Assembly (NCBI GenBank): GCA_035303785.1
Contig: DATGRI010000062.1
Coordinates: 1-35,138, forward strand
DNA from: Sphingobacteriaceae bacterium
Lineage (GTDB): Bacteria; Bacillota; Sulfobacillia; Thermaerobacterales; RSA17
Direction of reading: 5' to 3'
Length of the DNA: 35,138 nt
Every line of letters starts with the position of its first letter. Position 1 is the first letter of the stretch. Shown here in pieces: positions 1 to 35,138 of the stretch. The notes beneath the pieces were generated by a model, which was given only the letters and a program-made list of their open reading frames with translations, had not been told where the DNA came from and ran no database searches. The translations under genes and the position numbers were made by a program.

Positions 1-190
1 TTTTTCCTATGAGATCAAGCTGCACGAAGAGGCGCCCGGCCAGGAAAACCCGCTGCCGCCCGGCACCTTGATCGCCGAAGGCATGACGGAGCACGCCGTC
101 ATCAACCGCCAGGGCGGGGTGCTCCGGCTGGACCGGCACGCCCCGGAACTGTGGGCCCAGCTGCTGGCCGCTACCGGCCTGCCCGGCTGA
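1..190 (+). CDS. Acyl-CoA thioesterase-like protein, C-terminal fragment
   Basis: This is the last 62 codons of a gene that begins before the window, read in the frame starting at base 2 and ending at TGA 188-190. The peptide has a beta-strand-like FSYEIKL segment, then LIAEGMTEHAVINRQGG and a tail with LDRHAPELWAQLL. That pattern (strand, 'LIAEG.TEHAVI...G', then 'R+..PE.W..L') is how YbgC/FadM-type hotdog acyl-CoA thioesterases end. The catalytic N-terminal half lies outside the window, so the family call rests on the tail alone and activity cannot be judged. The gene ends about 390 bases before csoR and is unlikely to belong to the copper operon. Confidence 0.5.
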   Translation, partial: FSYEIKLHEEAPGQENPLPPGTLIAEGMTEHAVINRQGGVLRLDRHAPELWAQLLAATGLPG

Positions 191-469
191 TTCCTGCTCG
201 GGCCCGCGAAATTTCTCTCCTATCGCCCAAAAACGCAATTTCAATAGGCATCATTTTTGAGGCGTTTGGGTTATTCGCTGAGGATTTGATACCGGAAGGG
301 CAAGTTTTTGAGGGCAAGAGCCGGTCCGATACCCTCTAAATCAGCCTCATTCCGCAAACATGGATGCATGATGTGAAGCAAACTGTCGGCCCACCTGCCC
401 AAAACCTCAGATTCCGGCACCCTTCGGCCGGATTTGACGGGTCAAGGATTGGGTTTCAGCACCGGCAGC
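191..469. other. Non-coding stretch upstream of the copper operon
   Basis: The gap between the thioesterase tail and csoR is 392 bases. The first 280 bases are noticeably less GC-rich than the surrounding genes, and I see no convincing gene, RNA or terminator in them. A 62-codon open frame crosses the thioesterase stop at 151-339 but has no ribosome binding site and no recognisable sequence. The copper-responsive promoter and operator occupy the last part of the gap. Confidence 0.6.
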
Positions 470-499
470 TTGACACAGGTGGGGTGGAACCGATATGGT
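470..499 (+). promoter_or_regulatory. Predicted sigma-A promoter of csoR-copA-copZ
   Basis: A perfect TTGACA -35 element (470-475) is followed after 18 bases by TATGGT (494-499) as the -10. The expected transcription start near 505-508 falls directly before the CsoR-type palindrome, which fits repression by blocking RNA polymerase. Assigned by eye. Confidence 0.55.
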
Positions 500-509
500 T
501 GGGTTAAGT

Positions 510-526
510 ATACCCCTACAGGGTAT
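510..526. promoter_or_regulatory. CsoR operator palindrome
   Basis: The sequence ATACCCCTACAGGGTAT is an inverted repeat with ATACCC and GGGTAT arms. It matches the known CsoR operator style (TACCC, short spacer, GGGTA) found upstream of copper efflux operons in Bacillota and Actinobacteria. It lies just downstream of the predicted promoter and 57 bases before csoR, so the repressor probably controls its own operon. Confidence 0.75.
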
Positions 527-582
527 CGGTATCGCAAGGCGGAATAGCCTGAACCCAAACAACCCATCGGAGGAACCTATGC

Positions 583-897
583 ATGACCACCCATACCATT
601 CCTGAAAATCACGAACACAAGGAAGTTCCCGGTTACCACCAAGACAAGGAAGATTTGCTGGCCCGCCTGCGGCGCATCGAAGGGCAGGTCAGGGGCCTCC
701 AGCGCATGGTGTCGGAAGGCCGCTACTGCATCGATGTGCTGACCCAGGTGAGCGCCATCCAAGCCGCCCTGCACCGGGTGGGCCTGGTCCTGCTGGCCGG
801 CCATACCAGGAGTTGCGTCGCCGACGCCATCCGCAGCGGCGATGACCATACTAAAATCGATGAACTCATGGCGGCCATCGAACGCTTCACCCGTTGA
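583..897 (+). CDS. csoR: Copper-sensing transcriptional repressor CsoR
   Basis: CsoR is an all-helical tetrameric repressor that leaves its operator when Cu(I) binds. The 104-residue protein has the family core with '[19 protein letters not shown]' and the Cu(I) ligand triad: Cys49, His74 and Cys78. Their spacing (25 then 4) is that of characterised CsoR proteins, which favours copper over the nickel/cobalt (RcnR) or formaldehyde (FrmR) branches. The ATG at 583 is chosen over the out-of-frame ATG at 579 because GGAGGA (569-574) sits eight bases upstream and the frame encodes the family. It is followed at once by copA, and a CsoR-type operator lies just upstream, so an autoregulated copper operon is the natural reading. 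Confidence 0.93.
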
Positions 898-926
898 GAG
901 GTTCACTCGATGAGGAGGTGACCCCA

Positions 927-3257
927 GTGGAAGACACCCGCCGAGTAGATACAGTGGACTCAAAGGAAACGGAAAAATTGGAAAAGGCGGGCGGCGCCGC
1001 CAACGGCGCTGTCGCCGTCGCTGAGAAGGACGCCCCCCAGGTGAGGCTGGCCATCGAGGGGATGACCTGCGCCGCCTGCGTCAACCGGGTGGAGCAGGCC
1101 CTGCGCCGGGTGCCCGGCGTGGTGGATGTCAACGTCAACCTGGCCACCCACAGCGCCGCCGTCCGGACCGCCGGCGCCACGCCGGCAGCCTTGGTGGAAG
1201 CCGTCGTCAATGTCGGCTACGGGGCGGAGCAAGTGCTGGATCCCGCCGAGGAGGCCCGGCGGCAGCGGGAGGAGCGGGAGCGGGAAATCGCCCGCCAGCG
1301 CCGCATCTTTGCCATTTCCGCAGTATTTACATTGCCGCTGGTCCTTTCAATGGCGGGCCACTTTGCGCCCACCACCAACCCCTTTATCCAGCTGCTGAAC
1401 AACGGCTGGCTCCAGTGGGCCCTGGCCACGCCGGTGCAGATCCTGGCCGGCTGGCAGTTCTACCAGGATGCCTGGCAGAAGCTCAAGGCCCGCACCGCCA
1501 ACATGTCCACCTTGGTGGTCATGGGTACCAGCTCCGCCTACCTGTACAGCGTGGCTTCAGTGCTGTGGGGGCAGCGGCTGGGCATCACCGGCCTATACTT
1601 TGAGGCTTCGGCCGTCATCTTGACCCTGGTGGTCCTGGGCCGCTGGCTGGAAGCCCGGCAGCGGGGCCACACTTCCGAAGCCATTCGCCGCCTCATGGGC
1701 CTCCGGGCCGTGACCGCCCGGCTGCTGCGCAACGGCGCCGAGGTGGAAGTGCCGGCCGAGCAGGTGCAGCCCGGCGACCTGGTGGTGGTCCGCCCCGGCG
1801 AGCGCATCCCGGTGGACGGCGTCATTCAGTCGGGCGCCTCGGCCATCGACGAGTCCATGCTGACGGGCGAGAGCATGCCCGTGGATAAGGTGGCCGGCGA
1901 CGAGGTCATCGGCGGCACCGTCAACACCCACGGCTCCTTCGTCTTCACCGCCACCCGGGTGGGCAGCGACACGGCCCTGGCCCGCATCATCCGCGTGGTG
2001 GAGGAAGCCCAGGCTTCCCGGGCGCCGGTGCAGCGGCTGGCCGACACCATTTCGGCCTACTTCGTCCAGGTGGTGCTGGTCATCGCCCTGGTGACCTTCG
2101 CCGGCTGGTACATCTACGGCGTCAGCCAAGGCCATCCCGAGCCCGTCACCCGGGCCCTGGTGAACACCGTGGCGGTGCTGGTGCTGGCCTGTCCCTGCGC
2201 CCTTGGCCTGGCCACGCCCACGGCCTTGATGGTGGGCACCGGTCTGGGAGCCGAGAAGGGCATCTTGATCCGGGGCGGCGAGCACCTGGAGAAGGTGCAC
2301 AAGGCTTCGGCCGTGGTGTTCGACAAGACGGGCACTTTGACCATGGGCCGCCCCGTGCTGACCGACGTGATGGCGGCGCCCGGCTTTACCGAGGAGGAAG
2401 TACTGGATCTGGCCGCCCGGGCGGAAAACCGCTCGGAGCATCCCCTGGCCGCCGCCATCATCCAGGCGGCCCGGGCCCAGGGGCTGGGTGAAGGGGATGC
2501 CGACGACTTCACCGCCATGCCCGGCCTGGGCATCCGGGCCCAGGTGGACGGCCGCATGGTGCTCCTGGGCAACGCCCTGCTCATGGAACGGGAAGGCATC
2601 GACACCGCCGTACTGGCGGACACCCTGGCCCAGCTCCAGGAGGAAGGGAAATCCGCCGTCCTGCTGGCGGTGGACGGCCGGCCCGCCGGCGTGGTGGCCG
2701 TGGCCGACACCCTCAAGGAGGAGGCGGCGGCGGCGGTGGAAGCCCTCCACCAGATGGGCATTGACGTGTACATGCTGACGGGCGACAATCGGCGTACCGC
2801 TCTGGCCATCGCCCGCCAGGTGGGCATCCCCGCCCAGCGGGTGCTGGCCGAGGTGTTGCCCGAGGGCAAGGCCGAGACGGTGCAGCAGTTGAAGGCCCAA
2901 GGCCACAGCGTGGTCATGGTGGGCGACGGCATCAACGATGCCCCGGCCCTGGCCGCCGCCGACGTGGGCATGGCCATCGGCACCGGTACCGATGTGGCCA
3001 TGGAGGCGGCCCACATCACCCTCATGCGGGGCGACGTGCGGGGTGTCCCCGCCGCCATCCGCCTGAGCCGGGCCACCATGGGCAAGATCCGCCAGAACTT
3101 GTTCTGGGCCTTCTTTTACAATGCCCTGGGGATTCCCCTGGCGGCCCTGGGGTTCTTGAACCCCATCATCGCCGGCGCCGCCATGGCCTTCAGTTCCGTG
3201 TCGGTGGTGACCAACGCCGGCTTGCTGAAGCGCTACGATCCCATGGCCGGCCTCTGA
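927..3257 (+). CDS. copA: Cu(+)-exporting P1B-type ATPase CopA
   Basis: This membrane pump uses ATP to expel Cu(I). In the 776-residue protein one N-terminal heavy-metal domain carries GMTCAAC (Cys48 and Cys51). It is followed by paired helices, the actuator TGES motif, the CPC motif in '[12 protein letters not shown]', the phosphorylation site DKTGTLT, the nucleotide-binding SEHPLA motif and '[10 protein letters not shown]'. The last helices contain a YN motif and '[12 protein letters not shown]', the P1B-1 signature for Cu(I). The frame stays open back to a TTG at 894, but the GTG at 927 is preferred because AGGAGGTGA (913-921) lies just upstream. Only one metal-binding domain is present, as in some other bacterial CopA proteins. 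It sits between csoR and copZ. Confidence 0.96.
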
Positions 3258-3316
3258 CCGGGGGCCGGGAACCCAGCGATTCAGCCGCAACAACACGACC
3301 AGGAGGAGTCTGAACC

Positions 3317-3526
3317 ATGAGCCAAGTGCAGACTGTCAAAGTAATCGGCATGTCCTGCAACCACTGCCGGGCTGCCGTGGAGAAGGCCCTGTCGGGCCTG
3401 CCCGGCGTGGAAGAAGTAAACGTCGATTTGGAGGCCGGGGAAGCCAAGATCCGGTCCCGGGCCGGCGTCGACGACGAGGCCATCCGGCAGGCCGTCCAGG
3501 GGGCGGGGTACCAAGTTGGGGCTTGA
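3317..3526 (+). CDS. copZ: Copper chaperone CopZ
   Basis: A 69-residue stand-alone heavy-metal-associated (HMA) domain that carries Cu(I) in the cytosol and delivers it to CopA or CsoR. The ferredoxin-like fold is evident and the ligand loop is GMSCNHC (Cys14 and Cys17), with the family's 'AAVEKAL..LPGVEEVNVDLE' following. GGAGGAG lies eight bases before the ATG. It is 59 bases downstream of copA and its last 11 bases overlap the next frame, so translation is probably coupled. Confidence 0.95.
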   Translation: MSQVQTVKVIGMSCNHCRAAVEKALSGLPGVEEVNVDLEAGEAKIRSRAGVDDEAIRQAVQGAGYQVGA

Positions 3527-3887
3527 GACCACCGCCGGCGGCTGGACTGCCTGGCTGGGCGTCCTGTATACGGCCCTGGGCTTTTTCGGCGCCTTCATCA
3601 CCGACACCATCTGGTGGCGGCGCCGCACCCGCTGGCCCCGCTTTTCCGTGGTGCTGCGCACCTTGCTCTTCCTCGTGCTGGTGCGGGGGGTCATGTACCT
3701 GACGCCGGGCCGGGGCTGGGCCGCCCTGGCCGCCGTTGCGGCCTTGGGGGCCGGGGCCCTGCTCCTCTGGCTGGACAGCCGTCACTTCCAGCAGTTGGCC
3801 GGGGAAGACCGATATGGTAAACCACAAGGGGGAGGCGATGGCATTGGTGACCGAGGAACAGGTCCGCGAGGCCTTGAAAACCGTTAA
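3516..3887 (+). CDS. Small membrane protein overlapping copZ
   Basis: I do not recognise this 123-residue protein. Three hydrophobic segments are visible, at roughly residues 10-32, 43-62 and 66-88, with a basic WRRRTR loop between the first two. The start is a TTG inside the last codons of copZ (11-base overlap); no separate ribosome binding site stands out, which fits coupled translation. Codon use is normal up to about base 3800, then loses its GC-ending bias where the frame runs over the start of the next gene, so the last 25 or so residues may be only read-through to the next stop. There is no obvious Cys, Met or His metal motif. Its position suggests, but does not show, a role in copper homeostasis. 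Confidence 0.55.
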   Translation: MGLETTAGGWTAWLGVLYTALGFFGAFITDTIWWRRRTRWPRFSVVLRTLLFLVLVRGVMYLTPGRGWAALAAVAALGAGALLLWLDSRHFQQLAGEDRYGKPQGGGDGIGDRGTGPRGLENR

Positions 3888-4143
3888 GGACCCGGAGATC
3901 CCCATTAACTTGGTGGAACTGGGCTTGATCTACAAAGTGGAAATCGACCAAGGTAAAGTGGACATCGACATGACCCTGACGGCCATGGGCTGCCCTGCGG
4001 CACCGCAAATCGTCGCCCAGGTCAAGGAAGCGGTGGAGGCCGTGCCCGGGGTGGAAGAGGCCAACGTCAACCTGGTCTGGTCCCCGCCGTGGAAGCACGA
4101 CATGATGTCCGACCGGGCCAAGCGGGCCCTGGGGCTGGCTTGA
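3838..4143 (+). CDS. SufT/MIP18-like iron-sulfur maturation protein (DUF59)
   Basis: The 101-residue protein belongs to the DUF59/MIP18 family, whose members (SufT, PaaD, eukaryotic CIAO2) help mature iron-sulfur proteins. Diagnostic segments are 'KTVKDPEIPINLVELGLIY' near the N-terminus, then 'TAMGCPAAPQIVAQV' holding the conserved reactive Cys, and a C-terminal 'VPGVEEANVNLVWSPPW'. ATG 3838 is chosen because it starts with the family's usual N-terminus and is preceded by AAGGGGGAGG, although the spacing is tight; ATG 3814 in the same frame is an alternative and would shorten no domain. It follows copZ and the small membrane protein, and copper damages exposed Fe-S clusters, so co-expression with copper export would make sense (inference). 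Confidence 0.88.
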   Translation: MALVTEEQVREALKTVKDPEIPINLVELGLIYKVEIDQGKVDIDMTLTAMGCPAAPQIVAQVKEAVEAVPGVEEANVNLVWSPPWKHDMMSDRAKRALGLA

Positions 4144-4160
4144 AAACGGAGGACTTGGAT

Positions 4161-5090
4161 TTGAAGTCGGAGGAACTGCTGGAGGCAGCCTTGGCCGCGG
4201 CCCGGGCGGCTGCGGCCATGCTGCGGCTCAACGCCGGCGACGTTAAAGACATAAGGTTGAAAAGCTCCCACACCGACCTGGTGTCCGCCGCCGACCTGGC
4301 CGCCGAAGAGGCGGCCCGTAGTGTGCTGGCGGCCGCTTTCCCCACCCATCAAATCATCGGCGAGGAAGGCACCTGGACGGCGGCCAAGGCCGGGGGTGCT
4401 GCCCAGAACGCCCCAGGGGCTACCATGCCCGCCGGGGCGGACGGCACGGCGGGGGCAGCGGCCCCCGCGGCGCCGGTGCCGGCAGGGAAGCAGCCCGGCT
4501 CCCCGTGGCGATGGTACATCGATCCTTTGGACGGCACCACCAACTTCGTCCACGGGGTGCCCTTCTACGCCGTCAGCATCGCCTGCCTGTACGAAGACGC
4601 CATTCAGGTAGGCGTGGTCTTGGATCCCAACCGGAACGAAACTTTCCACGCCGTCCGGGGCGGCGGCGCCTATGTGAACGGCCGGCGGCTCCAAGTGTCG
4701 GCCGACGACAACCTGAGCCACGCCCTGCTGGCTACGGGGCTGCCCTGGGACCCCAGCGGCCGGGAGCGCCGCAACCTGACCCAGTTCCAGCGCCTGGCCT
4801 CCCAAAGCCGCAACGTGCGCACCCTGGGGTCCGCCGCCTTGTCCCTGGCCTACGTGGCCGCCGGGCGCTTGACCGCCTTCTGGGAGCTGAGCCTGCGGCC
4901 GTGGGATACCTCGGCCGGCGTGCTGCTGGTCACCGAGGCCGGCGGCCGGGTGACCCATCTGGACGGGCGTCCCTTCGATCCCCACTACCCCGACATTCTG
5001 GCCACCAACGGCCTGCTCCACGACACCATCCAGGCGGAGCTCAAAAAGGCCAAAATAGAGGAATCAGAAAGGTCATCACCACGGCGATAA
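4161..5090 (+). CDS. Inositol monophosphatase family protein
   Basis: This is a Mg-dependent, Li-sensitive phosphatase fold (IMPase/SuhB/CysQ/FBPase superfamily). The metal-site motifs are present: GEEG near residues 66-69, DPLDGTTNF near 121-129 and, late in the protein, PWDTSAG with 'VTEAGGRV'. Bacterial members act on inositol phosphates, PAP or fructose-1,6-bisphosphate, and sequence alone does not decide which. A run of about 40 Ala/Gly/Pro-rich residues (about 72-113) is inserted between the GEE and DPLDGT motifs, where the family normally has a short loop. TTG 4161 is the best start: GGAGG lies eight bases upstream, although TTG codons at 4140 and 4155 are also in frame. Its last 50 bases overlap the end of the convergent permease gene. 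Confidence 0.88.
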   Translation: MKSEELLEAALAAARAAAAMLRLNAGDVKDIRLKSSHTDLVSAADLAAEEAARSVLAAAFPTHQIIGEEGTWTAAKAGGAAQNAPGATMPAGADGTAGAAAPAAPVPAGKQPGSPWRWYIDPLDGTTNFVHGVPFYAVSIACLYEDAIQVGVVLDPNRNETFHAVRGGGAYVNGRRLQVSADDNLSHALLATGLPWDPSGRERRNLTQFQRLASQSRNVRTLGSAALSLAYVAAGRLTAFWELSLRPWDTSAGVLLVTEAGGRVTHLDGRPFDPHYPDILATNGLLHDTIQAELKKAKIEESERSSPRR

Positions 5091-6819
5091 GCACCGTCAG
5101 GGGCAGGCCCACCCGGGTGAAGTCGAGGAACTGGTAGTCCCCGGCGCCGTAGACCAGGACGTTGGACTGGTGGCCGATGGGTGTGATGAAGGCCGTGGAG
5201 GCGCCGACGGCCACTGCCATGACGAAGGCGTGGGGCGCAATCCCCATATTTAGGGCCGCCGAAATGGCTAAGGGCGCCATCAAGACAGCGGTGGCCGCAT
5301 TGGACACCACCTGGGTGATGGCGGCGGTGACCACCATGATGCCCAGCATCACCGCATGGGGGCCGAAGGCGCCCAGGCCCGTGGTGATTCTTTCGGCGAT
5401 GAAGGCGGCGGTCCCGGTGGTCTCCATGGCCGTGCCCAGGGGCAGCATGCCGCCGATCAAGAAGACAATGCGCCACTCGATGGCGTCATAGGCCTCCTGC
5501 ACCCGCAGGCAGCCCGTCAGCACCATGAGCAGGGCGCCGATGGGGGCGACGCCGGCCACGGGCATCCAGCCCATGGCCGACACCCCCACCGTAGCTGCCA
5601 TGATGGCCACCGCCAGGGCCGCCTTGCTGCCGCGCCGCTCCTCGAAGGGCAGGGCCCCCAAGATGATCAAGTCGGAGCCCTTGCCGATCTCGTCGAACCG
5701 CTCCTTCCGACCCTGGAGCAGCAGGGTGTCGCCGAAGCGGAACTGGATCTGGTTGAGGCGGCTGCGCAAGGTACGGCCCTGCCGGCGCACCGCCAGGATG
5801 GTCACCCCGTAGCGGTGGCGGAAGGCCACCTGCTTGGGCGTCCGGCCGGCCAGGCGGGAGCGGGGCGCCACCAGGGCTTCCACCAGCAGGGTGTCGGGGG
5901 ATTGCAGGTCTTCGGCGCTCAACTCCGCCTCGGGGTGAATTTCCAGGCCCGGCGTGCGCCGGACTTTCATCAGATCCTCCACTGATGACTCCACGATGAG
6001 GACGTCGCCGGCATGGAGCACGAAGGAAGGCCGGGGCGACAGCACCGTCCGCCGGTTGCGCACGATGCCCACCACCTGCAGCCCCAGTTCGGCACCCAGG
6101 CCCGATTCGGCCAGGGGCACATTCACCAGGTCCGAATCGGGCAGGATGGTGATTTCCGTCAGGTATTCCCGCACCCGGTATTTTTCGAACAGGTCTTCCT
6201 CGGGCTCCCGTTTGGGCAGCAGGTGCCTGCCTACCAGCACCATGAAGGCCACGCCGATGGCCAAGACGGCCAGCCCCGTGGGCAGGAAGTCGAACATCCG
6301 GAAGGCTTCGAAGCCATGCTGGGGCAGGGCGGTGCTGACGATCAAGTTGGGCGGGGTGCCGATCAAAGTAGTCAACCCGCCCAGCAGGGATCCGAAAGAC
6401 AAAGGTATGAGCAAACGGGTGGGGGCCACCTGGGCTTCCCGGGCCATGTTCATTACTACCGGCAGCAGGATGGCGCAGGCGGCGATATTGTTCATAAAGG
6501 CCGACATCAGGCCTACGGTGACCATGGTGACGATGATGAGGCCCGTTTCCGTCCGCCCGGCCAGCCGGCTCATGGCCTGGCCCAAAGTGTGGGCTACGCC
6601 CGTTTTGATGAGGCCGGTGCCCAGGACGAACATGGACACCACCGTAACCACGGCCGGATGGCCGAAGCCCGCCACCGCCTGCTCGCTGTCCACCAGGCCG
6701 GTGAGGAGCAGGAGGCCCAGGATGCTGAGGGAAACCAGCTCCGGGTCCACCCACTGGCGGGCGAAGGCGATGAGGGCAAGAAACAATAAGCCTAATACCA
6801 GCCACATCTCAATGGTCAC
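5041..6819 (-). CDS. SLC13-type permease with two TrkA-C (RCK_C) domains
   Basis: A 592-residue membrane transporter of the DASS/ArsB (ion transporter) superfamily. The first half has about six hydrophobic segments and a conserved 'SAFMNNIAACAILLPVV' hairpin and 'GTPPNLIVS' motif. Two cytosolic TrkA-C-like domains follow (about residues 215-290 and 300-395), and then the second membrane half containing 'QVVSNAATAVLMAPLAIS' and 'GHQSNVLVYG'. Relatives with this layout move sulfate, dicarboxylates or similar anions; the substrate here is unknown. The start is GTG, preceded by GAGGT at a good distance. It converges on the phosphatase gene with a 50-base overlap and is divergent from the metalloenzyme gene, with only 42 bases between the two starts. 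Confidence 0.9.
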   Translation of the reverse strand: MTIEMWLVLGLLFLALIAFARQWVDPELVSLSILGLLLLTGLVDSEQAVAGFGHPAVVTVVSMFVLGTGLIKTGVAHTLGQAMSRLAGRTETGLIIVTMVTVGLMSAFMNNIAACAILLPVVMNMAREAQVAPTRLLIPLSFGSLLGGLTTLIGTPPNLIVSTALPQHGFEAFRMFDFLPTGLAVLAIGVAFMVLVGRHLLPKREPEEDLFEKYRVREYLTEITILPDSDLVNVPLAESGLGAELGLQVVGIVRNRRTVLSPRPSFVLHAGDVLIVESSVEDLMKVRRTPGLEIHPEAELSAEDLQSPDTLLVEALVAPRSRLAGRTPKQVAFRHRYGVTILAVRRQGRTLRSRLNQIQFRFGDTLLLQGRKERFDEIGKGSDLIILGALPFEERRGSKAALAVAIMAATVGVSAMGWMPVAGVAPIGALLMVLTGCLRVQEAYDAIEWRIVFLIGGMLPLGTAMETTGTAAFIAERITTGLGAFGPHAVMLGIMVVTAAITQVVSNAATAVLMAPLAISAALNMGIAPHAFVMAVAVGASTAFITPIGHQSNVLVYGAGDYQFLDFTRVGLPLTVLIAVVMTFLIPLFWPF

Positions 6820-6861
6820 GGGTCTACCTCATTTCCCATGGCCGGGGCGGAGGGCGCCGTA

Positions 6862-7866
6862 ATGCCGGTTCTGGTTGTATTCATCGATGGCATTGGACTG
6901 GGTGATGCCGATCCCCACAGCAACCCTTTTGTGCGGGTGGCGATGCCGGCTCTGCAGCTGATGAGCGGCGGCCCGCCTGGGGTTCGCTTTGCCGGGCCGC
7001 GTCCCACCGCCGGCGGCGTCGCCTTGGCCTTGGATGCCCGCCTGGGGGTGCCGGGACTGCCCCAAAGCGCCACGGGGCAGACGGCCATGCTCACAGGGAT
7101 CAACGCCCCCGCCCTGCTAGGGCGTCATCTGAGCGCCTACCCGACACCGTCGCTGCTGCGGCTGCTGCAGGCCGACAATATGTTCCTGCGCACCATACGC
7201 CACGGCGGGCGGGCCGTATTCTTGAATTCCTTCAACCGGTCCTACATCAGGCTTGTCACCGGTTTAGACAAAATACCATATTCGCGGGTCCAGTCAACAG
7301 ATGCCGGGGACCCGCCGCCGCGCGGGCGGCGGGCACGGCGGGTGCGCCCGTCGGCCACCACCGCCGCTGCCCTGGCGGCCGGTTTGCGCCTGCAGGACGA
7401 AGAGGATCTGGCCGCCGGCCGGGCCTTGTACCACGACGTGACGGGCCGGTGGCTGGACATCTGGTACCGCTCCGCCAGGCCGGGCCCAATCAACCCGCCC
7501 GCCGTGATCCGCTCGCCCCGGGATGCCGCCGCCGTGGCGGTGCGGGCCCTGGCGAACCACGATCTGGTCTTCTTTGAGCACTTCCTGACCGACCTGGTGG
7601 GCCACCGGCGCCTGGACCTGGCGCCGGAAGAACTGCTCCTCGTGCTGGACGCCTTCCTGGACGCCCTCCTGGATCTGCTGCCGGCCGATGCCCTGCTCCT
7701 GGTCACCAGCGATCACGGCAACCTGGAAGACATGACTACCCGCACCCACACCTACAACCCAGTACCCTTGCTGGCCTGGGGCCGGGATGCCCGCCGGGCC
7801 GCCGCCTCCGCCGCCTCGGTGGCCGACGTCTTCACCGTGGTGGGCAGGGCCCTGGGCTGGTCCTGA
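6862..7866 (+). CDS. Alkaline-phosphatase-superfamily metalloenzyme (phosphomutase-like)
   Basis: The 334-residue protein has the metal-site skeleton of cofactor-independent phosphoglycerate mutase and phosphopentomutase. These landmarks are an N-terminal 'VVFIDGIGLGD', a central 'SATGQTAMLTG' where the nucleophile (Ser/Thr) would lie, 'DLVGHRRLD' and 'TSDHGNLED' followed by 'HTYNPVPLL'. It is much shorter than a true iPGM (about 510 residues) and lacks that enzyme's inserted phosphatase/transferase arrangement, so the substrate is open. ATG 6862 is chosen over the upstream ATG 6838 because GGAGG (6849-6853) is eight bases before it. A basic, Pro-rich segment (PPPRGRRARRVRP) sits mid-protein. 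Confidence 0.75.
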   Translation: MPVLVVFIDGIGLGDADPHSNPFVRVAMPALQLMSGGPPGVRFAGPRPTAGGVALALDARLGVPGLPQSATGQTAMLTGINAPALLGRHLSAYPTPSLLRLLQADNMFLRTIRHGGRAVFLNSFNRSYIRLVTGLDKIPYSRVQSTDAGDPPPRGRRARRVRPSATTAAALAAGLRLQDEEDLAAGRALYHDVTGRWLDIWYRSARPGPINPPAVIRSPRDAAAVAVRALANHDLVFFEHFLTDLVGHRRLDLAPEELLLVLDAFLDALLDLLPADALLLVTSDHGNLEDMTTRTHTYNPVPLLAWGRDARRAAASAASVADVFTVVGRALGWS

Positions 7867-7968
7867 CCTTCAACAAACGCCCTCAAGCCTGAAACACGGG
7901 CACCGAAGAACCGGGGCTCAAGCATAGGCCCGCACCCCGCCGGCATAGGCATGCCTTGGGGTGAGGCC

Positions 7969-8787
7969 ATGAGGGGTGCCGGCGGGCCGATGGCCGTCCT
8001 GCAGCGCCGGTGGAAGGCCATGCTAATCGTCTCCTTGATGCTGGTGCTCATCCCCGTCGTGCCCTTGACCCGCGCCCTGGTGCCCGAAAGCCGCCTGGTG
8101 GCAGCCGGCGACGTCCATGCCCCCGCCTGCGGCGTCCGGCAGGAAGAGGGAACGGTCCCCGCCCTGCGGGCCGCCTGGTGGTGGCTCTGGACGGCCCGGC
8201 GGGACGGGGGCGACCCAGGCCACCAGTACGCCATCGTCATCGACACCTTCACCGAGACTTTGACCTTGTTCCGGGACGGGGAAGTGTTCAAGCAGTACCC
8301 GGTGGCCGTGGGCAAGCCGGCCACCCCCACTCCTCCCGGCGAGTGGCGGGTCACCAACAAGAGCACCAACTGGGGCGGCGGCTTCGGCACCCGCTGGAAC
8401 GGCCTCAACGTGCCTTGGGGCATTTACGGCATCCACGGCACCAACCAGCCTCACGCCATCGGCCGGCACGTGAGCGGCGGCTGCATTCGCATGTTCAACC
8501 GGGATGTGGAGGAACTTTACGACATCATCCCCATCGGCACGCCCGTCACCATCTACGGCCCCCTGCCGTCGGTGGCGCCCCGCCCCAGCATCGGCGGCGG
8601 CTCGGGCAAGTTCATTTTGGTGATGCAGCTGCGCCTGCGCCAGGCGGGCTTCGACCCGGGATCCGTGGACGGCCGCTTCGGCCCCGCAACGGAAAGGAGC
8701 ATTGCCGACCTGCATGCCTTCTACGGCCTGCCGCCGTCCGGTGAACTGAGCCGGGACGGCCAGCGCCTGATCTATTTCCCGGAGTGA
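7969..8787 (+). CDS. L,D-transpeptidase (YkuD) with C-terminal peptidoglycan-binding domain
   Basis: This envelope enzyme forms 3-3 peptidoglycan cross-links or attaches proteins to peptide stems. A basic N-terminus and one hydrophobic segment (about residues 17-38) act as signal or anchor. The YkuD domain follows ('QYAIVIDTFTETLTLF' onward), with the signature HGTNQPHAIGRHVSGGCIRM; the catalytic Cys is about residue 172. After a short linker comes a peptidoglycan-binding-1-type repeat ('LRLRQAGFDPGSVDGRFGPAT'). The start is uncertain: ATG 7969 has GGGGTGAGG close upstream, while ATG 7951, six codons earlier, has none. Its stop overlaps the start of the next gene. Confidence 0.9.
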   Translation: MRGAGGPMAVLQRRWKAMLIVSLMLVLIPVVPLTRALVPESRLVAAGDVHAPACGVRQEEGTVPALRAAWWWLWTARRDGGDPGHQYAIVIDTFTETLTLFRDGEVFKQYPVAVGKPATPTPPGEWRVTNKSTNWGGGFGTRWNGLNVPWGIYGIHGTNQPHAIGRHVSGGCIRMFNRDVEELYDIIPIGTPVTIYGPLPSVAPRPSIGGGSGKFILVMQLRLRQAGFDPGSVDGRFGPATERSIADLHAFYGLPPSGELSRDGQRLIYFPE

Positions 8788-10391
8788 TGGATGTGAATGA
8801 CCGGCGGAAAGGTCGCCCGTGGCTTGCATTCACCATCGGCATTGTTGTGTTGCTGGCCGCCGCCCTGGCCTGGCTGGGCGGCCGGGAAGACTTGCGCCTG
8901 CCCCTGCCGTGGCAGGAATCTCCCGAGTTCCGGGCTGTGGAACTGCCCCCCGACTACGAGGAAACCATCGTCCTGTGGGATTACCCCTGGCCCCTGTGGG
9001 AGCCGGTACTGGATCCCATGACCTTCGTAGCCGACGACACCCAGCGCCCCAGCTACCGGAAACTGCTGGACCGGGCCCTGGCCGATTTTCGCCGCCTCTA
9101 CCCGGGCATCCAGGTGGAGGTGCGGCTCCTGTCCTTCGCCGAGGGCCCCGGGGAAGTGGCTGCGGCCTTGGCCGCCGGCCACGGGCCCGATGTGCTGGCA
9201 GTGTGGTGGGACAGCCCCCTGCCCCCTTCGGACCGTCTGGTGCCCGTCACCCCTTATCTGAAGGAAGGGGATCAAGAGGCCTACCATCCCCTGGCCTGGG
9301 AACTGGCGGCCACGGCCGGTGCCGGTGGGGAAGGGGAGGGGGCCGCCACTGCCCGGAGCCCGGGCGCCCGCAGCGCCGGCCGGCCTGAGGTTTGGGCCTG
9401 GCCCCGGTGGATAGCCTTCCACCCGTGGCTGCTGAATGTGGCTACCGTGGCGCCGCCCTCGGGCGATGCCACGCCCTCCGGCGGCCCGCAACCCCTGCCC
9501 CCGCCGTGGCGGGAAGCCCAGGAGGAGGGCTGGACCGTGGCCCAGGCCCGGGAATGGCTGGCCTCCCCGGAGGCCGCCGGCCGGCCGCCCTTCGTGCCCG
9601 GCACCGGCGGGCTGCCCCTTCTGGGAGAACTGCTGGCGGGCCGGCCCGATCCCACGGCCACGGCCACCGCGTTGACGGAACTCCGCCGGCTGGCGGGGGA
9701 GCAGGACGGCCCCCCGGCCATCTTCGCCGCCTTGAAGGAAGGCCGGTTCCGCCTGGCCGGCGGCTTGGGCCCGGCCACCGCCGCCTGGCCCTTCCTGCCG
9801 GCCCTGGGCCGGGACAGGGGAGAGCCGGTGCCCCCCTACGCCCTGCTGGCGCCGCCCTTGCCCTCCCACCCGGGCATCGGATCAGATCCGGATGGGCATG
9901 AGGCCGGTCCCGGATCCCGTCCCGAAAACCTTCAAGGAAACATGTTGCCGGGGCCCCGGCCGGTGGTCTCCCTGGGGGCTTACGCAGTGCCCAGGCCCCG
10001 GGATGCCGCCGCGCCGGAAAAAATCCAGGCGGCCATGGAACTGGCCCGCTTCCTCTCCCGGCGCCTGGCCGTGGAGCCCTTGGACCGCTTCCTGGCCGTA
10101 CCCGCGCCTGAAGCGGTCTGGACCCTATGGCGTGATGCCACGCCCCTGCCCGGACCGGTGGTGGACCAGTTGATCCGGTGGGCCGGCGGGGCCGTGGGCG
10201 GTCGTTTCCGGCCCTACCCGCCCGCTCCTCTCATGGCCCACCTGGCCTCGGGCGGGTCCCGTCTCCAGGGGGCTACCGCCCGCTTCTGGCAGGGTGACGC
10301 CGACGCCGGGGAAATTGTCGATCTTCTCTGGCCGCCGGGAGGTGACGACAGCAGGCAAAATTCGACGGCGGCAGGAACTGAAACGCCGTAA
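8787..10391 (+). CDS. Membrane-anchored extracellular solute-binding-like protein
   Basis: The 534-residue protein starts with a basic stretch and one hydrophobic helix (about residues 11-32) without a lipobox, so it is probably anchored by an uncleaved signal. The exterior part looks like a divergent family 1 solute-binding protein: 'ETIVLWDYPWPLWEPV', then 'LADFRRLYPGIQVEVRLL' and 'GHGPDVLAVWWDSPL', which resemble the start of sugar-binding ABC receptors. Later homology is weak and is interrupted by Gly/Ala/Pro-rich stretches (about residues 170-205 and 360-392). ATG 8787 shares bases with the transpeptidase stop, so translation is coupled. No ABC permease or ATPase is nearby, so a sensory or cell-wall role with the neighbouring kinase or transpeptidase is more likely than transport (inference). 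Confidence 0.6.
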   Translation: MDVNDRRKGRPWLAFTIGIVVLLAAALAWLGGREDLRLPLPWQESPEFRAVELPPDYEETIVLWDYPWPLWEPVLDPMTFVADDTQRPSYRKLLDRALADFRRLYPGIQVEVRLLSFAEGPGEVAAALAAGHGPDVLAVWWDSPLPPSDRLVPVTPYLKEGDQEAYHPLAWELAATAGAGGEGEGAATARSPGARSAGRPEVWAWPRWIAFHPWLLNVATVAPPSGDATPSGGPQPLPPPWREAQEEGWTVAQAREWLASPEAAGRPPFVPGTGGLPLLGELLAGRPDPTATATALTELRRLAGEQDGPPAIFAALKEGRFRLAGGLGPATAAWPFLPALGRDRGEPVPPYALLAPPLPSHPGIGSDPDGHEAGPGSRPENLQGNMLPGPRPVVSLGAYAVPRPRDAAAPEKIQAAMELARFLSRRLAVEPLDRFLAVPAPEAVWTLWRDATPLPGPVVDQLIRWAGGAVGGRFRPYPPAPLMAHLASGGSRLQGATARFWQGDADAGEIVDLLWPPGGDDSRQNSTAAGTETP

Positions 10392-10472
10392 CCGGAATTT
10401 TGTCAATTTAATACATAAAGGCAGCATGCCCATTTAAAGGGAATGGTGTCTTTGTCTGCATGATCACGGGTG

Positions 10473-12359
10473 ATGAAAGTTCGCACACTTTTCCGGTACG
10501 GCAGCGTCCTTTTGTTGCTGGCGGCCTTGGGGTCGGCGGCCGCCTTCGCCGCCCAGCCCGAACCCGATGCGGTTCAGGGGCGGGTCCTTCTGGACGGGTG
10601 GGACTGGACCCGCCGGTCCACCTTGGACTTGCGCGGGGAATGGGAATTCTACTGGCAGCAGCTGCTGGAGCCCCAGCATTTCCGGCCGCCCTTCCGGGCT
10701 CCCGCACCCGAATATATGCGGGTCCCGGGCCCATGGTCGGGGCCCTTGCCCCAGACGGGCTACGCCACCTACCGCCTGATCGTCCGGGGCGGGGAATGGC
10801 CGGGACCCATGGCCGTCAGGTTAGGCTGGACCTGCTCGGCCTACCGGTTGTGGGTGGACGATGACCTGCTCCACAGCCAAGGCCGGGTGGGCACCTCGCC
10901 GGACACATCGGAGCCTCGCTACGGCCCCGCCGTCATCCCCTTTGAACCCGCCGGTGAAGAAATCCAGCTGGTGATCCAGGTGGCCAATTTCCACCACCGG
11001 TGCGGGGGGCTTTGGAGCGCCCCCGTCCTGGGCCCCCGGGAAAAGGTAGCCCATTTGGACTTCCAGTACACCGCCCGGGATTTGTTCCTGGCCGGCACCA
11101 TCTTCATACAAGGGCTGTTCCACATGGCCCTGACGGTGCTGAACCGCCGCCGCATCACGGTGCACCTGATGTTCGGTCTGTTCTGCCTGGTAATGACCGT
11201 GCGGGTGCTGAGCACCCACAGCCAGGCCTTCGGCACTTTGCTCCCGGGGCTTCCCTGGGACGGGCTGCTGCGGTTGGAATACGCCACCGGGTTCCTGGCG
11301 GTCCCCTTGGTGCTGATGTACTTGTACGCCACCTTCCCCCAGGAGACGTCCCTCAGGATTGTACGGGCAGTACAGGTCGCGGGGCTGCTGGGGCTGATCA
11401 GTGTCGCGACGCCCATCCTGTTCGTCTCCCGCCTGATCCCCTATTACGAATGGGTGGTGGCAGCCGTCGGCGTTTACAGCTTGGTGGTCATGTTCCGGGT
11501 GGTCCGGCGGCGCCGGGAGGCGGCCCCATGGTATATGGCCGGCCTCCTGCTGCTGCTGATCACCACCCTCCATGACCTGCTGGTCTACCGGCGGGTGCTG
11601 ACCACCACCGTCTACTGGCTGCCCGTGGGCGTGGTGGGCTTGATTTTTACCCAGTCCATCATCCTGGCCCAGCGGGCCACCACCGCCTACAGGGAACTGG
11701 AAGCTTCCCGCCGCCAGCTGACGGAGCGGGAGGAGTCGGTGCGGCGGGACATCGCCGAACTGCTCCACGGCCGGGTCCAATCCCGGCTGGTGGTGACGGG
11801 CCATCGCCTGCAAGAAGCCCGGGAGCTGCTGGCCCGGGACCCCCAGCGGGCCGCCGAGTTGCTGGCCACGGCCCAAAAGGAGTTGGAGGAAGTGCGGGAG
11901 ACCGATGTGCGGCGGGCCAGCCATCTGCTCCACCCCTCCATCATCCGGGTGGGCCTCATCCCCGCTTTGTACGACCTGCTGGAACGCTTCCGGGGGCCCA
12001 TGGATGTAGAGGTGGATATCGATCCCCAAGTTGCCGAACTGGACCGGGCCGACGGCCCGGGGATCCCCGAGGCGGTGCGGCTGGCAGCCTACCGGGTTTT
12101 GGAGGAAGCCTTGAGCAACGTCCACAACCATGCCGGCGCCGCCAAGGTGCGCATCAGCGTGTATTTGCGTCCCGATCACATCTTGGAGTTGACGGTGGAG
12201 GACGACGGCCGCGGCCTGGCGGCCGAAGGACCCAAGCTGGGTCTGGGCCTGGCCGTCATCGCCGCCCGGGTGCTGGATCTGAAGGGCGACTGGAGCATAT
12301 CCCCGGCGCCGGGGAGCGGCACCCGGCTCACGGCCTGGTTCCCCCTGCGCTTTGAATAA
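10473..12359 (+). CDS. 7TMR-DISM sensor histidine kinase
   Basis: A 628-residue receptor kinase. After a signal peptide (to about residue 28) comes an extracellular jelly-roll domain of the type attached to 7TMR-DISM receptors ('LRGEWEFYWQQLLEP' ... 'TYRLIVRGGEW' ... 'AYRLWVDDDLL'), then about seven membrane segments (about 205-400), a coiled stretch and the kinase. The phospho-acceptor helix 'RRDIAELLHGRVQSRL' puts the His at about residue 432, as in HisKA_3 (NarX/DesK-like) kinases. The ATPase domain has 'EEALSNVHNHA' (N box), 'VEDDGRGL' (G1) and 'GLGLAVIAARV'. GTG 10470 is an equally possible start. No response regulator lies within the window. The gene is 81 bases after the solute-binding-like gene. 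Confidence 0.85.
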   Translation: MKVRTLFRYGSVLLLLAALGSAAAFAAQPEPDAVQGRVLLDGWDWTRRSTLDLRGEWEFYWQQLLEPQHFRPPFRAPAPEYMRVPGPWSGPLPQTGYATYRLIVRGGEWPGPMAVRLGWTCSAYRLWVDDDLLHSQGRVGTSPDTSEPRYGPAVIPFEPAGEEIQLVIQVANFHHRCGGLWSAPVLGPREKVAHLDFQYTARDLFLAGTIFIQGLFHMALTVLNRRRITVHLMFGLFCLVMTVRVLSTHSQAFGTLLPGLPWDGLLRLEYATGFLAVPLVLMYLYATFPQETSLRIVRAVQVAGLLGLISVATPILFVSRLIPYYEWVVAAVGVYSLVVMFRVVRRRREAAPWYMAGLLLLLITTLHDLLVYRRVLTTTVYWLPVGVVGLIFTQSIILAQRATTAYRELEASRRQLTEREESVRRDIAELLHGRVQSRLVVTGHRLQEARELLARDPQRAAELLATAQKELEEVRETDVRRASHLLHPSIIRVGLIPALYDLLERFRGPMDVEVDIDPQVAELDRADGPGIPEAVRLAAYRVLEEALSNVHNHAGAAKVRISVYLRPDHILELTVEDDGRGLAAEGPKLGLGLAVIAARVLDLKGDWSISPAPGSGTRLTAWFPLRFE

Positions 12360-12367
12360 ATCTCAAT

Positions 12368-12396
12368 TTGAACCCCAAACCAATAAAGGATACAAT
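12368..12396 (+). promoter_or_regulatory. Predicted sigma-A promoter of the superoxide dismutase gene
   Basis: TTGAAC (12368-12373) and TACAAT (12391-12396) are separated by exactly 17 bases, five of six matches in the -10 and four of six in the -35. They lie in a locally AT-rich stretch that begins right after the histidine kinase stop, about 90 bases before the start codon. Confidence 0.55.
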
Positions 12397-12482
12397 TAGC
12401 TACGGTTGTACATTATGGTCATACGGCAGTCGCCCGGGCATGGCTTGGGTTTGACCGACAATTTTTTCGGGAGGTTTGAGTT

Positions 12483-13100
12483 ATGGCCAAACACGAGTTG
12501 CCACCCCTTCCGTACCCTCCGGACGCCCTTGAGCCCCACATCGACACCGACACCATGAACATCCACCACGGCAAGCACCACGCAGCCTATGTGAACAATT
12601 TGAATGCCGCTCTGGAGAAGCATCCCGACCTGCAGGAGAAGAGTCTGGAGGATCTCCTCCGGAACATCGACCAGGTGCCCGAGGATATCCGCACGGCCGT
12701 CCGGAACAACGGCGGCGGCCACCACAACCACAGCCTCTTCTGGAGCATCATGAGCCCCAACGGCGGCGGCAATCCCACCGGCGCCCTGGCCGAAGCCATC
12801 AACCAGCAGTTCGGCAGCTTTGACGCCCTGAAGGAAGCCATCAACAAGGCCGGCGCCACCCGCTTCGGCAGCGGCTGGGCTTGGCTGGTGGTCAAGCCCG
12901 ACGGCAGCCTGGCGGTATACAGCACGGCCAACCAGGACAGCCCCCTCATGCAGGGCGACACGCCCATCCTGGGCGTGGACGTCTGGGAGCATGCCTACTA
13001 CCTGAAGTACCAGAACCGCCGGCCCGACTACCTGCAGGCCTGGTGGAACGTAGTCAACTGGGAAGAGGTAGGCCGTCGCTACGAAGCTGCCCGGAGCTGA
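12483..13100 (+). CDS. sodA: Fe/Mn superoxide dismutase
   Basis: The enzyme turns superoxide into oxygen and hydrogen peroxide in the cytoplasm. The 205-residue protein is full length and all four metal ligands are visible: His28 (in MNIHHGKHH), His83 (NHSLFW), Asp166 and His170 (DVWEHAYYL). GGGH before the second ligand and a Gln in ANQDSPL are typical of Mn-preferring or cambialistic members. GGGAGG lies at a proper distance from the ATG. It has its own promoter and ends at a strong terminator, so it is probably a single-gene unit. Confidence 0.97.
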
Positions 13101-13131
13101 GCCGGGAAGCCCAATAGCCGAAAATGCAATA

Positions 13132-13162
13132 GGGGCCCGGGATGGTCATCCCGGGCCCTTTT
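13132..13162 (+). terminator. Rho-independent terminator after sodA
   Basis: An 11-base-pair GC-rich stem (13133-13143 with 13148-13158) closes a GGTC loop and is followed by TTTT. It lies 32 bases after the dismutase stop. The opposite-strand DUF3243 gene ends 11 bases further on, so the hairpin may serve both. Confidence 0.8.
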
Positions 13163-13172
13163 CGTGCCCGTG

Positions 13173-13433
13173 TCAGCGAATGGGGTGGTGGCGCTCCACC
13201 ATCTTTACCATGGTGCTGGCGATGGCCTGCTGCTCCCGCTCATCGGCAACGCTCCACAGTTCCTTCAGCACTCTCTGCTCGGGGCTCTTGACCTCAACCT
13301 GCTGGGACAGCCAGTCGCCGATGTCCGCGGCCCGGCGGCTGATGTCCGTGGTGGACATGCCCATCTTTTTGGCCGCCTGCAGGCGATCCGCCAGCTCATT
13401 GGTAAACTGGTCAAAGGTATTGGTAACGGGCAC
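13173..13433 (-). CDS. DUF3243 family protein (YmfJ-like)
   Basis: An 86-residue soluble protein. The second half, with 'RVLKELWSVADEREQQAIASTMVKMV', and the middle 'AADIGDWLSQQV' closely fit DUF3243 (YmfJ in Bacillus subtilis), a small family confined largely to Bacillota whose function is unknown. GGAGGAGG sits eight to ten bases before the ATG. It is divergent from the methyltransferase gene, with about 100 bases between, and converges on the dismutase terminator. Confidence 0.85.
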   Translation of the reverse strand: MPVTNTFDQFTNELADRLQAAKKMGMSTTDISRRAADIGDWLSQQVEVKSPEQRVLKELWSVADEREQQAIASTMVKMVERHHPIR

Positions 13434-13537
13434 GGTGCCTCCTCCTTTCCACGGCGGTGCCTGTGCCTAATTTGCGCCGCCGGGGAACAGGCTATTCTGC
13501 AGGCCGGAAGCACCGGCGACGGAGGGAGTGCCGGGCT

Positions 13538-14308
13538 GTGGCGCCCAAAGAGGCTTGGTACGAGGATTTTTTCGACGAGTATTACCGCGCCGCCCACCGG
13601 GAGTACGAGGAGGAATTTACCACCACCGAAGTTTTCGGCGCTCTGAGCCTGCTGGACCTGAGCCCCGGCGCCCATATCCTGGACGTGCCCTGCGGCACCG
13701 GCCGCCACAGCGTGGCCTTCGCCGCCGCCGGCTATACAGTCACGGGCGTGGATTTGTCCGCCCAAGCCCTGGCCCTGGCCCGGGAGCGGGCCGCAGCGGC
13801 GGGCCGGGCGGAGCAGATTCAATGGGTCCGAGCCGACATGCGCCGCCTGCCGTGGACGGATCATTTCGACGGCGTGGCCTGCCTGTTCAACAGTTTCGGC
13901 TACCTGGGCGACGAGGGGGACACCCAGGCCCTGGCCGCCATGGTGGGCGCCGTCAAGCCCGGCGGTCCCATCCTGCTGGACCTGCCCAACCGGGACTACT
14001 ACCTGGGCGCCGTGCCGCCCGCCTACTGGCAGGAGACGGCGGACCACTGGCTTTTGTGCTCTTTTAATTTCGATTACGTCACAGGCGTCGCCGAAACCGA
14101 CTACACCTTCGTGGCCAAGAACCCCGGGCCGGGCTCGCCGCCCGTGGTGCAGCGCAAGAGTTTCGTCCGCTGGTACACCTTGCCGGAAATCCGCAAGATG
14201 CTGGCAGAGGCGGGCGCCCAGGTGGAGGAGGCTGTGGGCGACTGGGACGGCAGGGCCGTGGACGGCGAAGCGCCCAAGATTATCGTGCTGGCCCGGAAAG
14301 GTGCGTGA
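13538..14308 (+). CDS. Class I SAM-dependent methyltransferase
   Basis: The 256-residue protein carries the class I methyltransferase nucleotide motif 'ILDVPCGTGRHSVAFA' (motif I), the acidic end of strand 2 ('VTGVDLSAQAL'), 'RADMRRLPW' and a post-motif 'VKPGGPILLDLP'. The overall shape is that of the Methyltransf_25/UbiE-like group; the substrate cannot be inferred. GTG 13538 is chosen because GGAGGGAG (13521-13528) is nine bases upstream; the frame is open 27 codons further but without a ribosome binding site. It probably reads alone, since the next gene starts 114 bases later with its own ribosome binding site. Confidence 0.88.
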   Translation: MAPKEAWYEDFFDEYYRAAHREYEEEFTTTEVFGALSLLDLSPGAHILDVPCGTGRHSVAFAAAGYTVTGVDLSAQALALARERAAAAGRAEQIQWVRADMRRLPWTDHFDGVACLFNSFGYLGDEGDTQALAAMVGAVKPGGPILLDLPNRDYYLGAVPPAYWQETADHWLLCSFNFDYVTGVAETDYTFVAKNPGPGSPPVVQRKSFVRWYTLPEIRKMLAEAGAQVEEAVGDWDGRAVDGEAPKIIVLARKGA

Positions 14309-14422
14309 CCGCCCGCGCCCAGGGGAGGGTACGCCGCCGCCATAAAGAATAGTGCACAGATATCGGTTGCATCAGACCCCGCTGCTACAGCACAAATTCC
14401 CCGGCGAGCGAGGGAGGACCCT

Positions 14423-15409
14423 ATGGCACGAGCGCGAACGCGGATACGGGTAAAATTTTCCGACACCGATGCCACAGGCACCGTTTATCACGGGAATTTC
14501 ACCCATTACATGGAATGGGGCCGCCTGGAGGTCTTGCGGCGGGCCCGGCCCCGCCACGGCGATGCCGCCGCCAGGGCCAGGCTGGAGCCCCTCAATTTCG
14601 TAATCGCCCACATTGAGTTGGACTTCCGCAGCCCCGTCCGCTTTCCCGACGAACTGGAGGTAGACAGCTGGGTGCGCAAGATCGGCAACACGTCGGTCTC
14701 CTTCGGCTTTCGCCTGCGGCGCATCCACGACGGGGTGGTGGTGGCCGACGGCCACGACGTCATCGTTTTCGTAGACGAGGAAGGCAGGCCCACCCCCGTG
14801 CCCTCCTGCCTGCGGGACGGCCTGGAGGCTTTCATCGACCCCGGCCCCCAGGATGAGGAGCCGGTGCCGGTGGTGGTGGGCTCCACCAACCCGGCCAAGA
14901 TCCACGCCGTTCGATCGGCCTTGAGCCGGACGGGCCTGGATGCCGTGGTGGAAGGGGTGGCCGTTACCACCGCCGACGCCCAGCCCGTAGGCGATGAGGC
15001 CATCCGCCGCGGCGCCGAGGAGCGGGCCCGGCAGGCCCTGGACCATTTGGCCGCCCGGGCCGGCCAGCCGGCGGAAGGGCTGGCCTTGGGCCTGGAATCG
15101 GGCCTGGTGGTCATGGGCGATGACGTTTACGTCACGGGCTGGTGCGTCGCCCTGGACCGGCAGGGACGCAAGGGTGCGGCCCGGGGCGCCCAGGTGCAGC
15201 TGCCCGCCGCCGTAGCCCAGCGGGTGCTGGCGGGGGAGAGCCTGGCGGACGTCATTGACGAATTGAGCGGCCTGCAGCATTCGGGCACCCGGTCAGGGGC
15301 CATGGGCTACCTGACGGGGGGCGCATACGACCGCCGCGACGCCTGGGAAGGGGCGGTAGCCCTGGCCCTGGCGCCCTTTTTGCGGCCCGACCTGTACACC
15401 GGCCCGTGA
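14423..15409 (+). CDS. Fusion: hotdog thioesterase + DUF84 (YjjX-like) NTPase
   Basis: One 328-residue frame joins two known families. Residues 1-140 are a 4HBT/YbgC-type hotdog thioesterase, with the active-site signature 'SDTDATGTVYHGNFTHYMEWGR'. From about residue 153, 'VVVGSTNPAKIHAVRSAL' opens a DUF84 non-canonical purine NTPase (inosine/xanthosine triphosphatase, YjjX) domain, continuing through 'LGLESGLV', 'LADVIDELSG' and ending in 'SGAMGYLTGGAYDRRDAW' with 'ALALAPFLRPDLY'. The linker is short and acidic (PGPQDEEP). GGGAGGA precedes the ATG. Codon bias is uniform across the junction, so the fusion looks real. Fatty-acyl-thioester hydrolysis and nucleotide house-cleaning have no obvious common substrate. 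Confidence 0.9.
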   Translation: MARARTRIRVKFSDTDATGTVYHGNFTHYMEWGRLEVLRRARPRHGDAAARARLEPLNFVIAHIELDFRSPVRFPDELEVDSWVRKIGNTSVSFGFRLRRIHDGVVVADGHDVIVFVDEEGRPTPVPSCLRDGLEAFIDPGPQDEEPVPVVVGSTNPAKIHAVRSALSRTGLDAVVEGVAVTTADAQPVGDEAIRRGAEERARQALDHLAARAGQPAEGLALGLESGLVVMGDDVYVTGWCVALDRQGRKGAARGAQVQLPAAVAQRVLAGESLADVIDELSGLQHSGTRSGAMGYLTGGAYDRRDAWEGAVALALAPFLRPDLYTGP

Positions 15410-15495
15410 GGGGGACCGGCCGGTGGCAGAGAGGGTCCATCGGAATTTCGGCAGCGCAAGGCAGCAACAAAATACTCGATCGAGGTGACCGGTAG

Positions 15496-16899
15496 ATGAG
15501 TCAAGGGGAATTCCGCATCGAAGCCGATTCCATGGGCGAAGTCAAAGTGCCCGCCTCCGCCTACTACGGCGCCCAGACCCAGCGGGCCGTGGATAACTTC
15601 CCCATCAGCGGCATCACTTTCTCCCGGCGCTTCATCCGTGCCCTGGCGTTGATCAAGCAGGCGGCGGCCGAGGTGAACTCCCAGCTGGGGCTTTTGGGCG
15701 ATGACTTGGCCAAGGCCATCGTCCAGGCCAGCCAGGAGGTCATCGACGGGGGCCTGGACGACCACTTCCCCCTGGACATTTTCCAGACCGGGTCCGGCAC
15801 GTCCACCAACATGAACGCCAACGAGGTCATCGCCAACCGGGCCAACGAGATTCTGGGCAGCCCCCTGGGCTCCCGGAGCCCCGTTCATCCCAACGACCAC
15901 GTCAACATGGGCCAGTCCAGCAACGACGTCATCCCCACGGCCATGCACATCGCCGCCCTGGAAGGCCTGACCCACGACCTGCTGCCCGCCCTCAGGCGGC
16001 TGCGGGACGCCCTGGCGGAAAAGGCCCAGGCCTTCGATGACATCGTCAAGATCGGCCGCACCCACCTGATGGACGCCACGCCCATCCGCCTGGGCCAGGA
16101 GTTCAGCGGCTACGCCTCCATGGTTGAACATTCCATCCGCCGTTTGGAGAATGTCCTGGAGCCCTTGGGCCAGCTGCCCCTGGGGGGCACCGCCGTGGGC
16201 ACCGGCATCAACACCCATCCCGAGTTCCCCGGCCGGGCGGCGGCCCTGCTGGTGGAGAAGACGGGGCTGGGCTTGATGGAGGCCCCCAACCACTTCGAGG
16301 CCCAGGGCGCCCGGGAAGCGGTGGTGGAGGCCAGCGGCCACCTGCGGGCCGCCGCCGTCAGCCTGATGAAGATCGCCAACGACATCCGCTGGCTGGGCTC
16401 GGGTCCCCGCTGCGGCCTATATGAAATCCACCTGCCCGACCTGCAGCCCGGCTCCTCCATCATGCCCGGCAAGGTGAACCCCGTAGTGCCCGAAGCCATG
16501 ATGATGGTGTGCGCCCAGGTCATCGGCAACGACGCCGCCATCGCCGTGGCCGGCCAGCACGGCAACTTCGAATTGAACGTCATGATGCCCGTCATGGCCC
16601 ACAACCTGCTCCAGTCCATCGAGATCCTGGCCAACGCCTGCGACATCATGACCGAGCGGTGCGTCAAGGGCATCAAGGCCAACCGGGAGCGGTGCGAGGA
16701 ACTGGTGGAGTGGAGCATGGCCATGGTCACCTCCCTGGTGCCGGTGCTGGGCTACGACACGGCGGCCCAGGTGGCCTACGCCGCCTACAACGAAGGCCGC
16801 ACCGTCCGGGAAGTGCTCCGGGACCGGAAGCTGCTGCCCGAGGACGAGCTGAACCGGCTCCTGGATCCCTGGTCCATGACGGAGCCGGGGCGGGCCTGA
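15496..16899 (+). CDS. fumC: Fumarate hydratase, class II
   Basis: The Fe-independent tetrameric fumarase of the TCA cycle, converting fumarate and malate. The 467-residue length fits the family. Visible landmarks are 'GSGTSTNMNANEVIANRA', 'GRTHLMDATPIRLGQEFSGY', 'GGTAVGTGINTHPEF' and the superfamily signature GSSIMPGKVNP, with 'QHGNFELNVMMPVMAHNLLQ' following. These match fumarase better than aspartase. GAGGTGA lies eight bases before the ATG. It is directly followed by the dCMP deaminase gene, four bases after its stop, so they form an operon. Confidence 0.95.
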   Translation: MSQGEFRIEADSMGEVKVPASAYYGAQTQRAVDNFPISGITFSRRFIRALALIKQAAAEVNSQLGLLGDDLAKAIVQASQEVIDGGLDDHFPLDIFQTGSGTSTNMNANEVIANRANEILGSPLGSRSPVHPNDHVNMGQSSNDVIPTAMHIAALEGLTHDLLPALRRLRDALAEKAQAFDDIVKIGRTHLMDATPIRLGQEFSGYASMVEHSIRRLENVLEPLGQLPLGGTAVGTGINTHPEFPGRAAALLVEKTGLGLMEAPNHFEAQGAREAVVEASGHLRAAAVSLMKIANDIRWLGSGPRCGLYEIHLPDLQPGSSIMPGKVNPVVPEAMMMVCAQVIGNDAAIAVAGQHGNFELNVMMPVMAHNLLQSIEILANACDIMTERCVKGIKANRERCEELVEWSMAMVTSLVPVLGYDTAAQVAYAAYNEGRTVREVLRDRKLLPEDELNRLLDPWSMTEPGRA

Positions 16900-16902
16900 C
16901 CC

Positions 16903-17355
16903 ATGACCCGACCGGAGAATACAGGCCGGCGCCCTTCTTGGGACGAGTACTTCATCTCCCTGGCGGCCCAGGTGGCCACCCGGTCCACCTGCGGCCGCCG
17001 GGCCGTGGGCGCCGTGCTGGTGCGGGACCGGCGCATCCTGGCCACGGGCTACAACGGCAGCCCGCCCGGCTTTGACCACTGCATCGACGTAGGCTGCCTG
17101 GAGGTGGACGGCCACTGCCTGCGGACCGTCCACGCCGAGGTCAACGCCATCGTCCAGGCCGCCCTCCACGGGGTGAGCACCCAGGGGGCCACGCTGTACT
17201 GCACCAGCGCGCCCTGCCTGGGCTGCACCAAGATGCTCATCGGCAGCGGCATCCGCCGCATCGTTTACCGGGATCCTTACGACGATCCCTTGTCGGTGGA
17301 GTTCCTGCGCATCGCCGGCATACCCCTGGAGCAAATCACCGTGCCGGTCTCCTGA
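16903..17355 (+). CDS. dCMP deaminase family protein
   Basis: A 150-residue zinc-dependent deaminase of the deoxycytidylate deaminase (ComEB-like) family, making dUMP for thymidylate synthesis. The Zn site is complete: HAEVNAI gives the His ligand and catalytic Glu, and CTSAPCLGC gives the two Cys ligands. 'GRRAVGAVLVRDRRILATGYNGSP' is the characteristic N-terminal part. It follows fumC after three bases, without a clear ribosome binding site of its own, and ends before a strong bidirectional hairpin. Confidence 0.9.
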   Translation: MTRPENTGRRPSWDEYFISLAAQVATRSTCGRRAVGAVLVRDRRILATGYNGSPPGFDHCIDVGCLEVDGHCLRTVHAEVNAIVQAALHGVSTQGATLYCTSAPCLGCTKMLIGSGIRRIVYRDPYDDPLSVEFLRIAGIPLEQITVPVS

Positions 17356-17406
17356 GGGACCGAAGCCGCCCGCCGGGGCGGCACGGAAACCTGCAGCAAC
17401 AAGAAA

Positions 17407-17442
17407 GGAGCCCGGGCTTGCGCCCGGGCTCCCTTGGTTTTT
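17407..17442. terminator. Bidirectional Rho-independent terminator
   Basis: An 11-base-pair stem (17407-17417 with 17422-17432) with a TTGC loop is followed on the plus strand by CTTGGTTTTT. On the minus strand the hairpin is followed by TTTCTTGTTGC. It separates the dCMP deaminase gene from the convergent korB and can end transcripts from both sides. Confidence 0.8.
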
Positions 17443-17489
17443 GTCCGGTTGCTGCCTGTGTGGGGGTTGGGCTGCGCCCGCGCCCTGCT

Positions 17490-18371
17490 TCAATAGTGCC
17501 GGGCCAGGAGCTTCTGGAAGCGCTCCCGGTCCAGGCCCTCCCGCAGTTCCGCTAGGGGCTCCTGGGGGAAGAAGGGCAGCACCTCTTCGTAGGGCTTCAT
17601 TTCCTTGTTCTCGTAGACCACGCCCGTCACCAAGGCGTCGTGCTCCATCAAGGTGGCCAACGCCCCCAGGGGGTCGTGGCGGTCGTAGCCGGCGATGGAG
17701 TCCAGGTCCACCAGGTTCTCCCGGTAGAACTCGTAGGTGTTCCGCTTGTTGAAGGTGACGCACGGGCTGAGGACGTTGACCAGGGCGAAGCCCCGGTGCC
17801 GGTAGGCCTGCTCCATGATCTCCGTCAACTGCTTCACGTCGCCGGAAAAGCCCTGGGCCACGAAGCCGCAGCCGGCGGCCACGGCGGTGGCCAGGGGCCG
17901 GATGGGGTTTTCCGCCGCCCCGTAGGGGGTGGTCTTGGTCACGTGGCCCGGATCCGACGTGGGGGAGGCCTGGCCCGTGGTCAGGCCGTAGATGTGGTTG
18001 TCCATGACCACGTAGGTGATGTCGATGTTGCGCCGGATGGCATGCATCAGGTGGCCGATGCCGATGCCGTAGCCGTCGCCGTCACCCCCGGCGGCCACCA
18101 CCAGCAGATCCCGGTTGGCCAGCTTCACGGCGGTGGCCACGGGCAGGGTCCGGCCGTGGACGCCGTGGAAGCCGTAGGTGGCCATGAATTGGGAGATCTT
18201 GCCCGAGCAGCCGATGCCCGACACGCACACATACTCGTGGGGCTGGATGCCCAGGTTGACGGCCGCCGTCTGCATGGCCCGCAGCACGGCGAAGTCGCCG
18301 CAGCCCGGGCACCAGGTGATTTCCTCGCCGGTGAACTGCGCGATCTTTTCCTTCAAGCTGACCGCGGCCAT
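17490..18371 (-). CDS. korB: 2-oxoacid:ferredoxin oxidoreductase, beta subunit
   Basis: The beta subunit (293 residues) holds thiamine diphosphate and one [4Fe-4S] cluster. The cluster cysteines are likely in 'WCPGCG', 'VSGIGCSGKI' and 'LSPCVTFN', and the TPP site is GDGDGYGIGIGH with a following 'VVMDNHIYGLTTGQ'. The family oxidises 2-oxoglutarate, pyruvate or related acids with CoA, passing electrons to ferredoxin; the exact substrate is not decided by sequence, so the kor symbol is by closest similarity. The start codon directly abuts the end of korA, as is usual for the pair. Confidence 0.92.
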   Translation of the reverse strand: MAAVSLKEKIAQFTGEEITWCPGCGDFAVLRAMQTAAVNLGIQPHEYVCVSGIGCSGKISQFMATYGFHGVHGRTLPVATAVKLANRDLLVVAAGGDGDGYGIGIGHLMHAIRRNIDITYVVMDNHIYGLTTGQASPTSDPGHVTKTTPYGAAENPIRPLATAVAAGCGFVAQGFSGDVKQLTEIMEQAYRHRGFALVNVLSPCVTFNKRNTYEFYRENLVDLDSIAGYDRHDPLGALATLMEHDALVTGVVYENKEMKPYEEVLPFFPQEPLAELREGLDRERFQKLLARHY

Positions 18372-20141
18372 TCAAGACACCTCGCTTACAGGCCGGATGC
18401 TGTCCACCACCTGCAACGCCCGCGCCACGATTTCGTCCACGGTGAAGGGGTTGCCGTCGTACTTGCGGCAGCCCTCATAGCGGTCGTGATGGCCCAGTTC
18501 CTTTTGCAGCAGTTCCTGCAGCTGGCCCGTGAAGTTGTTTTCCACCACCAGCACCTTGGCGGCCTTCTGGATGTAGGGCAGGACCTGAGCCTTGGGGAAG
18601 GGCCGCAGCAGCCGCAGGTGGAGGTGCCCCACCGGGATGCCCCGGGCCGCCAGCTCCTCCCGGGCCTCCTCCATGGGGCCGTAGGAGGAGCCCATGCCCA
18701 GGAGGAGCAGTTGGGGCTCTTCATCCCCATCGTAGAAGAGGCTCAAATCCCAGCGGTCGAAGCGATCCAGCTTCCGCATGCGCTTTTCCATCTGCAGGCG
18801 GCGCATGGCGGCATCTTCCGTCTCGGCGTTGCTCTCGGCCTCGTGCTCGTTGCTCATGCCGACGAACTGGCCCTTGGGCATGCCGGGAAGGGTGCGGGGG
18901 GAGATGCCGTCCTCCGTCAGCCGGTAGCGGCGGTAAGGGCCGTTGGCCAGCCGCTCCAGATCCTCCCGGCTCAGGATGAGCCCCCGGTCGATGGGCACCT
19001 GGTCGTAGTCCAGGCCCATGATGGTCTGGCGGCTGCCGGCCAGGTACAGGTCGGAGCCCAGGATGACCGGGCACTGGAACCGGTCGGCCAGGTTGAAGGC
19101 TTCCGCCGCCAGCTTGAAGCTGTCTTCCACCGTGGCCGGCATGAGCACGATGCGGGGAAACTCGCCGTGGGAGCCGTAGAGCATCTCGTTCAAGTCGCTC
19201 TGCTCCGTCTTGGTGGGCATGCCCGTGCTGGGGCCGGCCCGCTGGACGTTGACCACCACCACGGGCGTCTCGGAAATGCCCGCCAGGCCCAAAGCCTCCT
19301 GCATCAAGGAGAATCCCGGGCCCGAGGTGGCCGTCATGGCCCGCACGCCGGCGTAGTTGGCGCCGATGGCCATGTTGATGGCGGCGATTTCGTCCTCGGC
19401 CTGGACCACGGCCCCGCCCAGCTCGGGCAGGTTGGCCAGGACCCAGTACATGATGTCGGTGGCCGGTGTGATGGGGTACTGGAACAGCAGGCGGCAGCCG
19501 GCTGTCACGGCGCCCAGGGCCGTGGCGTCGTTGCCGTTCATGAAGGGGCGGGGCCCCGGCTCCGCCAGGGGCGGCGGCAGTTCAAACCGGCGGCCCGCGT
19601 CGATGCAGCACTCGTAGCCCTGCCGCACCAGGGCCATGTTCTGGGCCACCACCTTTTCCCCTTTGTCACCGAACCTTTCGGCGATCAAGGGCCGGAACGC
19701 CTCGGGGTCCAGCCCCACGATGGCCGCCGAGACGCCCACGGCCACCATGTTCTTCATGATGGCGCCGCCGGCTTCCCGGGCCATCTCCGTCATGGGCACC
19801 GCCAGCAGCTGCACGCCGGCGTCGTCGGGCACCCGGGCCTCGAAACGGCTGTCGTAGATGATGAGGCCCCCGGGCGCCATGGAGTCCAGGTTGAAGTCGA
19901 TGGTGTACTGGTCGAAAGCGATGAGCACGTCGGTGTCGTCGGCGTGGTGGCGGCGGATCTCCGGCGTGACCCGGAGCTTGTAGTAGGTGTGGCCGCCTTT
20001 GATCAAGGACATGTAGTGACGGTAGGCATAGACGGCGTGGCCCAGCCGGTGGAGGGCCAAGCCGAAAATCTCGCCGGTGGAATCGATGCCTTCTCCCTGC
20101 TCGCCACCGACCTTCCAGGCGAAGTCCGCCCGTTTACCCAC
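18372..20141 (-). CDS. korA: 2-oxoacid:ferredoxin oxidoreductase, fused gamma-alpha subunit
   Basis: A 589-residue fusion of the gamma domain (about residues 1-185, from 'WKVGGEQGEGIDSTGEIFG') with the alpha domain (about 200-589). Landmarks of the alpha part are 'LLFQYPITPATDIMYW', 'VVQAEDEIAAINMAIGANY', 'TSGPGFSLMQEALGLA' and 'VQRAGPSTGMPTKTEQSDL'. The fused layout is that of Bacillota and Sulfolobus-type enzymes with two subunits. GGGAGGTGA precedes the GTG start at a good spacing. korB follows without a gap; fumC nearby is the only other TCA gene in the window. Confidence 0.93.
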   Translation of the reverse strand: MGKRADFAWKVGGEQGEGIDSTGEIFGLALHRLGHAVYAYRHYMSLIKGGHTYYKLRVTPEIRRHHADDTDVLIAFDQYTIDFNLDSMAPGGLIIYDSRFEARVPDDAGVQLLAVPMTEMAREAGGAIMKNMVAVGVSAAIVGLDPEAFRPLIAERFGDKGEKVVAQNMALVRQGYECCIDAGRRFELPPPLAEPGPRPFMNGNDATALGAVTAGCRLLFQYPITPATDIMYWVLANLPELGGAVVQAEDEIAAINMAIGANYAGVRAMTATSGPGFSLMQEALGLAGISETPVVVVNVQRAGPSTGMPTKTEQSDLNEMLYGSHGEFPRIVLMPATVEDSFKLAAEAFNLADRFQCPVILGSDLYLAGSRQTIMGLDYDQVPIDRGLILSREDLERLANGPYRRYRLTEDGISPRTLPGMPKGQFVGMSNEHEAESNAETEDAAMRRLQMEKRMRKLDRFDRWDLSLFYDGDEEPQLLLLGMGSSYGPMEEAREELAARGIPVGHLHLRLLRPFPKAQVLPYIQKAAKVLVVENNFTGQLQELLQKELGHHDRYEGCRKYDGNPFTVDEIVARALQVVDSIRPVSEVS

Positions 20142-20194
20142 GGCCCGTCACCTCCCGTGGAGAAGAATTATGGTCGTCGACTGTTGTTAAGGCC

Positions 20195-20203
20195 AGTATA
20201 CCA
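20195..20203 (-). promoter_or_regulatory. Possible extended -10 promoter of korAB
   Basis: On the minus strand TGGTATACT forms an extended -10 (TGn before TATACT) about 55 bases before the korA start. No convincing -35 is seen upstream, which an extended -10 can dispense with. Confidence 0.35.
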
Positions 20204-20232
20204 GGATGTTGCTGGCAGAGCGGGCCGGCTTT

Positions 20233-20261
20233 TTGTCAGGCGGGCAGGGGACCGATATAAT
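20233..20261 (+). promoter_or_regulatory. Near-consensus sigma-A promoter of the IscA-type gene
   Basis: TTGTCA (20233-20238) and a perfect TATAAT (20256-20261) are separated by 17 bases. This is the best match to consensus in the window. The start codon is only 26 bases after the -10, so the leader is very short and begins close to the GGGAGGTGA ribosome binding site. Confidence 0.7.
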
Positions 20262-20286
20262 CGAAGACAGCGGGAGGTGAGGGCAA

Positions 20287-20661
20287 GTGATTACCATTAC
20301 GGATGCAGCCGGCGAAAAGATCAAGGAAGTCATGGCCCAGCGCAACGTGGAAGCCGATACCGTCCTGCGCCTCTTTGTGCAGACCGGCGGCTGCAGCGGC
20401 TTCAGCTATGGCATGGCCTTGGGCGACAGCACCTCCGAAAACGACCGGATCATCGAGCAGCACGGCATTCGCGTAGCCATCGATCCCTTCAGCGCCGCGT
20501 ACCTGCGGGGAGTGGAGATCGACTACATCGAAGGGGTCATGGGCGGCGGCTTCACCATCCGCAACCCCAACGCCGTACAGACGTGCGGCTGCGGCCAGTC
20601 TTTCCGGACGGCCGAAGATGCGGGCCAGGCCCAGCCCTGCGACGATGACGCCACTGCTTAA
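20287..20661 (+). CDS. HesB/IscA/ErpA family iron-sulfur assembly protein
   Basis: A-type carrier that takes part in assembling or handing on Fe-S clusters. The 124-residue protein has the three family cysteines: Cys36 in 'TGGCSGFSYG' and Cys100 and Cys102 in 'QTCGCGQSF'. 'IDYIEGVMGGGFTIRNPNA' is also typical. The C-terminus extends about 18 residues past the CGC motif and is acidic with one further Cys (QPCDDD), which is unusual. The start is GTG with GGGAGGTGA upstream. It is divergent from korAB, whose products need a [4Fe-4S] cluster and ferredoxin. Confidence 0.93.
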   Translation: MITITDAAGEKIKEVMAQRNVEADTVLRLFVQTGGCSGFSYGMALGDSTSENDRIIEQHGIRVAIDPFSAAYLRGVEIDYIEGVMGGGFTIRNPNAVQTCGCGQSFRTAEDAGQAQPCDDDATA

Positions 20662-20708
20662 GGCTTGAAATTTTCCTTTGAAACCTACTCTCTCTCCTGT
20701 GTGGGAAG

Positions 20709-20737
20709 CCGCCCGGCCCATGCCGGGCGGTGCTTCG
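20709..20737 (+). terminator. Probable terminator after the IscA-type gene
   Basis: A nine-base-pair GC stem (20709-20717 with 20722-20730) around a CCAT loop, followed by a T-containing but interrupted tract (TGCTTCGTCTTGTT). It sits between two convergent genes. Confidence 0.5.
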
Positions 20738-20777
20738 TCTTGTTCCATATGCTGTATGGTATACTATCCCGCGAATG

Positions 20778-21068
20778 TCACGGGCGGGGGGCCGGCGGGG
20801 TGCGGGACGGCTGCCCGCCGCCGGGGGAGCCGTCTTCGGTGGGCTTGCGCCCAGCCAGCCCGTCGCCGGCCACGGCGACGGCGATGAACAGCAGCACGGC
20901 GGGCACCCCCACCAGCAAGACCAACTGCAGGGAACTCCATAAGGTTTCCGCCAGGACGGCTCCGGCGCTGCCGGCCATCTGGCGGAGATAGACGCGGACG
21001 ATGACGACGAAGAGGGCCGCGCCCAACAGCATGGTTACCAGGCGAAACTTCTTGCGGGCATTGCCCAT
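20778..21068 (-). CDS. Small two-helix membrane protein
   Basis: I do not recognise this 96-residue protein. It starts with a basic stretch (MGNARKKFRL), followed by two hydrophobic segments (about residues 10-30 and 46-68) and a polar Gly/Pro/Arg-rich tail. ATG 21068 has GGGAGG upstream at about 11 bases; the frame is open 16 codons further without a site. It converges on the IscA-type gene and is divergent from the MBL hydrolase gene. Confidence 0.6.
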   Translation of the reverse strand: MGNARKKFRLVTMLLGAALFVVIVRVYLRQMAGSAGAVLAETLWSSLQLVLLVGVPAVLLFIAVAVAGDGLAGRKPTEDGSPGGGQPSRTPPAPRP

Positions 21069-21143
21069 GATGGCTGATGCCTCCCTAGCGGCTCTTTTCG
21101 GCCCTGACACCACCAATCCTGCGATGGCTGCGAGGTGCCGGCT

Positions 21144-21785
21144 GTGGAACTGCGGGGCAGATCTCTAGGGCCCTTTCAGACCAACTGCTACATCCTCACC
21201 CATGACGATACCAAAACCGCCCTGGTCATCGATCCCGGCGAGGAGGATCCGTGGCTGGACGAGACCCTGGCGGGCTATACCGTTACCCACATTCTGCTCA
21301 CCCACGGCCATTGCGACCACATCGGCGGCGTGGACGCCCTCCGGTGCCGGACGGGGGCGCCGGTGTACATCCACGAGGCGGAGGAGGACTGGCTGACGGA
21401 TCCCAAGTTGAACGGCTCCGTCATCGTCATGGGGCGTCCCATCGTCTCCGATCCGCCCGACCGGCTGCTCAAGGACGGCGATGAAATCCAGTTCGCCGGC
21501 CACTCCATCCAGGTGATGCACACCCCGGGCCACACCCCCGGCGGCGTGTCCTTCCTGCTGCCGGGCCTGTGCTTCTGCGGCGACACGGTCTTTTACCGCT
21601 CCATCGGCCGCACCGACCTGCCCGGGGGCGACTTCCAGACCCTCATCGCGTCCATCAAGGACCGCATCTTGACCTTGCCCGGGGACACCCGCCTCTTCCC
21701 CGGCCACGGGCCCGTCACCACGGTGAAGGACGAAGCCCGCCTCAACCCCTTCCTGGGGCCCAACTACCCCTTTTTCCAGCTATGA
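21144..21785 (+). CDS. MBL-fold hydrolase (glyoxalase II-like)
   Basis: A 213-residue metallo-beta-lactamase-fold protein. The di-metal ligands are all present: LTHGHCDHIGG (HxHxDH), 'HTPGHTPGG', 'CGDTVF' and 'FPGHGP'. The short glyoxalase II-like form without a C-terminal helical domain is common in Bacillota (YqgX-like), where substrates range from thioesters to unknown hydrolysis targets. GTG 21144 is preferred over GTG 21135 because GAGGTG lies six bases upstream. Its last six bases overlap the end of the convergent endonuclease III gene. Confidence 0.9.
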   Translation: MELRGRSLGPFQTNCYILTHDDTKTALVIDPGEEDPWLDETLAGYTVTHILLTHGHCDHIGGVDALRCRTGAPVYIHEAEEDWLTDPKLNGSVIVMGRPIVSDPPDRLLKDGDEIQFAGHSIQVMHTPGHTPGGVSFLLPGLCFCGDTVFYRSIGRTDLPGGDFQTLIASIKDRILTLPGDTRLFPGHGPVTTVKDEARLNPFLGPNYPFFQL

Positions 21786-22499
21786 GGAAGCCTGGTTGAG
21801 CCAGGGGGTCTGCCCCTCGTAGGGGGCCGCCGGGCACAAGCCGGCGGCGGGGCACACGCTGCATTTGGGCTTACGGGCGTTGCAAATTTCCCGGCCGAAA
21901 AAGATGAGGTGGAGGGGAAAGGTGGGCCAGTGCTCCCTGTCCACCAGCCGCTGCAGGTCCTTCTCGATCCGCTCGGGATCCTGGGCGGCGGTGAGGCCGA
22001 GCCGCCTGGACAGGCGCCGCACGTGGGTGTCCACCACCATGCCCATGCCGTCGTCGGGGTCCGCCCAGCCGGGCCAGCCTTGGATGCGGGCCGCCGCCAG
22101 GATGACGTTGGCCGTCTTCCGCCCCACCCCGGGCAGGGTGGTCAGATCCTCCATCCGCCGGGGCACCTCCCCTTGGAACCGGTGCCGGATGATGGCGGCC
22201 GTCTCCTTCACCGCCTTGGCCTTCTGCCGGAAAAAGCCCGTAGGGTACAAAATCTTTTCCAATTCTTTCAGAGGGGCTTCCGCCAGGGAGTCGGGGTCGG
22301 GGAAGCGCTCAAAGAGCACTGGCGTCACCTGGTTCACCATCTCGTCGGTGCACTGGGCCGACAAGATGGTGGCGATCACCAGCTGGAAAGGATCCTGGTG
22401 ACGCAGGGGGATTTTCGTTTGGGGATATCGCTCCTGGAGCAGGGGTACAAGCCGCCGCACCCGTTGGGGAGCCTGTTCCAGCACCGGGTTCACCGTCAT
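21780..22499 (-). CDS. nth: Endonuclease III
   Basis: A base-excision DNA glycosylase/AP lyase for oxidised pyrimidines. The 239-residue protein shows the helix-hairpin-helix 'LPGVGRKTANVIL' with the catalytic Lys, the catalytic Asp in VDTHVRRLSRRLGL, and the C-terminal [4Fe-4S] motif C-x6-C-x2-C-x5-C. The start is uncertain: two GTG codons precede the ATG used here and no strong ribosome binding site is seen. A further 20 or so residues follow the cluster motif. It converges on the MBL gene. Confidence 0.94.
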   Translation of the reverse strand: MTVNPVLEQAPQRVRRLVPLLQERYPQTKIPLRHQDPFQLVIATILSAQCTDEMVNQVTPVLFERFPDPDSLAEAPLKELEKILYPTGFFRQKAKAVKETAAIIRHRFQGEVPRRMEDLTTLPGVGRKTANVILAAARIQGWPGWADPDDGMGMVVDTHVRRLSRRLGLTAAQDPERIEKDLQRLVDREHWPTFPLHLIFFGREICNARKPKCSVCPAAGLCPAAPYEGQTPWLNQASS

Positions 22500-22566
22500 C
22501 ACCACGGCCCAGTGTAGCCCAACGGGAATGCATCTTCAAAGGGCGCAGGCCCCGGCGGCTCCGGTC

Positions 22567-23616
22567 TTACGGCCCGTATTCGATCAGCCGGGGCATGGGC
22601 AGGTAGGTGTCGATGCCCAGATCCCGCCGCTCCGGCTCCCGGCCGGGGTGGCGGATGGTCAGCCACGTGCGCACCGTCATGCCCGGATAGCCCTCCAGCA
22701 CCACCCGCTCCTCCCCCGGGGCCAGGCGGTCGTTGGGCTGGCGGATGGTCCACGGCTCCTGCCGGGAGAGCACTTGATGCTCCCATTCCACCTGGGGTGG
22801 ATCCACCCGGCCGTACAAGGCCACGTACAGGGAATGCCCGTCGGACTGGGACCAGATGACCACCGGCACGTCCCGGTTGTTGCGGAAGCGGAAGTCCTTG
22901 GCCGGCCAGGCCACCGTGGCGTCCCGGCCCGGCGGCACGTAGGGCACGGGCATGCTGTGGGGATGGCGCTGCACCACTTCCAGGCCGCTGTGCAGCACCA
23001 CGTTGTAGAGGGTGGAGGCGATCTTGCACACCCCGCCCCCTTCGGCGGGCACCAGGCGGTTCCCCATGTAGGCTGGGCCCATGCGGTAGCCACGGGCCGC
23101 AGTGTAGGGACCCGCGGCCCGGTTAAGGGAGAAGGTTTCCCCGGGCATCACCACATGGCCCGCCAGCTTCCGGGCCGCCAGGCCGACGTTGTGGGCCTCG
23201 TCGAAGAGGGGCTCCGGGAACGTGATGCGGAAGCCGGCGATGAAGGGGGACGCCTGGTGGGCGGCCTGCAGCTCCCGGAGGCCGTCCGGCGGGTCCGCGG
23301 CCCAGGGCGCCTCTTCCTCGGTGAAGGGGCCGTACCGCCGGGGGTCGGGCCATCCCGGCGGCCCGCACAAATCCCGGGCGGCCTCCCGGCCCGGGCCCTC
23401 CAGGACCCAATAGTCCAAGGGGGCGGTGGCGGGCGGCCCGGCTCTATTGGGCCACGGCTCCCTTCCCGCCCACTGCCGGGGGGCCCAAAGGGCCAGGGCC
23501 GGGAGCAGCAGCACCAAGGCCGCCGCCAGCCAGCGCCGGCGGGCGGGCCCGCGCCTGCCCGGCAGGCTGATGGTGAGGGCCCACGACCTGCGGCCCGGAG
23601 GACGGCCCCCCTGCAC
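22567..23616 (-). CDS. VanW family protein
   Basis: A 349-residue envelope protein. One hydrophobic helix near residues 28-45 acts as a signal anchor. The VanW domain runs from about residue 140: 'HNVGLAARKLAGHVVMPGETFSLN', 'GPYTAARGYRMGPAYMGN', then 'GGGVCKIASTLYNVVLHSGLEVV' and 'HSMPVPYVPPGRDATVAW'. VanW proteins are exported in Gram-positives and linked to the cell wall, but their activity is not settled. GTG 23616 is chosen because GAGGAGGGG sits just upstream; the frame is open 20 codons further. It is downstream of the arginine decarboxylase gene on the same strand. Confidence 0.88.
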   Translation of the reverse strand: MQGGRPPGRRSWALTISLPGRRGPARRRWLAAALVLLLPALALWAPRQWAGREPWPNRAGPPATAPLDYWVLEGPGREAARDLCGPPGWPDPRRYGPFTEEEAPWAADPPDGLRELQAAHQASPFIAGFRITFPEPLFDEAHNVGLAARKLAGHVVMPGETFSLNRAAGPYTAARGYRMGPAYMGNRLVPAEGGGVCKIASTLYNVVLHSGLEVVQRHPHSMPVPYVPPGRDATVAWPAKDFRFRNNRDVPVVIWSQSDGHSLYVALYGRVDPPQVEWEHQVLSRQEPWTIRQPNDRLAPGEERVVLEGYPGMTVRTWLTIRHPGREPERRDLGIDTYLPMPRLIEYGP

Positions 23617-23701
23617 GTTGCCCCTCCTCTCCGATAAAGCCGCCGCAAAACCATATGTGGCGCCGGGGAAGGGCATGACCCCCGGGGTTTCCGGACCCGG
23701 C

Positions 23702-24169
23702 TCAGTGATACCAGAGGACCAGGCCGGCGAAGGCGCAGCCTACCTTGACCACTTGGTGCTGGACGCTGCGCACCAGCACTTGGGCCGGGTCGGGGCGGCC
23801 CCGGCGGGCGAAGGTTTCCCGCACCATGGCCCGGACGATGGCCTCCATCTCCTCCCGGGTGCCCCGGCCGCTGTGCTCCACGATGACGCCGGGCCGGCCG
23901 GGCTCGGGGATGCCCACCGCCACGGCGGCGGCGATGATGGCGCCGGGCTCGTCGCTGCAGGTGTAGCCGTAGGCGATGGGCACCAAGGCGCCGGGAGGCA
24001 GTTCCGTCTCGGCCAGGGGACGGGCCCCGGGGGGCAGGATGCTGGACACCCGCACCAGATTGACGTCGCCGATGCCGGCGGCTATGAGGGCGCCGTCGAA
24101 AGCCGTCAGGGGCTCCTCGCCTTCGGCGTTGCCGGCGGTGAGAAAGAAGCCGTTGGGGATGGGCAGCAT
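23702..24169 (-). CDS. Pyruvoyl-dependent arginine decarboxylase
   Basis: This enzyme makes agmatine from arginine, for polyamine synthesis or acid resistance. The proenzyme cleaves itself at a Ser to create the pyruvoyl group; the site lies in 'LVRVSSILPPG' (about residues 38-48). The 155-residue protein has the other typical stretches, 'PNGFFLTAGNAEGEE' at the start and 'AYGYTCSDEPGAIIAAAVAVG', 'VEHSGRGTREEMEAIV' later. ATG 24169 is chosen, but the GGAGG is about 12 bases away and TTG 24172 is possible. No speB, speE or other polyamine gene is in the window. Confidence 0.9.
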   Translation of the reverse strand: MLPIPNGFFLTAGNAEGEEPLTAFDGALIAAGIGDVNLVRVSSILPPGARPLAETELPPGALVPIAYGYTCSDEPGAIIAAAVAVGIPEPGRPGVIVEHSGRGTREEMEAIVRAMVRETFARRGRPDPAQVLVRSVQHQVVKVGCAFAGLVLWYH

Positions 24170-24286
24170 CAACTGTTCACGCCTCCTCACGGAAATACTG
24201 GAGCGGAGCCGGGGACGGCGGCGCGTCCCGCAGCCAATGCTGCATCCTATGTGGGCAAGGGACGGGTTGTCATGGGTTCCCGGCGG

Positions 24287-25009
24287 TCAAAAGGCGGGCA
24301 GGCCCCAGGCTTGGACCAGGGCCGCCAGGAGGGCGGTGGTCAAGAGGGCCGGCAGCAGGTTGGCCACCCGGATTTTCGTCAGCCCCAGCATGTTGAAGGC
24401 CAAGGCCACGATCATAAGGCCCCCCGCCGCCGTAACGGCGTCCAGGATGGGATCGCTCACCAGGCCCCGCACCAGGCCGGCGGCGGCCGTCAGCCCCCCT
24501 TGATAGATGCCGATGGTAAAAACCGAAAACAAAACGCCGATGCCTAGGGCAGCGGCCAGGGCCATGGCGGCGATGCCGTCCAAGGCGGCCTTGGTGATGA
24601 GGATGGTGGGATTGCCCATCAGGCCGTCCTGGATGGCCCCCAGCACCGTCATGGGGCCCACGCAAAACAGCATGCTGGCGGTGACGAAGCCTTCGGTGAA
24701 GCGGCTGAACAGGGGGCTGCGGGCGGCCAGGCGGGCCTGGAGCCACTGGCCCAGGGCGTCGAAGTACCGTTGGATATTGACGGCTTCTCCCAGAGCGGCG
24801 CCCGACACCAGCCCCATCAAGACGACGATGACGGCGCCGCCGCCGGCGGTCAGGGCCATCTGCAGCCCCACCAGCAGGGTGACGGTGGCCAGGGCCTGCA
24901 TAACCAGCTGGTTGATGTTGGCGGGGAGGCGGGCGCCCACCAGCAATCCCAGGAGGCTGCCTGCCGTGACGGTGAGTATGTTGATGACGGTGCCTATGCC
25001 TGGAAACAA
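24287..25009 (-). CDS. DUF554 family membrane protein (YqgA-like)
   Basis: A 240-residue integral membrane protein with about six to seven hydrophobic segments. It starts 'GIGTVINILTVTAGSLLGLLVG' and contains 'MLFCVGPMTVLGAIQDGL' and 'GGLMIVALAFNMLGLTKIRVANLLPAL', the hallmarks of DUF554 (YqgA/YdfK). Function unknown. The start is TTG, with AAGGAGG about seven bases upstream. It lies 117 bases upstream of the decarboxylase gene on the same strand. Confidence 0.88.
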   Translation of the reverse strand: MFPGIGTVINILTVTAGSLLGLLVGARLPANINQLVMQALATVTLLVGLQMALTAGGGAVIVVLMGLVSGAALGEAVNIQRYFDALGQWLQARLAARSPLFSRFTEGFVTASMLFCVGPMTVLGAIQDGLMGNPTILITKAALDGIAAMALAAALGIGVLFSVFTIGIYQGGLTAAAGLVRGLVSDPILDAVTAAGGLMIVALAFNMLGLTKIRVANLLPALLTTALLAALVQAWGLPAF

Positions 25010-25075
25010 ACGAAGGCCTCCTTGGGAGGTGCTCTTGGCGGCTTGTTCGCCGAACCCTCCCGCCTTCCTGTCGTC

Positions 25076-25104
25076 TTGGCCGGGGGGGACGGCTGTGGTA
25101 TGCT
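25076..25104 (+). promoter_or_regulatory. Predicted promoter of the thioredoxin-fold/GGDEF gene pair
   Basis: TTGGCC (25076-25081) and TATGCT (25099-25104) are 17 bases apart, each with four of six consensus matches. They lie 67 bases before the start of the thioredoxin-fold gene, in the divergent gap shared with the DUF554 gene. Confidence 0.4.
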
Positions 25105-25170
25105 TTCGGCGTCACCCCCTTGTCGAAATCAAGGTCCCCTTTGGACGTGGTGGATGAGGAGGCAGTCAAC

Positions 25171-25599
25171 TTGAGCCGAAGGCGGTCTGTTGTGGAAGTT
25201 CCCTTGGCCAAGGGCGATTACTTGGATCATGCCATCAAGAACTTCGACCCGCTGCTGCTGGTCTTCTACACCGATGAGGTGGACTACGGACCCTTCCTGC
25301 GGGCCGTCAGCAAGGTGCTGGAGGAGCGGGACGACGAGATCAGCCTGGTCCGGGCCGACATCAAGGACTTGGAGCCCTTGTTCGCCGAACTGCGGGCGAC
25401 CAAGGGGTACCACGCCTACGACTTCGACCGGCTGCCCGCTTTGGGCTTGTTCCGCTCGGGCCAACTGATCACCACCTTCAATCCCATCCTGCCCGTCAGC
25501 CGGAAGGTCATGGAGAAGGAAATCGAGCAGCAGTTCCGTCGCTTCGTCGAGGTCTTTGTGGATTACGACCCGGAGAAATTGACTTTCAATCACCGGTAA
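25171..25599 (+). CDS. Thioredoxin-fold protein lacking the CxxC motif
   Basis: A 142-residue soluble protein with a thioredoxin-like layout: strand 'DPLLLVFYTDEV' where the CxxC would follow, a helix ('YGPFLRAVSKVLEER'), strand 'ISLVRADIKDLEPLFAELRA' and 'FDRLPALGLFRSGQLITTF', which matches the cis-Pro segment (x-P-x-L-x-L-F-x-x-G). It has no Cys at all, so it cannot be a thiol oxidoreductase; an adaptor or binding role is more likely. TTG 25171 is favoured because GAGGAGG is eight bases upstream. It is 35 bases before the GGDEF gene and probably cotranscribed. Confidence 0.6.
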   Translation: MSRRRSVVEVPLAKGDYLDHAIKNFDPLLLVFYTDEVDYGPFLRAVSKVLEERDDEISLVRADIKDLEPLFAELRATKGYHAYDFDRLPALGLFRSGQLITTFNPILPVSRKVMEKEIEQQFRRFVEVFVDYDPEKLTFNHR

Positions 25600-25634
25600 T
25601 CCGCCGTCAAGCCGGCGAGGAGCCGGCAAAGGAG

Positions 25635-26543
25635 ATGTTTTCTGCCATTCATAACGGGAATGATCGGCAAGGCCGGGATCGGTTCCAGCTGCTGCTGGGG
25701 CTGATCAAGGACCTTCTGGATGAATTGGAATTCCAATACCGGTCGGCCCAGCGGGACGCGGTGACCGACCCCGTCACGGGCCTGTACAACCGCCGCTATT
25801 TCGACATGCGCCTCCGGGACGAAGTGGCCGGCGCCCTGCGCTACGGCCACGTCTTCTCCGTCGCCTTGTTCGACATCGACGAATTCAAGGAATACAACGA
25901 CCACTTCGGCCACCGGGCGGGGGACCAGCTGCTGTCCCGGCTGGCCGCCATCATGCGGGGCGAGGTCAGGAACCCCGACGTGGTGGTCCGGTTCGGCGGC
26001 GACGAGTTCGCCTTCATCCTGCCCCATACTCCCGTGGAGGGAGCCCTCCGGATGTTCGAGCGCATCGGGCGGCGCCTGGCTTCGGAGCTGGGGTCCACCG
26101 CCACCTTGAGCGGCGGCGTGGCCCAGTTCCCCATCCACGGCCAGTCGGCCCTGGAACTGCTGGAAGCCGCCGACAAGGCCCTGTACAAGGCCAAGGCGGC
26201 GGGCAAGGCCACGGTGGAGGTGGCCGCGCCTGCAGCCGACCAGGTGGAGCCGGCGCCGGTGCAGGAGCCCGAATCGCCCTTGCGGGCCGCTCCCGTCCGG
26301 GGCGCTTCACCCCCCCAAACCATGCCCAAGGTGGAAGAGGTGGCTGTGGGCTTCAGCGGCGGCGACGGGATGCCGGCGGCCGTCTGGCGGGCTTCGGGCC
26401 TCCTGCGGGTGTTGCGGGCCGAGCCCCTGGCCCTGCCCCAGACCGCCTTCCCTGGGCAGAAGGCCTACCGCATCGAGACGCCCAAGGGCGCCTTCCGCTT
26501 GATCCAAGGCCACCAAACGTGGCTCCTGCAAGGGGAGTCCTGA
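25635..26543 (+). CDS. Diguanylate cyclase (GGDEF domain)
   Basis: Makes the second messenger cyclic di-GMP from GTP. In the 302-residue protein the GGDEF domain spans about residues 40-200, with 'DPVTGLYNRRYFD', 'ALFDIDEFKEYNDHFGH' and an intact FGGDEF active site (residues 121-125). RxxD at 112-115 has the spacing of the inhibitory I-site, so feedback inhibition by c-di-GMP is likely. No N-terminal sensor domain is present, only a short helix. The C-terminal 100 residues are a Pro-rich linker and an unknown segment ('AVWRASGLLRVLRAEPLALPQ'). A GGAG abuts the ATG, with GAGGAG further up, so the start is not certain. Confidence 0.88.
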   Translation: MFSAIHNGNDRQGRDRFQLLLGLIKDLLDELEFQYRSAQRDAVTDPVTGLYNRRYFDMRLRDEVAGALRYGHVFSVALFDIDEFKEYNDHFGHRAGDQLLSRLAAIMRGEVRNPDVVVRFGGDEFAFILPHTPVEGALRMFERIGRRLASELGSTATLSGGVAQFPIHGQSALELLEAADKALYKAKAAGKATVEVAAPAADQVEPAPVQEPESPLRAAPVRGASPPQTMPKVEEVAVGFSGGDGMPAAVWRASGLLRVLRAEPLALPQTAFPGQKAYRIETPKGAFRLIQGHQTWLLQGES

Positions 26544-26684
26544 CGGCCCCCCGCCATTGTTGCAATTTGGTTTCACCCCCTGCCTCCGGCAAGGATACCG
26601 GCGGGTGCCAGCGAAGCCTCCTGCTGGATGGATTTCCAGAGATAAAAGCCGGCCGCCGGCCGGTCCCAGGAGGTTTCCCGGCCC

Positions 26685-28328
26685 ATGCTGTCCTTGCGCC
26701 GCACCGGCGGGGCTCTGGCCCTGCTGCTGCTCTTGCTGTTCTTGTTGTCCTTGCCCGTTCAAGCCCAGGAAAGCCCCGGCAGCCTTGCCCGCTTCAACGA
26801 CGTGCGGGGCCACTGGGCGGAGACCTTCATCCGGACCATGTGGTACGCCGGCGTGCTGGACGTGCCCGAGGACGGCCGCTTCCGCCCCGATGAGCCCGTA
26901 ACCCGGGCCGACTTCACCTTCTGGCTGGCCCGGGCCCTGGAACTGAGCCCCGTGGCCGGCGCCGGGGAGCCCGGCTTCGACGCCCCCTTCACCGACTGGG
27001 AGGCCATCCCCGAGGAGCAGCGGGGCCACATCGCCGCGGCCCATGCCGCCGGCCTCATTAGCGGCTATCCCGACGGCACCTTCGGGCCCGAAGGCTCCAT
27101 CACCCGGCTGGAAATCGGCACCCTCCTGGGCCGGTCCCTGATGGAACTGGACCTGACCCCCAAGCAGCTCTTCTTCCTCCAATTCGCCGACGGGGAGACC
27201 ATTCCCGAATGGGGGCTGCCGGCGGCCCTGCCGGTGGAGAAGCTCATCATCATCGGCACCCCCAAGGACGGCGCCATGCACTTTGATCCCCACGGCACCA
27301 CCACCCGGGCCCAGGCCATCACCATGGTGGAGCGCTTTACCCGGGTGCGGCTGGAGATCACCGGCCTGCCCCGGCCGGAGCCCCGGCCCGTGGCGCCCGT
27401 GGGCAAGATTTTCGCCGGCTACTACATCAACCAGGACGTGGCCTACGAAGTGCTCCAGCGGCACGGCTCGGCCCTGGACTGGCTGGTCTACTGGGGCAAT
27501 GAGCTGGACGCCGCCGGCCACATCCAGGGGACCGACAACCCCCGGACCTTGGCCTGGGCCGCCGGCAACGGCCGGCCCCTCATCGCCCTGCTGGCCAACC
27601 ACACCCGGGAGGCCAACAGCCGCCTCCTGAACAACCGGGGCGCCTGGGAGACGGCGGTGCGGGAGCTGGAGGACCTGCTGGCCAAAGGCTACAGCGGCAT
27701 CAACGTCGACTTCGAGGACGTGCCCGTGGAGGACGGGCCCGCCCTGACGGAATTCGTCTGCACCTTGTACCGCCGGCTGAAGCCCCAGGGGCATCACATC
27801 AGCCTGTCCCTGCCCGCCAAGACCACCGATGCCGGCAACAGCTGGTCGGGAGCCTTCGACTACGCCGAACTGGGCCGGTGCGCCGACCACGTGGTCATCA
27901 TGACCTACGACTTCTCCTGGGCCGGTGGATCGCCCGGGCCTGTGGGGCCCCTGGGCTGGATGAAGCGGGTCATGGAATACGCCGCCACCCGCATCCCCAA
28001 GGAGAAGCTACTCCTGGGCCTGCCCGCCTACGGCTATGACTGGCCGGTGGACGGCGGCCGGGGCCGGGCCCTGACCACCCGGACCATCCAGTCCCTGCTG
28101 GCGGCCCAGGGAATTGCGGCCGAATACCACCCGGAGCACGGTGAAAGCACCTTCACCTACGTGGACGAAGAAGGCATCCGGCGGGTGGTCTGGTTCACCC
28201 CGCCCGAGGGGGTGGCGGCCAAGCTGGCCTTGGTGGAGGAATTGGATTTGGCCGGAGTGGCCATGTGGCGCCTGGGCCAGGAGATGGAAGGCTACTGGCC
28301 CCACCTGCGGCGGATCAACGGCCGCTGA
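26685..28328 (+). CDS. SLH-domain glycoside hydrolase family 18 protein
   Basis: A 547-residue exported protein: signal peptide (to about residue 28), two to three SLH repeats (about 35-215; 'RFRPDEPVTRADFTFWLARAL', 'GYPDGTFGPEGSITRLEIG'), then a GH18 catalytic domain from about 240 on. The catalytic site is INVDFEDV, with Asp342 and the acid Glu344; further barrel landmarks are 'VVIMTYDFSW' and 'KLLLGLPAYGYDW'. It resembles the spore cortex/coat hydrolases SleL/YaaH and YdhD rather than chitinases, but with SLH anchoring instead of LysM. AGGAGG lies upstream of the ATG. It follows the diguanylate cyclase gene and converges on spoIIP with a 20-base gap. Confidence 0.9.
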   Translation: MLSLRRTGGALALLLLLLFLLSLPVQAQESPGSLARFNDVRGHWAETFIRTMWYAGVLDVPEDGRFRPDEPVTRADFTFWLARALELSPVAGAGEPGFDAPFTDWEAIPEEQRGHIAAAHAAGLISGYPDGTFGPEGSITRLEIGTLLGRSLMELDLTPKQLFFLQFADGETIPEWGLPAALPVEKLIIIGTPKDGAMHFDPHGTTTRAQAITMVERFTRVRLEITGLPRPEPRPVAPVGKIFAGYYINQDVAYEVLQRHGSALDWLVYWGNELDAAGHIQGTDNPRTLAWAAGNGRPLIALLANHTREANSRLLNNRGAWETAVRELEDLLAKGYSGINVDFEDVPVEDGPALTEFVCTLYRRLKPQGHHISLSLPAKTTDAGNSWSGAFDYAELGRCADHVVIMTYDFSWAGGSPGPVGPLGWMKRVMEYAATRIPKEKLLLGLPAYGYDWPVDGGRGRALTTRTIQSLLAAQGIAAEYHPEHGESTFTYVDEEGIRRVVWFTPPEGVAAKLALVEELDLAGVAMWRLGQEMEGYWPHLRRINGR

Positions 28329-28348
28329 AGGGGCGCCGGCCCGCCCAT

Positions 28349-30106
28349 CTAGTCTTCAAAGTGGCGGTCGAACCATTCCTTCATGACCTTGGCCATGTAG
28401 CCCGCCGACCGCTCGGCCGACTCCCGGGCGTTGGTGTGGGAGCCCATCTCCAGCAGGATGACCCGGGGGCCCAGGTCCTGGTTGTAGTTGCCCCGGCCGA
28501 AGAAGATGCCCTTCATGAGGCCGGGGTACAGTTCGTCGGCCACCGCCTTCAACTGGCGGGCGAACTGGAGGTTTTGGGCACTGTTGGGGTTCTGCCGGCC
28601 CACCACCGCCCGCACCTGGGTCACCCCCTGGCCGTCGATCTCGTGGGCGTACACTTCCTGGGGCACGGCGTCCCGGTGGACGTCCACCACCACCGCCGGC
28701 CGGTCCCGCAGGTGCTGGACGATGGTCTGGCGGGAGCGGCGGTAGGCGCCCCGGTCGTGGGGCAGGTGGAGGCTCTCATCGTGGATGACGGTGAAGCCTT
28801 CATCCTCCAAGCCCTGGGCGAAAGCCTCGCCCACCTTGTGGATGCCGCCCCTGCCCTCGGTGGCTTCCTCCCCGTCGGAGCGGACATAGGATTCGGCATT
28901 GTGGGTGTGGATGATGAGGATCTTGCTCCCGTCCGCGGCCCCGCCCCGGCCCATGAGGATGTCCAATAGGCTTCGCCGCTGGGCCAGGTGCTGCACCGAC
29001 GGGCCGGCGTTGGCGGCGGCCGCCGCTGCATCGGCCGCGGGCACCACCGCCGGCGTGGGCTTGGCGCCCGGCGCCTCGCTCAGGCTGAACTGGCCCAAGG
29101 TCTGGGCAAAGGCGTTGCGCCCGTCCACCCGCAGCACCCGGTACCAGCGGTTGTCGGCGTCGATGTACTCATCGTCCACGAAGATGGGGTGGCCCCAGTG
29201 GGTGATCACCCGGCCCGACTCGTCCAGGAGCCGGTAGGTCTCGCCCGCCGGGCCCGGGCGGTGGGCCTGGCCTTCCCGCCACAGACGGTCGCCGGCCATG
29301 GTGGCCCCGGCCATCAGGAGCAAGGCCAGCACCACGCTGAGCATGGCTCCCCCGCCGCCGCCCAGGGGGGAGGGCCGGGGCGGGCCACCGTTGCCGGCAT
29401 TATCGTCGCCTTCCCCTGGTGTCCTGCTTCCGCCTGCCGCCGGAGCATCGGGGTCAGGGGCCTGGCCCCCGGCCGGGGCAGCCTGGCGCCGGGCGAGAAA
29501 TTCCCTGGTTTCCCCGACCGTTTCCGCCAATAGGACCGCCAGGAACCCCGCCAGCACCACGCTGTCGACGATGCCTGCCCGGCCGATGCCGGCGAAGGCG
29601 CCGGGCACGCCCCGGGCTACGTTGGCGATGCCGGCGAACACGTCGGCCAGCACCAGGCCCAGGACGCCGGCGATGAAGGCGGAGCGGCGTGAGCGTCCGG
29701 CCAGGTACCCGGTGACGGCGGCCACGATGGCCGGCGCCCACACGGGGTCCACGTCCAGCCGGCCCAAGGTGCCCGGCTCGGGGGGGAGGAGGGTTTCCAG
29801 GCCGAAGACCACCGCCGCGGTGATCAAGGCGGCCACCACGGCCCGGCGCTTCTCGTAGGCCTCGTCGGCGGTGGTGATCAAGTAGATGCAGACGCCCACG
29901 GGAACCACGGCCCCGCCCAGGCCGATGCGGACGCCGGCCCCCAGGGGGATGTCGGGCAGAAAGGTGCCGGCGAACATGGCCGCCAGCAACAGCAGGGCGG
30001 TGGTGTCGGTGAGGCGCATCCGGTCCAGCACCCGGTGGGTCCAGCCCAGGAAGATGGCTGTAGCCAACAGCAAGATCAAGATCCTGCCTAACGGTAAGAA
30101 GGCCAT
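28349..30106 (-). CDS. spoIIP: Fusion: DUF1614 membrane domain + SpoIIP amidase
   Basis: In sporulation SpoIIP, with SpoIID and SpoIIM, degrades peptidoglycan during engulfment. Here residues 1-215 are a polytopic membrane domain ('LPLGRILILLLATAIFLGW', 'RMRLTDTTALLLLAAMF', 'GRSRRSAFIAGVLGLVLADV', 'LAGFLAVLLAETVGETREF') that I read as DUF1614. After a Pro/Gly-rich linker and another hydrophobic helix (about 250-270) comes the SpoIIP amidase: 'ILIIHTHNAESYV' (His400, Glu405), 'RSRQTIVQHLRDRPAVVVDVHRDAV' and 'GNYNQDLGPRVILLEMGSHTN'. SpoIIP normally has just one anchor. GGAGGGGG lies about 11 bases before the ATG. Divergent from queG. Confidence 0.88.
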   Translation of the reverse strand: MAFLPLGRILILLLATAIFLGWTHRVLDRMRLTDTTALLLLAAMFAGTFLPDIPLGAGVRIGLGGAVVPVGVCIYLITTADEAYEKRRAVVAALITAAVVFGLETLLPPEPGTLGRLDVDPVWAPAIVAAVTGYLAGRSRRSAFIAGVLGLVLADVFAGIANVARGVPGAFAGIGRAGIVDSVVLAGFLAVLLAETVGETREFLARRQAAPAGGQAPDPDAPAAGGSRTPGEGDDNAGNGGPPRPSPLGGGGGAMLSVVLALLLMAGATMAGDRLWREGQAHRPGPAGETYRLLDESGRVITHWGHPIFVDDEYIDADNRWYRVLRVDGRNAFAQTLGQFSLSEAPGAKPTPAVVPAADAAAAAANAGPSVQHLAQRRSLLDILMGRGGAADGSKILIIHTHNAESYVRSDGEEATEGRGGIHKVGEAFAQGLEDEGFTVIHDESLHLPHDRGAYRRSRQTIVQHLRDRPAVVVDVHRDAVPQEVYAHEIDGQGVTQVRAVVGRQNPNSAQNLQFARQLKAVADELYPGLMKGIFFGRGNYNQDLGPRVILLEMGSHTNARESAERSAGYMAKVMKEWFDRHFED

Positions 30107-30233
30107 GGCAGCCTGTACCCCCTCCGCATGCCGCTGGTGGACTTGGTGGTTTTTAGCCTTTCCGGCGGCGGGGGGAGTTTATTACCCGTGTGTTATGTTG
30201 GGGATGCAAGCCGGGGGGGTGAGGGAGTTGGCT

Positions 30234-31568
30234 TTGGCGGAAAAAGCGCCGGTGGCCGATGAACGGTTCGTGGAAGCCCTGCGCCGCTACGGCGCCCAAC
30301 GGGACATCGTCGCCCTGGGCGTCACCACGGCGGAGCCCTTCCACGACGTGGCCGATATTTTGCGGCGCCGCCACGCCCAAGGCCGGAAAAGCCGCTTCGA
30401 GCCGGCGGACATCGACCGGCGGGTGGATCCCCAGCAGCTCCTGCCCGGCGCCCGGTCCCTCATTTCCATCGCCATCTCCTACCACTCGGGCGGCGGCGGG
30501 GAGCCGGTGCGCCCGCCCCGCACCCGGCGCATCGACCCCGCCTTGCGGCCCGTGCCCGATGGGGTTTACGACCGGCCGGACCGGCTCCGGGGCCGGCGGC
30601 TGCGGCGGCAGTTGCCCGGCGGTCCAGTAGCCGGCGGTGCAGGCCCTGACCCCGCCTCCTCGGGAGCGGGCGGCCACCGGGGCTGGGTGTCCCGCCACGC
30701 CTGGGGCCGGGACTACCACAAGGTGGTGGGGGAAAGGCTGGCGGCCCTGGGGCGGTTCATCACCGACCATTTCCCCGGGACCCAATGGAGGGCCTACGTG
30801 GACACGGGCCCGCCCGTGGACCGGGCCGTAGCCCAGCGGGCCGGCGTGGGCTGGATCGGCAAAAACTGCTGCCTCTTCGTCCCCGGGGCCGGCTCCCTGG
30901 TGGTCCTGGGCACCTTGGTGACCACCCTGGCCCTGCCCCCCGACGACCCCGGCCCCGAGCCCTTCCAAGAGTGCGGCGACTGCGACCTGTGCATCCGGGC
31001 CTGCCCCACCGGCGCCCTGGTGGGGCCCGGCGATCTGGAGCCGTCTCTGTGCCTGGCCGAGGCCACGGTGCTGAAGGGATCCATTCCCCTGCCCCTGCGG
31101 GAGCCCCTGGGCAACCGCATCTACGGCTGCGACACCTGCCAGCAGGTGTGCCCCTACAACCGGGACCTGCCGGCCGCCGGCAGCCGGGCCTTCCTGCCCG
31201 TGGGCCCATGGGACACGGGCCCCGACTTGCAGGAAATCATCGGCCTCACCAAGAGGGAGTTCCGGGAGCACTACGGTGACCGGGCATCGGGCTGGCGGGG
31301 CAAGTCGGTCATCCAGCGGAACGCCGTCTACGCCCTGGGCAACTACGCCGATCCCGAGACGGTGCCCTTGCTGGGCCGGCTGCTGGACGAAGATCCCCGG
31401 CCCGCCGTGAGGGGAGCCGCCGCCTGGGCCCTGGGCAGGGTGGGCAATGCCGAGGCCAGGCGCCGCTTGGCCCGGGCCGTCGCCACGGAGACCGATCCCC
31501 AGGTGCGGGCGGAAATCCACCAGGCCATGGCCCATGCCTTGCCGGCCGTCACGGGGCCGGCGGGCTGA
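30234..31568 (+). CDS. queG: Epoxyqueuosine reductase QueG
   Basis: Final step of queuosine tRNA modification, a cobalamin and Fe-S enzyme. The 444-residue protein has 'YVDTGPPVDRAVAQRAGVGWIGKN', two [4Fe-4S] motifs ('CGDCDLCIRACPTGAL' and 'CDTCQQVCPYN') and C-terminal HEAT-like repeats ('RNAVYALGNYADPETVPLLG'). A stretch of roughly 45-50 residues rich in Arg, Gly and Pro is inserted at about residues 100-150, before 'SRHAWGRDYHKVV'. Several starts are possible: TTG 30234 has GAGGGAG six bases upstream; GTG 30219 and ATG 30195 are also in frame. Its last 20 bases overlap convergent thiI. No queC, queD, queE or tgt nearby. Confidence 0.9.
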   Translation: MAEKAPVADERFVEALRRYGAQRDIVALGVTTAEPFHDVADILRRRHAQGRKSRFEPADIDRRVDPQQLLPGARSLISIAISYHSGGGGEPVRPPRTRRIDPALRPVPDGVYDRPDRLRGRRLRRQLPGGPVAGGAGPDPASSGAGGHRGWVSRHAWGRDYHKVVGERLAALGRFITDHFPGTQWRAYVDTGPPVDRAVAQRAGVGWIGKNCCLFVPGAGSLVVLGTLVTTLALPPDDPGPEPFQECGDCDLCIRACPTGALVGPGDLEPSLCLAEATVLKGSIPLPLREPLGNRIYGCDTCQQVCPYNRDLPAAGSRAFLPVGPWDTGPDLQEIIGLTKREFREHYGDRASGWRGKSVIQRNAVYALGNYADPETVPLLGRLLDEDPRPAVRGAAAWALGRVGNAEARRRLARAVATETDPQVRAEIHQAMAHALPAVTGPAG

Positions 31569-32766
31569 CCTCCGCCTCCCCAGTCCCATCGGCGAAGGGT
31601 GTTATCAGCCGCACGGTGCGGTTGGCCAGGGCTTCCGCCACCAGTTCAGCCACCGGCAGCCGGGCCTCCAGGCTTTCCGTCCGGGCCAGGCTGGGCTTGG
31701 TCTGGGGATGCCGGGGCACGAACAGGCTGCAGCAGTCCTGGTACGGCAGGATGGAAATGTCGTAAGTGCCGATTTCCTTGGCCAGGTCCGTGATCTCCGC
31801 CTTGTCCATGCCGATGAGGGGCCGGAGGACGGGCATGGTGGTGACGGCGCTGATGGCGGCGATGCTCTCCAAAGTCTGGCTGGCCACCTGGCCCATGCTC
31901 TCCCCCGTGGCCAGGGCCAGGGCCCCCGTCTCGGCCGACAACTGCTCGGCGATGCGGAACATGAACCGGCGCATGATGGTGATGCCGTAGTCGGCGGGCA
32001 CGTTTTCGTGGATGGCCCGCTGGATGGCGGTGAAGTGGATGATGTGCAGGGGAATAGGGCCGCCCCATTCCGCCAGCACCCGGCACAAGTCCACCACCTT
32101 GTTCAGCGCCCGCTGGCTGGTGAAGGGCGGGCTGTGGAAATGGACCGCCTCCGCCTGGGCCCCTCGCTTCATGAGGAGCCACAAGGCCACGGGGCTGTCG
32201 ATGCCCCCCGACAGCAGCACGGTGACCCGGCCGCTGGCCCCCACGGGCAGGCCGCCGGGGCCGGGGGTGCCGCCGGCGTAGACGTAAACCCGGCCGTCCC
32301 GCACCTCGATGTGGATCTGGATGTCTGGTCGGTGCACGTCCACCCGCAGGCCCCGCTCCCCCCGGGCGTTGAGGAGGAAGGTCCCTACCTGCCGGTTGAT
32401 TTCCATGGACGTCAAGGGGAAGGACTTATCGCCCCGCCGGGCGGCCACCTTGAAAGTCATCCCTTCCGACCGGTCCAAGGCGGCCAGGGCCGCCTCCTGG
32501 ACGGCCGCCATGTCCTGGGCCACCACGTAGGCGGGGTGGAGTTCCACCACACCGAAGACCTTGGCCAGCCGGGCCATGGCCTGCTCCATATCTCCGGGCG
32601 GGACGTGGACCACCAGGCGGCCCCGGAAGGTGCGCACCCGGGCCTCCATGGACGGGGGCAGGGCCTCCCGCAGCCGCCGGGCCAGCAGTTCCTCGAAAAA
32701 GGGCCGGTTGCGGCCCTTGAGCCCGATTTCCCCGTAGCGGACCAAAATGGCGTTGGGCTCCTGCAT
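31549..32766 (-). CDS. thiI: tRNA 4-thiouridine synthase ThiI
   Basis: Inserts sulfur at U8 of tRNA, and in some bacteria supplies thiazole sulfur. The 405-residue protein has an N-terminal ferredoxin-like and THUMP region (to about 165) and then the PP-loop ATPase motif SGGIDS (186-191). 'ATGESMGQVASQTLES' and 'DCCSLFVPRHPQTK' follow. The C-terminal rhodanese domain of E. coli ThiI is missing, as in Bacillus subtilis, where a dedicated cysteine desulfurase (NifZ) encoded next to thiI feeds sulfur directly. The same pairing is seen here: the upstream desulfurase gene ends two bases before the ATG. Confidence 0.94.
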   Translation of the reverse strand: MQEPNAILVRYGEIGLKGRNRPFFEELLARRLREALPPSMEARVRTFRGRLVVHVPPGDMEQAMARLAKVFGVVELHPAYVVAQDMAAVQEAALAALDRSEGMTFKVAARRGDKSFPLTSMEINRQVGTFLLNARGERGLRVDVHRPDIQIHIEVRDGRVYVYAGGTPGPGGLPVGASGRVTVLLSGGIDSPVALWLLMKRGAQAEAVHFHSPPFTSQRALNKVVDLCRVLAEWGGPIPLHIIHFTAIQRAIHENVPADYGITIMRRFMFRIAEQLSAETGALALATGESMGQVASQTLESIAAISAVTTMPVLRPLIGMDKAEITDLAKEIGTYDISILPYQDCCSLFVPRHPQTKPSLARTESLEARLPVAELVAEALANRTVRLITPFADGTGEAEVSPPAP

Positions 32767-32768
32767 AG

Positions 32769-33965
32769 TCACCGGGCGCCGCCTCCCCTCGCCGGCGCCG
32801 CCAGGGCCGCCAGATCGGGGGCCAGCCGCGCCAGGGCGGCGGCCAGGGCGTCCACATGCTCCTGGGTGGTGAAGGGCCCCATGCTGATGCGGATGGAGCC
32901 TTGGGCCACCGGGGCGGGCAGGCCGGCGGCCTCCAGCACGTGGCTGATGCGGGCCTGCCGGGAGTGGCAGGCGGAGCCGGTGGAGACGTAGATGCCTTCT
33001 TCCGCCAGGGCGTGGACCAAAGTCTCGCCCCGCACCCCCGGGAAGCCCAGGTTCACGATGTGGGGCACCGCCCCCTCCGGGTCCGTGGGGCTGTTGATAT
33101 GGGCCCAGGGGAGGGCCTCCCGCACCCTGGCCAGGAGACGGCGGTTCAGTGCCCACAGCTTTTCCGTCACCTGGGGCCGCTCATCCTCCGCCAGCTGGGC
33201 TGCCAGCCCCATGCCGGCGATGGCGGGCACGTTTTCCGTGCCGGGCCGCAGGCCCTGCTCCTGCTCGCCTCCCGTCTGCATGGGCAGCAGGCGCACCCCC
33301 CGCCGGACGTACAGGGCGCCGGCCCCCTTGGGGCCGTGGATCTTGTGGCCGCTGAGGGTGAGGAGGTCGGCCTTCAGTTCCCGGGGCCGCACGGCCATCT
33401 TGCCCAGGGCCTGCACCGCGTCCACGTGGAACAGGGGAAAGCGGCCGCTGCCCCGGCGGGCCGCGGTGATCTCGCCGATGGCGGCGGCGGGCTGCACGGT
33501 GCCCAGTTCGTTGTTCACCAGCATGATGCTCACCAGGATGGTGTCGTCCCGGAGGGCCGCCGCCACATCGGCGGGGTCCACCCGGCCTTCTTTATCCACG
33601 GGGATGACGGTCAGCTGGAAGCCGTCGCCGGCCAGGTCCCTGGCCGTGGCCAGCACCGAGGAATGCTCCACGGCGCTGGTGATGATGTGCTTGCCCGACC
33701 GGTGCAGGGCCCGGGCGGCGCCCCGCAGGGCCAGGTTGTTGGCCTCGGTGCCGCCGGAGGTAAAGTAGATTTCCGCCGCCGGCACCTGGAGCACCGATGC
33801 CAGCTGCTCCCGGGCGGTTTTCAGCAGTCCTTCCGCCCGTATGCCCATCTCGTGGAGGGAAGAGGGGTTGCCGAATTCCGTCACCATGGCATGGTTGACC
33901 AGTTCGGCCACTTCCCGGCGTACGGGCGTGGTGGCGCTGTGATCCAAGTAAATGAGCGGGTTGAT
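32769..33965 (-). CDS. Cysteine desulfurase (NifS/IscS family, NifZ-like)
   Basis: A PLP enzyme that removes sulfur from cysteine, here most likely for ThiI. Landmarks are 'YFTSGGTEANNLAL', 'HVDAVQALGKM', the PLP Lys in 'LSGHKIHGPKG', and the active-site Cys in 'STGSACHSRQ'. The start is a puzzle: family members begin with (M)IYLDxxATTP, and here that reads INPLIYLDHSATTP. The only canonical in-frame start is TTG 33947 (Leu of YLD), 25 bases from the strong AGGAGGTG; it would cut off the first strand. ATC at 33963-33965 is seven bases from AGGAGGTG and gives a normal N-terminus (398 residues), with no ATG, GTG or TTG between it and an upstream TAG (34005-34007). The coordinates given use ATC. 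Confidence 0.93.
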   Translation of the reverse strand: MNPLIYLDHSATTPVRREVAELVNHAMVTEFGNPSSLHEMGIRAEGLLKTAREQLASVLQVPAAEIYFTSGGTEANNLALRGAARALHRSGKHIITSAVEHSSVLATARDLAGDGFQLTVIPVDKEGRVDPADVAAALRDDTILVSIMLVNNELGTVQPAAAIGEITAARRGSGRFPLFHVDAVQALGKMAVRPRELKADLLTLSGHKIHGPKGAGALYVRRGVRLLPMQTGGEQEQGLRPGTENVPAIAGMGLAAQLAEDERPQVTEKLWALNRRLLARVREALPWAHINSPTDPEGAVPHIVNLGFPGVRGETLVHALAEEGIYVSTGSACHSRQARISHVLEAAGLPAPVAQGSIRISMGPFTTQEHVDALAAALARLAPDLAALAAPARGGGAR

Positions 33966-34054
33966 GGCAGGGCACCTCCTGCCCCCGTGAGGGGGGTGCA
34001 GTACCTAATCAAGATCGGGTCCCGGCCCGATGGCCTGTTTTCGTTACGGGCTGT

Positions 34055-34083
34055 ATTTTGATGATATCCTATTAATTTCTCAA
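34055..34083 (-). promoter_or_regulatory. Predicted promoter of the cysteine desulfurase-thiI operon
   Basis: On the minus strand TTGAGA (34078-34083) and CAAAAT (34055-34060) are 17 bases apart, in an AT-rich patch that contrasts with the surrounding GC-rich DNA. The transcript would start near 34048, leaving a leader of about 80 bases before the AGGAGGTG site. I see no other conserved element in the gap. Confidence 0.45.
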
Positions 34084-34137
34084 CAAAGAGCGGTGTCAAT
34101 CGTCTCCGGCACCGGGTAAAAGGAGGATGGGGTTCCT

Positions 34138-34350
34138 GTGAATCCGCGGATGCGTGCCCTGGTGGTCGCGGTTCTCGATCGGGCGTACCGGGATTTGGCC
34201 AGCGGTCCCGATGGCAATGGTCACGACGTATCCGCCAGCGATTACCGCGATGCCCGGCAGTTCATCAGCAGCCCTTGGTTCTCCTCCCTTTGCGAAGCCC
34301 TGGATATAAACCCAGATAAGGCCCGGGAGTCTTTCCTGCGGGCATCCTGA
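34138..34350 (+). CDS. Small uncharacterised protein
   Basis: A 70-residue protein that I cannot place in a family. It starts with GTG, 11 bases after AGGAGG. The N-terminal half ('RMRALVVAVLDRAYRDLA') is helical, and the C-terminal half ('ARQFISSPWFSSLCEALDINPDKARESFLR') looks like short phage- and host-encoded proteins with an 'F..S..F..LC..L.I.P...R' pattern, but this is a weak resemblance and no function is implied. Its TGA stop abuts the thiL stop in the palindrome TGATCA. Confidence 0.6.
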   Translation: MNPRMRALVVAVLDRAYRDLASGPDGNGHDVSASDYRDARQFISSPWFSSLCEALDINPDKARESFLRAS

Positions 34351-35138
34351 TCAGCCGGCGAAATGATCCCAGCCCTGCCGGTGCAAGGGAAGGGTCGTCC
34401 CGTCGGGACGCACCAGCTGCGCCCCTGCTTCTGCCGTGATCTCACCGATGACGGTCCATTGGACCCCTAAGGGCGACAGCACAGGGGCCAATTCCTGCTG
34501 CCTGTGGGGCGGCACGGTGAAGAGAAGCTGGTAGTCCTCGCCGCCGCCCAAGGCCCACGGCAGGGGATCCACGCCCAGACGCCGGGCCACGGCTTCAGCC
34601 GCCGGCGCCACGGGAATTTTCTCCTCATGGATTACGGCGCCCACCCCGCCCGCCTGGAGAATATGGTGCAGGTCGGCGGCCAGGCCGTCGCTGATGTCGA
34701 TCATGGCCGTGGGCAGCCCTGCGGCTCCCAAGGCGGCGCCCGCCTCGGCCGGGGGCACCGGCGCCAGCCAGGCGGCCAGGGCCTGGCGGGCCCATTCCGG
34801 CTGCTCCCCGGCGGGGTCCTTCCCCTCCCGGGCCAAGGCCTTGCTCCAGGCCAGGCCCGCCGCCGCAGCACCCAAGGTTCCGGTGACGGCCACCAGGTCG
34901 CCCGGCCGGGCCCCCCGCCGCAGCACCGGCTCGCCCAACAGGCGGCCCATCAAGGTGACGTTGAGGGTGAGGCCCCGGGGGGAGCGGGTGGTATCCCCGC
35001 CCACGATGTCCACTTTCCAGCGGCGGGCCGCTTCCGCCAGGCCTTCATACAGGTCCGTCAAGGCTTCCTGGGACCAGTGGGGCGGCACCGCCAGGCCCAC
35101 CACCGCCCACAGGGGCTCGGCCCCCATGGCCCCGATAT
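34351..35138 (-). CDS. thiL: Thiamine-monophosphate kinase, 5' end outside window
   Basis: ThiL phosphorylates thiamine monophosphate to the diphosphate coenzyme. About 262 codons are present; the ATG at 35127 is internal, since the reading frame goes on as Ile-Gly-Ala-Met-Gly-Ala-Glu-Pro up to the window edge, which matches the family's 'SDIAAMGG.P' motif. Further landmarks are 'DIVGGDTTRSP', 'DISDGLAADLHHIL' and 'GGGEDYQLLFTVP'. The first 70 or so residues lie outside. TPP is the cofactor of the KorAB enzyme in the same window; a functional tie is only indirect. Confidence 0.93.
   Translation of the reverse strand, partial: IGAMGAEPLWAVVGLAVPPHWSQEALTDLYEGLAEAARRWKVDIVGGDTTRSPRGLTLNVTLMGRLLGEPVLRRGARPGDLVAVTGTLGAAAAGLAWSKALAREGKDPAGEQPEWARQALAAWLAPVPPAEAGAALGAAGLPTAMIDISDGLAADLHHILQAGGVGAVIHEEKIPVAPAAEAVARRLGVDPLPWALGGGEDYQLLFTVPPHRQQELAPVLSPLGVQWTVIGEITAEAGAQLVRPDGTTLPLHRQGWDHFAG

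Follow-up and report, generated by a model that had tools for sequence, protein, structure and literature searches.

The window, the stretch of 35,138 nucleotides analysed here, carries a single open frame (14423-15409, plus strand, ATG to TGA) whose product of 328 amino acids joins a YbgC-type 4HBT thioesterase, through a short linker, to a C-terminal DUF84/NTPase_I-T domain. The fusion is real, not a sequencing artefact, and its conservation extends over at least three genera in a sparsely sampled class of bacteria. The best explanation, to which we assign a probability of roughly 55%, is that the product is a bifunctional household protein which arose by one fusion event and consists of two independent enzyme modules with separate substrates. 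The N-terminal YbgC-type hotdog half would hydrolyse acyl-CoA, with Asp16 as the catalytic carboxylate, while the C-terminal DUF84 half, of ITPase/Maf-like fold, would hydrolyse nucleoside triphosphates, the probable substrate being a damaged purine NTP. The fusion itself would only couple the expression, and perhaps the oligomeric state, of halves that act on separate substrates; we infer both activities as well as their independence, with nothing channelled between the halves. Both domains are known, and their combination, which was not found in the papers searched, may already stand in protein-architecture databases. A 2004 survey of the hotdog superfamily gives the fused domains of the YbgC-like group as 'None' (PMC516016), and no paper in the literature searched connects DUF84 with CoA or with a thioesterase. 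The interest of the protein lies in this conserved join of acyl-CoA hydrolysis to a nucleotide-cleaning fold, of which no description was found in the literature searched.

A first-pass annotation of the window had read the frame as a thioesterase joined to an NTPase domain and had named the two domains as YbgC-type and DUF84. Both assignments proved right by Pfam, with matches above the curated cut-offs in a frame that is open over all 328 residues; the strings that had been quoted for it, SDTDATGTVYHGN, VVVGSTNPAKIHAV and SGAMGYLTGG, correspond to residues 13-25, 150-163 and 291-300 of the fused protein, respectively. Codon-position GC indicates that the coding pattern is kept throughout the join, third-position GC being 0.84-0.90. 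A search for both domains in one chain identified three further carriers: G001, which belongs to the same family but another genus and is syntenic with the window (44% identity to the window protein), and G097 and G098, which represent one genus of another family and have the gene in another operon (about 40-43% identity). Pfam confirmed both domains in the fused proteins. An assembly error does not account for the join, since in G001, G097 and G098 the two domains likewise follow each other, thioesterase first, within one frame free of internal stops, also near the join, where a missed stop or frameshift had been considered. Two genes joined in sequencing or assembly are thus ruled out by three independent genomes, and we regard the chance of such an error as negligible. 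At the join, positions 14855-14878 of the window contain GAGGAG followed by in-frame GTG codons, which could represent an internal start for the DUF84 half; this arrangement is not common to the other carriers (G001, G097, G098).

Altogether, the fusion occurs in 4 of the 154 genomes of the class. The 398 genomes sampled over the phylum, the window's own included, and 73 genomes of a second class yielded no additional case. Beyond the phylum, the survey comprised only one pattern scan of genome contigs and the plasmid records. The scan, based on a one-protein query that detects close relatives only, revealed no fusion and two DUF84 matches, one in Cognataquiflexum and a short one in Amycolatopsis; in the plasmid records no match covered most of the fused protein. 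Viral contigs yielded one distant thioesterase and no fusion.

Table 1. Features of the fused gene and its surroundings, with positions in the window.
Feature	Position	Strand	Basis
SAM-dependent methyltransferase-like gene, upstream neighbour, syntenic in G001	13538..14308	+	gene calls; function by eye
Shine-Dalgarno-like AGGGAGG, 5 nt 5' of the ATG	14411..14417	+	sequence
Fused gene, YbgC-type 4HBT thioesterase + DUF84 (NTPase_I-T), 328 aa	14423..15409	+	frame, Pfam; conserved in G001, G097, G098
4HBT/hotdog thioesterase domain, residues 10-131	14450..14815	+	Pfam PF13279 6e-14, PF03061 7e-14; 17/18 positions of PROSITE PS01328
Asp16 codon, counterpart of the YbgC catalytic Asp	14468..14470	+	invariance; alignments to solved structures
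Linker, residues 132-152	14816..14878	+	between Pfam matches; variable among fused proteins
DUF84 / NTPase_I-T domain, residues 153-320	14879..15382	+	Pfam PF01931 8.5e-40; YjjX and VC0702 structures matched
Ala193-Ile194, replacing the conserved Glu/Gln-Thr pair of DUF84	14999..15004	+	alignment with unfused DUF84
Class II fumarase (fumC), downstream neighbour, syntenic in G001	15496..16899	+	gene calls; by eye
dCMP deaminase-like gene, downstream neighbour, syntenic in G001	16903..17355	+	gene calls; by eye
Strong bidirectional terminator-like hairpin closing the gene run	17404..17435	.	sequence

The thioesterase half exceeds the Pfam cut-offs (52.3 bits against 20.6 for PF03061, 4HBT; 53 against 25.5 for PF13279, 4HBT_2). 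The active-site pattern PS01328, as quoted in PMC516016, is fitted with its Asp present, and the sole departure, T for I/V, is what precludes a strict match. In Haemophilus influenzae YbgC, the D18N substitution abolishes activity (PMC2698920); the residue at this place, D16, is invariant in the four fused proteins and in all 21 related thioesterases. The hotdog 4HBT domain, the motif at 17 of 18 positions and the catalytic Asp are shared with the YbgC-like (tol-pal type) acyl-CoA thioesterases (PDB 1s5u, 5kl9, 1z54), from which the window protein differs by its additional C-terminal domain and by scores under the NCBI cut-offs, narrowly for the YbgC/FadM subfamily (TIGR00051, 65.0 against 68.7) and more clearly for the tol-pal YbgC equivalog (TIGR02799, 79.9 against 141.35). 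Furthermore, unlike in the case of tol-pal YbgC, no tol-pal genes were recognised among the neighbours of the fused gene.

The genome that contains the window (1.64 Mb, 97.9% complete) has no other place matching either half of the protein. Apart from the fused gene, a broader 4HBT model matches there only genes that read as FabZ and FapR, which leaves room for the tentative and rather doubtful proposal that menaquinone synthesis in this genome obtains its otherwise missing DHNA-CoA hydrolase (MenI) from the thioesterase half, a role that would be compatible with two independent modules. In line with this, menB lies over its cut-off (442.9 against 342.7 bits), the stretch menF-menD-menH-menB-menE (G000:C50, L105:1954-11414; read by eye, menB by model) is without a hotdog gene, and the protein gives a weak MenI_Staph match (1.2e-9, under the cut-off). 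However, no gene reaches the menB cut-off in the other carriers of the fusion, G001, G097 and G098. As the conserved role of the fusion, MenI is ruled out by this survey, in which only the window genome passed that cut-off.

The DUF84 half is a full-length domain (PF01931, 136.7 bits against a cut-off of 25, profile positions 1-162 of 162). It shares this full length and the NPAK, QP.G, GLE.G and GAMG motifs with the inosine/xanthosine triphosphatases YjjX and VC0702 (PDB 1u14, 1u5w, 1zno, 1zwy), but differs from them in lying C-terminal to a thioesterase, in falling under the equivalog cut-off and in having A-I for the E/Q-T pair. Most columns conserved in 43 unfused DUF84 relatives are retained in the fused proteins, with this pair as the one clear exception: in all 43 unfused proteins the first position is E or Q, in 40 of them the second is T, and the solved E. 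coli-type and Vibrio homologues have Glu-Thr, whereas the fused proteins of the window, G097 and G098 have A-I; G001 has E-T. The label 'ITP/XTP clean-up' that had been attached to the gene can be only provisional here. Because the pair is replaced in three of the four fused proteins, and because the window protein scores just under the cut-off of the NCBI inosine/xanthosine triphosphatase model (TIGR00258, 111.3 against 117.1), ITP/XTP activity of this half appears plausible but not secure.

The same replacement bears on the question of whether the DUF84 half might instead have lost most or all of its triphosphatase activity and now regulate the thioesterase as a nucleotide sensor. Besides the A-I pair in the window, G097 and G098, an altered SGV loop next to the pair points in this direction, and a separate HAM1/RdgB ITPase in the window genome would make a loss of activity tolerable. 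On the other hand, the other conserved DUF84 residues (G153, N156, K159, R201, G223, E225, G227, G292 and R304) are kept in all four fused proteins, and G001 is fused yet retains E-T; we consider such a regulatory half unlikely. It might likewise be speculated, at no better odds, that DUF84 changed its function in the lineage that unites the window with G097 and G098, where it would sense or hydrolyse an unusual nucleotide, perhaps one derived from CoA, with the thioesterase controlled by or coupled to nucleotide damage.

In the class, DUF84 appears as a domain that is joined to several partners, namely the thioesterase, QueG, Nudix and GNAT. QueG (epoxyqueuosine reductase) carries a C-terminal DUF84 domain in frame in three genomes of one genus, confirmed with Pfam in G042 (L008/L072) and found in the same frame by translation in G022 (L007) and G057 (L011). 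DUF84 is followed by a C-terminal Nudix domain in G047 (L070:2989-4017, minus strand; Pfam-confirmed), and the DUF84 copy of G147 (L036), a close relative, likewise lies in a long frame. In one genome only, G088, a GNAT acetyltransferase has a C-terminal DUF84 domain (L071:6527-7537, plus strand; Pfam-confirmed). Similarly, a DUF84-type domain is joined to another enzyme in the bifunctional pantetheine-phosphate adenylyltransferase/NTP phosphatase (PRK01170, NF002250), the partner there being an adenylyltransferase rather than a thioesterase; of NF002250, the window protein matches the DUF84 (C-terminal) part alone (64.8 against a cut-off of 489). The choice of partner by DUF84 looks opportunistic.

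The gene surroundings differ between the carriers. According to gene names assigned by eye from the translations, the order is SOD-methyltransferase-fusion-fumC-dCMP deaminase in the window; in G001, a gene like those of extracellular binding proteins, SOD, a small gene, the methyltransferase and the fusion are followed by an inserted methyltransferase and MogA-like gene and then by fumC and the dCMP deaminase gene. In G097 and G098 the order is metG-tatD-rsmA-DUF458-like-fusion-veg-cphB-cphA. The dCMP deaminase gene and the terminator-like hairpin behind it suggest a transcription unit with a nucleotide gene, which lends weak support to a nucleotide role of the DUF84 half. Unfused thioesterase and DUF84 genes were never adjacent in relatives where both were found. 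In G002 they are located at 1.64 Mb and 2.32 Mb, they are likewise apart in G003-G005, and they reside on separate contigs in G007, G016, G022, G042, G047 and G057. A shared operon before the fusion was rejected as a candidate origin, as no genome with both separate genes has them adjoining.

These data also bear on the idea that both halves serve one pathway, the repair or removal of damaged acyl-CoA or CoA, for example in a deaminated, inosine-containing form, in which the thioesterase would free the acyl group and DUF84 would attack the nucleotide or the ITP from which it stems. Circumstantially, hotdog proteins bind CoA, the NCBIfam fusion partner of DUF84 is an enzyme of CoA synthesis, and GNAT is a further partner; yet QueG is a partner as well, the separate genes are non-adjacent in relatives, no CoA genes were seen around the fused gene in either context, and the literature searched yielded no paper that makes the link. 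We consider such a pathway very improbable. The speculation on inosine-CoA in the first-pass annotation accordingly found no direct support, and a shared pathway drew no support from adjacency, from the context, which differs between the two families, or from the literature searched; adjoining separate genes, for which it had proposed to look, were absent wherever both were seen.

Our preference for two independent enzymes in one chain is based on the completeness of both domains and the conserved Asp of the thioesterase, on the unfused genes being non-adjacent and the contexts of the carriers different, and on the joining of DUF84 to unrelated partners in the class. Two points speak against this preference. 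The DUF84 half may have taken on a new substrate or be catalytically inactive, judging from its score under the NCBI cut-off and the lost pair, and a certain benefit of the join is suggested by the retention of the fused gene at differing loci in the two families. If the halves were found to affect each other, the protein would represent a novel way of controlling acyl-CoA levels; if they do not interact, it is a reminder that fusions need not mark a shared pathway.

The origin of the fusion was addressed by one tree per domain, with long and redundant rows omitted. The four fused proteins group as one clade in the best tree of each domain, at 93/89 in that of DUF84 and 86/85 in that of the thioesterase. 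As neither clade is starred, these trees favour a single fusion event without proving it. In the thioesterase tree, the fused half has the free thioesterase of the order-mates G002-G004 as its sister group (96/93). In the DUF84 tree the window protein joins those of G097 and G098 (100/98) and not that of its family-mate G001, and a pairing of the window with G001 is rejected (p-AU 0.014). Both the DUF84 tree and the differing context could reflect a transfer of the fused gene from one of the two families to the other; other histories would also be consistent, and the thioesterase tree does not discriminate among them. In the genus of G097 and G098 both halves are under purifying selection, as dN/dS between the two genomes is low in each (thioesterase, about 0.11; DUF84, 0.1-0.24; dS partly saturated).

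Finally, a 2-oxoacid:ferredoxin oxidoreductase pair, recognised by eye, is located within a few kb of the DUF84 gene in the window (17490-20141, minus strand). None was seen at the corresponding place in G001. Such a pair is also found near the DUF84 gene in the order-mates G002 and G006 (L064:3332-7687, L069:7324-11433), and it is possibly a trace of an old neighbourhood.
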